The notes below the pieces were generated by a model. That model was not told the origin of the DNA. It worked only from the letters and a program-made list of their open reading frames with translations, and ran no database searches. The position numbers and the translations under genes were made by a program. Shown here one piece after another: positions 1 to 64,000 of a stretch of DNA of 64,000 bases. Numbering within the stretch: position 1 is the first letter of the stretch; each line of letters begins with the position of its first letter. This stretch comes from Prorocentrum cordatum (taxonomy: Eukaryota; Sar; Dinophyceae; Prorocentrales; Prorocentraceae). The stretch is from NCBI GenBank assembly GCA_963575745.1, contig CAUYUJ010017837.1, positions 1,177,690 through 1,241,689 on the forward strand, written 5' to 3'.

Positions 1-256
1 CACCGCCACCATCACCGCCACGACGGCGACGACAACGACGACGACGATGACGACGACGACGACGACGAACGAACGACCACCACCGCCACCACCGCCACTA
101 CGACGACGACAACGGCGACCACGACGACGACGATGACGACGACGAACGACCACCACCGCCACCACCACCGCCACGACGGCGACGACGGCGCCGACGACGA
201 CGACGACGGCGACGACGACGGCAATGACGACGACAACCACCACCAGGACGACGGCG

Positions 257-303
<47 letters not shown>

Positions 304-315
304 GGGCGACTGCCT
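1..315. repeat. CGA/CCACCG trinucleotide microsatellite
   Basis: Impure runs of CGA, ACG and CCACCG triplets fill this stretch. Long open frames cross it on both strands (poly-Asp, poly-Thr, poly-Val), but they follow from the triplet period and do not indicate a gene. Confidence 0.9.
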
Positions 316-840
316 CACGCCGCCGATGAAAGCGCGGGCCCGGCTCGTCACCAGGGCCGCTCTGCTGGCGGGCTGGCGACGCCGCGCCAGCGGGGGAGGC
401 TCCGCCGCGACATTGGGCGCGGCCGCGGCAGCGGGGAGCCCGCCACCCAGCAGCTCAATGATGGACATCGAGCCGTTCGTGGCAGGGGCGCAACCGCACC
501 GCACAGGAGGAGGAGGAGGCGGCGGATGAGGAGGATGAGGAGGCGGTGGAGGGGAGGAGGATGAGGATGAGGAGGCGGAGGATGGGCCAGGATGGGCAGG
601 ATGGGAGGACGGGAGGAGGATGGGGGGGCGGAGGATGAGAGGACGAGATACCAAGAAGAACCCCAGTCACCGACCCTGGGGCCCTCGAGGGCCACGCCTC
701 GGGAAGAACGGGGCTGTCTCGGATGGGGGGGGCCTTTTGTCTTTGGGGCGAGAGAGGGGGGGCTGGGCGACGACAACAGTGGGGGGCGACGACAACGACG
801 AGACACGACCACCAAGGGGGGCGAACGACGAAACGATGGG
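316..840. other. GC-rich stretch without recognisable gene
   Basis: Contains a GGA/GAGGAT purine-rich run at about 505-645 and G-rich sequence to 840. Open frames in several phases have biased composition and no recognisable domain. I see nothing to annotate. Confidence 0.6.
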
Positions 841-1080
841 GAGAAGCGGCAGGCATCAATAATCCTCCTCCTCCTCCTCCTCCTCCACTCCTCCCAAGCT
901 CCTCCTCCTCCTCTTACCCGTTTCCTGCTCTTCGCTTCTCCTCCTCCTCCTGAGTCCCCCTAACCGTCCTCCTCCCTTGTTGCCCCCTCCCCTCCTCCTC
1001 CTCCTCGTCCTCCTCCTCCTCCTCCTCCTCCTCCTCCTCCTCCTCCGCCTCCTCCTCCTCCTCCTCCTCCTCCCTCTCCC
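841..1080. repeat. (CTC)n polypyrimidine microsatellite
   Basis: Nearly continuous CTC/TCC triplets, purest at about 990-1075. The minus-strand poly-Glu and poly-Gly frames across it are consequences of the repeat. Confidence 0.9.
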
Positions 1081-1603
1081 GGGGCAGAGGAGAAACCTTG
1101 GACGCCCGTAGTCTGGCCGAGACCACGTGGCGCGGCCTCCCGCCCCCCGCAGGGCACACGGACGCGCCGCGGTCGATGTCGCTCACGCGAACCAGTCGTC
1201 GTGGACGAAAAACCGCCGAGAGCGCGAATGATTGGGGGCCGCGCGGATTGCCGCCGCCGCCCGGGGTGGGGGAGGGGGGGCGATGGTATGGTAAATCCAC
1301 GCGGCCACCGAACATTCGCACTCACAACGGTTTCGCATCGGTTCGCGCGCGAGACGACACCATGCCGATGGGATTGTTCTCGTGGGATTTTGTTTTGGAA
1401 GGCGAGGCCCTCTAGGACACCCCACACTAACACACGGGAGCTCAGCGCAACGGGAGGGGGCGAGTGGGACATGGCGGGGCGTCAGGGCTGGCGCGAGCGC
1501 ACCTGGCTTGGCTCTGCTCACAACGGCGACAGGCGTGGACGTCTGGCCCACGTCAATGATAGACATTGAGCAGCTCGTGGCATGGGCGACTGGGTCAAAG
1601 GAA
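1081..1603. other. No gene recognised
   Basis: Mixed GC-rich sequence. Short open frames exist in several phases but none has a recognisable motif or repeat partner elsewhere in the window. Confidence 0.5.
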
Positions 1604-1717
1604 ACCAATAACAACAAATTAACGCCCACAATACGGCTCCAAGATGGCGCGATGATAGAAAGGACACCAATAACAACCACTTAACGCCCACAGCACGGTT
1701 CCAAGATGGCGCGATGA
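1604..1717 (+). repeat. 62-bp tandem duplication
   Basis: Two near-identical copies start with ACCAATAACAAC at 1604 and 1666 and run through TTAACGCCCACA to a shared AAGATGGCGCGATGAT. It lies just outside the eroded 3' end of the LINE, so it may mark the insertion boundary or be an older local duplication. Confidence 0.75.
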
Positions 1718-1802
1718 TGCCGTTTCGGGACGAAGTTTGGGAACTATGGGTATATAATTATTTTGGTGTCGTGTTCGGCACCAGTGTGTAATGCGATTTG
1801 TT

Positions 1803-3184
1803 TCACCTCGCATCTTTGTTTTGCTTGCGCGCGCTCTTGAAATTGATTTGTTTTCCGCTGCTTATAGAACGGAGGATATAGTGAAGGTTGGGGGCCCTCA
1901 ACATATTCAGCCGCAGCCCAACAGGGCCCTCCAAAGCGCAGATCAACTCCAGAATCGGTCCCAGGCCCGCCAACGCGTTCCCAATGAAAAAAATAAGGTC
2001 GTCACAATACGCAAGCAGTCGGTCCATGTGTTGGCTGCCTTTATGCAGGAGCCACCTCAAAATCGGATCCGAGGCTAAGGCAAAAGGCACATGCTCGATG
2101 GGCCCCCCCTGCCGTACACCCCTCCCGATAGCAATCCAAATGTCTAAAACCATCCCACCCAGCATGATTGCCCTTGTGCTGTTGGCATAAAGGGCACTGG
2201 GGGGGGGGGGGGGGGGCAAAAAGATCGCTGTCGGCGCGCCCGTGGCATAGAGAACCTGCAGAATCCACGCGACGTGAATCGACGAAAGGCCGCCGCAAAG
2301 TCCGTCAGCAACTGCAAGCTATAGGGGGCGCCCCCAAGAGATTGCTGATATCCCCACCTATCAGCAATCGCGATATTCGACGAGATATGCCGTCCCTTGA
2401 CTCCACCCCTCTGGCCCCCACGCACAGTGCGCTCCGCAGGCCGCGCAAGCGGAGAGCCAAATGCAAGCGACATAGTCTTCGCATCCGAATCGCAAAGTGC
2501 CAGAGGCCTCGTAACCTCTGGGCTCCGCGTGATACTATGGGAGGCATCATCGGGGCAAGCGCCTTTGGACAAGAAGAAGAGTAGCATGTCCCTCATATTG
2601 TTGGGCAATGTGGTGCTATGGTTAGTGCATAGCTAAAGGTAGAGATCATAGAATAGTTCAATGCCACCCTCCACTTGCCAAGCAGCATAAGGCAAACCGT
2701 CTTTACCTGGAGCAGTGCCACGCCTCCACTTCACCCGATCGGCAACGCTGTCGTAGTCGAGCATCCACTCAGGCCGCTGGGCCACGGGTAGATCTTCAGC
2801 TCTACGGCAAGACTGCAAGAGCTCAGGCCAGAGCGTGCGATCAACCTCTCTCTCACGAAAGACCTCCCCCCAATGGTTAGCCAGTTCCCTCCCCACTTCC
2901 TCTGCGCCAGCACAGACCGCGCCTTCAGACGTGCGGATGCCGTTCAGAAACGCACGCCGTCGGAACTGCTGCCAGAAGAGCCGGCTACGCTGAAGCTTAT
3001 TCTTCACGCGGTCCTGCTCGATCTCACCCTCCACCACCACCCCGCCGCTAGCATTTTCCATATACCGCTCCTGCTGCTCAATATGTTCCAGCTGAAGGTG
3101 CGCAGCGCGCGCGCATGCGGCATTCAAATCCGCGCGTGCGAGCCGTTCAACATCGAAGAAAGCCTCCAGACGTGGGTATGCCAC
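1803..3184 (-). pseudogene. LINE ORF2, reverse transcriptase domain (stop and frameshift)
   Basis: From 3184 the frame reads through a basic helical pre-RT region and reaches RGTAPGKDGLPYAAW, the finger-domain signature of non-LTR reverse transcriptases (GxDGxPYxxW). An in-frame TAG follows at about 2633. The same frame continues with LLFFLSKGACPDD and RPLALCDSDAKTMSLAF, matching the P-K-G and R-P-I-x-L conserved blocks. At the G run (about 2201-2217) the frame shifts to IGRGVRQGGPIEHVPFALAS and LLAYCDDLIFFIG, where YCDD is the catalytic YxDD box. Sequence after GLRLN degrades at the 3' end. The catalytic Asp pair is kept, but the stop and shift rule out a normal product. Confidence 0.8.
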
Positions 3185-3905
3185 AAACGCTCGCGCACAA
3201 AGGTGGAGCTGCCTAATCTAACCCCCCGCACAGCACTCATCGTCCAGTAATGTTGTTCCACGAGCGCGGCAGCCGGGCGGCAACTAATCTTTCGGCGGAC
3301 CTCAACTAGACTGGCCTGGGTCCGTTCCTTGGCCGACTGCACTCGCGCCGACGCTGGAACATCCGCTGGAAGCGCCGAAAAAATCGCACTGGCAACCTCC
3401 TTGCACTCCTGTGTGCGGCGCAACCATACGGGGACACAACGTGACCGACGAGGATCGAACTTCGCGATCGAGAACACGATGGGTCGACGGTCGGAGGGGC
3501 AGCGGTCCAGGGGTCCATGCGCCGTCGTCGTCGCCGTAAGGTCAGCGGGCATGGCACCGGGGGCGTCACTATAAACCCGATCGAACCTGGATGTATGGCG
3601 AACAATGGCCTCAGCATTCCAACCGAGCCGCGTCGGTTCGTGCTGAATGTACTCTAGCCAGCGCTCACAAACACGATTGACAGATCATGGTGCGGCCTAT
3701 CTCCCTCGCTCCATAGCTGACCACCCTCCGTCATCCCCCCTTCGCCCCACAACGTAAAGTTCCAATCTCCCAGCACAATATTGAGAGAATGCGCACCACT
3801 AGGCAACCGAGCAGTGAGACTACGAAGGGCACGCTCGTATATCGGCAACCCTGGGTTAGTATTAGGTATGTGACAGTTGGCAATCGTCACACAACCATCG
3901 TCGTT
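3124..3905 (-). pseudogene. LINE ORF2, C-terminal endonuclease segment
   Basis: The endonuclease resumes at 3905 with NDDGCVTIANCHIPN, then NIVLGDWNF (the GDxN active-site strand of EEP nucleases) near 3780. After a frame change it gives SDRRPIVFSI near 3485, in the position of the terminal SDH motif with His replaced by Arg. The following linker, rich in Ala, Arg and Cys, leads into the pre-RT region. The replaced His would be expected to cripple the nuclease. Several frame changes and the nested insertion make this a relic. Confidence 0.65.
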
Positions 3906-4937
3906 TCAAAATGGGACCAGCTTTTGAGAACAGGTCGGGCTATAGGTTTGATCGGCGGTCCTCCCTGCGAGACATGGTCAGCAGCGAGGTGGCAGGAGCT
4001 CAGAGTTGCTGACCGATATCGTCCACCTGCTCCCCCCCGTACTCTCAAACATCGCTGGGGTAGGCCTGATGTCAGTCTCCGTCAGCATCAACAGCTCTCC
4101 ATCGGCTCTCAGCTCCTGCTCAGCCAGCACCAGTTGATGCTGACCTGCCTGGAGGTAGGAGCTCGTGCACTGAAAGAGCACCCTGAGGTTGCTCACTGGG
4201 AACAAAGGGCGCCCAGTTCGTGGCAGTCTGCCACGTCGTGTGCTCTGAGTGCTGCTCCCCCCTCTCGCATGGTCTCATTCGACCAATGTGTTTTCGGCCA
4301 AGTGAGCAAGGCCCCGACGACGTTTCTTTGTATTCGGTTGAGTTCCCTCGTGGAGGATATTCTGAGTCAAGGAAAAAGGGGAAGGTGCCCACGCCCGAAG
4401 AAGACCCACACCACCCTCCTCGGCATTGACCCGACCACAGGAAAATGGCGTGCGGCTCCCAAGAAAAGGTATCCTCAGGATCTATGCGCTGCCATGGCCA
4501 GAGCTGTTGCCCAATATGTGGAAGAGGCTTTCGGTTTGTGTGTTCCCGATGATCTAGATTCTAGTGGCCTTCCTGACGAGCTGAGCGCCTTCTTTCAGGC
4601 TCTCGATTTATATGCTGCAGACACCGCGGAAGGTCAGGCTGGTATAGCTCTCGGTGTTGCTGGTTTCAGATCGAAGGGGCCCCGGGACACCCGTTTCGAC
4701 CGCCCCCTTGAGTGTGTTGCCCCTCCCCCACTGGCGAGACCTCAGCAGGCTCCAGATGTTGGTTCGGCTGGGGGCGCGGCTGTGGAGCCTGAACCCTGGC
4801 CTGTGGAGGAGGAGGACCCGTGGGCGGAGGAAGGCATGCTCCCAGTCTCGAGAGGCGGCTGGTGTCCCGTGGGATCCCCAACCCCCCCCTCCTCCTCCTC
4901 CTCCCCCCCCCCGTCCCGCCCGCGTGGAGCTCAGTGA
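3906..4937 (+). CDS. Retroelement protein with cytosine-methyltransferase motif-IV-like sequence, 5' truncated
   Basis: About 344 residues remain after the junction; the open frame extends upstream only by chance through antisense LINE sequence. Near its start is LIGGPPCETWSAARWQE. The GGPPC segment resembles motif IV of C5-cytosine methyltransferases (G-P-P-C, catalytic Cys), and ALKEHPEVAHWEQ follows about 100 residues later. A middle segment runs through FLCIRLSSLVEDI and a basic stretch (KRGRCPRPKKTH) to YPQDLCAAMARAVAQYVEEA; the C terminus is Pro/Glu-rich and low in complexity. I recall similar GGPPCETWS proteins as common in dinoflagellate repeats, but cannot check this here. I do not see the other methyltransferase motifs (the SAM-binding FxGxG and the ENV motif), so activity is unproven; the missing N-terminal part may have held them. 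Confidence 0.55.
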   Translation, partial: SKWDQLLRTGRAIGLIGGPPCETWSAARWQELRVADRYRPPAPPRTLKHRWGRPDVSLRQHQQLSIGSQLLLSQHQLMLTCLEVGARALKEHPEVAHWEQRAPSSWQSATSCALSAAPPSRMVSFDQCVFGQVSKAPTTFLCIRLSSLVEDILSQGKRGRCPRPKKTHTTLLGIDPTTGKWRAAPKKRYPQDLCAAMARAVAQYVEEAFGLCVPDDLDSSGLPDELSAFFQALDLYAADTAEGQAGIALGVAGFRSKGPRDTRFDRPLECVAPPPLARPQQAPDVGSAGGAAVEPEPWPVEEEDPWAEEGMLPVSRGGWCPVGSPTPPSSSSSPPPSRPRGAQ

Positions 4938-5258
4938 CGAGCTCCGACGCCAGGTCCAGGCTCGGCGGGATCAAGCACGTTTCCGTCGAGCTGTTCGACG
5001 CTCGCTTCCAGCAGGAGGCGTCTTCTCTTCTGCTGATGCGCGCGCGCCCCCTCTCCCCACGGAGTGTGAGAGGCAGGCGCTGCGAGCGCACTCCCTCCTA
5101 TGCAGTGCTGCAGGGTGTGGACCAGGCGCGGTGGGATAGGGGCCCCACCTTCTTTTTTGTTGATGTATTGTGTCTCTCTTGCATAGCGCTTGATTGCCAT
5201 TATATCTGTGGGGTAGGCTGACCATGAGCCTCAGAGTCCAGTCCAGTCCAGTCCAGCC
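3906..5258 (+). mobile_element. Nested retroelement-like insertion with (GTCCA)n tail
   Basis: This segment interrupts the LINE endonuclease: the minus-strand reading stops at ITEL (about 5262) and resumes at NDDGCVTIANCHIPN (3905). On the plus strand it holds one long open frame (to 4937), about 300 nt of non-coding sequence, and ends in four tandem GTCCA units at 5235-5256. A short repeated tail with no 5' end is typical of a 5'-truncated insertion from a non-LTR element with a microsatellite tail. I could not define a convincing target-site duplication. Confidence 0.65.
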
Positions 5259-5261
5259 CCC

Positions 5262-5903
5262 CTCAATTCCGTGATCAAAGTCCTCCCGTCCACCGCAACC
5301 ACATGGTTGATATCTGCAAACTGCTGCCGCAGACGATCGCTAAGCACTGTGACCGCTCCACCCGCGGCCGTCGAGTGGAAAAAGCTCGCAAATCTCAGCG
5401 CGTCGCAACCGCTGAAGTAACACAACCACATCCCCCTCATGACCATGGCATTCCTGGAAACAAACCTCATCATACTTCGCGCAAAGTCCCAAAGCGTACG
5501 CAAACTTCCTTGCGCAAATTGAATTACCCCCCGCGAATCCTCCCAGAGAGACCGTTGGTGTTCCACGTGCAGACCGTCACAAAGAAGGGGGGGCTGCAAC
5601 CGACGCCTCGAGCCTCAGGGGGTACCTCAGGAGCCCCATTTGGGTCTGCCATCGGAAATAGCCTAAGAGCTTTATTCGCACATCTAAACAAACCGCAAAC
5701 TTCAATCTCCCCCCCCCCCCCCCCCGAGAAGAGGGGGGCGGGTCGGCTGAACACACAGCGGAAGCTGTTGAAACCAGCAAAGGATTCTCTGGCAATCTAA
5801 CGCACTGGACACGACGCAGCAAGCGGCCAGCCTCGTCGCCCTCACCTTCGCGAAGGATCCCAATCAAGGCTCGCCCAGCTGCACCCACTCGCGCCTCTCG
5901 CAC
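5262..5903 (-). pseudogene. LINE ORF2, N-terminal endonuclease segment (frameshifted)
   Basis: Start of ORF2. After a leader peptide the frame shifts at the C run near 5711-5726; the next frame gives VTVCTWNTNGLSGR, the WNxNGL signature of apurinic-type (EEP) endonucleases in non-LTR elements. A second shift near 5560 leads into FAQGSLRTLWDFARSMMRF and then HVVAVDGRTLITEL at about 5262, where similarity stops at the nested insertion. The continuation is at 3905. The domain nicks target DNA for target-primed reverse transcription. This copy cannot make it in one frame. Confidence 0.7.
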
Positions 5904-5931
5904 TTCGCAGTCCGCGCTGCGCCGTGCCCCA

Positions 5932-7059
5932 TCAAAAGGTAGCCACCAGCGCCGCCCTGACCGCAGGCAAGATCGCCTGAAGGCCCAGGCTCACGAACGC
6001 AGCCTCGGCTATCTCGTGCTCCACCTCGTCGCCGTTCAGCTTCAGCTGCACCGTCATCAACGGGCATTCGGGTTTGGTGAGGATGAAGACCGCGCTGCCA
6101 AAGCCGTTCGAGCCCACCTCGTAGCGCGTGCCAATGGCCTCACTGATGACCTTCCGCACTTTCCCCATGACGAGGAAGAGCTTCCCCCCGTGCTGGTTGA
6201 TGTCACGCTTGACACGAAGTTGATACTGCAGCCCATCCGCCAGAGGACTCGGAAACGCCACAGGACCACGAGCCTTGAACGCACTGAAGAAGTCCGAGCA
6301 CTTAGTAGCCGTCGGGAATTCCAAGGTCGCTTTCCTCGACATGTCAAAGGCCTTAATAGTTATGGATGGCCACTCTCTTTGTGGCGCACAAAGATCACGA
6401 ACCTGTTCAGCAGCCCGGCGGAGCGCACGCCCCATCAGTGGAGACTCGAACCCCGCCAGGATCAAGCGGCAGGCGCCCTCCTGCTCGCGCGTCGACGCCA
6501 AGTGCAGGTTGCTGCCAGCGGGCCCACCACCAGGCTTGCTCGTCGCCATCATCTTCAACTTCCTCTCGATGTCCTCCCCCTTCTGCTGGGCGCCAGACGG
6601 GATGGCCGCAATCTTCTCGTCGACGGCCGCCGCCACAGCTGTAGCAATGGCAGCCGTGGATCCTTGCTCAACCACCAGAAGACGTTGATGTACCTGCGCC
6701 AAGTTCTGGTCATGGATCTGAAGAGCACTGGGGAACTCCTGCGCCTCCTGCGCCATCGGCTGCTCGATGCGCTCGATATTGGTGTTCATACCCCTTACCT
6801 CCGTCATGAGGTCCTTGACCCAGACAGGCGGCGTCTCCTTCTGCATGTCATGGCTGGAGCCACGGTGCCCACGGCTGTCCTCGCTGGTGCTGATGCCAGA
6901 GCGTCCGCCTCGGCTCCGACTCCACGACCTGTCCGAACTGGCCGACATCGAACGTGAATGGGAGCTTGCGCGGTGACGCCTCGCGTAGCGGCTCTGGCTA
7001 CGCTGCTCACGCTCCTCCCTCGCAGCCTTGGCAGCCGCCTTCTTCACCCTCGGGCTCAT
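5932..7059 (-). CDS. LINE ORF1 protein (nucleic-acid-binding, coiled coil)
   Basis: Open frame of about 375 residues. I chose the ATG at 7059 (MSPRVKKAAAKAAREERE) because the longer frame begins upstream with a TTG. Residues 1-80 are rich in Arg and Ser with RS-like runs, a basic RNA-binding type of segment. Residues about 85-175 are heptad-like and Gln/Glu/Ala-rich (MTEVRGMNTNIERIEQ, then VHQRLLVVEQ), probably a trimerising coiled coil. The C-terminal half (about 200-370) is a compact mixed alpha/beta region (LILAGFESPL, FFSAFKARGP, GKLFLVMGKVRK) resembling the RRM plus CTD layout of ORF1 proteins, without a diagnostic residue set I can name. It lies directly behind the spliced leader and ahead of the endonuclease. 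Unlike ORF2 it is intact. Its role would be binding the element's RNA in the RNP. Confidence 0.75.
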   Translation of the reverse strand: MSPRVKKAAAKAAREEREQRSQSRYARRHRASSHSRSMSASSDRSWSRSRGGRSGISTSEDSRGHRGSSHDMQKETPPVWVKDLMTEVRGMNTNIERIEQPMAQEAQEFPSALQIHDQNLAQVHQRLLVVEQGSTAAIATAVAAAVDEKIAAIPSGAQQKGEDIERKLKMMATSKPGGGPAGSNLHLASTREQEGACRLILAGFESPLMGRALRRAAEQVRDLCAPQREWPSITIKAFDMSRKATLEFPTATKCSDFFSAFKARGPVAFPSPLADGLQYQLRVKRDINQHGGKLFLVMGKVRKVISEAIGTRYEVGSNGFGSAVFILTKPECPLMTVQLKLNGDEVEHEIAEAAFVSLGLQAILPAVRAALVATF

Positions 7060-7202
7060 CGCGGCGGAGCAGCTGCGACGCAGCAAAATGCTGTATCAAG
7101 TGAAACTGTGAATACAATATGGGAACTGCATGAGGAAGAGTAACAGTCAGCACGTGGTCTGCCTGGGCAGGCACCTGCGACCACGAGCGCGGCACCTCGG
7201 CA

Positions 7203-7239
7203 CTTGAGCCAACATGGCTTGAGCCAAAATGGCTACGGG
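7203..7239 (-). promoter_or_regulatory. Dinoflagellate spliced leader plus relic leader
   Basis: Minus-strand positions 7238-7218 match all 21 invariant bases of the dinoflagellate trans-splicing leader (CCGTAGCC...TGGCTCAAG). Position 7239 gives C where the leader normally has A, G or T. It is followed at once by CCATGTTGGCTCAAG (7217-7203), the last 15 bases of a second leader with one T-to-G change. A leader carries its own AG in CCGTAG, and a later trans-splicing event uses that AG, leaving exactly this 15-base relic. The ORF1 start codon lies about 145 nt further on. The element therefore descends from an mRNA that was trans-spliced, reintegrated, transcribed and trans-spliced again. Confidence 0.92.
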
Positions 7240-7401
7240 GTCTGTTCTGGAGCCTCTTGGGGCCTCCTTGGTGCCTTCTGGCGGGCGCCGGCCCCGGGCG
7301 CCCGGGCCTGGTGCTCCGTTACATGTATAGATGCATACATATATATAATATGCGAAAGCATGATCATATACATCTGCATATGCATATGCATCTGCGCATG
7401 T

Positions 7402-7449
7402 CTTTCCAAACCATCCTGTGGTGTTTGGGTCCTCGTCTTGAAGAGACGA
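7402..7449 (-). repeat. Conserved right-end box, copy 1
   Basis: Reading the minus strand: CGTCTCTTCAAGACGAGGAC followed by CCAAACACCACAGGATGG and a GGAAA end. The same block occurs at 12376-12420, 23197-23242 and 28582-28624, always beyond a satellite array and usually past a microsatellite. Here the microsatellite is the CTC/ATC run at 7470-7545. Confidence 0.8.
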
Positions 7450-7469
7450 TCCCCGCGAACACTCCTCAT

Positions 7470-7545
7470 ATTCCTCCAACTGCCCCCTCCCTCCTCCTCT
7501 CATCATCAGCATCATCATCAACATCACCATCGTCATCACCCGTTT
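7470..7545. repeat. CTC and ATC microsatellites
   Basis: CCTCCCTCCTCCTC followed by imperfect ATC triplets, lying between the right-end box and the first 77-bp satellite copies. Confidence 0.8.
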
Positions 7546-7562
7546 CAGCGCACCCATCGCAT

Positions 7563-7910
7563 GATTCGTGGCCCTATGAGGAGCTACGCTGAAGGCTCTA
7601 GTGGGGATGCTAGCGCGCGCGCGCCACACCCACTACAGCGCTTCGTGGCCCCATAGGGAACCCCGCCGAAAGACCCCAATGGGGCGCCCGCATGCGTCCG
7701 CAACCCCCAGTACAGCGCTTCGCGGCCGCACAGGGAGCTCCACCGAAGGCCCCATTGGGGGTGCCCGCATGCGTCCGCCACACCCAGCACAGCGTTCCGT
7801 GGCCCCATAGGGAGCTCCACCGAAGGTCCCAGTTGGGGTGCCCGCGTGCGTCCGCCACACCCAGTACAGCGCTTCGTGGCCCCATAGGGACCTCGACCGA
7901 ATCCCACCAG
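7563..7910 (-). repeat. 77-bp satellite array, segment 1a
   Basis: About 4.5 units of the 77-bp satellite in minus orientation (GCATGCGTCCGCCACACCCA, then CGTGGCCCCATAGGGAGCTC). The array is interrupted by unrelated minisatellite sequence at 7911-8877 and resumes at 8878. Units carry the palindromes GGAGCTCC and GCATGC. Confidence 0.9.
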
Positions 7911-8610
7911 CCCTCTGGGCGTAGGTGGTCTAGAGCAGATCCTCTTCCACCCCTCCCTCTTCCCCCTTGGGGAGGGGTTTACCCCTCCCCCTACCCCCTC
8001 CCCTGGACCTGGACGGGGGGGGCCGCGGGTAGTTAGAGCGTCCCAGATGGCCAAGACGGCTCCAAGAGCGCCTCAGAGAACCCAAGATGAGCTCCAAGAT
8101 GGCTCAAGATAGCGCAAGATCGCTCGAGATGGCTCCTAAGATGGTTCCAAGAAGCCCAAAGACGGCCCCAAGATAACTCCAAGTGGCCAAACAGCTCCCC
8201 AAGGAGGCCCCGAAGAGGCCAAAATCGTCCCAAAACATAAGGAAAATCAATGATTTTTGCTTTCTCGCCTTTTCGCTTCCGATGGCCATCCGAGGCCTGG
8301 AGATGGTTCCAAGATGGCCCAAGAGGGCCCCAAGAGAGCCCCAAAAGAGCCCCAAGACGGCCCCAAGAGCGCCCAAGAGCCCTCCAAGAGCGTTCCAAGA
8401 GGGGTCCAAGAGGCGATTTTAGGGGCTTCCGAGGGGGGACGCTAATTAAACCCCCCCTCTTGTTTGATCGACTCCCTCCAAGTTGGCCCCAAAAGCGCCC
8501 CGAAGGCTCCCCAGAGCGCCTCAAGAGGGTCCCAAGAGGCGCCCAAGATGCCCCAAGGCGCCCAAAAAGCCCTCCAAGAGGCCCTCAAAAGACCCCCAAG
8601 AAGCTCCTTC
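7911..8610 (+). repeat. CCAAGATGG-type minisatellite
   Basis: From about 8040 the sequence consists of short degenerate units built on GCCCCAAGAG, CTCCAAGATGG and CCAAGAGGGC, period about 10-12 bp. The first 130 bp are C-rich, with a poly-G run near 8016-8022. The same unit type builds 24650-25400, 28390-28560 and the larger satellite at 29816-31740. The Lys/Pro/Arg-rich open frames are products of the repeat. Confidence 0.8.
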
Positions 8611-8619
8611 CCCTCCTCC

Positions 8620-8725
8620 TCCTCCTCCTCCGATTCTTCCTCTTTCTCCGTCCTCCTCCTCCTCCTCCTCCTCCTCCTCTTCCCCCTCCTCCTCCTCCTC
8701 GTCCGACGACGACGACGACTCCTCT
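8620..8725. repeat. (CTC)n with a short (GAC)n run
   Basis: Polypyrimidine triplets with a GACGACGACGAC stretch near 8704-8717. Confidence 0.85.
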
Positions 8726-8877
8726 TCCATCCTCCCCCTCTCGGGGTCTGTGACAGCTTCCCCCGCCCTTTGTTATTCTGCATGCTCCCCGACTTCCCTG
8801 ATCACCTCAACTCCCCTGAGCATCGTTTCTGGATGGGCTGGTGGGGATACGCGAAGCGTCAACAATTCCCCAGTCAG

Positions 8878-9625
8878 CACAGCGCTTCGTGGCCCCACGA
8901 AAGGCCCCAGTGGGACCGCCCGCATGCGCCGCCACACCCAGTACAGCGCATCGTGGCCTCTTAGGGAGCTCAACCGAAGACCCCGGCGGGGGCGCCCGCA
9001 TGCGTCCGCCACACCCAGTACAGCGCTTCGTGGCCCCAGAAGGAGCTCCACCGAAGGCCCCAATGGGGGTGCCCACATGCGTCCGCCACACCCACTACAG
9101 CGGTGCTTCGTGGCCCCATACGAAGCTCCACCGAAGGCCCCAATGGGGTGCCCGCATGCGTCCGCCACACCACGCACAGCGTTTCGTGGCCCCATAGGGA
9201 GCTCCACCGAAGGCCCCAGTGGGGGTGCCCGCAGGCGTCCGCCACACCCAGTACAGCGTTCCGTGACCCCATAGGGAACTCCACCGAAGGCCCCATTGGG
9301 GGTGCCCGCATGCGTCCGCCACACCCAGTACAGCGTTCCGTGGCCCCGTAGAGAGGTCCACCGAAGGCCCCCGCGGGGGTGCCCGCGTGCGTCCGCCACT
9401 CCCAGTGTAGCGCTCCGTGGCCCATAGGGAGCTTTCTCTTAAGGTCCCAGTGGCGCAGCCCGCATGCGCCTCCCACACCCAGTACAGCCTTTCGTGACCC
9501 CATAGGGAGCTCCACCGAAGGTCCCAGTGGCGCAGCCCGCATGCGTCTCCCCCACACAGTACAGCGTTTCGTGGCCCCATAGGGAGCGCCACCGAAGGTC
9601 TCAATTGCGCAGCCCGCGTGCGCTA
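8878..9625 (-). repeat. 77-bp satellite array, segment 1b
   Basis: About ten units in minus orientation, variants of GCCCGCATGCGTCCGCCACA and CAGCGTTTCGTGGCCCCATA. Because 77 is not a multiple of 3, the unit is read in all three phases; the long frames on both strands are therefore not evidence of coding. Confidence 0.92.
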
Positions 9626-9990
9626 CTACGATGAAGCCGGGATCGGGGCAAAATTTGACCGGGATAAAAATCATGCTCGGTTTTTCAAATCACCGGGGGC
9701 GCCGCCGAACGGGCCGGGCCTGCCGCGCCCTGGGCGCCATCGGCTTCGCGAAGGAAGAAATGCGCCCCGGCGCGGATGAAACCACGGCGCGCATTTGGGC
9801 ACGCGCGCGCCCGGGGGAATTCAGCGCCGAGCGCCTTTCACTCCAGAAGGCCCGACGTCAACAAAACAAACTTGAGGCCCCGAGGGGGGCCCCAAGGAGG
9901 CGGACCGCCAAAGCAATCACGCAACCAACGCAACGAAAAAATTATCCTGGCGAAAGACCCAACCATAAGCAATTGTTGGTAACGCGTTGT
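9626..9990. other. Spacer between opposed satellite arrays
   Basis: Unique GC-rich sequence of about 365 bp between the minus-orientation array ending at 9625 and the plus-orientation array starting near 9991. Contains short direct GCGCGC runs. No gene or clear terminal motif is visible. Confidence 0.6.
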
Positions 9991-12275
9991 GGGTGCCGCT
10001 TTCGGTGGGGCTCCATATGGGGCCACGAAGCGCTGCCTTGGATGGGGGAACCGCATGCGGACTGCGCCACGGGGGCTTTCGGTGGAGCTCCCCATGGGGC
10101 CACGAAGCGCTGCCCTGGGTAAGGGAACCGCATGCGAACACCCCCACTGGGGCCTTCGGTGGAGCTCCCTATGGGGCTACGAAACGCTGCCCTGGGTGGG
10201 GGAACCGCATGCGAACACCCCCACTGGGGCCTTCGGTGGAGCTCCCTAGGGGGCCACGAAACGCTGCCCTGGGTGGGGGAACCGCATGCGAACACCCCCA
10301 CTGGGGCCTTCGGTGGAGCTCCATATGGGGCTACGAAACGCTGCCCATGGGTTCTCGGGGGAACCGCATGCGAACACCCCCATTGGGGCCTTCGGTGGAG
10401 CTCCCTATGGGGCCACGAAACGCTGCCCTGGGTGGGGGAACCGCATGCGAACACCCCCACTGGGCCTTCGGTGGAGCTCCCTATGGGGCCACGAAACGCT
10501 GCCCTGGGTGGGGGACCCGCATGTGGACACCCCCACTGGGGCCTTCGGTGGAGCTCCCTATGGGGCCACGAAACGCTGCCCTGGGTGGGGGAACCGCATG
10601 TGGACACCCCCACTGGGGCCTTCGGTGGAGCTCCCTATGGGGCCACGAAACGCTGCCCTGGGTGGGGGAACCGCATGCGAACACCCCCACTGGGGCCTTC
10701 GGTGGAGCTCCCTATGGGGCCACGAAACGCTGCCCTGGGGGGGGGAACCGCATGCGAACACCCCCACTGGGGCCTTCGGTGGAGCTCCCTATGGGGCCAC
10801 GAAACGCTGCCCTGGGTGGGGGAACCGCATGCGAACACCCACACTGGGGCCTTCGGTGGAGCTCCATTTCATGGGCACCGAAACCGCTTGCCGGGGGGGG
10901 AACCGCATGTGGACACCCCCCCACACTGGGGCCTTCGGTGGAAGCTCCCTATGGGTGCCCACGAGGCCACGAAACGCGCCCTGGGTGGGGAACAGCTGTG
11001 GCACCACCCACTGGGGGAAGGCCTTCCACCTTCGGTGGAAGCTCCTATGGGGCCACGAAAGCTGCCCGGGGGGGGGAACAGCGCATGTGACAACCCCCAC
11101 TGGGGCCTTCGGTGGAGCTCCCTATGGGGCCACGAAACGCTGCCCTGGGTGGGGGAACCGCATGTGGACACCCCCACTGGGGCCTTCGGTGGAGCTCCCT
11201 ATGGGGCCACGAAACGCTGCCCTGGGTGGGGGAAACGCATGTGGACACCCCCACTGGGGCCTTCGGTGGAGCTCCCTATGGGGCCACGAAACGCTGCCCT
11301 GGGTGGGGGAACCGCATGCGAACACCCCCACTGGGGCCTTCGGTGGAGCTCCCTATGGGGCCACGAAACGATGCCCTGGGTGGGGGAACCGCATGCGAAC
11401 ACCCCCACTGGGGCCTTCGGTGGAGCTCCCTAACACAACCCAAACGCCGAGACTTAACCTACCAAATATGAGTATACAATGTATCTTGTTATTACCAAAT
11501 TGTCTCTCTCATGGGGCCACGAAACGCTGCCCTGGGTGGGGGAACCGCATGCGAACACCCCCACTGGGGCCTTCGGTGGAGCTCCCTATGGGGCCACGAA
11601 ACGATGCCCTGGGTGGGGGAACCGCATGCGAACACCCCCACTGGGGCCTTCGGTGGAGCTCCCTATGGGGCTACGAAACGCTGCCCTGGGTCTTCAGTGT
11701 TTTCTTTTTAGGAGGAACTTCGCATGTTGGACACCCCCAAGGGGGGCCTTCGTGGTAGCTCCCTATGGGGGCCACGAAACGCTGCCCTGGGTGGGGGAAA
11801 CCGCATGTGGACACCCCCACTGGGGCCTTCCTTCGTGGAGATTCCCACCTGACACGCCATTATGGGAGAACTACCCCCGAAACGCTGCCCTGGGTGGGGG
11901 AACCGCCTGTGGACACCCCCACTGGGGCCTTCGGTGGAGCTCCCAATGGGGCCACGAAACGCTGCCCTGGGTGGGGGAACCGCATGTGGACACCCCCACT
12001 GGGGCCTTCGGTGGAGCTCCCTATGGGGCCACGAAACGCTGCCCTGGGTGGGGGAACCGCATGTGGACACCCCCACTGGGGCCTTCTGTGGAGCTCCCTA
12101 TGGGGCCACGAAACGCTGCCCTGGGTGGGGGAACCGCATGTGGACACCCCCACTGGGGCCTTCGGTGGAGCTCCCTATGGGGCCACGAAACGCTGCCCTG
12201 GGTGGGGGAACCGCATGTGGACACCCCCACTGGGGCCTTCGGTGGAGCTCCCTATGGAGCCACGCGCTGTAATGG
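9991..12275 (+). repeat. 77-bp satellite array, segment 2
   Basis: About 29 units in plus orientation, consensus start CCCCACTGGGGCCTTCGGTG, then GAGCTCCCTATGGGGCCACG and AAACGCTGCCCTGGGTGGGG. Units are nearly identical except for two subtypes, GCATGCGAACACC and GCATGTGGACACC. The GAACACC form prevails at about 10130-10480 and 10680-10840, and the GGACACC form prevails after 11750. Degenerate units occur at 10870-11090 and 11690-11880, and a foreign 78-bp insert at 11433-11510. Frames up to 490 codons are artefacts of the repeat. Confidence 0.95.
11433..11510. other. AT-richer insert inside one satellite unit
   Basis: Between GGAGCTCCCTA and ATGGGGCCACG the array holds about 78 bp of unrelated, AT-richer sequence beginning ACACAACCCAAACGCC and ending TTGTCTCTCTC. 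The units on each side continue in register, so it reads as a clean insertion into a single unit. No terminal repeats are visible. Confidence 0.7.
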
Positions 12276-12289
12276 GTAGGTGAAACGCA

Positions 12290-12365
12290 GAGAGGAGGGA
12301 GGAGAGGGAGGAGGAGGGAGGAGGAGGGGGAGGAGGAGGAGAGGAGGAGAGGAGGAGAGGAGAGG
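12290..12365. repeat. (GGA)n purine microsatellite
   Basis: GAGGAGG-type repeat between the satellite array and the right-end box. Confidence 0.88.
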
Positions 12366-12375
12366 ACGCGGGCAC

Positions 12376-12420
12376 CGTCTCTTCAAAACGAGGACCCAAC
12401 ACCACAGGATGGTTGGGAAA
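12376..12420 (+). repeat. Conserved right-end box, copy 2
   Basis: CGTCTCTTCAAAACGAGGAC, CCAACACCACAGGATGGTTG and GGAAA, in the same orientation relative to the satellite as the other three copies. Confidence 0.85.
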
Positions 12421-13560
12421 AACACGAAAATGGCAAAAAGCGCGTTACTCAGTGACCTCTTCGGCCACGCAACACCGCGATAATGCCCAAGAAGGCATTG
12501 GAAAAAAAGTCCCGCGCGCGGCCAGGCGACTTCCCCGCGCCGCCCCAAGGTTCCCGAAGCGCGCCGAAATAACCGTGGAGAACACCCCAGAAAGTCTTTG
12601 GAAAGTCCCCACGCCATGCAAGATCCGCCACCGAACAATCTCGCGGACACCTAGCGCGCACGCGCGGGCGTCCACCATGGATGCCCAGCCCCGGTTTCCG
12701 AGACAATCGCGCGCAACCGCCTGGGGCCCTCGGCAACCTCGCGATTGGCCCAGGGGCCCGCGGGCCCCAGGGAATCGAAGACCGAGTTCGCAACTCCGGA
12801 AGCATCGGGCGCGGCGCCAGCCGGTCGCTCGTCTCTGGCTGACAATATAGGACGCCTGGGGGCCCGGTAAAACCTAAGGAACCGCTGTTCAGAGATTCAC
12901 AGAACCAGAAACCGGGGCGCGCCAAATTCTCGCGTCCGAACTTCTCTGAGAATCTCTGAAAATCTCTGAACTAGCCACCCCGCGTGAAACATTCCCATAA
13001 ACCCAAAACCTCGAAGCTGGCCGAATCTCTCTGAGAGTTTTTCGGCCCGTGAAATTTGGCGCGCCCAGATTTCTGGTTCCGAGATTCTCTGAAATCGTGC
13101 TGCGGCGGCGCCCAGCAGGTCCTCGCGCGCCCAGGGTGGGGGCCGTGGACATCGCGGGCCGCGATGGTCCCGGCCGCGAGGTCCTTCCTCCTGCTCTCGA
13201 CGAGTCCACGCTCATGGACACGCTCTCTGCGCTGAGCGTGGACAGCGCCATCCGCCGGTACTTCTGCGCGACGACGGCCAACTGGCCGCCGACGGACAAG
13301 GCGATTTTTCTTCGAGCTGCGCGTGCCACCGAAAACGTACAATAGCCCCGGGCTCGGGGAGAAACACTTTCGAAGCATTTCCAGGCCGCCAGCGTCGCGG
13401 CTGCCGACCCGCCGCGTGCCGACCGAGAGACTAGCTGGGTCCACTGCGTCCACGGCGGCGGGCGGGCGCCCGAGAGAGCTGTCGCCGCGGTGCGCGCGGC
13501 GGGGCGCCCGCCCAACTGCAACCGCAAATGCGGCCCCCATGGCGCCACAGGCGTAATATG
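12421..13560. other. No confident gene; dispersed GAGATTCTCTGAA motifs
   Basis: Several short, partly inverted copies of a TTCAGAGATT / GAGATTCTCTGAAATC motif occur at about 12892, 12945-12972, 13030 and 13080, and a related AGAATCTCTGGTTCCGA at about 13813. A weak plus-strand candidate exon within the stretch is listed separately. Confidence 0.5.
13111..13345 (+). CDS. Possible exon of unknown protein
   Basis: Plus-strand open frame ending at TAG (13343-13345). The C-terminal part (ESTLMDTLSALSVDSAIRRY, then NWPPTDKAIFLRAARATEN) has balanced composition unlike the surrounding repeats. A CAG acceptor-like sequence lies at about 13108-13110, suggesting a terminal exon. No upstream exon and no domain are recognised. 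Low confidence. Confidence 0.25.
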
Positions 13561-13864
13561 TGTGACGCATGCTCGGGCCCCCCATCAGCGCAGTGACCAG
13601 CGCCCAAGTCCCTGAAACCCTACTGTGCCCCCCGTGCAAGCCGCGCACCCGCTCACAATGCTCGTGCGCACCAGATTTTCTACCCGCCCTCAACAGTTTA
13701 ATTGAGCGCCCATGTGTTACTTGGGCTCGTCAAGCCGAACAGTCTTTGGGAACTTCTGCGAATGCGCGCGCTACGCTCCACAAATCGGCGTTTTATTTTT
13801 CTTCGGAACACTCCCAGAATCTCTGGTTCCGATTTGTCCCGATCTTCCGCTCAACTGAGTTTCC

Positions 13865-14053
13865 CCCACCGAGTAAAACGCTTCGTGGCCCCATAGGCAG
13901 CTCTACAGGAGGTCCCAGAGGCGCAGCCCGCGTGCGTCTCCCCTACCCAGTACCTCTTCCGTAGCCCGATAGGGAGCTCCGTTCCAGTGGCGCAGTCCGC
14001 ATGCCTCCCCCGCCCAGTACACCGAAGACGATACCCTCAACTGCGGCAGTCAC
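13865..14053 (-). repeat. Short satellite array with left-end box
   Basis: Two to three degenerate 77-bp-type units in minus orientation (CTTCGTGGCCCCATAGGCAG), ending at 14024-14053 in GAAGACGATACCCTCAACTG and CGGCAGTCAC. Almost the same block ends the array at 29537-29565, so I treat it as the left end of a repeated element whose other end is the right-end box. Confidence 0.75.
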
Positions 14054-14700
14054 AACTGCATCTGTTTGGATCCTTCGCCAAACAAATTATCCTTCCACTG
14101 CACTATCGTTTCTTCTTCCTTCTGGTGCCGGGCTGGTTCATTCCGCGCTCTGTGATTCCCTGGAGACGCGCTGTCGCGCCGGCACTGGGCGCGGGGGCGC
14201 TGTCAGCACCCTGGCAAAATGCACTGCCAGAGAAAACGCAGCTTTGCCGGGATTGAAACTCGTAGGGAAACAACACCCGAATATGATGCTTAACGCGCAA
14301 TTTATGCTCATCCGTCTAATGCCCGACAACTGGAGGGCAACGCGTTCGTGCAATCTTCAGACCTGGGCCATCAAGCAGGCTGAGCATGATCAGCATGCTG
14401 CGCACCATAAGATCGACAATTATGTCAGAAGAAAAGGTGGCTTGGGCAGGAATGCTGCCTGGCGGCTGCACCCAGAACTCCACGACATTGGTGAAAGAAC
14501 TGTGCGATTAATGAGCCTTATCGGTCGCAATGCTGCTGTCGACGGCAACCCGCAGAGATGGCGTTGCGCACATCAACGCAGATCTCTACACGTGTTGCTG
14601 ATTGTGCACAGCCTGCAGTGTGGACTTGTTTTTGTTCTCGCTTCGTTTCTAGATTGAACGAGGAAAAACAAACTCATGTCGACCAGCAGAAATTTCGGAA
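14054..14700 (+). other. Open frame of unknown nature
   Basis: One plus-strand frame is open from 14001 to 14657. The middle part (LNAQFMLIRLMPDNWRATRS, QAEHDQHAAHHKIDNYVRRK) has protein-like composition, but I recognise no domain, paralogue or splice signal. It may be an exon or chance. Confidence 0.25.
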
Positions 14701-14819
14701 ATAAGCCATTGAAGACGATGTGCAGTGGTCATTGCGCGAGGCAGGAAAGCTGCTCGCGATACCTTTAACAAGTCAAACGCCTTTCGATCGCCGGAAGTTC
14801 GAGCAATCGCTTGCGCCAC

Positions 14820-14990
14820 GGTGGCTATGCATACATACAGTTATATGTGAATATGTGAATATGTGTATGTACACGTATATCTATATGCACTGCGGGCGAA
14901 GATGTAGATGTGTATGCACACCAATACAATCATACGTGTATACATATGAATGCTGGTAAACATACACGCATGCATATTGCGAGCCTGTGG
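14820..14990. repeat. ATATGTG/TACATA low-complexity run
   Basis: Alternating purine-pyrimidine sequence (ATATGTGAATATGTGTATGT), AT-rich in a GC-rich setting. Confidence 0.7.
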
Positions 14991-15727
14991 GACAACTGGC
15001 GAATGAGCGGGTGAATCGGCGGCACAACCGCACAGCATCACGGAACAGAGGAAACGAACCCTCCCACTTGTCTGTCGCGGACCTCGCGCTCTCACATGTC
15101 GGTCGGGCAGACACAAGGCTACCGCGCAACACCTCGGAACTCTGCAGGTGGCCGGGAGGGAGACTGGCGGCCGCGGAGCAAGGAAAGAAGGAGGCGGCAC
15201 CCATCAGACCATGTGGGTCTGGTAGCGGCGTGATGCAGCGCAACGCTCCCGCCGAAAAAACGCTGTGCAGGCAGAGGAAGATGAGTCGGAGAGGAGGCAG
15301 CGAGGCCCCGAGACCGGCCGCGCCTGCGTGCACGGCGGCTCTGCCGTTGGCCTGCCATTCCCCCCCCCCCCCCCCCTCCCCGCCCAAGGGACCTCCGCAG
15401 CGGCCGCAGGCCCCGCGGCGCCGCGCGGCCTGACCAGCATGAAGTCGTCCGTGCAGTTGGTGCTGAGGGAGGAAAGCTTCGGGAACTCCTCCAGGGACCT
15501 GGCTCTCCCTCGCGCTCTCTCCCTCTCTATCCCTCTCTGGTTCTCGGGAGGCATCTGCCAGCTGCGACGCCCCCTCCCCCGTCCTCCAGCGCCCTGTCCG
15601 CCCACCCCCCCTCCCGCTCTCGTTCCCAAGTCGCCCAGCCCCCCGCCACCTGCCGCACCCCCTCTGCTCCGCCTCTTCTGGTTATGTCTCCTCAGCCTCC
15701 TCCACCGCATTCGGTATAGATCACCGG
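14991..15727. other. No gene recognised
   Basis: Mixed sequence with a C homopolymer (15361-15376) and Pro-coding C-rich runs. No motif supports a gene. Confidence 0.5.
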
Positions 15728-16005
15728 GGGCCTTGGCTACCCTAGGCCCTACCCAAGGCCCTAGGTTTCCCAAGGGTAGGCCCTACCCAAGGCCCTAGGC
15801 TTCCCAAGGGTAGGCCCTACCCAAGGCCCTAGGCTTCCCAAGGGTAGGCCCTACCCAAGGCCCTAGGCTTCCCAAGGGTAGGCCCTACCCAAGGCCCTAG
15901 GCTTCCCAAGGGGTAGCCCTAGGGTAGCCCTAGGGGTGGGCCCCAGGGGTAGCCCCAGGGTAGCCCTAGGGGTAGGCCCTAGGGGTAACCCTTTATTGCG
16001 GATTA
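15728..16005. repeat. 34-bp CCTAGG-rich minisatellite
   Basis: About five tandem units of CCCTAGGCTTCCCAAGGGTA / GGCCCTACCCAAGG, then shorter GGTAGCCCTAGGGGTAGG units. Built from nested palindromes (CCCTAGGG, CCTAGG). A second block of the same chemistry is at 17545-17770. Confidence 0.9.
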
Positions 16006-16009
16006 CAAT

Positions 16010-16515
16010 ATGATTCCTTTGGTCGGGCGGGCGGGCGGGACATTAATAGCATTGGTTGCCTTGGTGGCGGATTACATATATTGATTCCCTGTGTGGTGGA
16101 TTATCAACTGATTATTCTTGTCGGGCGGGCGGGCGGGACACTAAAGGCATTGATTGCATGTGTGGCGGGTGGCACACTGATTCTTATTGTGGCAGATTAC
16201 ACATTGATTCCTTTTGTCGGGCGGGCGGGCGGAACATTAAAGGCAATGATTGCTTGTGTGGCGAATTACGAATAGATTCTCTTTTATTGCGGATTACAAA
16301 CTGATTCCTTTGGTCGGGCGGGCGGGCGGGACATTAAAAGCATTGGTTGCTTTGGTGGCGGATTACAAAGTGATTCCATGTGGCAGCGGGTTACAAGTTG
16401 ATTACTATTGTGGCGGATTACAAGCTGATTCTTTTGGTCGGGCGGGCGGGCGGGACATTAAAGGCATTGCTTGCTTTGCTGGCGGATTACATATTGATGC
16501 CCTTTGTGGCGGAGT
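16010..16515 (+). repeat. About 95-bp tandem repeat with GGGC runs
   Basis: Five copies of TCGGGCGGGCGGGCGGGACA followed by TTAAAGGCATTG, at about 16022, 16121, 16217, 16312 and 16436. Between them are shorter sub-repeats of GGCGGATTACAnAnTGATTC. The four tandem GGGC steps could form a G-quadruplex. Confidence 0.9.
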
Positions 16516-16559
16516 GGGAGTGGAAGAGGAGGAGAAGGGGCAGGAGGAGCAGGAGGGGG

Positions 16560-16575
16560 AGGCGGAGGGCGACGA

Positions 16576-16614
<39 letters not shown>

Positions 16615-16735
16615 TCCCGCCGCCTCCTCCGCCTCCGCCGCCACCTCCTCCTCCTCCTCATCCTCCTCCTCCTCCTCCCCCTCCTCCTCCTCCTCCTCCA
16701 CCTCCTCCTCCTCGCTCGCTACTCCCTCGATCCCC
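16560..16735. repeat. (GAC)n and (CTC)n microsatellites
   Basis: GACGACGAC run at about 16570-16613, followed by CTC/TCC triplets to 16735. Confidence 0.9.
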
Positions 16736-16809
16736 TGCTTCCCCCCCCCCCGTTCCCCCTTCCGAGGGCAGGGCGCCCGCGCCGCGCCCCGGCGACCGCG
16801 GCCCCGGCG

Positions 16810-17490
16810 CCGCAGACCCCCCCTCGCAGACCCCCCCTCTGGGACCCCCCCTCGCTGACCCCCCCTCGCAGACCCCCCCTCACAGACCCCCCCTCTGGGA
16901 CCCCCCCTCGCTGACCCCCCCATCGCTGACCCCCCCTCGCAGAGACCCCCCGCTGACCCCCCCTCGCAGACCCCCCCTCGCAGACCCCCCCTCTGGGACC
17001 CCCCTCGCTGACCCCCCCTCTGGGACCCCCCTCACAGACCCCCCCTCGCTGACCCCCCCTCGCAGACCCCCCCTCGCTGACCCCCCCTCGCTGACCCCCC
17101 CTCGCTGACCCCCCCTCGCTGACCCCCCCTCTGGGACCCCCCCTCGCTGACCCCCCCTCGCTGCTGCCCCCTCTGGACGACCCCCCCTCGCAGACCCCCC
17201 CTCTGGGACCCCCCCTCGCTGACCCCCCCTCGCAGACCCCCCCTCGCAGACCCCCCCTCTGGCAGACCCCCCCTCGCTGACCCCCCCATCGCTGACCCCC
17301 CCTCGCAGACCCCCCCTCGCAGACCCCCCCTCTGGGACCCCCCCTCGCTGACCCCCCCTCTGGGACCCCCCCTCCCCTCTGGACCCCCCCTCGCAGACCC
17401 CCCCTCTGGGACCCCCCTTCACAGACCCCCCCTCGCTGACCCCCCCTCTGGGACCCCCCCTCGCACACCGTCCCCCCCTCGGGGATTCCC
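16810..17490. repeat. C7-containing minisatellite
   Basis: Dozens of 14-18-bp units of the form GACCCCCCCTCGCTGA, CAGACCCCCCCTCTGG and GACCCCCCCTCGCAGA. The plus strand is strongly C-rich, so it has i-motif potential, with G-quadruplex potential on the minus strand. The minus Gly/Arg/Ser frames follow from the repeat. Confidence 0.95.
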
Positions 17491-17544
17491 TCCCCCCTCT
17501 CGGAGACTCGGAAGACGAGGGGCCAGGAGGAGGGAGGAGGGGAC

Positions 17545-17770
17545 AGACCTAGGGTAGCCCTAGGGTAGCCCTAGGGGTAGCCCTAGGGTAGCCCTAGGGG
17601 TAGGCCCTAGGGTAGCCCTAGGGTAGGGTAGCCCTAGGGGTAGGCCCAGGGTAGCCCTAGGGGTAGGCCCTAGGGTAGCCCTAGGGTAGCCCTAGGGGTA
17701 GGCCCTAGGGTAGCCCTAGGGTAGCCCTAGGGGTAGGCCCTAGGGGTAGCCCTAGGGTAGCCCTTCCTTG
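17545..17770. repeat. GGTAGCCCTAGG minisatellite, second block
   Basis: Tandem GGGTAGCCCTAG and GGGGTAGGCCCTAG units, the same family as 15728-16005. The two blocks bracket the repeats at 16010-17490. Confidence 0.92.
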
Positions 17771-17789
17771 GGTGATCTATAAGCCGCAT

Positions 17790-17985
17790 TCGCCTCCGCC
17801 ACATCCCTCCTCCTCCTCACTTCCTCCCTTTCCTCCGCATCGTTTTCATTATGGTCTTCGTTATCCTCCTCCTCATCCATTTATTCCTGCTCCTCTCGCA
17901 CGTACTCCATCCTCACCAGTTCATGTTCCTCCTCCACCTCCCTGTCTCCTCCTCCTCATGTTCCTCCTCCTCCTCCTCGGATTGT
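17790..17985. repeat. CTCCTC/ATC-rich pyrimidine tract
   Basis: Imperfect CCTCCTC and CATC runs. No gene. Confidence 0.6.
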
Positions 17986-18117
17986 CGCTGTGGGCATGAG
18001 GGCCAGGACCTGCTCCCCAGTTTGTTCCTGATCACCCTCCTGTTCGCGTGTCTTCCTTACTCGACCAGCGGCCAACTGCACGACATTACAATATAACTGG
18101 AATGGGTTGCTAGATGC

Positions 18118-18144
18118 TTATATATATATCTATATATATATATA

Positions 18145-18196
<52 letters not shown>
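18118..18196. repeat. (TA)n microsatellite
   Basis: Almost pure TATATA with a few C substitutions. Confidence 0.95.
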
Positions 18197-18198
<2 letters not shown>

Positions 18199-19490
18199 CA
18201 CATATTCGGGGCGCGCAGCATGTTTAGGGGCACGGATGTGTTGCTCGATTGTTGCGTACAATGCGACTGCCACGCAACACTGCATTACGATTCTCTGGCG
18301 CAATTGATTAGCCATATGATGGGCGGTCCGCAATATCCTTGCAGCACGGCACCCGCGAGCGTTGCAACTGCAACGCGCGATCTGCGACTGTCAAAACAAT
18401 TCATGTCAAATGCGGCATCTCTTGATTCGACGACTGTCGCCAATGTGCCGCCGAAGTCTTCGAACACATTCGTGGGCGTTTGTCCGCCGTGTGCCGCATT
18501 GCTTTGCACGTTCCGATGCAATTAGCAGACGTACGTTGCAACGGACGGCGGAAGGGCGCAGCCAAATTCGCTGGGACCTTTTTTGGGTTGCCCGAGCATG
18601 TGGTGTTTTTTTTGGTTCCAGAAATCTGGTATCCGACCTTATGAAAAAAAAAGCCCTTGCCTTCTAAGACGTCCCCGCCTTCTTTAACCGGGGGTCCCTG
18701 AACCGCGTGGTAACGGACCGCGCGGTGACATCAATGACGTTTCCGAGGAAACGCACATACCGAATTTTGAATAGTACGTGTTTGATAACCGCAATAATAA
18801 ATACGCAATCCTGTTTCCTGAGCCTTCGTCGCGAACGTTGCCCATCCAACGCACCATTGCTGGGCTCTCCTCCCCCTTCCCCGCCTTCTATCCTCCATCA
18901 AGGAAAACTTCGAGGTGGTCACCGAGAGACGTTTCCTGGGGCGGCAAAAAGCACGAGGCAATGCAATGCGATATGCCACATCGCGTTTAGTCAGGGGGGC
19001 CCACTGTCCCACTGCGGAACTTATTGCAAATTAGTAGCCGTGCGCAACCGCTCTAGGGAGCCTCTCGAGTGATCCTTCCCCCCTCCTCTCATGCTGCATT
19101 ATCCCGCACCCCTGCCTCTCTTTTTGACATGGGCCGGCCTACTTTTTAACTTACTCTCATGCAGTTTCCACTTCTGCCCCCGCGACTCTTCGACGGAGAG
19201 TCTCTGAGCTGCGCGCGCGAAGGACTTGCATGGCAAACGTGATCCGCCTGCATGCAATATGTGAGTGCACTTCGTAGCAAAGTCTTTGGGCTGCGGCTGC
19301 CACGATGACGAAAGCTGGGCGGGCGCTCTGGAATCGTCAAGGAGCGGCACGGGCCGCGCGAACTCGATGCGGCTGGACAGCGCTGCCTTCGACGGAAAGA
19401 CTCCGGCGCCCGTGCACTCCAGCGACCTCACGCCGCCGGCAAGATCTATCGGCGTTCCAAAGCGAGACCGTCCGGCCCTGTCACGCACCG
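18197..19490. other. No confident gene
   Basis: Sequence of lower repeat content. Plus-strand frames at about 18190-18525 and 19265-19522 are open but show no recognisable domain. The latter leads in phase into the 90-bp repeat region after one stop at 19520. Confidence 0.4.
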
Positions 19491-19524
19491 TGGCGGACTC
19501 CCCCCCCTGCGCACCCCTCTGATG

Positions 19525-19990
19525 TCGAGAAAATGTTACGTTTGCCGCGCTGTCCGAAGCACCCATAAGGGCCGCGCTGAGGGAACACCCCCTGCGCAAA
19601 CCTTCTGGTGTCGAGAAAGTGCAACGCCTGCCAAGCTGTCCGACCCTGGCACGCATAGAGGCCGCGCTGAGGGACCACCCCCTGCGCACCCCCCCTGGTG
19701 GCGACAAAGTGCCACGCCTGCCAAGCTCTTCGACCCTGGCACGCACAGGGGCCGCGCTGAACGAACACCCCCTGCGCACCCCCTCTGGTGTTGTGAAAGT
19801 ACAACGCCTACCACGGTTTCCGATCCTGGCACGCATAGAGGCCGCGCTGAGGGACCACCCCCGCGCACCCCCTCTGGTGGCGACAAAATGCTACGCCTGC
19901 CACGCTTTCCAGCCCTGGCACGCACAGGGGCCGCGTTGAAGGACCACCCCGTGCGCACCCCGTGTGGTGTCGAGAAAGCGCAACATGTGT
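19525..19990 (+). repeat. 90-bp tandem repeat that keeps a 30-residue frame
   Basis: Five to six copies with starts spaced 90, 90 and 89 bp (CCTGCCAAGC at about 19627 and 19717; related starts at 19807 and 19896). In plus frame, 19523-19939 reads as repeats of KVQRLPSCPTLARIEAALRD followed by HPLRTPSGVE. The unit length is a multiple of 3 and differences are mostly substitutions, unlike the 77-bp satellite. It may be an exon of a repeat protein with Leu/Ala helices, or a former one: copies at the 5' end contain a small deletion and the frame ends by shift near 19939. Confidence 0.6.
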
Positions 19991-19994
19991 ATGA

Positions 19995-20260
19995 TGCGTG
20001 TGCGGCAATCTGTTAGCGTGCGTCCCATGTGGATGATGCTTGTTCGGCCGTATCGGGATGTGTGCATCACGTGTGGGTGGCCAATATATTGTGCGTACGT
20101 TTTGAGTGTATGATGCAGTGAACATGCCAGGCGTGTACTAGCGTTGTGTGGTGTATGTTGTGTGTGTGTGCGGGTGTGTGCATGCGTGCAGCTGTATGTA
20201 AACGCCTGTCTCATGTACGTGCCGTGCATGTGCTGCGAGCGGGTGAAGGGAGAAAAGACG
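19995..20260. repeat. GTGTG/ATG low-complexity region
   Basis: Rich in GTGTGTATG and TGTGTGTGCG steps. No gene. Confidence 0.6.
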
Positions 20261-21794
20261 AGGAGGAGGGGAGGTGAGGGAGACGCGGGTGCGACGCGGC
20301 AGGGAAGAAAAGCATAACCCCACGAAACGTGTGCGGAAAATCCTGAAAGACCTCACCACGCGGTCCGTCACCGCACTGTCTTGGGACCTTGGAGGCCCAG
20401 GTCACCGGTGACGTCCTCGGAAAACGACCCGAATCTCAAAGCCGCGCGGTGACTCCGCATCCCCACTGACTCACAACGCGGTATGGTCCTCACTCGGCTC
20501 TCGAGAGACCATGCGGGAAGATTCTGGCGCCCACGGAACGCCCTCAGCGAGGCGCAGCCGCTGGAACGCATCCCGAAATAGGACAAGCACAAGAACCCAC
20601 AAAACGTACGAAGACCAACGAAAATCCCAAACGTCGGCCTCCGACCGATTGAAGGCAAACCCCTATCGCAAACGCCGGGACGAGGATGGCAGCGAGGAAA
20701 AGCCAGAGGAGACGGCTCTTGGTGCCAGCCGAGGCGCTGCTTCAGCGAGAGCGCAGGCTCCGTCCTGCCGGGCGCAACGCTCCCTCCCCCGCCCGTTCTT
20801 CCCGTGTTCATCCTCCACTCCTCCTCCTCCTCCTCCTCCTTCTCCTCCTCCTCCTCCTCCTCCTCCTCCTCCTCCTCCTCCTCCTGCTCAGCCTCCCTCT
20901 CCTCCTGCCGTCGGTCGAGGGTAGCCGAGGGCGGCCGGCCTTCGTGGTCGTCGTCATGCTCTGCGTGCTCTTGGGCGCCCCTGTACTCTGTGAGCCACCC
21001 AATTTCACGCCCCAGATCTCCAGCGATGTGATTTGCAATCAGGGTGTTTCACCTCGCGCTCGGTCTCTGTAGCTATTTCTCGTGCCCCAAGACCATCAAT
21101 AATGGATCAGGAACGAAAAACTACCCGCTTGGAAGGGGTCGGGACCTCAGGGGCCGCGGATTGAAAAAGTAGCCGGACGAAAAGCCTAACCATATGCAGG
21201 TGTGAGTATTGCAATTGTGATTCACTTTTTCGGTGGTGATCTCTATGGGGCAACGAGCCGTGCTAGGGGTGTGCCGAAATGAGTGGCATGGCACACAACG
21301 CGAACGAACAAAGATTGATCTGAGCACGTAGGGAGAATGAGCGCGAGTGAATTTGAGCACGAATCCGTCTGATTGTGAATGAATCTGCGCGCGGGCGAGT
21401 CTACGCGCACGAAGGCGAGTATGACACTGCATGGTGTAATTGTATATGAATGTCAATAGTTTGAAAATGACTGCCTCTGAGTACTCGTGACGCTGGGCGT
21501 GGCCGCCGCAAGGAGCTTCCCCGGGATTCCCCGACGGCATCGCCCGCGCGCCGCGACGCCAATGTCGGCGCGCCCCCAGGCGAGGATCGCGCCCGCTTCC
21601 TCCCCTTCTTTTAGTCCCTCTTTGACCGCGCACCAAGGCTGCGGGCGCAGCGCAGCGTGGAGTCCCCGCGACGCGCGCAGGTCGCCCCGGAGGGGTCCCA
21701 GCGACGCGCGCGGGTCGTCCGCTGCGCGGAACAAACAGAGCTAGCTGGCTGGCTGATAGCGGGCAAGGCTCTTGCCGCTGAGCAAGGCGAAACG
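20261..21794. other. No gene recognised; contains a CTC microsatellite
   Basis: A (CTC)n run lies at 20818-20885. The remaining open frames are Arg/Pro/Ser-rich without motifs. Confidence 0.5.
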
Positions 21795-22975
21795 TGTGAG
21801 GGGTGTGCCGAAATGAGCGGCGGGGACGCATGCGGATTGTGCCGCGGAGACCTTCGGCGGAGCTCCTATGGGGCCACGAAACGTGTCAGGGGTGGGCCGA
21901 AATGAATGGCGGGGACGCATGCGGACTGCGCCACGGGGACCTTGGGTGGAGTTGCCTATGGGGCCACGAAACGTGTGAGGGGTGTGCCGACATGAATGGC
22001 GGGGACGCATGCGGACTGTGCCACTGGGACCTTCGGCGGAGCTCCTATGGGGCCACGAAGCGTGTGAGGGGTGTGCCGACATGAGTGGCGGGGACGCAAG
22101 CGGACTGTGCCACGGGGACCTTCGGCGGAGCTACTATAGGGCCACGAAGCGTGTGAGGGGTGTGCCGAAATGAATGGCGGGGACGCATGCGGACTGTGCC
22201 ACTGGGACCTTCGGCGGGGCTCCTATGGGGCCACGAAACGTGTGAGGGGTGGGCCGAAAAGAATGGCGGGGACGCATGCGGACTGTGCCACTGCGACCTC
22301 CGGCGGGCTCCCATGGGGCCACGAAACGTGTGAGGGGTGTGCCGAAATGAGCGGCGGGGACGCATGCGGACTGCGCCACGGGGACCTTCGGTGAAGCTCC
22401 TATGGGGCCACGAAGCGTGTGAGGGGTGTGCCGAAATGAATGGCGGGGACGCATGCGGACTGTGCCACTGGGACCTCCGGCGGAGCTCCTATGGGGCCAC
22501 GAAACGTGTGAGGGGTGTGCCGAAATGAAGGGCGGGGACGCATGCGGACTGTGCCAAGGGGACCTTCGGCGGAGCTCCTGTGGGGCCACGAAACGTGTCA
22601 GGGGTGGGCCGAAATGAATGGCGGGACGCATGCGGACTGTGCCACTGGGACCTTCGGCGGAGCTCCTGTGGGGCCACGAAACGTGTGAGGGGTGTGCCGA
22701 AATGAATGGCGGGACGCATGCGGACTGTGCCACGGGGACCTTCGGCGGAGCTCCTATGGGGGCCACGAAGCGTGTGAGGGGTGTGCCGAAATGAGTGGCG
22801 GGGACGCATGCGGACTGTGCCACTGGGACCGTCGGTAGAGCTCCTATGCTGCCACGAAGCGTGTGAGGGGTGTGCCGACATGAATGGCGGGGACGCATGC
22901 GGACTGTGCCACGGGGACCTTCGGCGGAGCTCCTATGGGGCCACGAAACGTGTGAGGCGTGGGCCGAAATGCTGA
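21795..22975 (+). repeat. 89-bp satellite array sharing the 77-bp core
   Basis: About 13 units in plus orientation. Each has ACCTTCGGCGGAGCTCCTAT, GGGGCCACGAAACGTGTGAG and GGGTGTGCCGAAATGAATGG, then GGGGACGCATGCGGACTGTG. The middle block is the same core (CCTTCGG[T/C]GGAGCTCC-TATGGGGCCACGAAACG) as the 77-bp satellite; the GCATGCG block is shared, and the linker is 12 bp longer. Confidence 0.95.
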
Positions 22976-22976
22976 T

Positions 22977-23155
<179 letters not shown>

Positions 23156-23196
23156 GAGCAGGGGAGGAGGGAGGAGGAAGGAGGAACGCAGGGCGG

Positions 23197-23242
23197 CGTC
23201 TCTTCAAAACGAGGTCCCAACCCCACGGGATGGCTGGGAAAA
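23197..23242 (+). repeat. Conserved right-end box, copy 3
   Basis: CGTCTCTTCAAAACGAGGTC, CCAACCCCACGGGATGGCTG and GGAAA. Confidence 0.85.
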
Positions 23243-23365
23243 AAGATCGGAGGATGTCCGGATTCGTCGTTACTATACACTCCCACTCTGCCACCTGGCC
23301 GGCCCAGCGCCTCCCTGCCCAGGAAATTGCATTGAACCGATCGGAAGAAGCAATACAGAGTCGTC

Positions 23366-23602
23366 ATGTCTCCTCTCGACGATGACGTTGACGTCTTGGC
23401 GTCGGCGTTGCAGAATGCGCGCAAGAAGTGGGACGGGGCGCGCATCGCGCGCGAATGGCCGAACTTTCGATCATGCCTTGGCATCGCAAATGCTGTCCTG
23501 ACACTCGAGCTCCCGCTCAGGCGCGGCGCACATGTTTCCACACGCCTGCCGACAACAGGTTGGCGCGCGAGCGGGCGAAAGGGACGTGCTGACTTCGCCT
23601 GA
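23366..23602 (+). CDS. Small open frame, possibly an exon
   Basis: An ATG-initiated frame of 78 codons. The first 45 residues (MSPLDDDVDVLASALQNARK, then WPNFRSCLGIANAVLTLELP) are protein-like; the end is Arg/Gly-rich. No domain, paralogue or splice evidence. Low confidence. Confidence 0.2.
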   Translation: MSPLDDDVDVLASALQNARKKWDGARIAREWPNFRSCLGIANAVLTLELPLRRGAHVSTRLPTTGWRASGRKGRADFA

Positions 23603-24640
23603 AAGTGGCGCTCCTCGGTGGGCGCGGCGCACATTCCCTCGCCCATCGCCCAATCGATGGGAGCGGGGCCGCGCGAGAAGGCGGGCACATTGCCCCCCTC
23701 GCCCAGGCTCCGTGCAACTTTCGCGTTTCGCTCGCCGAAACGCACGAGAACGGCAGCGTGGCTGCGCGCGAGGGGGCGACAAATATTGTGCTCGTCCAAT
23801 CGCCGCGTCGACTTGGCGTGACAGTGTCAGTGCTGCTTCGGCGCGGCGCATTCTCAATCTTCACCACGATCGTCGGAAATCTGGCAGCGCTAAAGGAGGC
23901 AAGATGGTGCTCTTACCGCAACGCCGCGTAACGATATCGAGGACATTTCGCTCCCGCAAATACACGGTCCATGTTTTTGTTCCCGCTCGCCGAATCGTCG
24001 GAAGCGGGACCGTGCGCGAACACCCTCCGTTTGCCAAGCGCTCCAATCCCAATGCCAAACCGCGCCAACACAGGGAGGATGAGATCGCGCGGGGCCCGCT
24101 GACTCGGCTCGACTGGAAAATCTTCACCCATACCCATACCCATACCACATGCCCTTCCTCCTCTTCTTCCTCTTGATCCTGCCTCCTCCAAGTCGGCACA
24201 TCCCAGACCTTTGCGCCAACCGATACCGAAACAAAGAAGGGGGAGTCTTTGGCACGCCGGGGTCGTACTTCAGGAAGGTGATCTTCCCTCGGCGCCCAGC
24301 GGGGGTAGCGGAGGCGACTGAAGAAACGAAAAACCAGAATTGAGGAGAATGATTATAACGGATCCACGCTAACACAAGACATGTCGACGGGCAACCCAGC
24401 AGACAATGCGACAGTCACACGTGCGACCTGTAAGAACGCAACAGGCACACGGACACACGTATCAGTTCCTCAGGGTCTACACAAGAATCAACAAATTCGA
24501 TCCCCTAGGGGCGCAGGGCAGTGAATTGTCCTGCGGCACTGCAACCTGCAACCTTATTTGCTTTGTGCTGTTTTTGGTTTGTTCTCCCGTCTCCGTTCTA
24601 CTGTCTACTGGGGTGGGGGGGGGTCCTGGCCGCTGCAGGC
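23603..24640. other. No gene recognised
   Basis: A short ACCCAT repeat at about 24125-24148 and scattered pyrimidine runs. Nothing further can be supported. Confidence 0.45.
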
Positions 24641-24649
24641 TACCCATGG

Positions 24650-25400
24650 GGACGCGACGAGGTCGCCAAGAGAGCCCAAAGGGCTTCGAAAGATGCCAAA
24701 AAAGGCTCCGAAGAGGGCCACAACACGGCCGAAGATGGCCCAAGATGCCTCCAAGATGGACCAGGAGGACCCCCAGACGCCCCCGAGAGCACTAAAAGAT
24801 TGCCCCCAACAGTGCTGTCTATGCCTGGCTCTCAAGATGTCCCAAGATCGCTTCAAGTCGACCCCAAAACTCTCTAAGTTGCTTTCGTAATACTGGCTCC
24901 ACAGGCTCCAAGATGCAGCACAAATCGCTCAGGGTTGCAAAGTATTCGCCAAGTGGTTTTCCCCGAAAGCCTGTATGCGCTCTCCCAAACGTGGAGTTGA
25001 AAATCCCCAGGGCCCGTCCTGGAATCATGTTGGGCCGTCTTCGAAGCATTGGGGGCAAACCCATGAAACACAATTACTTTGAAAGTCGTAAGCCCTTGCA
25101 TGATGCTAGAACTATCAGAATGTCAGTCCTCATGTCTCAGGCGGTCCAAGAGTTCCCCGAAATCCCCCAAAGACGTCCCCTGATGTCCCCGCGAGGGCCC
25201 CGCGGCCCCAAGAGGAACCAACAAAACACGCGTCACCCCTGTACCGCTGGAAGACCCTGGGATTCCAAGAAGACCCCCAAGAGGCCCCCAAGAGGACCTC
25301 AACAGGACCCAAGAGGACCCCAAGAGGCCCCCGATAAGCTCCAGAGCGACCTCTAGGAAGTCTTCCGAAGCGCGACTCCAAGAGGCGTCTAAGATGCCTC
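24650..25400 (+). repeat. CCAAGATGG-type minisatellite, second region
   Basis: Degenerate 10-12-bp units (CCAAGATGCCTCCAAGATGG, CCCCAAGAGGCCC) like those at 8040-8610, interrupted at about 24880-25120 by unrelated sequence. Confidence 0.75.
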
Positions 25401-25466
25401 TTGTCCACGAGCCTGTCTCGGTGGCGGTATTGGCCGACGGCCAGTGCTCATCTATACCTATACGAA

Positions 25467-26130
25467 CACCCTTCGGGTGATAAGAAGGTAGGTGGGAGGA
25501 GAAAGAAACAACTGACGACACCTGCGATGGCGCTGATAATGACGATGCTGGTGATGCGCCCTCGAGTTGACGACGACGCGTGGTGACGATGCTGCGCCGC
25601 AATGTGGTCCCGCTAGCGATCCCACCTCGATCGACCTCACCATCAAGACCTCACCATTGATCCTACCGATCGAGCTCCCTATCGGTACCACTATCGAACT
25701 CACTCTCGATCTCACTATCGAATTCGCCCGAAGCTTCTAATTTGGAGTTCCTCATCCTCGCGCTCGTGGTGTCACTTGTTTTGCCTCGGGACGATTGCTG
25801 CCAAAAGTGAAATCGCCTGGCCGGATGTGTGCCTGTCGGACACCATCAAGACACGAATCGGGACACCACTCGGGTCGGGACACCGACGGGACACCACTCG
25901 GCACACCGACGGGACGCCGACGAGACAAAATTCGGTCAGACTCAGTGTCAATCCCGTGTCCGATGATGCTGACATTGAAAACCTTTTGGTAATCCAGTTA
26001 TCTTCGATCCCCACAAGTTTCACCATGGACACTACCAGGACATCACCAGGACATCATCGGAACACCACTCGGGGCATGTATTGGAACACCACCAGGGCAC
26101 CACCGAGACACAGCCGAAACACCACCAGGA
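25467..26130 (+). repeat. Composite repeat A: hairpin, TCGATCTCAC array, GGGACACC array
   Basis: Order: a perfect short hairpin CACCC-TTC-GGGTG at 25467-25479 followed by ATAAGAAGGT; degenerate TCGATCTCACTATCGA units at about 25617-25730; GGGACACCACTCGG units at about 25858-26130. The same three parts occur in the same order and orientation at 43876-45020. Confidence 0.75.
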
Positions 26131-26340
26131 CACCACACATACAATTATACATGCGTGTATGTGTGTATACACACATGTTGATACACCACAACTAGATGTA
26201 TCTGTAACTTTGCATAATATGAACATACATGTACGCACTGCAAACTTCACGTGTATATATTTTACGTATGTATGGTGACACACATGTTCAAACATAGCAT
26301 GGTTGTAGCCACGCGCGCTTATCATACAAGAAGAGAGGGA
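26131..26340. other. AT-rich spacer
   Basis: TATATG/TACATA-rich sequence. No gene. Confidence 0.5.
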
Positions 26341-27200
26341 GAAACGGAGGGGAACAATTAGAGATAGATATATAGAGAGAGAGAGAGAGAGAAAAAAAAA
26401 AGATAACCAGAAAGAGAGACAGATAGCGCGACACAACAAAACCAGAAAGAGAGCTCACGGGGGGGAGGAGGGAGGAGGGAGGTGGTGGGCCGTATGAGAA
26501 GAAGAACAGGATACAAGAGGGGTACTAGAGGCCGGAAGGGAGGGAGGAGGGAGGAGGAAGGAGGGAGGGAGGAGGGAGGAAGGTGGTGGGCCGGTGGCGG
26601 GAGGAGGGAGGATACAGGAGGGGTAGAGGAGTGGGAAGAGGAGAGGAGGAGCGAGGGAGGACGAAAGGAGTAGAGGAGTAATGGAGTAATGGATGCGGAG
26701 AGGCAAGGAGGGGGAGAAGGATGGGAACGAGGAGGAGGAGGAGGAGCTGGCGGAGCCAGAGAGGAGGAGGCGCGCGGGGCTGGTGGCGAGGGCGGGAGGG
26801 GCGCCAGAGTTGGAGGCCCCGCAGGCGGCGATCTGGGGGTGGTGGCGCAGCCACGCCAGGCCGAGGACGGGGCAGACCCTGGTGCCCGCGGCGCGGTCGC
26901 AATCGTCGTCGACGGCGTCGTCGCCGCGGACTCCGCCGTCACCGTGACCGTCGTCGTGGTCGTGGTCGTGGTTGTCGTCGTTGAGGTCGTCGTCGGCGTC
27001 GGCGGCGTCGTCAGTCTTGACGTCGTCGGAGGCTGGCGGAGGGCCAAGGGATCGCACTCGCCTCCTCGTTCTCCTCCTTCTCGTTCCCTTCTTACTCCGC
27101 CTTCCGCCGCCTTCCCCATTCCTCTTCCTTCGGAAGAACTCTTCCCTGTCGCACCCCGAGGCCGGTCAAAACGGCGGGCCGGGCGTTTCTCCTGAGACTC
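26341..27200. repeat. (GA)n, (GGA)n and (GTC)n low-complexity block
   Basis: GA repeat at about 26370-26400, GGA-rich purine sequence at 26458-26800 and GTCGTGGTCG triplets at about 26900-27020. Long Pro/Ser/Leu frames on the minus strand reflect this composition. Confidence 0.75.
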
Positions 27201-27224
27201 CCTCACCATTTATGGTCCTCAAGC

Positions 27225-27640
27225 TTGGAACTTGCCAGAGCTTCACGGATGGAAGGCGGCCCGCATTCAAAACGTGGCTCTCGTCTCAACGCCGCGCACA
27301 TTCGCCTTAAAAATGCAAAGATGAAGGGCAACCCGCTTTCAAAATGTGACTCTCGCCTTAACGCAGCGCGTACTCGCCGCAGAAAGGCGCAAGAGCTTCA
27401 CGGATGGATGGCAGCCCGATTTCAAAATGTAGCTCTCGCTCTGGCGCCGTGCACATTCGTCTTCACAATTGCAGCGAGTTTCCCGGATGGAGGGCGGCCC
27501 GCTTTCAAAGTGTGGCTCTCGCCGTAGCAACGAACACAATCGTTTAAACAATCTGCAAGAGTTGCGCGGAAACAAGGCTGGGCTGTCATGTACAAAATGT
27601 GGCTCTCGCCTGAGCACCGCGCACAATCGTCAAAAGAGTT
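27225..27640 (+). repeat. 73-89-bp tandem repeat, possibly of coding origin
   Basis: Five copies of TTCAAAATGTGGCTCTCGCC at about 27264, 27337, 27420, 27502 and 27591, joined by AGAGCTTCACGGATGGAAGG-like segments. In one plus frame copies read PLSKCGSRLNAAHNRLKN-like peptides, but phase is not kept between all copies. Confidence 0.8.
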
Positions 27641-28020
27641 CGCCGCAATGTCAAGGATTATCACGGCTAACGTCTCAGAAATCATGTTTCGGCACGATGT
27701 CGGAATGTCAGGGCGCAACAGTCACGTGAGTTCGCGTTTCTGAAGTCCCAGAGGTGGTGCTGTGGCACGATACAGGATCGTCACGACTCGACCCGAGGCG
27801 CTGAAGTCCCAGGAACGGAGTTCTGGCACAGTTCTGGATGCTCGAAAGGTTGCCTTCCAACGGGGCACTTCCCTCAGTGATAACGATAATCCTTGTAGGG
27901 GCCTATGAAAGGGGAACCTTGATGGGAATTTTTATTCCAGTATCGTTGATGAGTCTTTGGTTTGCTCTGGTCGTTCCTCCTCCTGGTTCCTGATTCCTGG
28001 CAGCTGAAGGGATCCCCGAT
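27641..28020. other. No gene recognised
   Basis: Unique-looking sequence with no supported gene. Confidence 0.45.
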
Positions 28021-28105
28021 CGCAGCCTCCCACCTCCTCCTCCTCCTTCTCCTCCCCCTCCTCCTCCTCCTCCTCCTCCTCCTCGTCCTCGTCCTCCTCC
28101 AGTGT
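28021..28105. repeat. (CTC)n microsatellite
   Basis: CTC triplets with short interruptions. Confidence 0.85.
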
Positions 28106-28581
28106 GCGCGAGGAACACCGCGGGTGAACGGGGGAACATTCACGCCCGCGATTCTTGCAGCGTGGCACGGCCCATGCTCGACAAGCTTTTCTGAACCAAG
28201 AGTTCGCACTACACTATTCACCACCGTACCCCAGGGCACGTTGAGGAGTGGTAGAACAACAACTGCTACCCGGCAAGATTTCTATGAATTTTCTAGACCC
28301 CCCCCATCCCCCGGCAACACTCACGCGCGTGCATCACCCCCTCCCGACGCTCCCTGGGCGACCCGACGCCTCCCTGGCGCTTTCCAGGGGGGCCAAGATG
28401 CCCAGCCATGCCACCAAGTCCGCCAGCATGGCCGAAGAGTACCCCGAGGGCGACCAAACAACTCCCATGAAGACTCCAACGGTACCCAAGAAGCCCCGCG
28501 AGGCTTCCAAAACGTCCCCAAGATGCTCACCAGGAAGACCTCGGGAGGGCAAAACCATGAATGTCCTACTGCGCGCTCATG
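28106..28581 (+). other. Spacer with CCAAGATG minisatellite
   Basis: From about 28390 the sequence is built of GCCAAGATGC and CCCAAGAAGCCCC units, like the other CCAAGATGG blocks. No gene. Confidence 0.6.
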
Positions 28582-28624
28582 ACCAAACATCCTGCGGCTT
28601 TGGGTCCTCGTTTTGTAGAGACAG
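28582..28624 (-). repeat. Conserved right-end box, copy 4
   Basis: Minus strand: GTCTCTACAAAACGAGGACC, CAAAGCCGCAGGATGTTTGG. The most divergent copy, but in the same place relative to its array. Confidence 0.75.
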
Positions 28625-28659
28625 TCCCCACGGCTCATCCACTCCTCCTACGCAACCTG

Positions 28660-29550
28660 TTCGGCACTCTCCTCACACTCTTCGTGGCCTCATGAGGAGC
28701 TCCGCCGAAGGCACCAGTGGCAAAGTTCGCATGCATCTCCCCCACCCAGTACATCGCTTCGGGGCCCATAGGGGGCTCCTCCGATGGACCCAGTGGCGAG
28801 GGCCACATGCGTCTCCACCACACAGAAAATCGCTCCATGGCCCACAGGGAGCTCAACCGGGGGCCCCAGTGGCAACGTCCGCATGCGTCTCCTCCCATCC
28901 AATACAACGTTTGAAAGCCCCATTGGCAAAGTCCACGTGCGTCTCCCCCGGCAAAGTCCACATGCGTCTCCCCCGCCCAGTCCAGCGCGTCGTGCCCGCA
29001 TTAGGAATTCCACTGACGGCACCAGTGGCAAAATTTACATGCGTCTCCCCGTCCGAATAAAGCGTCTCGTGGACCATAGGGGGCCCCGGCCCAAACCGCA
29101 AAGTCCACATGCGTCGCCCTCCCTCAGTGTAACGTTTCGTGGCCTATGGGGAGCTCCACCGAAGACCTCACTGGCAAAGCTCGCATGCGTCTCCCCCACC
29201 CAGGACAGCGTTTCCTGGCCCATGGGAAGCTGCACCGAGGGCCCTTGTGGGGTAGTTCGCATGGCTTACCCCACCCAGAACAGCATTTCGCGACCTAGGG
29301 AGCTCCACCGAAGGCTCCAGTGGCAAAGTTCGCATGGCTTCCCCCACCTGGAACAGCGTTTCGTGGCCCATAGGGAGCTCCACCGAAGGCCCCAGTGGCA
29401 AAGCTCGTATGCGTCTCCACCACCCATTACTGCGCTACGTGGCCCCTAGGGAGCTTCACCGAAGGCCCCAATGGCAAAGTTGGCGTGCGCCTCCCCCACC
29501 CAATACAACGTTTCCTGGCCCATAGGGAGCTCCACCTAAGACGATATTCA
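28660..29550 (-). repeat. 76-78-bp satellite array, minus orientation
   Basis: About 11 units (CGTCTCCCCCACCCAGTACA, GTTTCGTGGCCCATAGGGAG, CTCCACCGAAGGCCCCAGTG, GCAAAGTT). Same core as the 77-bp family, more diverged between units than segment 2. Bounded by a right-end box at 28582 and a left-end box at 29537, so the whole may be one element. Confidence 0.9.
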
Positions 29551-29565
29551 CAACTGCGGTAATCC
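29537..29565 (-). repeat. Conserved left-end box, copy 2
   Basis: Plus strand TAAGACGATATTCACAACTG, CGGTAATCC. Matches 14024-14053 over about 22 of 28 positions, in both cases where the satellite ends. Confidence 0.75.
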
Positions 29566-29815
29566 GCCGACCCCTTGGGGTTCATCGGCGTGTGAAATGT
29601 TTCCCCTCCCCAAACCCCTCCCCCGGGGGCCCAGTCCGGTCGATTTGGATGGGGGGGGGGGTCCGGAAATCCCCGGGCGGGGCCGGAGGGGTCATCCGTC
29701 CCGAAAATCGTGCAAAATCTCAGGAAAATCGTGCAGGGACTCCTGCGGTGGCCTCGACATGGTTCTGGATCCCCAACGAGCGGTCCACGACGCTCACGGT
29801 GGCCCACAGACAAGC
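29566..29815. other. Spacer, no gene
   Basis: C-rich then G-rich sequence (a G run at about 29649-29659) leading into the larger satellite. Confidence 0.5.
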
Positions 29816-31740
29816 CACGAGGCGTCCTGGATGGTAGAAGATGTCCCCACGAGCTCCCCCGAGGGCCTCCGAGATGCGTTTCCAGAGGGTTCCGAAACGG
29901 AAAAATTGGCCCATTCCTTTCGTGAAACGCAGCCGACGGCCCACGAGGCCCCCCAACCCAGTCCCAGACGGTCCGAGAAGCTTCCCAGAGGGTCTCCCAC
30001 ATACCCCTGGAGGGCCCCAAGACGGCGCTCACAGGCGTCCACGACTGCCTCAAAAGGGCCCCGAAAACGGTTCCAAGGGCGTTCCAGGGGCGGTCCGAGA
30101 GGGCCCCAAGCTCCAAATGGTCTCCGGGTGGCCCAGAGACGGGCCACGAGGCGGTCTCGACGGCAGAAGAGGTCCCCACGAGCCCCCCCCCACAGCCTCC
30201 GACATGCGTTGCAAGAGGGTTCCGAGGCGCAGAAAAATTGGCCCTTTCCCTTCGTGAAACGGAAGTTTTCCACAACTTCCGCCTTGGGCCTTTCCGATGC
30301 CTCCGACGGCCCAAGAGGCCCCCAAAGCTACTCCCAGACGGTCCAAGAAGCTCCCCAGAGGGTCTCCCACATACCCCTGGAGGGCCCCAAGATGAGCTGA
30401 CAGGCGTCCAAGACGGCCCCAAAGGGCTCCGAAAACGCCCCAAAGAGCGCTCCAGGAGCGGTCCGAGAGGCCCACCAGCTTCACATAGTCTCAAGGTGGC
30501 TGAAAAACGGGCCACGAGGCGTCCTCCACGGCCCAGGAGGTCCCCACGAGCCCCCGCGAGGGCCTCCGAGATGCGTTTCCAAAGGGTTCCGACACGGAAA
30601 AATTGGCCCAGTCCCGTCGTGAAGCGCACATTTTTCATAAAATTTGCTTTGGGCCTTTCCGATGCATCCGACGGCCCACGAGGCCCCCCAACCCAGTCCC
30701 AGACGGTCCCAGAACCTTCCCAGAGGGTCTCCCACATACCCCTGGAGGGCCCCAAGACGTGCTCAGAGGCGTCCGAAAATGGTTCCAAGGGCGCTCCAGG
30801 AGCGGTCCGAGAGGCCCCCAAGCTCCACATGGGCTCCAGGTTGCCCCAAGACTGGCCACGAGGCGCCCTCGACGGCAAAAGGTGTCCCCACGAACCCCCC
30901 CCCCACAGCTTCCGACACGCGTTCCAAGAGGGTTCCAGGACGCAAAAATTTGTCCATTCCCTTTGTGAAACGGAAGTGTTCAACAACTTCCGCCTTGGCC
31001 CTGTCCGATGCCTCCGACGGCCCAATAGGCGCCCAAAACCACTCCCAGACGGTCCCAGAAGCTTCCCATAGGGTCTCCCACATACCCCTGGAAGGCCCCA
31101 AGACGGCGCTCACAGGCGTCCACGACGGCCTCAAAGGGCCCCGAAAACGGTTCCAAGGGCGTTCCAGGGGCGGTCCGAGAGGGCCCCAAGCTCCAAATGG
31201 TCTCCGGGCGGCCCACAGACGGGCCACGAGGCGTCCTCGACGGCAGAAGAGGTCCCCACGAGCCCCCTCGAGGGCCTCCGAGAAGCGTTCCAACAGGGTT
31301 CCGAGACGGACACATTGGTCCATTCCCTTCGTGAAATGTTTTGTTTTCACAAATTCGGCTTTGGGCCTTTCCGATGCATCCGACGGCCCACGAGGTCCCC
31401 AAACCCGCTCCCAGACGGTCCCAGTAGCCTCCAACAAGGACTCCCACATACCCCTGGAGGGCCCCAAAACGGGCTAACAGGCGTCCAAGACGGCCCAAGA
31501 CGGCTCCGGAAACGGTCCCAAGAGCGCTCGAGGAGCGGTCCGAGAGGCCCACGAGCTCCACATGGTCTACAGGTGGCCCAACGACGGGCCACGAGGCGTC
31601 CTCGACGGCAGAGGAGGTCCTTACGAGGCCCTCCCAGGGCCTCCGAGATGCGTTCCAAGAGGGTTCCGAGCCACCGCAGAACGCGCCTTGACGTCCAAGA
31701 ATCCCCCACGAGGGCGTCCTCAACAGCCCAAGAGGGCGTT
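29816..31740 (+). repeat. 335-370-bp higher-order satellite
   Basis: About 5.5 copies. Landmarks repeated in order: GGCCACGAGGCGTCCTCGAC, GTCCCCACGAGCCCC, GAGGGCCTCCGAGATGCGTT, ATTGGCCCATTCCCTTCGTG, CCGACGGCCCACGAGG, CCCAGACGGTCCCAGAAGC and GGTCTCCCACATACCCCTGG. The GGCCACGAGG landmark recurs at about 29816, 30150, 30513, 30848, 31220 and 31588. Much of each unit is itself built of CCAAGACGG-type steps. A 532-codon minus frame crosses it, but phase changes between units, so I do not call a gene. Confidence 0.92.
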
Positions 31741-31770
31741 AAGACGGGACAAGAGGGGCTGACGACGGCG

Positions 31771-31792
31771 CCAGAGATCCCCGAACACGGGG
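31771..31792 (-). terminator. Candidate Helitron 3' end: hairpin plus CTGG
   Basis: Minus strand CCCCGTGTTCGGGG, ATCT, CTGG. Helitrons end in a short GC-rich hairpin close to CTRR. The spacer here is shorter than the usual 10-12 bases, so the exact end is tentative. Confidence 0.5.
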
Positions 31793-31808
31793 CGCGCGCG
31801 ACTCGCGG

Positions 31809-33020
31809 TCAGATTCCATGCAACTTGCGTTGTTCCCCGCCGTGCTCGGCGATCGCCTCCGCCGGGCGTTTCGGCGGTTCCCTCCGAGGGGCCCGCTCCG
31901 CCGTATAGCACGTGGCGCACGCCGCAGGATTGCCTCGGAGGAAACAATTATTCTTCTGGTCTTTCGACAGATGGCTGGCGTCCGTGAACGTAGGTTTGGA
32001 TCCGTCTGCTTTCCGGGGGCATGCGGAGCAGTCCAACCTCTTTTCTTGTCTTTGCCCGCGGCGCGCTCGGCGCGCCACCGAGCGATGACCCGAACCCTTC
32101 TTGAAGAAGTGCTTCACTTGCTCATCTGTCAGACGCGTCCTGTCCGTGAGTTCTCCCTCTTTCACATCTGCTTCTTTCGGGCACCCGGGGCACGTGAGCA
32201 CTCGCGGCTGATTGCGTTCCCCCTGGCGCGCGCGGCGCATGACTGGGCGATGGCCCGCGCCCTTCTCGAAGAAGTGGTTCGCTTGCTCATGAGTCAGATG
32301 CGTCCTGTCCGTGAACTCTCGGCCTCTCCCATCTGCTTCTGTCGGACGCGCGGAACACCTGAACGCCCGGGATCGTTTGTGATTCGTTTCGCAGTCGCGG
32401 CATGTCACTGGCCTATGGCTCTTGCCCGTGCTATTCTATTTTCTAATTTGCGATGTTGTCAGATGCGCCGCGTCCGCGAATTCCCGCCCTCTTCCGTCGG
32501 CGTCTTGCGGGCACGCCGAACACCTCAGCGGCTGTTGCTGGCGTGCGTTTCGTCGAGCAGTGTTCGTTTCATTCGTGCACTCTTTTTCCTTCTGGGATTG
32601 ACTCCACTTGTTCCATCCGCCTTTCCTCCTTCCTGCGCACTTCGTGCAGAGCTTCTCCCCTGCGCCCTTCGCCGCGTACTGGTTCGCCGTAACTTCTGCC
32701 TCTGTCTGCAGGAATTCACAGCAATCCGCGCAACGGGTCTTGAATTTGCCTCGCACATTCTCCTGCCACTTGTGAGACTCTTTCCGCGACCTCCTCTTGG
32801 ATGATGGGCCTGCGCACCTGTCGCATTTGCTTGTCCGCACGAACACTCTGCTCCTTTCGGGTTCGGCCTCCGCCACTCTGGAGACCATCTCGGCCCAGTG
32901 GTCACAAGCCGTGCACCACTTCTCCCCTGCTGCCTTCAACATCTTCGTGCGCTCGCAGCAGAAGCTCGGCCCCGACTTCGCGCCGAACTCTGTCGTGCTG
33001 AAGTCAGCGTTCTCCTTCAC
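31809..33020 (-). CDS. Helitron module 9: tandem Stc1-like zinc-binding repeats
   Basis: One phase from 33020 to 31809 with a single internal TAG near 32436. It starts with Cys pairs (KWCTACDHWAEM, SKCDRCAG, TRCADCCEFL, KLCTKCAG), then about five repeats of roughly 48 residues: LRCSACPQDADGRGREFADA, FRCSARPTEADGRGREFTDR, LTCPGCPKEADVKEGELTDR, LDCSACPRKADGSKPTFTDA, each followed by a THLTxEQxxHFFxKGxGHRP-type half. The arrangement C-x2-C ... F ... Q-L/F ... C-x2-C resembles the Stc1-type zinc domain (last repeat ends ACATCYTAE), although the second Cys pair is replaced in the middle repeats. Probably a nucleic-acid or protein binding tail. The stop at 31809 lies 17 bases before the candidate terminal hairpin. 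Confidence 0.65.
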
Positions 33021-33507
33021 CTTGCGACACTGCCCGCATGTTTTTTCGCGGCATCAGCCTCTCCTCGATGTCGGGCCACGGCAACGCTTCGCCCCGCAGC
33101 CTCTGTAACAACAACCTCGTGCCTTCCAATTCTCCTTGCGTATACGGCTGTCTCGGAAATGGCCGATATATGAGCAGACCCTGTCGAGTCTCCGCGCGCG
33201 TTATGGCCACGTAGCTCGACATCCAACTCACGTTTCTGCCTTCAAAGTCCGCTATTACCGCGTCGAGAGTTCGCCCTTGCGCTGCGCGCGCCGTGCACGC
33301 CAACCCAGGCGATATTATAAACTGTCTCCGTCGCACTCCCAGCGCGGGCTTCTTTCGATACGAGTCCAGATGCCACGTCCGAGCACGAGTGACTATGGGA
33401 TGCAGCCCGGGTCCCGGCACCCCTTTCAGCGTCCACTTCTCGGTGTGAAAGTCCAACGCGGCTTGCCTCGGCATCTTACGCCGGACTCTCGACGACACGT
33501 CCTGCAC
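33004..33507 (-). CDS. Helitron module 8: Pif1-type helicase, C-terminal motifs V-VI
   Basis: The segment FIISPGLACTARAAQGRTLD, AVIADFEG and SSYVAITRAETRQGLLIYRP corresponds to motif V (T-x-x-x-x-Q-G-x-T) and motif VI (Y-V-A-x-[ST]-R) of SF1B helicases. PDIEERLMPRKNM closes the domain. It is separated from module 7 by at least one more frame change. Confidence 0.8.
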   Translation of the reverse strand: MQDVSSRVRRKMPRQAALDFHTEKWTLKGVPGPGLHPIVTRARTWHLDSYRKKPALGVRRRQFIISPGLACTARAAQGRTLDAVIADFEGRNVSWMSSYVAITRAETRQGLLIYRPFPRQPYTQGELEGTRLLLQRLRGEALPWPDIEERLMPRKNMRAVSQGEGER

Positions 33508-33602
33508 GTCTTCTTACTCTTCTTCTTCATCTGCCACCCATGAATGCATCGTCGCGCGACACCCTCGTAGCAACTGCTACTCTGATCTGTCCAAATGGTC
33601 CG

Positions 33603-34364
33603 TCAGTACAACTGGCATGCCCACGGCAAGCGGTAACCATCCAGGCATGTCTGCACAGGCCTTGTCGTGGTATCCGAGCCACCGCACTTTGTCTGCTGAG
33701 GTGTACGGCCTTTCCTGGTACGTAGCGTGCGTGGCCATATTCCGCGCATACCCACGAAATCTGTTTCTGCCGGCACGCAGCCCAGTCCACGGCCCGCTGC
33801 CGCGCTACCTTGCACTTCACATCCTGATTCGGATAAATGGCAGTGGCTTCGACAAATTGTGGAAGTGCGAACCGTTCGTCTGCGGCACTGGTGGCTACGA
33901 GACATCGACGCTTTCTTTCCTCTGCACACCGTCCACACTCCAGCCCGTTGTCCTTTGCGATAGAGGCCACGTTCTGCATGCAGGATAGCGAACCACATTG
34001 GCTGGTCATGCAACCAAGACCCTGGAACATCTGTAGGCTTCCCATGCAGAAATTTGTGTTTCCTTTCGGCCAGGGCTCCCCGTCGGAACTCATCTTGCAC
34101 TGCCAGGAACCACTCGTCCTTCTCTTCCAAACGCTTACACTCTGCCAGTTCCGTCATCCCCGCCACGGACCCCGACCCCTCGCCCCAGAAGCTGTACTGA
34201 CCATGGTCTTCTTCGGCGCCTGGCGCATACTGCCTCGCCTTCCGTACCCATGACGTCGGAATCGCATTCAATGGAATTCCGCCAGGAGGTTCCAACTGGT
34301 AGAAATCTCCGCAGAATACCACATTGACACCTCCAAACGGACGGTCTACCTTATCGGCACCCAC
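33603..34364 (-). CDS. Helitron module 7: Pif1-type helicase, Walker B part
   Basis: GADKVDRPFGGVNVVFCGDF then YQLEPPGG is helicase motif III of the Pif1/RecD2 group (G-D-x-x-Q-L-x-P); the DE-containing motif II should lie just upstream, where the frame breaks (34365-34510, sequence ISLVSANFLA-like in another phase). Then comes MTELAECKRLEEKDEWFLAV, matching the L-x-x-x-x-R segment of motif IV. In-frame coding probably ends near 34010; the rest continues in the phase opening at 34093 (QNVASIAKDNGLECGRCAEE, ATAIYPNQDVKCKVARQRAV). Confidence 0.8.
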   Translation of the reverse strand: MGADKVDRPFGGVNVVFCGDFYQLEPPGGIPLNAIPTSWVRKARQYAPGAEEDHGQYSFWGEGSGSVAGMTELAECKRLEEKDEWFLAVQDEFRRGALAERKHKFLHGKPTDVPGSWLHDQPMWFAILHAERGLYRKGQRAGVWTVCRGKKASMSRSHQCRRRTVRTSTICRSHCHLSESGCEVQGSAAAGRGLGCVPAETDFVGMRGIWPRTLRTRKGRTPQQTKCGGSDTTTRPVQTCLDGYRLPWACQLY

Positions 34365-34509
34365 CTTCCCTTGCCTCGCTGCCCTTCCCTTGCCTCGCTG
34401 CCGACATCACAGACCGCAAGTGCGCATCCAGCTCCGCCAGAAAATTTGCACTGACCATATTGATCTCGTCAGTGATGAGCCAACGCCACTACTGAATTCG
34501 CTTCGCTGC

Positions 34510-35049
34510 TTATACGTTCTTTGCACCTGGCTCTCCGCGCTTCTTACCGGATTCCGTACTGGCGCCGCGCGGAGTCATCCCAAACGCGGCCCGCAACGCG
34601 TGCCCATCCAGACTGGACGCGCTCGTGGCTTGTAACGCAGCCACTTGGAAGTCCAGACCGTGCTCCCAACCCATGACTCCTTCGAAGACGTGTTTCCGTA
34701 AGGTCTCGATCACAAAGCTCTTCCCTGTGCCTGGGCCTCCGTGCAGCATCCACAGCAATGGTTCCGAACTGCCGATTGTACGCTCGTCTTCCTGACACTC
34801 AGCGATCATCCTGTCTATGACTTTCTCTACGACTTCTCTTTGTTTCTCATTCATATCTACGACGCGTCCGCTGCTTGGTCCGCGCAGTCCTGCTTTCCAC
34901 CGCCGCAACTCGTCAGCGCCGCCTGCAGGAACCTGTCTCACTTTGCCTTCCTCAATTTCGCAACCCTCCAACCCGTCACCTCCCATCTTTCTCTGAGAGG
35001 CCCGAGCTTCCGCTTCCCGTCGCTTCAACTCTTCCTCTGGCACCTCCAC
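34510..35049 (-). CDS. Helitron module 6: Pif1-type helicase, Walker A part
   Basis: A charged helical lead (EELKRREAEARASQRKMGGD), then VDMNEKQREVVEKVIDRMIA, the Q-like motif of Pif1 helicases, and LLWMLHGGPGTGKSFVIETL, a perfect Walker A (GGPGTGKS). FQVAALQATSASSLDGHALR is motif Ia, close to the Pif1 form A-x-T-x-x-A-A-x-x-x-x-G-x-T-x-H with His shifted by one. The frame runs out at 34510 and motif II lies in another phase. Confidence 0.85.
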   Translation of the reverse strand: MEVPEEELKRREAEARASQRKMGGDGLEGCEIEEGKVRQVPAGGADELRRWKAGLRGPSSGRVVDMNEKQREVVEKVIDRMIAECQEDERTIGSSEPLLWMLHGGPGTGKSFVIETLRKHVFEGVMGWEHGLDFQVAALQATSASSLDGHALRAAFGMTPRGASTESGKKRGEPGAKNV

Positions 35050-35684
35050 GCGCCCGCCTGTTCTCGCCTACGCTCCTCTGTGGTTCCTTCCATCGATAAT
35101 GCCGCGGCTACGGCACTCAGGCGACGCGCCTCTGCAACAACGCCTGTCGTTTCCCTTTTATCGTCCTCTAAGCGCGCGCCCCCAACGTGCACGCCCCGCC
35201 GGACACCTTCGTCGAGCTCGTCGACGTTCACATCTTCGTCGCTGAACAAATCATCGCCGTGCTTCCTCCCAGCGCCATCCCCCTCGGGACGCATGTCGAC
35301 GACGCTCGTGAAATTCTGCGCATACCTCTTCGATTCCTCGCAAGGAAGGCCGCCATCCAACCACTCACGTGCGGCTTGTGCCAGCGTCTTCTCACCAGTG
35401 CACCACTCTGGCACTCTCGATACCCCGTCCAAATCTGTGTCTTGCAGAGTGAACGATCGAAAATACGCCATCAAGATGAGCGCGTTCCTATCTGCTTCCC
35501 CTGGCCGATGCTTCGGTTGTGGTGCACCGTGAAAGCTCGGGTTCCGCGGACTCTCGTTCCGAACTAACACCCACTTGTGCCGTGTCGTTTCCATGCCTTC
35601 AACGTCAGGGGACGCTACCCACGCGTCGCAACCGTCGCCGCGAATGACATAACCGATCCCTGCCAAAAGCGGTGCTTCTCCCAT
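35025..35684 (-). CDS. Helitron module 5: linker between Rep and helicase
   Basis: Frame with GDGCDAWVASPDVEGMETTR, HKWVLVRNESPRNPSFHGAP and ILMAYFRSFTLQ, a region usually present between Rep and helicase, then an acidic tail (DDLFSDEDVNVDELDEGVRR). No catalytic motif. The phase changes near 35040 into the helicase N terminus. Confidence 0.6.
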   Translation of the reverse strand: MGEAPLLAGIGYVIRGDGCDAWVASPDVEGMETTRHKWVLVRNESPRNPSFHGAPQPKHRPGEADRNALILMAYFRSFTLQDTDLDGVSRVPEWCTGEKTLAQAAREWLDGGLPCEESKRYAQNFTSVVDMRPEGDGAGRKHGDDLFSDEDVNVDELDEGVRRGVHVGGARLEDDKRETTGVVAEARRLSAVAAALSMEGTTEERRREQAGAWRCQRKS

Positions 35685-35751
35685 TCCCCCCTGCCGTGCC
35701 TCCCGGACCTTCGTCTCGCCGCTCGCTGTGAGTATTGCGTGAGACTGACAT

Positions 35752-36852
35752 TCATCCTCTTCGCCCTCCGTGTCTTCCTCGACCTCCTCTGCTACCTCTT
35801 TCCTTTTCTCTATCTTCGTGGACCGCTTTCATTTCGATACGCCAATATCGGAACAACTCATATACAGAAAGGTATCGCAGTTCTGGGGCCCATTTAGTAT
35901 CCAACGGTCTCATGCCGTACAGGAATGCTGGATTCTTTGTGACTGCGCGCGGCCTCTTTGCGCGCCTACCATCGCGTTCCACATGAACTCTGCCGGGGTC
36001 CGATCGCTCCGACGCCACGCCACACTCCTTTTCTACCATCCTCACCACGTCAAACCCAGGGACCATTGCGGTTCTCGACGTCTTAATACTCTCCGCAGCT
36101 GCCACGTCTCGCACATCCGAGTACGCGCGCAGGTTCACACTCTCTTGCGCGGACCGCGCGATCCCTTTCCCGTACATATCCGAGAGTAGCCGCGTGATGT
36201 GGCGGTGCGCCACGTAGGAGGCGCTACGCCCTTTCACTTTGTCCGCCAACGCATGGTGTCCTTTCTTACACTCTTTCACCTCGTTGAATGACGACACCAG
36301 ACGCTTCGCCCCATAGTCGCACGCATATCCTGCTTGGGCGTTCTGCGCGCGCTGTGCCGCGAGCACGATATAGTTTACCTCCGCGCCGTCCCAACACCTC
36401 TCTGCGCACGCGTCCCCGTCATGCGTCTGCTCCAAAATTGTGAACCTGCACGGGAGCTGGACATCAGAGTTGACATTCAATCCAAGGCCGCCGCTCAACA
36501 ATGCAGGCAATGTCCCGTTCAGGTCCTCTTCATTTTGCGGCCCGTGTTGGCATCCAGTCACATCCCTGCGCCCTCCACGCGGCATGGAGCGGCTTTTCAA
36601 AAAGCCTGGGCACAAAAGCACGGTCTTCTCCACCAGCCATGTCGTCAGAGCGAACAAGCTCTTGAACTTCAATGGGTCGTCATCTCGCTGACAGTGTAAC
36701 AAGGGCACAAATTTAGAGTGCCGGTGGCTCCACATGTGTACGTGGTTCTGACGATATCCCTGACCTCCCTGCACGCATGTCCAATACTTTCGCAACCACC
36801 ATTTCGAAGCGCTCCCGCTCTCCGACTCTGAGCTGAGCTCTTGGGTCCCCAT
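35752..36852 (-). CDS. Helitron module 4: Rep C-terminal part with two-tyrosine motif
   Basis: After a shift near 36720-36800 this frame gives HCQRDDDPLKFKSLF, LGLNVNSDVQLPCRF and then AQNAQAGYACDYGAKRLVSS. Y-A-C-D-Y-G-A-K fits the Helitron Y-x-x-x-Y-x-x-K catalytic signature, with both tyrosines and the lysine kept. FNEVKECKKGHHALADKVKG follows, as in Helitron Reps. The first about 40 codons overlap module 3 and are probably not translated in this phase. The C-terminal 100 residues are charged and lead to the helicase. Confidence 0.78.
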   Translation of the reverse strand: MGTQELSSESESGSASKWWLRKYWTCVQGGQGYRQNHVHMWSHRHSKFVPLLHCQRDDDPLKFKSLFALTTWLVEKTVLLCPGFLKSRSMPRGGRRDVTGCQHGPQNEEDLNGTLPALLSGGLGLNVNSDVQLPCRFTILEQTHDGDACAERCWDGAEVNYIVLAAQRAQNAQAGYACDYGAKRLVSSFNEVKECKKGHHALADKVKGRSASYVAHRHITRLLSDMYGKGIARSAQESVNLRAYSDVRDVAAAESIKTSRTAMVPGFDVVRMVEKECGVASERSDPGRVHVERDGRRAKRPRAVTKNPAFLYGMRPLDTKWAPELRYLSVYELFRYWRIEMKAVHEDREKERGSRGGRGRHGGRRG

Positions 36853-38734
36853 CTAGCGTTCGCTGCACCTGCGCATCGCTCTGCTTCAGATACGCTTCTG
36901 CCTGAATCAGGTCTTCCGTGCCCTTATACGCAGGCCAATATGTTTCGATGTGCTCTTTCTGCCTCTGCCATTCCGCCACATCTGCGTCTACTTGTCGCGA
37001 CACCAGCCTCTTATATGGTGCGTAGCCGCATATCAAACGCTGAAGCTCGTCAGGGGGACGGCGAATGATCTCGTGCAGCGGCGTGTGCTGATGGAGGCAT
37101 TGGACGAACAACTGAGCGTGCAGGTGTAAACTGCCAGCGGATCTCTGAGCTTCTATGGAGCCGTGCACACCGTCCACTCGTCCCGCGCAGCCGCCTACCA
37201 GTTTCGCGTTACTACCTGCCAGATCTGCGCAATCACAGTCGGGACACCGCGGACACCACCGAATCCCGAACAGGTGCTCCAACACCAGCCCTACGACTGT
37301 GCGAAAGCCGTCGACGCCCGCCAGAGGATCCCGCGCCAAGCACTCCAATCGCATCTTGGCTGCTGCTACGTTTTGGCATACAACCTCCATGGGTATTGCC
37401 ATGTTCACATCGTCAGCGTCACCCTCCACCGCCTCGTCCTCGATTGGCACGCCGCATGCACTTGAAAAATCGGGCTCGAACAATCCGCCATTCGACGGGC
37501 CTTGTTGTTCCTGCCCCCGATGCCTGTTGACTGGGTCCTTTCGGCGCGATCTACTCAACCGTGCCATGACGAGGTTGTGCTTTTCATCTGGGGACATCGT
37601 AAAAGATACAGGGACGCCTTGAGCCACCCGACCAGCGTGGGTATCGTACCGCATACTTGTACGTACTTCATTTGTTCCTGCGATATTCTTATTAATGGCC
37701 TGCGCTTGCCGCACCATTCTCTGCGAGGTCTCCGATAAGGATGTGACGAATTTCAACTTCGATGCGTCCCCCTTCACTGCGCGCCGTTGCCCAGTGCCTG
37801 GATCTGGGTACGTGCCTCGCAGTGCTTCTACTATGCTTATGGCAGCCTCTTCCATATACGTAAAGTCGCGACCCGATTCGTCCTCCCTCTGCTCATGATC
37901 TGCAAACAATCGTATGCTTCGGGACGTATTTAAGGCGCTTTGGTACAACAAGGACGATATCGTGAATCCGAAGCGCCAGTCACGTCTGAGCTGAGACTCC
38001 ACGCGGCGTGTCATGATTCGTGTCCACAGCGGAAAATCCAAGCGGGGTGCCTCTCCGACACGGCGGTGCCGGCTCACTTCGGACCATTCTGGCAGATCAG
38101 GCATGCCTACTCCGAACTTGAAGCAGAACGGAAAAGCGACGCCGAAGAACCACGGAACGAACTGCCTCATCATGGCCGTGCCTGGAGACACCACGAGGCG
38201 CAACCACATCTTTTCCATCCACGTCCCCCGTCCGTTCACGTCCATGAACACCAGGTTGTGCCGCTGCGACGCTTCTCCGAGCCTCGCGATTCCCGACACT
38301 CCTTTGCATGTGCATCGTACGCGGCCATTGTCTTGATCTGTCAATAGACCGGTAGACATCGCGACAAAATGATCCCGCCATGCTTCGTACGCGATCTGAA
38401 CTCTCGCACGTTCTTCTGCACGCGAACTTTCGCCACCGCCACCGTGCCGGTCCGTGCCTCCTTGATGAGCGCCGCGCGTCATGTGCTGCAAAGCTGCTTC
38501 CGTCGTAGCGTTTTCATCTACCTCGTTGAACGATGACCTCTCCATGACCACCATGTTCGAAATTCTTCGATCCCGATCCATGTCGTCGCAAGCGTCTTGC
38601 ACCGTCGCCTGTTTCGCATCCGACGGCGTCGCACTCTTTCGCGCCATGATCTTGCCAAAATGATTGTCATACGGAAGCAACCGCACTAGTTCGGGCGGGA
38701 CGCCATTTCTCTGGAAGTGGCTCGGCGCGAGCAT
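36713..38734 (-). CDS. Helitron module 3: Helitron-like N domain and HUH replication initiator
   Basis: 673 codons open. The start, LAPSHFQRNGVPPELVRLLP then YDNHFGKIMARKSATPSDAK, is a common lead into Helitron Rep proteins. Residues about 230-330 (FGVGMPDLPEWSEVSRHRRV, RIMTRRVESQLRRDW) match the Helitron-like N-terminal domain in style. Near residue 545, GSLHLHAQLFVQCLHQHTPL contains H-L-H, the metal-binding HUH pair of rolling-circle initiators. The protein should nick one strand and attach to its 5' end. The final about 30 residues look out of frame; the two-tyrosine motif is in the next frame. Confidence 0.8.
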   Translation of the reverse strand: MLAPSHFQRNGVPPELVRLLPYDNHFGKIMARKSATPSDAKQATVQDACDDMDRDRRISNMVVMERSSFNEVDENATTEAALQHMTRGAHQGGTDRHGGGGESSRAEERARVQIAYEAWRDHFVAMSTGLLTDQDNGRVRCTCKGVSGIARLGEASQRHNLVFMDVNGRGTWMEKMWLRLVVSPGTAMMRQFVPWFFGVAFPFCFKFGVGMPDLPEWSEVSRHRRVGEAPRLDFPLWTRIMTRRVESQLRRDWRFGFTISSLLYQSALNTSRSIRLFADHEQREDESGRDFTYMEEAAISIVEALRGTYPDPGTGQRRAVKGDASKLKFVTSLSETSQRMVRQAQAINKNIAGTNEVRTSMRYDTHAGRVAQGVPVSFTMSPDEKHNLVMARLSRSRRKDPVNRHRGQEQQGPSNGGLFEPDFSSACGVPIEDEAVEGDADDVNMAIPMEVVCQNVAAAKMRLECLARDPLAGVDGFRTVVGLVLEHLFGIRWCPRCPDCDCADLAGSNAKLVGGCAGRVDGVHGSIEAQRSAGSLHLHAQLFVQCLHQHTPLHEIIRRPPDELQRLICGYAPYKRLVSRQVDADVAEWQRQKEHIETYWPAYKGTEDLIQAEAYLKQSDAQVQRTLDGDPRAQLRVGERERFEMVVAKVLDMRAGRSGISSEPRTHVEPPAL

Positions 38735-40118
38735 CTACTGCTGCAACGTCCACGTGCATGTACGCCCTATGCCCCTTAGCGATCACCTTCTTGATGTGGT
38801 GCTTCACCACATCCCGCCACACGGTGGCTTGATGAATGAATGTCGGCAAGTTGTCCTTTGACGTCGCGCCACTCACCTTCAACAAAATTTGCACAACATG
38901 GGAGAGATCGTGGCCCACGCGCGGGACAGGCGCACCACCCGTCTGCTCTCCTGACGCTACCCTTCTCCGAAGCTCTGACAAGATGCCCTGCCATGGGAGG
39001 GCGAACGAGGTTGCATTCCACCGAGCCGCGACTCGCGTCTCCTGCATCCCAGCGACGGGCTCAAATAAGTTCTGGTATTTCACCTCCAACGAGAAACAGA
39101 TCATGGCAGTTATGCACGGGCTGCAACAACTCATCTCCATGACGGTCATCCCCTCGTCGTACATGCTTGTCGGACCGTAAAACGACATCAGATCGTTCGC
39201 CAAACATCGCGCGGGCATCACCGGAACCATCACCTGGGACGTTTCCTTCCACGCTCGTTTCGGAGGCTCTATACCTTCCAAGCATTCCCGACATAGCGGA
39301 ACCTCGCATTGAGTACAGAATTCTCTCTTTGCCCGACATCCTGCAGTGCACCGCTTATCCTCTGGACAACATATCAACTCCAGGTGGGCCCGAGGCACTC
39401 CAGTAGACGACGCGCACCATACACGCACCGTCCAGTCGTCAAACTCCTCCATGTGCTTCTGGAGATCGAGTTTATCGTTCCCCTCTTCATACCTGTACCT
39501 GCTCAGATATGCCGCGAGGCTTAACTCCTGCAACACCTCCCACATAGACCACGCTCCCATGTGCGTAAAGCCAGTGCCATCTCGCGCGTCGCTCTCAAAC
39601 ACTCGATCCCGCGAAATATCATTATCTTTCCGTCCCGACACCCACGGAAACGAACAGCCGCACATGAAACATATCGGCGATGCGACCTTCTCTTGTGTCA
39701 CTGTTTCTGCATACGCTTTCAGACTTCTCCTGTGCGTCGCATACGACGATACTGGAGCTCCTTGCCGTACAACGTACGCGACGACTTCACTGTAAGCAGC
39801 GAGCACCCGCTTCTGCAGCGAGTGCGCGGGGGAATACATGTCCGCGATCGGCTGCACGACATCGCTGTGTGCAACGCCGACATGGTTGAGAAGCTCAGAC
39901 TCGTCTACGCCAGTCCAGGGGCAACCTCGGAAAACACAGTGAGTTGGTGGCAGTTCAACCGCGTCGTTCTCGACCAAAGCTGCCCCCCACGGTATATTCG
40001 GGTCCTCAGGATCCGCGGGCACAGTAGGGATCTCCCGCAACAGCTTCGCAGCCGTTGCCACCGCTTCTCCCCGTGCTCGTCGGGGATCATTCGACGCTGG
40101 GTTGACGCGCGCTGCAAA
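38735..40118 (-). CDS. Helitron module 2: zinc-finger and N-terminal region
   Basis: A different phase continues with PASNDPRRARGEAVATAAKL and an acidic segment, then HCVFRGCPWTGVDESELLNH followed by VGVAH, a C-x4-C-x12-H-x4-H finger. Further on are MCGCSFPW and a second Cys cluster (CCPEDKRCTAGC and FCTQCEVPLCREC), suggesting a zinc-binding fold for DNA or partner binding. The segment VPVMPARCLANDLMSFYG and the following Cys-rich block are of the type found ahead of the Helitron Rep in large algal elements. It ends where the frame must shift, near 38735, into LAPSHFQRNGVPPELVRLLP. Confidence 0.65.
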
Positions 40119-41737
40119 AAAACATCTCTTGCGTTGTATCCGCCGCCTGGGACTGCACCCGCTGCGGCACCATCCTGCACTGGCTTGTTGAGGTTGCTGG
40201 CTGGTGCTGCGCCCGCGGTCGTCCCAGCGCCTGCCTCGGGCTCGTTTCGGCACGAATGGCAACAAATCATGGGCGAACAATGCGCGGGCTCTGTCGCGCT
40301 CGTTCTATGCGACTCGCAAAACGTTTCTTTCTGCTTCCCCCAACGCCTCGTTCGCCTCACCCGCGCCCCCTCGGTGGCCCCTGCGCCCCCCCCTGGCTGA
40401 CGGTCCCCGACAGGAGCGCCATGCAAAGACGGAGACGCACCGTGCACACCATCTCCCGCCCTCGATGGCGCGCGCGTCGATGTCGACTCTCTATCGACGC
40501 GGCCCACAACCATCTCGCTTTCCAGCGACGTTTTGGCAACACCGCCGTGGTCTACGGATTCTGCATGTCCACGGTTCGCTACACCCAACTCGTGCGCAGT
40601 TTTTTCCGTGTCGGTCGTTGCTGACGACATTGGGGGTCTGTCGCCCAACGACAGCGGCCTCTCCGTTGACGACGCCGCTTCCTTGGCGCCATCTGTCGGC
40701 ACGACTGCTTCCGTTCGGTGCCTGGAAAACGCCACAAGGGCAATGCCTCTCTGATTCTTCGAACTCTCTGCAAAGTCCTTGAACGCCATCCGCGCCACCA
40801 CGTTGTCGTCGAACCTTACGACACCGACGCCAGGGCAGTCGAAGTAGGCGACGCAATGAGCTGGTTGCTCCAGATTGCATATCGCGCCCTGGAACTGGCA
40901 TGTCCAGCCCGGCGTTGCTGGCCACTCGAACGCCCTTGGCACGCTTACGCGGGAATTCACTCTAGTCATTCCGTCCGCCATTCTTCTGCTCAGGACCACA
41001 ACAAAGAATATTGCAGGTGTCTCCGATGGCACGTCGTGAGTTTGCGACGGGCCTGGGCACCCATGCCACACCTCTCCGTCTCGCAGGGCGGGTCGCTGCG
41101 GGCATGGCAAACCATACAAGGCTCGCGTGGATTCCAACGCTACGAGATGCTCAAGACCAACTGGTCCCAACATATCAGTATATTCCCACATGTGGATTAC
41201 CATGGATCGTTCTCGTCTGTAAACATCCGACACCCAACCGCATCCGCCGCAGAACCGCCTTTGACGGATGGTGCTTCCCAGTATGGACCCGTCTACCAGT
41301 GTGTAGTGCTGCGCCGGGATTCCCATGCCCGCCAACGCACTCGACTCGGCAGCACAGACAGCATCAACGAAGGCGCTCGACAGCTCGCTGGCGTCGCATT
41401 GGCGAGTGCTCCTAAAGTCAATAGTGCGACCGCGCTGAAACAACCCATCGCGCACCGCTCGCACTCCTGGTACTTGTTCGCTTTTATCCACAGGAAGGTC
41501 ACCCACGGCTGCGCCCATCAGATTCGCCTGCTGTGCCAACGTACACACACCGCATCGATGACGCCGTCGGACGCTGCATCCGCGTCGATGAAGCAACACC
41601 GCGTGCCGAATGGGTCCCAGACGCAGTAACACTTGCAATGCGGCATTTGCAAAACACGAATTTCCAATGTTCGGCATTCCCTTTATCCGATCTTGAACGC
41701 ACGCCCAGCCCCGCCCTCCAGCATGACGTGAGCTGAG
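39905..41737 (-). CDS. Helitron module 1: ubiquitin-specific-protease-like domain
   Basis: The frame opens after a TGA at 41740-41738 and reads into KGMPNIGNSCFANAALQVLL, the Cys box of ubiquitin-specific proteases (G-x-x-N-x-G-N-[ST]-C-[YF]-x-N-x-x-L-Q) with the nucleophile Cys in place. A CxxC pair (FCGGCGWVS) lies near residue 150, where USP fingers bind zinc. About 270-300 residues in comes HCVAYFDCPGVGVVRFDDN, the His box with catalytic His and the following Asp. About 200 residues rich in Ser, Gly, Thr and Arg follow, probably disordered. The true frame probably shifts near 40115 into the next module. USP domains cleave ubiquitin from proteins; in a transposon this could stabilise the transposase or change host chromatin ubiquitin. 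Upstream coding (41738-42994) may belong to the same gene, but I recognise nothing there. Confidence 0.75.
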   Translation of the reverse strand, partial: LSSRHAGGRGWACVQDRIKGMPNIGNSCFANAALQVLLRLGPIRHAVLLHRRGCSVRRRHRCGVCTLAQQANLMGAAVGDLPVDKSEQVPGVRAVRDGLFQRGRTIDFRSTRQCDASELSSAFVDAVCAAESSALAGMGIPAQHYTLVDGSILGSTIRQRRFCGGCGWVSDVYRRERSMVIHMWEYTDMLGPVGLEHLVALESTRALYGLPCPQRPALRDGEVWHGCPGPSQTHDVPSETPAIFFVVVLSRRMADGMTRVNSRVSVPRAFEWPATPGWTCQFQGAICNLEQPAHCVAYFDCPGVGVVRFDDNVVARMAFKDFAESSKNQRGIALVAFSRHRTEAVVPTDGAKEAASSTERPLSLGDRPPMSSATTDTEKTAHELGVANRGHAESVDHGGVAKTSLESEMVVGRVDRESTSTRAPSRAGDGVHGASPSLHGAPVGDRQPGGGAGATEGARVRRTRRWGKQKETFCESHRTSATEPAHCSPMICCHSCRNEPEAGAGTTAGAAPASNLNKPVQDGAAAGAVPGGGYNARDVFLQRASTQRRMIPDEHGEKRWQRLRSCCGRSLLCPRILRTRIYRGGQLWSRTTRLNCHQLTVFSEVAPGLA

Positions 41738-42734
41738 TCACCATACAAGGCGGCCGCCAACTCTTCTTCTGACACAGCCGGTCGCACGAGCTCCAACAAT
41801 GTGTTTTCGTTTGGGCTTTTCGCCAGAATGTCCTCCACGGTTGCGCCCCCTTTCCGCATCGTGCCGCTCTTCCCCTGCCACATCTGCGTTTTCACGTGCA
41901 CCATCCGCGCAGGTCGGCAATACCTGAGCGATGTCGGATGATGGCGCCGAGGTGCTACCCCCATCCACAGAACGCAGCCACGGAGCATGGTCTGCTTCTC
42001 CCTCTACAGCGTCGCGCGCGAGCACATCTCCCCCGCTGACCACGCGAGCAACGTGTTTAGTAGACAACCATAGAACTGCTCCTGCGCACACGCCGCGGTT
42101 GTCGCCAATCTTCCATCTATGCCGCGACGCGGCTGTCATTGCTTCCTGCACGCCCTTCGCTTCATACACCCACACAAGCGCGCCCTCATCGCACGACCAC
42201 GTCTGAACCGATTGGAGATTTTGTCCCTCTATCGACTCGCAACTGCCAACCCCTGACGCCATGTCGTTGTTACACTCTGTTTCGAATCTTCTCAGTGCAT
42301 GCCGGCGCCACCGCCCCCCACGCAGGTTCGCACGCGCGACTTGTAAACATTTATTTGCATGGCGACCGATGCTAGATGCGTCGCTTTCCAATGCCACTGC
42401 CGCCTCGCCCTCGCCACGCTGGACATGAACTGGCTGCGCGACCTCTGACCGCGGTGCCCACTCACCGAGAGGTGTTCTCCAGGCAACAGCACGTGTGTTC
42501 CGGCCGTGGGACCAGTAAGCTGGGAGCGTTATGCTGGGGTGACGCTTCACGCCCACTCCTGGGAACCGGCTATGTGGGCGCAGCTTCGCGCGCCCGACTC
42601 TCTGCGCCCGCACGTTGGATCCCTGGATTGCAGCACTGCGGGCACATATAGGAGTAGCTGGCCGCGCCAGGTCTAATAAGAACCTGAACGTTCGTACCGT
42701 GGCAAACAACGAAGGCATTGTCGTCTTCATTTGT

Positions 42735-43045
42735 CCTCTGGAAAACGACGGCAACGCAAATTTGAAAATTGACAAGAGTTTCCCCTTGCAGCAACGCCCA
42801 TGCACGGACGCATGCAGGCGCTGTCGCGTCGGCCACCATTCGCATGCCAACGAGCGCCACTTTCTCTGCCCACGGCGTAGACCACTCTGAAACGCCAATT
42901 GAAAAATGTGCGAGCGTTTCCCCCTTCTGTAACTGCCGCGTAGAAAAGGATGAGGGCGGCCTGGCGACCGCCACGCCCGACGTAGAACACCCAAAAACGC
43001 CGATTTAAAATTTGTGATCGTTCCCCCCTTCTACGACATCCACGT
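42735..43045. repeat. Degenerate tandem repeat of about 120-140 bp
   Basis: Three imperfect copies centred on AACGCCnATTTnAAAATTTG then nCGTTCCCCCTTCTnnnnC, at about 42750-42800, 42886-42945 and 42990-43055. The minus-strand peptides GERSQILNRRFWVFY, GNARTFFNWRFRVVY and GNSCQFSNLRCRRF show that the copies stay in phase. Confidence 0.65.
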
Positions 43046-43261
43046 AGCAAGGGATGGCCACGCCTACGCGCCCGCCGCGCGCGCCATGGCCGACAGCGCC
43101 GCAGTGCCCCACGCCTCCCACCGCGCGCCATTTCGCACAGCCCCCGCTCGACGCTCTTCGGCGCATATCGCCCACCTCCCCGCTTACCTTCGCGCCTCGC
43201 TTCCAAACTACTCGCGCCCGTCGTTTCAAAACCACTTCTCAGACTGGAGAAGGCACAGTCA

Positions 43262-43455
43262 CCCCGGCAACAGGGGGACGCCCACCGGATAACCCCCCGG
43301 GAAGGGTCACCCCTGAGATGGCAGGGGGCACCGGCCACCGCGGCAGCGGGCTTCCCACCGGATTCCCCCCTGGGAAGGGCCACCCCTGAGACTGCAGGGG
43401 GCGCAGCGCCGGATTGCCCCCCGGGAAGGGTCACCTCGGAGAAAGCAGAGGGCAC
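43262..43455. repeat. About 65-bp tandem repeat
   Basis: Three copies of CCCACCGGATnnCCCCCnGG, GAAGGGTCACCCCTGAGATG, GCAGGGGGC, near 43277, 43347 and 43410. Confidence 0.8.
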
Positions 43456-43875
43456 TTTGGCTTCTTCTGTCGCCATGCGCCCCCCCCCGCTCGCCCGCCC
43501 GCGGGGGCTGGGGTGGGGGGTGGGGGGGCGCGCAGCTAAGCAATGCTTGAGCCTGGGAGCGGCGCGGAGATCTTTTCCCCATGTGTCTGGTCTTATTGCC
43601 CCATGTGCCCATCTTATCGTTATCTCTCGCCGCCCCCTCTCAGCCCTTCGCTATCAACGCGCGTCTTACTCGTGGCCCTCTGGCACCAAAACTACCAGCT
43701 CGAATTTGCCGGCGCGCGGACGCGCCCAGAAGCGTTGAGTTCCTCCTGGGTCCAGCCACGCGACAACAGGCCCAATGTCGCACCAGGCCCACTCTTAGCA
43801 GCCGTCGCGCGACTCTTCATATGTCACGCGTACATTGCGCATAGCATTGAACATGCATATACAAACCTACACGAC

Positions 43876-45020
43876 CACCCTTCGGGTGATAAGGAGGTTC
43901 GGGGGGGGGGACCAACATCTCACTCGGTCGGTTTCACTATCGATCTCAATATCGATCTCACTATCGGTCTCGCTCGATCGATCTCACTCGATCGATCTCA
44001 CAATCAATCTCACTCGATCTATCTCATTCGATCGATCTCACAATTGATGTCACAATCGATCTCGCAATCGATCACACAATCGAGCTCGCATTCGGTATCA
44101 ATATCGATCTCACTATCAATATCACAACCGCTCTGACAATCAACGTCATCATCATCATCGCCATCATCGCCATCACCATCATCATCATCATCATCATCAA
44201 CACCATCACCAACATCGTCATCATCATGAGGGCACCGTCTTCATCATCATCATAAACATCATCACCAACGTCAGCATCATCATCGGGACACCATCATCAT
44301 CATCACCATCATCATATCATCAACAACAGCATCGTCATCATCATCGGGACACAGTCATCGTCATCATCATCAGCAGCATCATCAGAATCATACATAATCG
44401 GGACACCATCATGACCACCGTCGTTCTCATCACCAACATTATCAGCAACATCGTCATCATCCTCGGGACACCATCATCATCATCATCACCATGGTATCAT
44501 CATCATCATCGACTTCATCATCAACAACATCATCATCATTGGGGCACCATGATCATCATGAGCAACATCATCATCAACATTGTTGTTATCATTATTATCA
44601 TCATCGGGGCACCGTCAGCATCACCATCACCATCATCACCATCATGACCATCAGCATCATCATCGAGACACCATAATCATCATCAACATCATCATCGTCA
44701 ACATCATGATCGCCAGGGAACTATTTCCATCAACATCATCATCACCAACACCAGTGTAATCATCATCATCACCATCATCATCATCGGGACACCATCACCG
44801 CCATCATCGTCAACATCATCATGAGCAGCAGCATCCTCATCATCGAGACACTATCATCGTCATCAACACCATCATCAACATCATCATCATCGTCATCGGG
44901 ACACCACCGTCATCATCTCATCATCTCATCATCATCATCTCATCATCTCATCATCATCATCCTCGCGGGACACCGCGGGACACAGGCGGGGGACCGCGGG
45001 GCACCGCGGGGCACCGGCGG
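43876..45020 (+). repeat. Composite repeat B: hairpin, TCGATCTCAC array, GGGACACC/ATC array
   Basis: Hairpin CACCC-TTC-GGGTG at 43876-43888 followed by ATAAGGAGGT; ATCGATCTCACTATCGATCT units at about 43935-44135; then ATC microsatellite carrying regularly spaced GGGACACC inserts to 45020. Same order and orientation as 25467-26130. Confidence 0.8.
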
Positions 45021-45029
45021 GACACCGCG

Positions 45030-45180
45030 GGCCCCCGGCCGCCAGGAAGGGGGTCATTTGGTCCGGCCGCGCCTCAGCCACACGGGACACCGGCGAGGCA
45101 CTGGCGGGGCACCGCGCGCCACCGGCCGCCCGGCGTAGAATCATTTGGTCCGGCCGCGCCTCAGCCACAGGAGACTTTCC
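45030..45180 (+). repeat. Direct duplication of a 40-50-bp block
   Basis: GTCATTTGGTCCGGCCGCGC then CTCAGCCACA at about 45054 and ATCATTTGGTCCGGCCGCGC with CTCAGCCACA at about 45140, each preceded by GCCGCC. Confidence 0.8.
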
Positions 45181-45540
45181 TCTCGCCCGCCCGCGCAGCT
45201 TCGCCTCGCCCGCACGGCGCGCAAGAACACGAAACCGAAATCGATGTCCTGGTAGGGGGGCTCTCCGTTCCACTTCGATCTCACCCCCCAACCTCCGATA
45301 GTTATGAAAGATATGCATACACACACGCGTACTTAACATGGGCAGGCATGCGCGCACGGAGGTGGCACTGCGCGGTGCCACTCGACTGGGACAAGAACGT
45401 GGATGTGGATGACAGAAGAGGATGTGGCTGAGAACGGCATGCCGATATTGCTGCCGACGCGGAGATGACATGTTGATCCGCTCAGAGTTAAAGCACGCGC
45501 CGCCAACCGATCTGTCCGATACAACTTTTTATCCCTGGAT

Positions 45541-45720
45541 CAGTTGATGTGCCACTTTGCGGCGCCTGTCCAAGTGGGATGCTATGTACAAAGGCAAAAA
45601 AAAACGGTGCTGCCTCCCTGCCACGCAGCTCGACGCGTGAGATGCCACAGATTCTTTGCTGAGGCTTGTGTCGGAAGTTCCCCACCCCGACCTCCATCCA
45701 CACCTGCCACTGTCTACCTC
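45541..45720 (+). repeat. Dispersed repeat, copy 1 (partner 47214-47370)
   Basis: TGCCACTTTGCGGCGCCTGT at about 45548 and 47217, then CGACGCGTGAGATGCC, TTTGCTG and TGTCGGAAG in the same order in both copies. Part of the duplicated material of this region. Confidence 0.75.
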
Positions 45721-46292
45721 TGCCACCTGCCACCCCACTCCAACACAATCGCTTCCCACGCGTACTCATGCATCCCCGTCTATCTCCCTCCCCAATCGCG
45801 TCGTCCTCTTGTCCACGGCGTTGTCCCTGTCCGCCCCTCCTCTTGGCCGACGTGGAGGCTTTTTGGGCCAGCGATCATCCCCGACATTGGGGGAGTTGTG
45901 AAACTCGGGAAAAACTCGAGCGGACGGGCTGACGATACAATGCCCGTCCAAATGTCACCACGGCCGAGATCCTCATAACATTGACGATCGCACAAAAAAA
46001 GACGTTGCCCTCGCAGCGGGGGGGTGAGGAGGTCTGAAAGACAAACCACCAAGAGAGTACAGCAGATACGCGAGGTTAGATAGTGAGGTGGTCGTTGGGA
46101 GCTGGAAGACCCGTGCATCAAACCGCTGCACGTGGGTCGTCGGAGACGAGGATGACAGTGTCTCTTCGACGCAGTCCCCCGCTGCAGCCACGCTTTCATC
46201 GCGCCGAGTTGGAGGCCTGCATCGGCAGAGGGGCAGGGTACGGTCACAATAAGAATAATAGAAGTGGACATATGGATGGCCTCCCACTGTAC

Positions 46293-46820
46293 CTAGCAAT
46301 CCCAACAGTCGTCCTGACGTGTGAGCTCGGCGACGACGTCGCTGAATGGGGGCTCTGGGGATGCAGACCTGTGCCTCAGTGGTGCGAACGGCGGGCGCAG
46401 GTGAGAAAGGCTCTCGGATGTCGGTGTTCTTAGTAAATGAGGATCCCAGCTCGATGCAGTAGTTGCTGATGACGTCGAGGGCGTGCGCATGAGATAAATA
46501 CTCAATAGCGCCAATGTTTCTTGGCGGTCGAACCGAAGACGGCGGAAAAGTTGGCCACTCCATATTGTCCAGAAAATCAGAAATTTGTCGTCGCCGTATA
46601 CGAAAGTGCCAATGTTGCTGAAGATTTCCTCGATCAGCAGCAGATGCTCCTTTGTGCTGTGAAAGTGAATGTGGCATATGCGGTGGCCCTCCCACCAAAC
46701 GACCACTGCTGCCACTGGTCGGAAGAGCCACAGAATCCACGTACACACCGTGGATCGTGGGCGATGTTTGTGGAGTCTGAGGAGCGGTGACCGACAGGCT
46801 GGATGCTGTTCGTTTCTCAC
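46293..46820 (-). CDS. Conserved exon of unknown family (YGDDKF exon), copy 1
   Basis: The minus frame includes VAAVVVWWEGHRICHIHFHS, EHLLLIEEIFSNIGTFVYGD, DKFLIFWTIWSGQLFRRLRF and LMRTP. The copy at 58869-59230 keeps this frame: relative to it there is a net one-codon length difference near EEIFSN, and several changes are synonymous third-position changes (in VYGD and FRRL). That pattern argues for a translated exon. The YGDDKFLIFWTIWSGQLFR segment looks like a blade of a WD-type beta-propeller, but one blade is not enough to assign a family. The part downstream of LMRTP is not shared and may be intron. Confidence 0.55.
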   Translation of the reverse strand: MRNEQHPACRSPLLRLHKHRPRSTVCTWILWLFRPVAAVVVWWEGHRICHIHFHSTKEHLLLIEEIFSNIGTFVYGDDKFLIFWTIWSGQLFRRLRFDRQETLALLSIYLMRTPSTSSATTASSWDPHLLRTPTSESLSHLRPPFAPLRHRSASPEPPFSDVVAELTRQDDCWDC

Positions 46821-47213
46821 CGATCAAGGAAGGGCTCGACCTGCGGCCCGCATGTCTGTTGTGATCGCAGTTGGGCAGGCAGCGCTATCTTTCCCCCGTG
46901 TGCCTTGTCTTCTTTCTGCCCCATCTCCTTCCCCCTTCTCATCGATACATGTCACCGTGACTTTCTCTCCCCGCGAGCCCACATTATGCACGCGCGCGTG
47001 CGTGCCGTGGGCAGGCATGCGTGCGCGGAGAAAATGCATGGTGCTACTCGAGAGCGCATCTTGAGTCCAAATCGAGTTGGATGGGGACCACTACGGGGAC
47101 CACACCCGTCGCAACAAAAAATAATCAACCCGCGTACACCGACATCCGCTCTGAGTTGATCCACACCCCGATCACATATTCCCCGTATATACTTTTTCGC
47201 CCCTGGCATCGAT

Positions 47214-47370
47214 GATGTGCCACTTTGCGGCGCCTGTCCAGGCTCACTGATATATACAAGACAAAATCGCTGCTATTTCGCATCGCAACTTGACGCGTGA
47301 GATGCCGCAATTATTTGCTGGGGCTCGTGTCGGAAGCTCCAGCACTTCGCAGAATCGACACCTGCCAGTG
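47214..47370 (+). repeat. Dispersed repeat, copy 2 (partner 45541-45720)
   Basis: See copy 1 at 45541. This copy adjoins a (TA)n microsatellite. Confidence 0.75.
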
Positions 47371-47386
47371 CCCACTCCAACACTGA

Positions 47387-47422
<36 letters not shown>

Positions 47423-47426
47423 CACG

Positions 47427-47455
<29 letters not shown>
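47387..47455. repeat. (TA)n microsatellite
   Basis: TATATA run with TGTATA and ACACG interruptions. Confidence 0.95.
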
Positions 47456-47458
<3 letters not shown>

Positions 47459-47544
47459 GAAAACAACAGAAACGGCGCCCCGCACTCAAAACATAAAAAA
47501 ACATTCTTAAACAAAAAGCACGCGAATCGTCCCGTACCCATATT

Positions 47545-49175
47545 TCAAGCATCCCCGTTCATCTCCTCTCCGATGCGCTTGATCCGCTTGCCGACGGCGC
47601 TGTCAACGCCCTCGGCCCTCCTCTTGGCTGACATAGCGGCTTCTTGGGCCGAAGCGACCATCCCTAACATGAGTTCACCGCGAGCCTGTTGGCGGGCCGC
47701 CGTCGAGGTGGACGCGAAGTAACGGCCAAGCTTGTTGATGGTGGCGCCGACCGCCTGCGCGTTCAATGCGCCCTTCGCTTCCTGTTGAAAAACCCGCATG
47801 CACAAGGGAGCACGCGCGAGGGCAGACAAGCATTGCATCCGAACACCGACTTGCATGCACGTTTGCACATTTATCTCTCTCCTTGCTTTGACCCCCGATG
47901 CTCATGGTTATATCCACTCTCTACTGCTAGCTGGAGCTCTTATAGATCCGCGCCTTTTTTGGAAGAGGGCGCGACATTTGTCTTGGACAGTGTCTCGTTT
48001 GTTGGGCCAGGGGGACCCGCAGAGACGAGTCGACGGGAATTTAGCATAGTTTCGGACACACGGGGAAACCGAACAGGTTACATGCGCACATTCGGGGAAT
48101 CAATGTGAAATTTCGGGGCCGCGCCCTGTCCCATCTCTTCGCGGCGCGCTGTGCCCTTCGCCGCGCGCTGCTGCAGGCGCCCCGCTGGCGCGGCGGAAAC
48201 AGCGCCGAGGGCGCTGAGGAGCTATGCCATGGAATCCTTCGTCAGGGACGAGACTCTGACCGCGTTGCCGAGGTTCCCCCAAGAGGACGCAGGGGGGCGC
48301 CCCTATGTCAATCCAGGGGGACGCCCATGTATCATTCCAGGGGGGCGCCCATATGTCATATGCAACATGCAACATTAGTCGAATCTGGTCGTGGCTGAGC
48401 ACCACCCGCGCTGCTTCCCCCTCTTCACGGGCCAAGCTGCACGAGCCCTCGCGACGAAGTCGCCCCTGCGCCAACCGCAAGAGGAAAACGCGCTCGTCAG
48501 CCCCGACCGCAAGGAGCGATTATCCTGGCGCGTTAAGTTTCTTCTTTGTTTTTTTTTGCCCCCTTGGCGCCGACCTCTCCAAAGCCTCCTGCGCGCCTCC
48601 GTGGATGAAGCCCTCCAGGAAGGACGTCCGTGAGGCCCGAGGAAAAAAACGCGCGTTTTTTTGTTTGCAAAAAAAAAACTGGCTTGCACATCTCCCGCGA
48701 CACCTTCGCACCGGCGCCCATCGCGTCTACATTGACGACGCGCCCGCCGCTGTTCCTGAGCGGCGCCACCTTCCCGATGCATTCGCGAAGGTCGTCGGGG
48801 AGCTGACCGATAACGCGGCGCCTCTTTGGGGCACCAGATACGAGAGCACCACGATCAACAGAAGAACCGCATAAATGAATTGCACGAGAACCGGCTACGT
48901 AGATAAAAATCGACGCACCACGATAGACAGAAAGAAGGCAGTCTCAAAATATACTCACCCGACGACGTTCCGTCGGCTACGGCGTCGACAACTGCCGACG
49001 CAGGCTCTGCTTCGTACGACCAACGATGCAATGAGAGAGGGGAGTGGTTAGGATTCACTGGCAGCAACACGCGGTGCGGGCGCCTTGCCGCGGCGCGTCC
49101 CGATTTGCCGAGGTCTGGCGTGTCCGAGAGGATGTCCAAGGTGATGGTGTACGAAAGCTCGGGAGTGTAAGACAT
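47545..49175 (-). CDS. Three-exon gene of unknown function
   Basis: Exon 1, 49175-48959: ATG at 49175, MSYTPELSYTITLDILSDTP then RVLLPVNPNHSPLSLHRWSY and VVDAVADGTSSG, ending at a consensus donor GTGAGT (48958). A middle exon near 48802-48690 follows a CAG acceptor: LPDDLRECIGKVAPLRNSGG, RVVNVDAMGAGAKVSRE; its donor is unclear. The last exon, 47781-47545, follows TTTTTCAACAG: EAKGALNAQAVGATINKLGR, STAARQQARGELMLGMVASA, AMSAKRRAEGVDSAVGKRIK, ending TGA. The C terminus is helical and basic (KRIKRI), possibly a nuclear localisation signal. Middle and last exons recur near 60.49-60.61 and 60.71-60.91 kb. A fragment resembling exon 1 (MSYTPELSHTITL) is at about 62800-62845. I recognise no family. 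Confidence 0.55.
48285..48372 (+). repeat. 27-bp repeat with GGGGGCGCCC palindrome
   Basis: Three units of CAGGGGG[G/A][C]GCCCATATGTCAT type inside the presumed intron of the 47545-49175 gene. Related GGGGGGCGCCC blocks occur at 49885, 49980, 54245, 54325, 60945, 61040, 62965 and 63078. Confidence 0.75.
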
Positions 49176-49879
49176 GGCTCCTCTATGAACCAGGCGGCGC
49201 GATGCTTGTCGCTGTCTCGATCCGCCGCGCTCGGGCGATATGTGCCGCCCCACTACTCGCTGCCCGTGGCCTCCTGATCTGCCCGATCTTTTGACGACAC
49301 ATTCGCGATCGCCTGGTCACAAGGCCAGCCCGCCCGCGGTTATCGGGCCCCTCGCTGCGCGACGTCACGAGCCCGACCAGGATATGAGCCAGTGCCGACC
49401 GAGACGGAGCCGGATCCAAACGCACAAAAAAATCAAAACCGACGCACTCGGCGGCCGCAAGTTCCGCGCGGCACCGCGGCGACGCCGACAGCCGCGACGA
49501 CAACAACGACGACGGTAACGACGAAAACAACGACGACGTCGTTTATTGCGCGGGAGTTCCCCTTTGCTTCATCAGAGCTTCCGCCGCCGCAACCAATTGG
49601 GGCCCCTGCCCGAATCTTTGGAGACGAGAGCCTTCTCAGAGAGTTCTCAAATGGGCTTTGGCCGAATCAGCTACAAAGTGCGTCTCGGAAGAAAAGGCTC
49701 CGCGTCACTCCCTCCCTCCCCCCTCTCTCCACCCTCGGCTTCCTTTCTCCTATCCGCGCACTTGCCATTCGCTCGTGCTTCCATCGCGGCGAGCTCCACT
49801 CGCGCGCGCGCGCATCTGCGCACGAATGAACCCAGCCGCCGCGCGTCGGCAAAATGCCCTGTGCCGTAGCACACAAGAG

Positions 49880-50010
49880 GTTCTAGGGGGGCCGCCCCTG
49901 TGTATATATACATGTACGTTTCAATAGATTTAGGTTTGCACTACGCGCGACGGTACATGCTTCGCCCATATCATGCGTTTCGGGGGGTCGCCCCTGTATC
50001 GTGGGGCGCA
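49880..50010. repeat. Two GGGGGGnCGCCCCTGTnT blocks
   Basis: CTAGGGGGGCCGCCCCTGTG (about 49886) followed by TATATATACAT, and CGGGGGGTCGCCCCTGTATC (about 49980). Same motif class as at 48285 and 60945. Confidence 0.6.
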
Positions 50011-50463
50011 CGTGGGTATTACACTGCACATTCCAACCCTAACTGGAAACTGCTCGCGCCTGGCCACAGGGCGCGATGCTGCTCCCTGCTGACGAGCCAA
50101 CCTGCACAGACTAACGCACGACACCGCCTTTGGACGAAACACGACCGTCGGCATGTGCGCGACACCGTGCGAGTGTTAGTGGCCGCGCAAACATAATAGT
50201 TAGGCGGAGGCCCCGTAAATCGATTGGGTTACAAGCGTTAACAATACATGCGGCTTGCTCTGCGAGGCTGCCTGCGCAGGTTCCTTTGGCGCCACAGTTC
50301 GGGCTTTGCAGTTATGCGGCTCCATGCGCAATATCTTCAAACTACTGCTGTGGGTCTGCAACTCTAAAAAGTATATGACACAGGCGGACAATTGCAAACA
50401 ATTCTTGAATGACAGGGCCAGTCCACGTCCCCCCTCATTCCTTGTTTCCCCATCCCGCATCAT

Positions 50464-50890
50464 TCAAACCGCCGGACGCCAAATTTCAATCCTACGAGTC
50501 TTCCGTGGCCCCGTCCAACCTCGCCCGCTTCGGCGCACCCCGCTGTCGCTCAGGTCCTCGCCCTCATCATGCGGGGAATGTTGGGCTTGCAATCCGGACA
50601 CATTCTTGACGTGGCATTTGTGCTGTCCACGAATAGCCACGCACCCACTCAGTTTGCGTATGCATCGACACATTTCACCATTACAAGCCCGCCGATCCCT
50701 TCTTTCTCCTGTGCCTGACAGGCCAAGTCGGGGGCGAAGTGGCACGCGCGGGTCCGAGTTGATCGATGGCAGAAGCGAAGTCTGATGACCCGATGGAAAC
50801 GGAGCCCCCTATGCATTTCCTTTCTCCCACTCAGTCTGTCGCCCCCGTCCCCCGAACTCCCTTCCAACTTTGCCCTCTTCGTGCTCATGT
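50464..50890 (-). CDS. Possible exon with Cys-rich segment (downstream of the RPA-like exons)
   Basis: Two overlapping minus frames are open. One begins MSTKRAKLEGSSGDGGDRLS and reaches RACHFAPDLACQAQEKEGIG; another gives RACNGEMCRCIRKLSGCVAI, RGQHKCHVKNVSG. Position after two OB-fold exons and the Cys spacing would suit a zinc-ribbon OB domain like DBD-C of RPA1, but I cannot build one consistent frame, so this is a weak suggestion. Confidence 0.25.
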
Positions 50891-51369
50891 GTATTCTCCT
50901 CTTCCTCCTTTTGCAATTCTTGCTCGCTTGGCCAGCTCCGAGCCGTGACTAGTCTGGGACAAAGAATGGCCACGTGAGCACTCTGCGCCGTTATCGCCCC
51001 CCCCCCCCCCTCCCTCTACATCCTTCGGGGTGCCCATCGGCTGCTGCGCGGCGGCGACCTCCTTTGTGGGCCCAGGCGCCTTGGATCAACGGTTGCGACC
51101 ACCACGCGCGCGCGCGCCAGTTCTCGCCCCGTCGTCGTCGTCGTCGAAGAACAAATCAACCTTGATGAGGAGCATGCGAAACATCAAAGAAAACGATAGA
51201 GAAACGCACAGGACGCGACAGTGCCAATAGGAATCATGCGTTGGGGGGTCGTTGAACTGGGAGACGAGGGGTGGGTTCTCTGATAGGAATGTCTGTCCAG
51301 CAACTATTTCGGGTGATCAACAGGGGAAACTATCGCTCGACACAACGCACAAGAGCCAATCGCGGTGAA

Positions 51370-51860
51370 CTACAGGACAATGCGATACCAACCCAAACCA
51401 TGCAAAGAAGCCTCGGGCACGTTCTGCTCAATGATGCCAGTATCGGGGTATACGTTCAGCACTTCTTGGCCTGGTCCGTTGCCGATGAGGTAGACCGACT
51501 GTACGCGCCATGATTGACCGCAGCGCGAATCACGATTCTTCAACGAGGCGACGCACACGATTACTGGAAACGCACATCGACACTCGGAAATCCCGAGAGA
51601 GTGCTGCTGACATGATGTACGCCACAAATGCTCGTACCACCGCTCCCTCATCCTCTCCCCCACGCCCCAAATCGGCCTGCATTGCGCCTGCCGTTCTTCA
51701 CGAGTACACTGTCGCCCTCCACGAGCTTCAAACCACACCTCATCATCGCGGGCACAGGACAAGCTAGAGTACTTGTCGGACGCCCTGCCCAGTGACTACT
51801 CAGATTAATAACAACACAAAGCACGATGCTTGTGACCAGACACAGATGCCACACCGCTGT
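51370..51860 (-). CDS. Possible exon(s) of unknown protein
   Basis: Minus frames with protein-like composition: ACPVPAMMRCGLKLVEGDSV then LVKNGRRNAGRFGAWG at about 51774-51650, and SWRVQSVYLIGNGPGQEVLN with VYPDTGIIEQNVPEASLHGL at about 51520-51400. No splice sites or family could be assigned. Confidence 0.3.
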
Positions 51861-51933
51861 TGCCCGTCAGCTGATCGTTTCGCATTCGAAACTCCGGCTG
51901 TGAATGAGCTGAGGCAAGCACGTCGCGGCGGCA

Positions 51934-51935
<2 letters not shown>

Positions 51936-52001
<66 letters not shown>
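51936..52001 (+). repeat. 66-nt poly-T run
   Basis: An uninterrupted T homopolymer (poly-A on the minus strand). On the minus strand it starts directly after GTGACGGCGTGG, the KVTAW codons of an OB-fold-like exon. It may be an intronic tract, a retroposition scar or an assembly artefact. Confidence 0.97.
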
Positions 52002-52162
52002 CCACGCCGTCACCTTGATTGTGGTGTCGTCGACAATGAGATGGATGTGGAAAAGAAGGTGCCATCGTTTACGGTCCCGTGCACGATGCCCTCCACCGTG
52101 TGGATGGCGCCACCCACGTCGTTGCGCAAGTCGTCCGCCCCCGACAGCTGACAAGGTAACAA
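52002..52162 (-). CDS. RPA1-like gene, OB-fold exon B
   Basis: After a CAG acceptor-like site near 52150, the minus strand reads SGADDLRNDVGGAIHTVEGI, VHGTVNDGTFFSTSIS; the other phase completes it as LIVDDTTIKVTAW. DL...V....I..V......DGT.F...I.L.DDTTIKVTAW is the strand pattern of an RPA1 DBD-B type OB fold (I-x-V-T-x-W at strand 3). The phase changes inside SISL, so this copy has a 1-nt shift or a sequencing error. A 66-nt A run follows directly. Confidence 0.45.
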
Positions 52163-52252
52163 GCACAAAGATATGAACAGGGCCGTCCACATAATCCGAC
52201 AGCACAAACCGCGCCATCCGCATCCCTCACGAGTCGCTGCTTCTGTCCATCT

Positions 52253-52800
52253 TCATCCATCCCCCTCCTTCCCTAAGTCATATGGTTGCCCACTGCAATA
52301 CAACAGTACTATTTCTTCCAATCCTCGTTGCTCGGTCCATGCAAGCTGTGTCATCCCACGCCCTGTGTGCGTACTGACCTGTACTTGCGGCGCTCTCGCA
52401 GCTTCTACTCCGCCCCCCCCCCCCCCCCTTCGCCCGCCGCATTCTCGTTCTCCTCGTCTTTTCGTCCCCTGCTTCACGTTTTCATGCTCTGACCCCTGCG
52501 ATACTCTGAATTGCGACCACCTTATGCGTTTTCCACTGCGTGTTCCCTCACGTGCATTCTGACTCCGCATCGCATTGCATGTCAGACAACATCGCCCCGC
52601 GCATCCCCTGCTGGGATCCTCGGCCGTCTCCTGCGCCGGGGTGTTCCCCTCTTTGACGTGGGCGAGCCGTGCCTCTTTGATGGTGCCCCTGCGATTCCCC
52701 AAGGACAGCTCCACGTTGCCTGCGGGTTCATACAAAGTGGCAGATACACGGTGGTCAGCACGTTCCAGCGTCTCCATCATTACCCCAACACGCATGTGCT
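52253..52800 (-). CDS. Possible exon between the OB-fold exons
   Basis: Minus frame MRVGVMMETLERADHRVSAT, LYEPAGNVELSLGNRRGTIK, EARLAHVKEGNTPAQETAED, then CAGRCCLTC. Composition is protein-like to about 52560, then becomes Gly/Arg-rich. No family assigned. Its place between the two OB-fold exons suggests it may be part of the same gene. Confidence 0.3.
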
Positions 52801-53042
52801 AAGGAGCTCGAGCCTTGGCGAGTTCATGCACAGAACGCCTGCTGCAATGCACCTCGCTTTCTGCAACCCACAACCAGCAAAAAAAATCCCTCCACAGCTC
52901 GGGGCTCCCACCACGTTTCGAAAGAATGTCCACGTTGCGACTGCGGCGCCCCCCAGACGATCCAAAACGCCCTTAGCTTCAAATTCTGTACTCGCCCATT
53001 CTACATCGACCACCCCTCCTCCCTATGCTTTCCTTCTCCCAC

Positions 53043-53399
53043 CTAGGATTTGTTATGTCTACCTATTGTCTCCTCGTCGGTCGCGCGTTCCCCCCCCCCC
53101 CTCCTCTTGGGCGAAGCGCATTCTGCATCCGCGCGTTGTTCTGAATGTTTATTGCTTGGTGTACGCCAGGTCTGGCAACATGCGCCTCGCGGGGTCAACG
53201 GCGTGCATGACAACGAGCCCCTACGACCCAACAAGACTGAAATCAAATTAATACCCTTGCAGCGCTGGATCGTGCAGTCTTGAAGCAAATACACCTTCCC
53301 CTTCTCGACGATATCGAAAGCTCCCGACCCGAACATCTTCGCGACAACCCCCTCCCCCGCCACGTCGAGAAATCCTTCAGCGCCGATGAGGCACCACAA
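53043..53399 (-). CDS. RPA1-like gene, OB-fold exon A
   Basis: Minus frame CLIGAEGFLDVAGEGVVAKM, FGSGAFDIVEKGKVYLLQDC, TIQRCKG. D-x-x-G-E-x-x-A-x-x-F...F-x-x-[IV]-E-x-x-K-V-Y-x-[LF] is the pattern of the first DNA-binding OB fold (DBD-A) of replication protein A large subunit. Exon B, resembling DBD-B, follows about 1.2 kb downstream on the same strand, giving the expected N-to-C order. RPA1 binds single-stranded DNA in replication and repair. The true exon is probably shorter than this frame (similarity ends near 53260). Confidence 0.5.
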   Translation of the reverse strand: MWCLIGAEGFLDVAGEGVVAKMFGSGAFDIVEKGKVYLLQDCTIQRCKGINLISVLLGRRGSLSCTPLTPRGACCQTWRTPSNKHSEQRADAECASPKRRGGGERATDEETIGRHNKS

Positions 53400-53440
53400 G
53401 GCTGCGACCGCGTGCTTTCCTAGTTCCCCTTCTTCGCCCC

Positions 53441-54035
53441 TTAGGGGAAGCCCTTTCCTTCTATTTCCCTGGCCACCGCCTTATCTAATCTACATTCCGA
53501 AATCTTGCGCAAGGCATGCACCAAGAGATGCCACGTCATCTCCAGGTTTTTCACCAGGAGCGCCCGCAACACTTCCACCAAATACAAGACGCACAATCCC
53601 AGGTTGTCCGAAACCGCGGGGCCGGCAACGAAAACACGTGACGCCCCAAGACACATTCGGAAACGCATTCACCGCTGTGCTGCTCCCCATGTTTCCTCCG
53701 GCGTCCATCGTCGCATCGCTCCGAACGAGCGCGTGTTCGGGATGCGCTACTGGGGATGCGCGAAGCGCCAGGAATGTGACGCCCCTCATGCGGTGCCCGC
53801 TCTTTGTTGCGTATGCCACGCGCTTATCCTTGCAGCGCAACGCGATGGAGTAATTCATCGTCGCGACCGTCAGGTCGGCCACCACGTGTGTCGGCCTTGC
53901 CATCTCCGTCGCGCGTGGCACTGCAGCGACAGGTCCTGCCGCGGTCGCACTCGGGCTGGTCACGTACGCCGCAGACGCTGCGCCTGGCGTCCGACGCCGG
54001 CGTTGCGGCGTCGAAGCGAGAGTGTTGGTGAACAT
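53441..54035 (-). CDS. Possible upstream exons of the RPA1-like gene
   Basis: Two minus phases look coding: ARPTHVVADLTVATMNYSIA then YATKSGHRMRGVTFLALRAS (about 53900-53760), and SRVFVAGPAVSDNLGLCVLY, LVEVLRALLVKNLEMTWHLL, VHALRKISECRLDKAVAREI (about 53640-53450). They differ in phase, so an intron or shift lies between. No domain recognised. Confidence 0.35.
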
Positions 54036-54240
54036 TGCCGTCGTGGGACGGCTGCAGGGCTGGGCGGCCGCACGACGTCAGAAAGCCGCAAGGAGCCCCG
54101 CTGCCAACGAGCTGCGGTTTTCACGAACTGGTTTCTTGTTCCGTACATTGCACAGTATCAAAACGTTGCGCAGCATCGCACAGTTCCACCTCTGCAGTCC
54201 GAACATTGCACACAAACTTGCACGCGGACAACGACGCAGC

Positions 54241-54345
54241 ATATGGGGGGACGCCCCTATGTCCATAATACCATACGTATGCAAATCCTTTCATGTACGA
54301 TATGCATAAACTATATGCATTCGAGGGGGGCGCCCTATATCATAT
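54241..54345. repeat. Two GGGG-CGCCC blocks
   Basis: ATGGGGGGACGCCCCTATGT (about 54243) and CGAGGGGGGCGCCCTATATC (about 54321), each followed by ATAT/CATA sequence. Confidence 0.55.
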
Positions 54346-54619
54346 CATTAGAAGGCCACACTACATCGAGAAGGATCGAAATCCCTGCACCTCGTGGGGG
54401 AAGGGGAAAGGGGCACGACAGCGCAATATGTTCCCCGACAATCATGTGCATCTACGCAAGATCTCCACTTTGTCGCCTTCGCGACGGGCACGTACCGCTG
54501 TCCTGACCGCGCAAGACGCGTTGGGGGGAGAACTCGGTTGGTGTCGGATCGGGAAAGGGTGGGGAAGGGATAGTGAATGAATGTCCACCTTCATGTCCGC
54601 CTTCGTCGCCTGCATCGCT

Positions 54620-54870
54620 GACTAGTCCCGATCCTGGACCCTCGGAGTCTCTGAGCTCGAGCTATGAAATAGGAAAAGGAAGAGGGGGCTGAATGAGTTG
54701 AGAAGGACGGGATGGTATATATGACCCATATCTGGGTGTCCAAATGCGGCGCGTCGTATGCGCACAACAACGCCGCGTGTTCGCCCGCCTCCTGGGACGC
54801 AGGGGCGAACGGAACAGCGCGCGCCGAACAGTGGCCCATTGCGCGTGCAAACAATGAGACATACATGCCA
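54620..54870 (+). repeat. Direct repeat, copy 1 (partner 55140-55180 and 55595-55770)
   Basis: GCTGAATGAGTTGAGAAGGA, CGGGATGGTATATATGACnC, ATATnTGGnTGTCCAAATGC, GGCGCGTCGTAT and GCCCGCCTCCTGGGACGCAG appear at 54688-54865 and again at 55595-55770. An upstream block (CTGGACCC[T/G]CGGAGT[C/G]TCTGAGCTCGA) occurs at about 54633 and 55155. Confidence 0.85.
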
Positions 54871-55594
54871 TACGTGCCATGCATGCCATACATTACAACG
54901 TACACACCATACATGCCATATGTACAGTATCATATCCATACACCATCTAGGTGTACGCAGCGGATCATTTTCCTCGATCTGTGGCGCGTGCAATCGTACA
55001 CGGCACGACGGTGTCGTCCGCGCGTGTCCTGCTTGAAACCATCTAGCTTGCTAGAGGATTCAAAGACTGATCCGAGAAGGATCGAGAGAAAGAGGGGCAT
55101 ACCAATATTATATACACATACATAGTGTACACCAATGTCGGTGAGTCCCGCTCCTGGACCCGCGGAGTGTCTGAGCTCGAACGCGCGCGCATGGATGACG
55201 AAGGATTGTGATACATGTTTTGTGCACCCGCGCCATACGCACATGATCATACACGACGCAGTTCCTTGATTTCGTCGTGAGGGTAATCGATGGGGAATCG
55301 TCGATCGAGAAGGATCCAGGACCGACAACTATGAGATCGGGGGCCGAGAAGACGATCGAAGAGTAAGAGTCGCGGGAGCGAGGAACCGGAGATCAAACGC
55401 CCAAACAACAAGGGATGAGGACAACCCCCACACGCCCGTTGGCGCATTTTCTTCACGCATCATGGATGGAGCTGGCACCCTCAGGCGCACTAGGATTTCC
55501 GTCGCTAAGGTGCGCTGGAACTTCTTTTCGCCAATCGTGGGAAGAATAGGAAGAGGGTGGAGCAGGAATATGAAGTAGGAAGATGCAAGAGGGG

Positions 55595-55770
55595 GCTGAA
55601 TGAGTTGAGAAGGACGGGATGGTATATATGACACATATGTGGATGTCCAAATGCGGCGCGTCGTATTCGTACAACAACGCCGCGTGTTCGCCCGCCTCCT
55701 GGGACGCAGGGGCGAAAGAGGACAGCGCGCGCCGAACAGTGGCCCATGGCGCGTGCAAACAAGTGAAACA
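55595..55770 (+). repeat. Direct repeat, copy 2
   Basis: Second copy of the about 180-bp block at 54688, with roughly 90-95 percent identity by eye. Confidence 0.85.
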
Positions 55771-55779
55771 TGAGGAGCC

Positions 55780-56110
55780 GCCCTCCCCGCTCTTGCAGGG
55801 CGGCTATTCGTTGTGGTTGCGGGAGGGGGGATCGGAGGTGGCGGCCCTCCCCGCCCTCGCGGGGCGGCGCTGCCGCGTTGGGGGGTCGTGGAGAAATGCT
55901 GGGTTTGGGGATAAGGGTCGATGCAGAGAGCCCCGAGGGTGAGGATCGATGAGGATTAGCTCAGAACGGCGGCCCTCCCCGCCTTCGCGGAGCGGCCTTG
56001 CCATGCACGAGGCGGCGGCCCTATCCGCCCTCGCGGAGCGGCCATGCCGCGCAAATGTGAGTATCGAGGATGCTGAGAACAAAAATCGAATCCGCGGCCC
56101 TCCCAGCCAT
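55780..56110 (+). repeat. GC-rich 35-45-bp repeat with self-complementary core
   Basis: Units GGCGGCCCTCCCCGCCCTCG then CGG[G/A][G]CGGC at about 55841, 55969 and 56010, plus related GCCGCCCTCCCCGCTCTTGC at 55782. CCGCC-nTCG-CGGnGCGG can fold back on itself. Confidence 0.65.
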
Positions 56111-56905
56111 TTCGGGCAAGCCGACCGCGCGGCGCCGACCCCGCCGACGTGCCACAGACCACTGGAACAGGAAGCCGGGGATGGCGAATTCCTGCCAGAT
56201 CTTGAGGGACACTGGATCTTGTCGTGAACCATACGAACACGCGGCAGTCCAGTTCGATCGTCTTAACATCCCCTCGGCACGTTCTCATCAACGACTGCTC
56301 ATTCTGATCCGTCGCTGTGGCCGGGCAATGGCCGCATATATAGATATAGGTAGACGGCGCCACAGGCGCCCACCCCTGCACGGGCACGCACAGCGGCCCC
56401 ATCTCGGGCCAAAATTCGTTAAGGTTTCGGGACCAACTGTGGTCCACTTCGTCATCTTCGATGTGTTCAAACCCACTACATGGGTCACCTTTTTTCATGT
56501 CCAGATCCAACTGTTGATCGGAAAAGACCGCCGAACGCTGCACGCAAAATGCCGTGCTATTGCATGGGGAGGACTCGCGAGCACATTGAACTACAGTCCC
56601 TTCCCCACTCTCCTATCCTACACGCATCGCGTGGCACGAACATAGAAGAGGCGATGGCACTCGCAATGCACAGCACAGAAACAACTTACAATAGAGATGT
56701 TCTCGGCGTGCAATCACGCGTAGTTCCGCGATCACACTTTCATGCCATAATCCTCTTCGCATACGAGGTCTAAAACATACCAGAGAACGTTTAGCCAATG
56801 AGTCCGTGGTAGTATCCCTGGCCACCCCCTCTCGTGGCCCACTCCCTCTTCAATTTCCCATGTCTCCCCTTCCCCCTCCCTCCCTTCTGTATTCTGCTTC
56901 AGCCT
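56111..56905. other. No gene recognised
   Basis: Open frames are short and lack motifs. Confidence 0.4.
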
Positions 56906-56912
56906 CGCACGC

Positions 56913-57971
56913 TCATTCCGACTGCGACGCCGCTGGCGGCGGGGACGTAGCGCAAGAACTCACTTCCACATGCGGCGGGCCGCCGTCAGGCATGCCGCTG
57001 TTCAGCACATCGGCGTCCTCCGTGGGGATCGCGTGGCCCTTCGTGCTGCTGCCGATGCTCGCGCATCCGTCGCGGTCCGTGTCGGTGGCAGCTTCGCCGT
57101 CGAGGTCGTCGCCATCGTCGTCGCTCTTGCAGCTCTCGTAGCCCGTGCCTGCGTCGTAGTTGCCCTTGCCGCCGTCGTAGCCATTGTCACTGTCGCGTGG
57201 CCCGCTCTGCTGCTCCCTGTCACCGAGGTGGCCCTTGCTCCCCGTGCCACCGTCGCAGTAGCCCGTGCCACCGTCGTAGTCGCTTCCGCCATCGTCGTCC
57301 TGGCCCATGAACTCCTCGTCGTAGCCTTTGTCGTGGATCTTGCCGTCGTAGCCCTCGCCGTCGTAGCCCTTGCTCGAACTGCCGCACGGGTCGTAGCCGC
57401 TGTCGCTGCCCTTGCTGCCGTCGTAGCCCTTGTCGAAGCCCTTCCTGCCGCTGCCCTTGCCGCTGTCGTAGCCTGTGTCGCTGCCCGCGCCGCCGTCGTG
57501 GCCCTTGCCACCGTCGCGGTCCGTGCCGGCGTCGCCGTCGTCGATCGACCGGCACCGCAAGCCGTAGCGGGCGTCGTAGTAGTGCCACGAGCTGTCGCGG
57601 GGGTCGCAGTACCATTTGCCGTAGCGGGCGCCTTTGTCGCGGCCCTTGCCGCTGTCGTAGGCCTTGTCGCGGCCCTCGCCGCTGTCGTCGTCGCCTTTGT
57701 CGCGGCACTTGCCGCTGTCGTCGTCGCCATTGCCGTCGTAGCCCTTGCCACCGTCGCCGTAGTAGCCCTTGCCACCGTAGTAGCTCTTGCCGTCGTAGTC
57801 GCTCTTGCCGTCGTCGTGGCCCCTGCCACCGTGGTGCCTCCTGCCGTTGTAGTAGCCCTTGCCACCGTAGTAGCCCTCGCCGCGAGCACTGCCGAGCAGC
57901 GCGCTGGCCATATGCACGCACTGCAGCAGCCTCTCGTAGCGGCTTGTCAGCTGCCGCTCCCACGCCAGCTC
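56913..57971 (-). CDS. Gly/Tyr/Asp/Lys-rich repeat protein exon, copy 1
   Basis: Starts after a TTTATATAG acceptor (57973-57972) with ELAWERQLTSRYERLLQCVH, a short amphipathic helix, then MASALLGSARGEG and about 230 residues of GYDGGKG, YYGGKG and DDSGKGRDK repeats, with one ordered-looking interruption (YGKWYCDPRDSSWHYYDARY). It ends AASQSE and TGA at 56913. A second copy (61073-61429) keeps the acceptor, the ERQLT..YERLLQCVH helix and the GYYGGKGYYG repeats. Such Gly/Tyr-rich segments are typical of phase-separating RNA-binding or structural proteins, but no folded domain names it. Upstream exons are not defined. Confidence 0.6.
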   Translation of the reverse strand, partial: ELAWERQLTSRYERLLQCVHMASALLGSARGEGYYGGKGYYNGRRHHGGRGHDDGKSDYDGKSYYGGKGYYGDGGKGYDGNGDDDSGKCRDKGDDDSGEGRDKAYDSGKGRDKGARYGKWYCDPRDSSWHYYDARYGLRCRSIDDGDAGTDRDGGKGHDGGAGSDTGYDSGKGSGRKGFDKGYDGSKGSDSGYDPCGSSSKGYDGEGYDGKIHDKGYDEEFMGQDDDGGSDYDGGTGYCDGGTGSKGHLGDREQQSGPRDSDNGYDGGKGNYDAGTGYESCKSDDDGDDLDGEAATDTDRDGCASIGSSTKGHAIPTEDADVLNSGMPDGGPPHVEVSSCATSPPPAASQSE

Positions 57972-58099
57972 CTATATAAAAGACCATTAACTCCTCCTCC
58001 CCGTGTGCATCCTCCTGCTCATTCTCCTTCTCACGTGCACCCTCCCGTTCGTCCTCATCCTCCTCTCCCCCCCTCTTCCTCACCATCCTCGTCACCATG

Positions 58100-58440
58100 A
58101 TCGTCGCCCTCTTCCTCCCTCATCCTTCTCGTCCAACTCCATCACCACCTCCCCCCATTCTGTTCCTGCAGTCCTCGCGCAGGCGGGCGCAGGCTGCCGC
58201 CTGCGCGCTGGCCCCATCGGCGTCGTCGGCCGCGGCAGCCGCGGTGTCGGGGCGAGCCGCCGTAGCGCGACGGCAAGGGAGACAGTTTGGGCACTCCCAT
58301 CCTCCACTCGACACATGGGACCACGGGACCATGACAACGCTTTCGCCAGTACCAAGCCTGATGTGGTCGATGCCCAGCACACGGAAGGCTGCCAGCACAA
58401 ATGGCTGCGGAGGATGCTGAGGACGAGGGTGACATCACGA
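58100..58440 (-). CDS. Possible exon with CPxCxxC motif, copy 1
   Basis: Minus frame SVVMVPWSHVSSGGWECPNC, LPCRRATAARPDTAAAAADD, ADGASAQAAACARLREDC. CPxCxxCRR at the end of a VV-x-x-P-x-x-H segment recalls the second half of a RING finger, though the upstream Cys pair is not seen. Copy 2 (about 61600-61790) keeps GCPRCPICRRGMAARPDAAA and continues REWEEVGMELDEKEQ, while copy 1 changes phase at that point. Confidence 0.35.
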
Positions 58441-58689
58441 TGGTGATCAGACAATGCCATGAACGAATCAAGATGACGAAAATGACATTGATGTTGCCAT
58501 GATGACCCAGTCTTCGGGCGCGTCCACTTAAGCGACAAGACTTCCGCCGACCTGCCGCCGAGCTTCCGTCAACGGGGCCATTGGCGCGGCCGCGGTCTCG
58601 GTTCAACTCCAGAGGCGGTGTATCTGTGTCGGTCCGAGTCCGTGGAGACAAGGCCATCGCCAGAGAACAGGCCATGACTTGTTTGTCGG

Positions 58690-58950
58690 AGTCGTCCTGC
58701 CGTGGTGTCTTGGACGAGAAAGAGCACCGCGTCGCTGAGTCCTTTTCCCCTCTCTCGACCCTTTCTCCCCCGATTGCCCCCATGCCCTGAGCTCCACTCG
58801 CCCGTGGATGGATGCACCGCGCCCGACGCGCCCTAGCGCGACGGCAACTACATTAAACGGATGCGCCACTAGCGCCGACTCGCCACGGGCCGAAACAAGT
58901 CCCCTGGCGCGATGCCACCACGCGGACAGGTTGCCTCTCTGGCGCGGAGC
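58690..58950 (+). repeat. About 250-bp interspersed repeat, copy 1
   Basis: Shared blocks: GAGCTCCACTCGCCCGTGG, then TACATTAAACGGATGCGCC, CGCCGACTCGCCACG and CGGACAGGTTGCCTCTCTGG. Further copies at about 59600-59850, 62120-62370 and 62530-62790. Confidence 0.85.
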
Positions 58951-59230
58951 CCGTTCCCGTGCGTGGGCGTGCGCATGAGATGGAGACTGAATAGCTCCAA
59001 TGCTTCTTCGCGGTCCAACCGAAGACGACGGAAAAGTTGGCCACTCCACTCTGTCCAAAGCATCCCAAATTTGTCGTCACCATATATACACATTCCAATT
59101 GCTGTAGATCCCTCGATCAGCAGCAGATGCTCCATGGAGCTGTAAGAGTGAATGTGGCAGGTGCGGTGGCCCTCCCACCAAACGACAACTGCTGCCACTG
59201 GTCTGGAGAAACCAAGATTTCACGTACACA
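58869..59230 (-). CDS. Conserved YGDDKF exon, copy 2
   Basis: VAAVVVWWEGHRTCHIHSYS, MEHLLLIEGSTAIGMCIYGD, DKFGMLWTEWSGQLFRRLRL, LMRTP. Paralogue of 46293-46820; differences are mainly substitutions and one whole-codon length change. After LMRTP the frame runs into the 250-bp interspersed repeat, so the exon probably ends near 58975. Confidence 0.55.
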
Positions 59231-59454
59231 CCGTTGGCAAGGCAGCACGGATCGTGCGCGATATGTGGAGAATCTGGGGAGCGGTGCCGAAAGGCTGGAC
59301 GCTGTCCGTTTCTCGCCGAACAAGGGGGGGGGGGGGGGTTCGACCTGGGGCCCGCATAGCTGCAGTGATCGCAATTGAGCACGCAGTGGTATCTTTCCCC
59401 CGTGTGTCTTATCTTCTTTCTGCCCGATCTCATTCCCCCTTCTTATCGATACCT

Positions 59455-59850
59455 GTCCTGGTTCCGTCTCGGCCTAGCGGCTATGCACAGGGCGCCGAGG
59501 CAGCCCGTGCAGAAAGAGCTTTTCCTCTGCGCGGTCCGACAGACCAAAGCGCGCCAACCAACATGAAACGAGTGCGCCAGTAGCGCAGGCGGAATCATCC
59601 TGCAGCGATGCATCTTGGAAGCGCATGAGCCCCGCGTCACTCAGTCCCATTCCCCTCTCTCAACCCCTCCTCCCCTGACTGCCCCCATATCCTGAGCTCC
59701 ACTCGCCCGTGGCTGCGCCGCGGCGGGCGCGCCAGAGCGCGCCAGAACTACATTAAACGGATGCGCCGACGCGCCACGTGCGAACCAAATCCCTGGCGCG
59801 AGGCCACAGCGCAGACAGGTTGCCCCTCTGGCGCGGCACGCCAGCGCGCC
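59455..59850 (+). repeat. Interspersed repeat, copy 2 with 5' extension
   Basis: GGTTCCGTCTCG then CGGC[T/C]ATGCACAG at 59460 match 62398, followed by GCGCCAGTAGCGCAGGCGGA and the 250-bp repeat. The whole matches 62395-62790. Confidence 0.85.
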
Positions 59851-60369
59851 TGCAAGGCCAGGAAAAATGTAGAAAAAAAAAGAAAAGAAAGAAAGAACAA
59901 AAAAAAATGTTTTGACTTGCTTCAAAACTTCTGGCCACGCCTCGACCACTTTTGCGCTTGCACGGCATGGCTGGCTGATATAAGCAATGACGGACGAGAC
60001 GATATCGGCTACTGCAGACATCCAGCAACACTTGGCAACTGCAGGGGCGGCCCGCCCCCCGCGCATTACAGTTCCTACGCGGTCGGCCAATTAGGCGTTT
60101 AAGAACCGCCATGGTGCACGCAGCCAGCCAGATCGTTCAATCGTGCCCCCTCTTCTTCCTCGCCCCTCCTAGCCCTCGCTGCCGTTTCCCCCCTGCCCCC
60201 CCCTAACATGATGGTCTTTCTGCTCGGTGTGCATGCGCGAGCGCGCGGTGTCTGTGAGTGAGATCGATACTGAGATCGATAGTGAGATCGAGACTGTGCC
60301 CCGATGTGTCCCGTGGCTTTCCAGAATGCGCGATCGATCGTGCGATCGACCGCTGCCCCGCCTCGGCGC

Positions 60370-60445
60370 GCGCGAACAAGTCGCGCGGCGCGAGGTCGCC
60401 GCGCGGACAGATTGCCCCCCTGGCGCGGCGCGCCCGTGGGGCCGG
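60370..60445 (+). repeat. Partial copy of the interspersed repeat
   Basis: GAACAAGTCGCGCGGCGCGA, GGTCGCCGCGCGGACAGATT and GCCCCCCTGGCGCGGC match the end of the 250-bp repeat. Confidence 0.65.
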
Positions 60446-60479
60446 AGCAAAAACCACGCGTGTTTATCTATATAAAGAA

Positions 60480-60625
60480 AAAAGAAAAAACTTGCTTCAA
60501 TACCTCCCCCGACGCCGTCGCCCCTGCGCCCATCAATGACGCGCCCGCCGCTGGTTCTGATCGACGCACCTTCCCGACGCATGCGCGAAGGTTGCGGAGA
60601 GCTAACCGATAACGCGGCGCCTCTT
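60480..60625 (-). CDS. Paralogue of the middle exon of the 47545-49175 gene
   Basis: Minus strand LSALRNLRACVGKVRRSEPA then GASLMGAGATASGEV, matching LPDDLRECIGKVAPLRNSGG...DAMGAGAKVSRE. It ends at a GT (GGGGAG-GTATTG), a better donor than in copy 1. Confidence 0.45.
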
Positions 60626-60704
60626 TGAGGCACCAGATACAAGCGCACCGCGAGCAACAGAAACTCCGCAAAACACTGACATCACAAGATGCGCATTCTA
60701 CACG

Positions 60705-60920
60705 CCTCTCCGAATCACTTGATCCGCTTGTCGACCGCGTTGGTCACGTCCTCGGCCCTCCTCTTGGCTGACATGGCGGCCTCTTGGGTCGAAGCGACCA
60801 TCCCTAACATGAGTTCACCGCGAGCCTGTCGGCGGGCCGCCGTCGAGCTGGGCGCGAATTATCGGTCAAGCTTGTTGATGGCGGCGCCGATCGCTCGTGC
60901 GTTCAAGGCGCCCTTCGAAA
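60705..60920 (-). CDS. Paralogue of the last exon of the 47545-49175 gene
   Basis: Minus strand KGALNARAIGAAINKLDR at the start, then a TGA where copy 1 has Tyr-Phe-Ala, and downstream MSAKRRAEDVTNAVDKRIK with a stop. DNA identity to 47551-47781 is high, but the internal stop suggests a pseudogene, unless splicing differs. On this strand the order is last exon then middle exon, reversed from copy 1, so the cluster has been rearranged. Confidence 0.5.
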
Positions 60921-60937
60921 CAAAAACAAACACATGA

Positions 60938-61172
60938 GCGTAGACGGGGGGCGCCCGTGCATATACATGCGAAGGGGCATGTGTAAATGTGCGGCTCAAT
61001 CGACCCATGCATTTACGTAGCATGATTTTATGCATCGCGGGGGGGCGGCCCGAAATCACAATAGTATAAATGTTACATTCCATATTCTCGCCCTCGTTCA
61101 TATCTGCTCATGGCTGGCCACTGGACGCGCCGCTGGCCCATGCTGAGTGGTTGGGCTGCACAAGGTGACTCA
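60938..61172 (+). repeat. Duplicated segment with two GGGGGCGCCC blocks, copy 1
   Basis: Matches 62960-63210: a GGGGGGCGCCCGTG block, an AT-rich middle, CATCGCGGGGGGGC, CGAAATCAC, then CTGGCCAC[T/C]GGACGCGC and GCTGGCCC[A/T]TGCTG. Confidence 0.75.
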
Positions 61173-61429
61173 TCGTAGCCCTTGCCGTCGTAGCCCTTGC
61201 CAGCGTCGTCGGCAACGTAGTAGCCCTTGCCGTCGTAGAACCCCTTGCAATCGTCGTAGTCACCCTTGCCGTCGTCGTTGCCCCTGCCACCGTCGTGGCC
61301 CTTGTCGCCGTAGTAGCCCTTGCCACCGTAGTAGCCCTGCAAGCTAACACCGCTGAGCAGCGCACTGTCCAAATGCACGCACTGCAGCAGCCTCTCGTAG
61401 CAGCATGTCAGCTGCCGCTCCCACGCTTC
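61073..61429 (-). CDS. Gly/Tyr/Asp/Lys-rich repeat protein exon, copy 2
   Basis: After TTGTATAG it reads EAWERQLTCCYERLLQCVHL, DSALLSGVSLQGYYGGKGYY and further GHDGGRG, GKGYDGKGYD units, ending TGA at 61073. It is about one third the length of copy 1 and ends in sequence unlike that copy. Shorter paralogue or truncated duplicate. Confidence 0.55.
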   Translation of the reverse strand, partial: EAWERQLTCCYERLLQCVHLDSALLSGVSLQGYYGGKGYYGDKGHDGGRGNDDGKGDYDDCKGFYDGKGYYVADDAGKGYDGKGYDESPCAAQPLSMGQRRVQWPAMSRYERGREYGM

Positions 61430-61589
61430 CTATACAAAAGACAAATCACTCCTCCTCATCATGTGCATCCTCCTGCTCATCCTCTTTCTCTCGTGCATCC
61501 TCTTCCTCGTCCTCATCCTCCTCTCTCCCCTTTCTTCCTCACCATCCTCGTCACCATCATCGTCATCCTCTTCCCCCCTGCTCCTTCTC

Positions 61590-61800
61590 GTCCAACTCCA
61601 TCCCCACCTCCTCCCATTCTCGCCCCCGGTCCTCGCGCGGGCGGCCGAAGGCTGCCGCCTGCGCGATGGCCCCGTCGGCCTCGTCGGCCGCGGCATCGGG
61701 CCGAGCCGCCATGCCGCGACGGCAAATGGGACAGCGTGGGCACCCCCGTCCTCCACTCGATACATGGGATCACGGTCCCATGACAACTCTTACCAGGACC
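61590..61800 (-). CDS. Possible exon with CPxCPxC motif, copy 2
   Basis: GCPRCPICRRGMAARPDAAA, DEADGAIAQAAAFGRPREDR, EWEEVGMELDEKEQ then TGA. Upstream the frame has a TGA where copy 1 has Trp, so this copy may be damaged there. Confidence 0.35.
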
Positions 61801-62119
61801 AAGCCAGATGTGGTCGATGCCCAAACACACGGGAGGCTGCCAACACTTGGCCGCGGATAATGCTGAGGACGAGGATGGCATCACGATGATGATCAGACAC
61901 TGCCATGAAGGAATGAAGATGGCGATGATGACGTTGATCTTACCCAGCTGACCCAGATTTCGGACGTGTCCACTAACTCGGCAAGACTTCCCCCGACCTG
62001 CCGCCGAGCTTCTGTCAACGGAGCCACCAGTACGGCCGCGGTGTCGGCCCGCCTCCAGAGGCGCTGTGTTTGCGTCGGTCCGAGTCCAGGCCATGACATG
62101 TTTCGTCGGAGACATCCTG

Positions 62120-62370
62120 CAGTGGTGCATCTTGGACGAGAAAGAAACACGCGTCACTGAGCCCCTTTCCCTCTTCTCGACCCATTCTCCCCTGATTCCT
62201 CCCATGTCCTCAGCTCCACTCGCCCGTGGCTGCCCCACGGCCGACGCGCCAAAGCGCGACGGCAGCTACATTAAACGGATGCGCCGCTGGCGCCGACTCG
62301 CCACGGGCGCAACAAGTCCTCTGGCGCTAGGCCACAACGCGGACAGGTTGTCTCCCTGACGCGGAGTCTG
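62120..62370 (+). repeat. Interspersed repeat, copy 3
   Basis: See copy 1 at 58690; the flanks of this copy match the flanks of copy 1 (61430-62120 matches 57980-58690), so both moved in one segmental duplication. Confidence 0.85.
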
Positions 62371-62394
62371 ATCCCGTGCGCGGGCGAACCTACG

Positions 62395-62790
62395 CGCCCG
62401 GTTCCGTCTCGCCCGAGCGGCCATGCACAGAGCACCAAGCAAGCCCATGCAAAAAGTGCCGTTTCCTCGGTGCGAAAACACGCCAAGCACGCCCACGTGC
62501 ATTACGCGGGTGCGCCAGTAGCGCAGGCGGAATAATCCTGCAGTGATTCTTCGTCGAAGAACATGAGCCACGCGCCACTCAGTGCCTTTTCCCCTCTGTC
62601 GACCCCTCCCCCCCGGATTGCCCCCGTGCCCCGAGCCCCGCTCGCCCATGGCTGCGCCGCGGCCGCCGCGCCAAAGCGCGCGGGCAGCTACATTAGACAG
62701 ATGCCCCACTGGCGCCGACTCGCCACGAGCGCACAAATCCTTTGGCGCGAGGCCACGGCGCGGACAGGTTGCCTCCCTGGCGCGGCACAC
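62395..62790 (+). repeat. Interspersed repeat, copy 4 with 5' extension
   Basis: Matches 59455-59850 over its whole length. Confidence 0.85.
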
Positions 62791-62959
62791 CCGTCAGGCC
62801 GAACCAAGGTGATGGTGTGCGAAAGCTCGGGAGTGTACGACATGGCTCCTCTATGAACCAGGCGACGCGATGCTTCTCGCTGCATCGAAAGACATCACAA
62901 GATGTGCACTCTAAGCTTTGCATATCATCTTCGATCAACAAAAAACAATAACTCATGCG

Positions 62960-63210
62960 CTTAGGAGGGGGGGGGCGCCCGTGTCTATATATATATATAT
63001 ACCTGCAGGGCAATATACATTAATGTATAGATAATGAAACCCATGGGTTTATGGTGCTCATGACTCTCATGCATCGCGGGGGGGCGCCCCGAAATCACGC
63101 TAAGAGATATGTTAAATTCACCTCGAGGCCCTGTTTCATTTCTGTTCATGCCTGGCCACCGGACGCGCTGCTGGCCCTTGCTGGGTGGCCGGGCCGCATA
63201 AGGTGACGTG
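62960..63210 (+). repeat. Duplicated segment with two GGGGGCGCCC blocks, copy 2
   Basis: See 60938-61172. Contains a TATATATATATA tract at about 62987-63000. Confidence 0.75.
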
Positions 63211-63850
63211 CGACAATGCCTCTGGGGGGGGGGGTCAGGCGCCCCCTTTTCGCATCTTGTTCCTGCTCAGGATTCCAGCCCCGATCAGGCATGTTCAACA
63301 CAATCCTCGTCTTCAGCTTCGAATGGTGCATCTTGCCGCCCCCAAGCCCGGCTGCGTTTTCCTTCGCCAAGAGCTCGACAGTTTTCAGCGCGTAAAGTCC
63401 AATACCCAGCTTGGAGAAGCCGTCAACCAATATGCGCGGGTGCAAATGCAGATGCCTGTGCATGGTTTCGGACATAGCCAACGGACCTGTAAGAATAACA
63501 ACACCAGGCTTGCCAACTACGTCTTTGCAACCCTTACGGAACTTGTCTGGATAGGCTCGAATATTTTCTTCACGTACACCCTCAATCACTTGCCACATGA
63601 GGGGGTGCTGCCTCGCGGCGCATAGGAATCCATTGCATATCTCACCCCGTTTCAGAATTGGAGAACAATCCAGGTTGCCGTCCCACATGTTTGTCCTGCC
63701 ACCCCAGGTCGCTAAAACCAGGAGAGGCACCGGTTGCGGCAATGTGCCCAGCATCTGTGTCCAGCCACCCGGCAAATTCAAAGTAGCTTTGTGATCCGTC
63801 CAAATGCCGCCGTAGTCCGCCACCTTGTCGCGTTGCAAGGAGCTCGATCA
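63146..63850 (-). CDS. Partial glycosyltransferase, GT32/DXD-type
   Basis: A minus exon whose 5' limit is near 63850: the frame is closed by TGA just upstream and an AG acceptor-like site is present, so earlier exons should lie beyond this point or the window. It starts SSLQRDKVADYGGIWTDHKA, the GGI[WY]xD signature of the DXD sugar-transferase family (GT32 and related mannosyl- or capsule-type enzymes). It continues NLPGGWTQML, NGFLCAARQHPLMWQVIEGV and VVILTGPLAMSETM, the G-P-x-x-x-[ST] block of the same family. The usual second acidic residue after D is replaced (D-H-K), so activity is uncertain. About 160 residues look genuine; the last 40 (PPPRGIVARHLM onward) run into the duplicated repeat. 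Such enzymes act in the Golgi lumen on protein or lipid glycans. Confidence 0.6.
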
Positions 63851-64000
63851 TACCTCTTCCGAACATACGGCTACATGGACGCGTAACATACGGCTACACG
63901 GCACAGCCCCACACAGCATGGCATACGAGCCCAGAACATAACATGCGTAACCTTGCTTCGTGGCACGCCGACGTTCGTCGTCACGTGTCGCCACTCGTCA
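63851..64000. other. Window end, short CATACGGCTACA duplication
   Basis: ACATACGGCTACATGGAC at 63864 and ACATACGGCTACACGGCA at 63886 are a direct repeat in the presumed intron upstream of the glycosyltransferase exon. Confidence 0.55.

What the first reader, a model, noticed from the sequence alone, without database searches (positions are those of the whole stretch)
7203..7239. Tandem spliced-leader relic at the 5' end of a LINE
The leader (7238-7218) is followed without a gap by the 15-nt relic CCATGTTGGCTCAAG, exactly what is left when a second trans-splicing uses the AG inside an integrated leader. It sits 145 nt before ORF1 of a LINE. Relic leaders are known from retroposed dinoflagellate mRNAs; here the recycled transcript is itself the retrotransposon. 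The LINE RNA therefore appears to have been trans-spliced at least twice and mobilised with its leader. This would give the element a capped, translatable mRNA and a datable record of its mobilisation cycles.
Basis: partly seen in the sequence, partly recalled or inferred. Interest (0 to 1): 0.88.

Follow-up and report, generated by a model that had tools for sequence, protein, structure and literature searches.

The report
Leader-headed LINE elements in a dinoflagellate
A jumping gene (LINE) in what appears to be a dinoflagellate genome starts with two stacked copies of the short leader that the cell splices onto its messages, and many other LINEs there also start with that leader, so these elements seem to copy themselves from the cell's processed messages.

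Summary
Window 7238-7218 (-) is a perfect 21-nt dinoflagellate spliced leader (DinoSL), followed without a gap by a 15-nt relic (7217-7203, one substitution); chance is excluded. It heads a decayed LINE: 143-nt 5'UTR, intact ORF1 (7059-5932), broken ORF2 with reverse transcriptase (RT) at 2605-1902. Of 40 leader sites sampled from 33,832, 23 have LINE RT downstream in sense and none in antisense. Tandem leader+relic matches number 5,603. Most likely LINE RNAs are trans-spliced and the leader-bearing mRNA is what integrates; this copy records two leader additions. Leader-bearing retrotransposons have been suggested in flatworms (PMC12582326, PMC5832876); my library searches showed none for dinoflagellate LINEs. 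Not shown: RNA, this LINE's 3' end and target-site duplication (assembly gap), the fraction of LINEs without a leader, and whether an integration separated the two additions.

The parts
7239..7300 (-). Flank upstream of the element, with CCAAGAGG-type repeat sequence that also precedes the leader in sister copies L054, L055 and L059 (in part L057)
   Evidence: flanks of the copies are otherwise not homologous
7218..7238 (-). Perfect DinoSL (21 nt, without the variable first base), the 5' boundary of the element
   Evidence: sister copies start at the same leader
7203..7217 (-). 15-nt leader relic, truncated after the leader's internal AG, one T-to-G change
7060..7202 (-). 5'UTR, 143 nt; about the last 60 nt (7119-7060) align with sister copies, the part next to the relic does not
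5932..7059 (-). ORF1, 375 aa, intact; 109 scored matches in the assembly (window included)
3460..5649 (-). Remains of the ORF2 endonuclease part (about 5649-5255 and 3905-3460), split by an insertion on the other strand
   Evidence: Read-through of the pieces: Exo_endo_phos E 3.8e-4, 20.7 bits, under Pfam's cut-off of 24.5; boundaries by eye
1902..2605 (-). Remains of the ORF2 reverse transcriptase, with YCDD motif
   Evidence: RT profile E 2.5e-11 and 6.7e-5; solved RT 8gh6 E 1.1e-6; Pfam RVT_1 not reached

Best explanation
This is a decayed copy of a LINE whose RNA received the host's spliced leader by trans-splicing, and the leader-bearing mRNA was the template that was reverse-transcribed and integrated. 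SHOWN from sequence: (1) leader and truncated relic at the 5' boundary of a LINE; (2) a leader or relic at the 5' boundary of the six nearest independent copies, five at one junction, in non-homologous flanks; (3) LINE RT in sense downstream of 23 of 40 sampled leaders; (4) thousands of leader+relic tandems in the assembly. INFERRED: (5) an ancestor copy was transcribed from outside, splicing used the AG inside its integrated leader (CCGTAG|), and the product (new leader plus 15-nt relic) integrated here, making two leader additions; (6) the leader gives the LINE mRNA a cap; (7) the leader carries its own acceptor AGs, so a copy landing in read-through transcription could regain a processed 5' end without a promoter of its own.
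For: Perfect leader plus in-register relic, not chance. RT in the same orientation downstream. All six independent copies among the seven nearest have leader or relic, five with the same junction, 89-97% identical after the leader; the 100 nt before it align at 57-78% against a mean of 60% and a maximum of 79% for 200 unrelated pairs. 23 of 40 sampled leader sites have RT in sense 2.1-4.9 kb downstream, 0 of 40 in antisense (sign test 2.4e-7); 6 of the 23 supplied the profile, so the profile found RT in 17 of the other 34. Pfam RVT_1 above its cut-off in 5 of 7 frames tested. L020, L025 and L051 have leader, exact relic and RT. 36 of 40 matches to a leader+UTR query start at leader base 1, three at base 5.
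Against: No RNA evidence. 17 of 40 sampled leader sites showed no RT. The fraction of LINEs without a leader was not measured; the ranking favours leader-bearing copies, and the leader-free control query did not complete. The 3' end and target-site duplication of the window element cannot be seen. The base before the leader is C here, while it is T in 36 of 40 sampled sites. Much of the window copy's UTR does not align with its sisters. RT in the window is below Pfam's detection.
Confidence: 0.85

Rival explanations
1. Both leaders were added at the RNA level in one cycle: a trans-spliced LINE mRNA was trans-spliced again at the AG inside its own leader before reverse transcription, so only one integration is recorded.
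For: The product would look the same; one substitution in the relic against none in the leader is no proof of age (Fisher p 0.42).
Against: The relic differs by one base from the leader, easiest if it spent time as DNA (though a leader variant with the same base was once reported, PMC7245778, passage). Stacks of three or more relics occur, which would need repeated re-splicing of one RNA.
Confidence: 0.15
2. Leader-headed LINE copies are dead ends: LINE transcripts are occasionally trans-spliced like any host mRNA and integrate as processed copies, but the active lineage has another 5' end.
For: Retroposition of leader-tagged host mRNAs is general in dinoflagellates (PMC6050394, PMC12014239). 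17 of 40 sampled leaders had no LINE RT. I did not survey LINEs without a leader.
Against: Leader-headed elements include long open frames with endonuclease and RT (1869 codons in L016, 1444 in L022); the same junction recurs in copies that differ by 3-11%; relics show that some leader-bearing RNAs were leader-spliced again.
Confidence: 0.25
3. The leader belongs to an SL RNA gene, or a leader cDNA inserted beside the LINE by accident, or the LINE is site-specific for SL RNA genes.
For: Leader sequence sits next to a LINE; LINEs that insert into SL RNA genes exist in other organisms (recalled: SLACS, CZAR, NeSL).
Against: No GT donor after the leader here, whereas L003 shows leader followed by GTACGCAACC as in an SL RNA gene; no Rfam match, so no 5S rRNA, in the window; six sister copies share the arrangement in non-homologous flanks; relic truncation fits splicing at AG.
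Confidence: 0.02
4. ORF1 is a leader-tagged host retrogene that happens to lie beside an unrelated broken LINE.
For: ORF1 has no family match above threshold and no relative in the protein search; I did not check for RT behind ORF1 in the sister copies.
Against: ORF1 and RT are co-oriented and 283 nt apart at the ORF1/ORF2 border; ORF1 is a repeat family with 109 scored matches in the assembly; elsewhere leaders are followed by endonuclease and RT at LINE-like distances.
Confidence: 0.06

Closest known systems
DinoSL relic retrogenes of dinoflagellates (Slamovits and Keeling 2008, not read; described in PMC12014239, PMC6050394, PMC3229502, PMC7245778, passages or section read)
   Same: Perfect leader followed by a 15-nt relic cut after the leader's AG; same 22+15 signature; explained by trans-splicing, reverse transcription, integration and re-splicing.
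   Different: Those reports concern host genes or transcripts; here the recycled RNA is the autonomous LINE itself, with endonuclease and RT in its relatives.
Leader remnants at flatworm retrotransposons (PMC12582326 and PMC5832876, passages read)
   Same: Partial leader sequences at LTR and LINE elements (597 discarded loci in one study; six SL-containing transposable or retrotransposable elements in the other), explained as possible integration of trans-spliced retrotransposon RNAs.
   Different: Mentioned in passing there; the passages I saw show no shared junctions, stacked relics or sister-copy test, and a different, unrelated leader.
Trypanosomatid L1Tc/ingi LINEs with Pr77 (PMC8190864, passages read)
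   Same: LINEs in a genome that trans-splices its mRNAs; a conserved stretch at the 5' end.
   Different: Pr77 is an internal promoter (with a ribozyme) that makes unspliced transcripts; here the leader itself is at the 5' end and no ribozyme family was found in five sister 5' ends.
Endogenous dinoRNAV elements with a relict dinoSL (PMC10235124, passages read)
   Same: Leader-tagged RNA integrated into dinoflagellate DNA; LINEs proposed as the machinery.
   Different: There the integrated RNA is viral and the LINE is a helper; here the LINE carries the leader.
LINEs specific for SL RNA genes (SLACS, CZAR, NeSL; recalled, no call)
   Same: A leader sequence lies next to a LINE.
   Different: Those insert into SL RNA genes; here the leader exon is whole, flanks are repeats, and relics are cut at the AG.

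Membership tests
LINE (APE-type non-LTR retrotransposon) | LINE-like reverse transcriptase | tested here: met
   Profile E 2.5e-11 and 6.7e-5 at 2605-1902; solved RT 8gh6 E 1.1e-6. Against: no Pfam RVT_1 match in the window.
LINE (APE-type non-LTR retrotransposon) | AP-type endonuclease before the RT | tested here: inconclusive
   Window read-through reaches Exo_endo_phos at E 3.8e-4, under the cut-off, and the local endonuclease profile lists no window hit; above cut-off in leader-headed L016, L022, L020.
LINE (APE-type non-LTR retrotransposon) | ORF1 of a repeat family upstream of ORF2 | tested here: met
   109 scored matches to ORF1 in the assembly; nucleic-acid-binding fold not shown (model mean pLDDT 42).
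LINE (APE-type non-LTR retrotransposon) | Target-site duplication and 3' tail | not testable with these tools
   The 3' side runs into an assembly gap; no duplication found on the visible side.
DinoSL relic retroposed transcript | Perfect or near-perfect 22-nt leader followed by a 15-nt relic cut after the leader's AG | tested here: met
   21 of 21 plus 14 of 15; first base of the 22 is C instead of A/G/T.
DinoSL relic retroposed transcript | Leader marks the border between inserted transcript and unrelated flank | tested here: met
   Homology among copies starts at the leader.
DinoSL relic retroposed transcript | Leader-bearing transcript observed as RNA | not testable with these tools
   No RNA data held.
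SL RNA gene | Leader exon followed by a GT donor and SL RNA intron | tested here: not met
   Leader followed by CCATGTTGG; contrast L003; no Rfam match in the window.
SL-gene-specific LINE (SLACS/NeSL-like) | Insertion inside SL RNA genes | tested here: not met
   Whole leader exon, repeat flanks that are not homologous between copies, no 5S rRNA or other Rfam match in the window.

The most novel reading that the evidence does not exclude
Several LINE lineages of this genome have given up a promoter-defined 5' end and use the host leader as a portable, self-renewing one. The integrated leader brings its own acceptors: its internal AG gives leader+relic stacks, and its terminal CAAG could give a clean leader swap with no relic. 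Any copy landing in read-through transcription, often next to a (CTC)n or CCAAGAGG repeat, could then regain a processed mRNA and move again. In one group of families a shared stretch of about 106 nt directly after the leader is kept while ORF1 diverges to about 35% identity.
Probability: 0.35. Interest if true: 0.88.

Novelty: new variant of a known kind. Interest (0 to 1): 0.76.

Why it matters
It gives sequence evidence that autonomous LINEs, one suspected source of the machinery that makes dinoflagellate retrogenes, are themselves mobilised as leader-bearing processed mRNAs. Leader+relic tandems have been used as a signature of host retrogenes (PMC12014239); in this assembly 3 of the 5 sampled sites with an exact relic head sequences with LINE RT, so such counts may need filtering for transposons. 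Relic number could order rounds of LINE mobilisation, and leader-primed cDNA would show which LINE copies are transcribed. It also suggests how a LINE could do without its own promoter in a genome thought to be transcribed by read-through.

Tried and rejected
Chance: rejected. SL RNA gene or SL/5S array: rejected. Secondary insertion of a leader beside the LINE: rejected by sister copies. Target-site duplication: the last 25 nt before the leader gave no better match on the 3' side than shuffles (191 of 200 shuffles scored as high), and that side runs into N. Protein relatives: ORF1 none, ORF2 read-through none; Pfam gave nothing useful on single pieces, nothing on the whole ORF2 read-through or on the RT read-through. 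The ORF1 model is too poor to use (mean pLDDT 42); no fold search was made. Other collections: no relative of ORF1 or the RT piece in viral contigs; RT piece not in phages; 5' end not in phages; tandem leader absent from viral contigs and genome contigs. Rfam on five sister 5' ends: nothing up to E 1. The 5' module folds better than shuffles in some copies (z -3.2, -0.5, -2.4, -2.0, -3.8), but in six sequences only 2 of 40 consensus pairs show a compensatory change and 13 contain breaks, so the structure is a lead only. 'Relic older than leader' is not statistically supported. The leader-free UTR query meant to remove the ranking bias did not complete. I did not count how many LINEs lack a leader.

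Full report
OBSERVATION. The minus strand reads ...CCAGAACAGACC CCGTAGCCATTTTGGCTCAAG CCATGTTGGCTCAAG TGCCGAGG.... The first block is the dinoflagellate spliced leader without its variable first base, 21 of 21; the second is the 15 nt that remain after the AG inside the leader, with one T-to-G change. A 22-nt leader pattern with up to three mismatches has two matches in 64 kb and none in 100 dinucleotide shuffles. By composition, 2.4e-8 perfect leaders are expected in the window, and the chance of an adjacent relic with at most one mismatch is 3e-8. A leader with the same T-to-G change was once reported from one Polarella transcript but not recovered in a later search (PMC7245778, passage), so the change may be a mutation or a variant leader.

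WHAT FOLLOWS IT. A 143-nt UTR leads to ORF1 (ATG 7059, 375 aa, intact); none of 500 shuffles of the 1.5-kb region gave so long a stop-free frame, and G+C by codon position (0.61, 0.49, 0.75) looks coding. ORF2 is broken by frameshifts and by an insertion of roughly 1.35 kb on the other strand (boundaries by eye). The piece with the YCDD motif matches a solved reverse transcriptase, E 1.1e-6. A profile built from RT domains of six leader-headed elements of the same assembly hits the 64-kb window, both strands, only at 2605-2282 and 2288-1902 on the minus strand (E 2.5e-11 and 6.7e-5). A read-through of the endonuclease pieces reaches Exo_endo_phos at E 3.8e-4, under Pfam's cut-off. Against this, Pfam finds no RVT_1 in the window pieces or their read-through, and protein searches for ORF1 and ORF2 found nothing.

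THE DECISIVE TEST. The window lies in an unnamed 4.13-Gb assembly of 21,875 contigs. That it is a dinoflagellate is my inference from the leader and the genome size. ORF1 has 109 scored matches there, of 23,688 first-look candidates. I fetched the 5' ends of the seven matches, besides the window itself, whose alignment starts at ORF1 residue 1. All seven have a leader or relic. One, L053, is identical to the window over the whole 381 nt including 151 nt of flank, so it is a duplicate of the same insertion and is not counted. Of the six others, four have a perfect leader and one has one mismatch, all five joined at the same point (CAAG|TTCGAAACGTTGCCCC); the sixth, L058, has an exact 15-nt relic preceded by GCGAAG, joined about 40 nt further downstream. 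After the leader the five copies are 89-97% identical; in the 100 nt before it they align at 57-78%, against a mean of 60% and a maximum of 79% for 200 unrelated pairs. The element therefore begins at the leader. The window copy's own UTR aligns with its sisters only over about its last 60 nt; the stretch next to the relic differs, perhaps because an earlier cycle spliced onto an acceptor in flanking DNA (inference).

HOW WIDE IT IS. The leader with up to two mismatches occurs 33,832 times, against 9 for the reversed pattern. I took 40 of the first 41 listed sites, all with a perfect leader, with about 6 kb downstream. RT was found in sense in 23 of 40, starting 2.1-4.9 kb after the leader, and in antisense in 0 of 40 (sign test 2.4e-7). 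Six of these 23 (L012, L016, L018, L020, L022, L028) supplied the profile; among the other 34 loci the profile found RT in 17. Endonuclease was found in sense in 12 of 40, three of them its seeds. Seventeen of 40 showed no RT; two loci, L021 and L046, contain runs of N. Pfam gives RVT_1 above its cut-off in five of seven long frames tested (L016, L022, L020, L018, L028), just under it in L012 and none in L029; Exo_endo_phos is above its cut-off in L016, L022 and L020. In L016 a 1869-codon open frame runs from within the leader, with an ATG directly after it. ATG follows the leader immediately in 9 of 40 sites, and all nine have RT. Five of 40 have an exact relic, three of them with RT. Two of 40 have GT after the leader as an SL RNA gene would, and both have RT. 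The tandem (last 8 nt of the leader plus 15-nt relic, up to two mismatches) matches 5,603 times against 1 for the control; a stack counts once per relic, and stacks of three or more at 15-nt spacing occur.

SHARED 5' MODULE. A query made of L054's leader, UTR and 51 nt of ORF1 gave 40 scored matches of 627 candidates: 36 begin at base 1, three at base 5, one (L058) at base 61. Thirteen of the 40, 93-95% identical over about bases 1-127, lie just upstream of ORF1 matches that are only 33-35% identical (searches compared), so about 106 nt after the leader are shared more widely than the protein. L015 has leader, exact relic and a diverged form of this module at the same acceptor; no RT was found behind it. 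The ranking favours copies with a leader; the control query without it did not complete. Folding of the module beats shuffles in some copies only, and covariation support is thin.

TARGETS. In 24 of 40 sampled sites the 20-nt stretch before the leader matches (CTC)n or (GAG)n at 15 or more positions, against about 1.1-1.3% of background positions. The shared sequence of L016 and L028 ends in ...GTTACGTTCG followed by (CTC)n. In the window family CCAAGAGG-type repeats precede the leader instead (window, L054, L055, L059 clearly; L057 in part; not L058). Such CTC tracts could also supply pyrimidines for the leader's internal AG (inference).

MECHANISM. LINE RNAs, probably made by read-through, are trans-spliced to DinoSL near their 5' end; the processed mRNA is reverse-transcribed and inserted with its leader. 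If such a copy is transcribed again from outside, splicing at the leader's internal AG leaves leader + 15-nt relic; this copy records that once. A clean swap at the leader's terminal CAAG would explain single leaders at a constant junction without relics, but so would a source gene with a fixed acceptor. These steps are inferred from DNA.

KNOWN WORK. Relic leaders on host retrogenes are well known, and 5% of retrogenes in one survey carry two or more relics (PMC12014239, section read; PMC6050394, PMC3229502, PMC7245778, passages). Leader remnants at mobile elements were noticed in flatworms and explained as possible integrated trans-spliced retrotransposons (597 loci, PMC12582326; six elements, PMC5832876; passages). 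Trypanosomatid LINEs instead make unspliced RNAs from Pr77 (PMC8190864, passages). Nine searches on leaders and retroelements (a tenth was about giant viruses) and the passages seen in PMC8045281, PMC11453091, PMC10235124, PMC3942190, PMC11071213 and PMC10666404 showed no report of leader-headed LINEs in dinoflagellates. The library holds open-access papers only; Slamovits and Keeling 2008 was not looked up, and Song et al. 2017 and Chen et al. 2018 are not held.

VERDICT. Open points are RNA evidence, the leader-blind fraction of LINEs, 3' ends, and whether relic-bearing copies keep moving.

Noticed in passing
L001 (IMGVR_UViG_3300045993_001077), 2913-2893 and 2766-2746 (-): An AT-rich contig of the viral collection with a glycosyltransferase ORF carries two perfect DinoSLs; the second lies 45 nt before a GC-richer 254-aa ORF, as if a leader-tagged dinoflagellate mRNA had been captured.
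   Followed up: partly
L012-L051, 20 nt before the leader: 24 of 40 sampled leader sites are preceded by (CTC)n or (GAG)n, against about 1% background: a possible insertion-target preference.
   Followed up: partly
L012, L016, L018, L028, L030, L038, L040, L043, L044: ATG directly after the leader in 9 of 40 sites, all nine with RT downstream: a leader of 22 nt may be the whole 5'UTR.
   Followed up: partly
window 3900-5245 (+), approximate: Insertion on the other strand inside ORF2, with a 382-aa frame (GGPPCETWS motif, no Pfam match) and an AGTCC-type repeat at its end; perhaps a 5'-truncated nested retroelement.
   Followed up: no
window 7126 (-): The AG with the richest pyrimidine tract between 7308 and 7042 (ACTCTTCCTCATGCAG|) lies between relic and ORF1; splicing there would erase both leaders.
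   Followed up: no
L003 4354-4334 (-) (JAKUNN010000063.1, titled Dehalococcoidia MAG) and L002 32-52 (+): DinoSL in contigs filed under bacterial MAGs; L003 looks like an SL RNA gene (leader followed by GTACGCAACC), so probably eukaryotic contamination.
   Followed up: partly
L017 and L029: Two copies with a similar UTR: L017 has a degraded relic cut at the AG, L029 keeps a degraded whole leader behind the new one, as if the acceptor lay in the flank just before the old leader.
   Followed up: no
window 7202-7120 (-): The UTR next to the relic does not align with the sister copies, while 7119-7060 does: possible capture of flanking DNA as a new 5'UTR in an earlier cycle.
   Followed up: no
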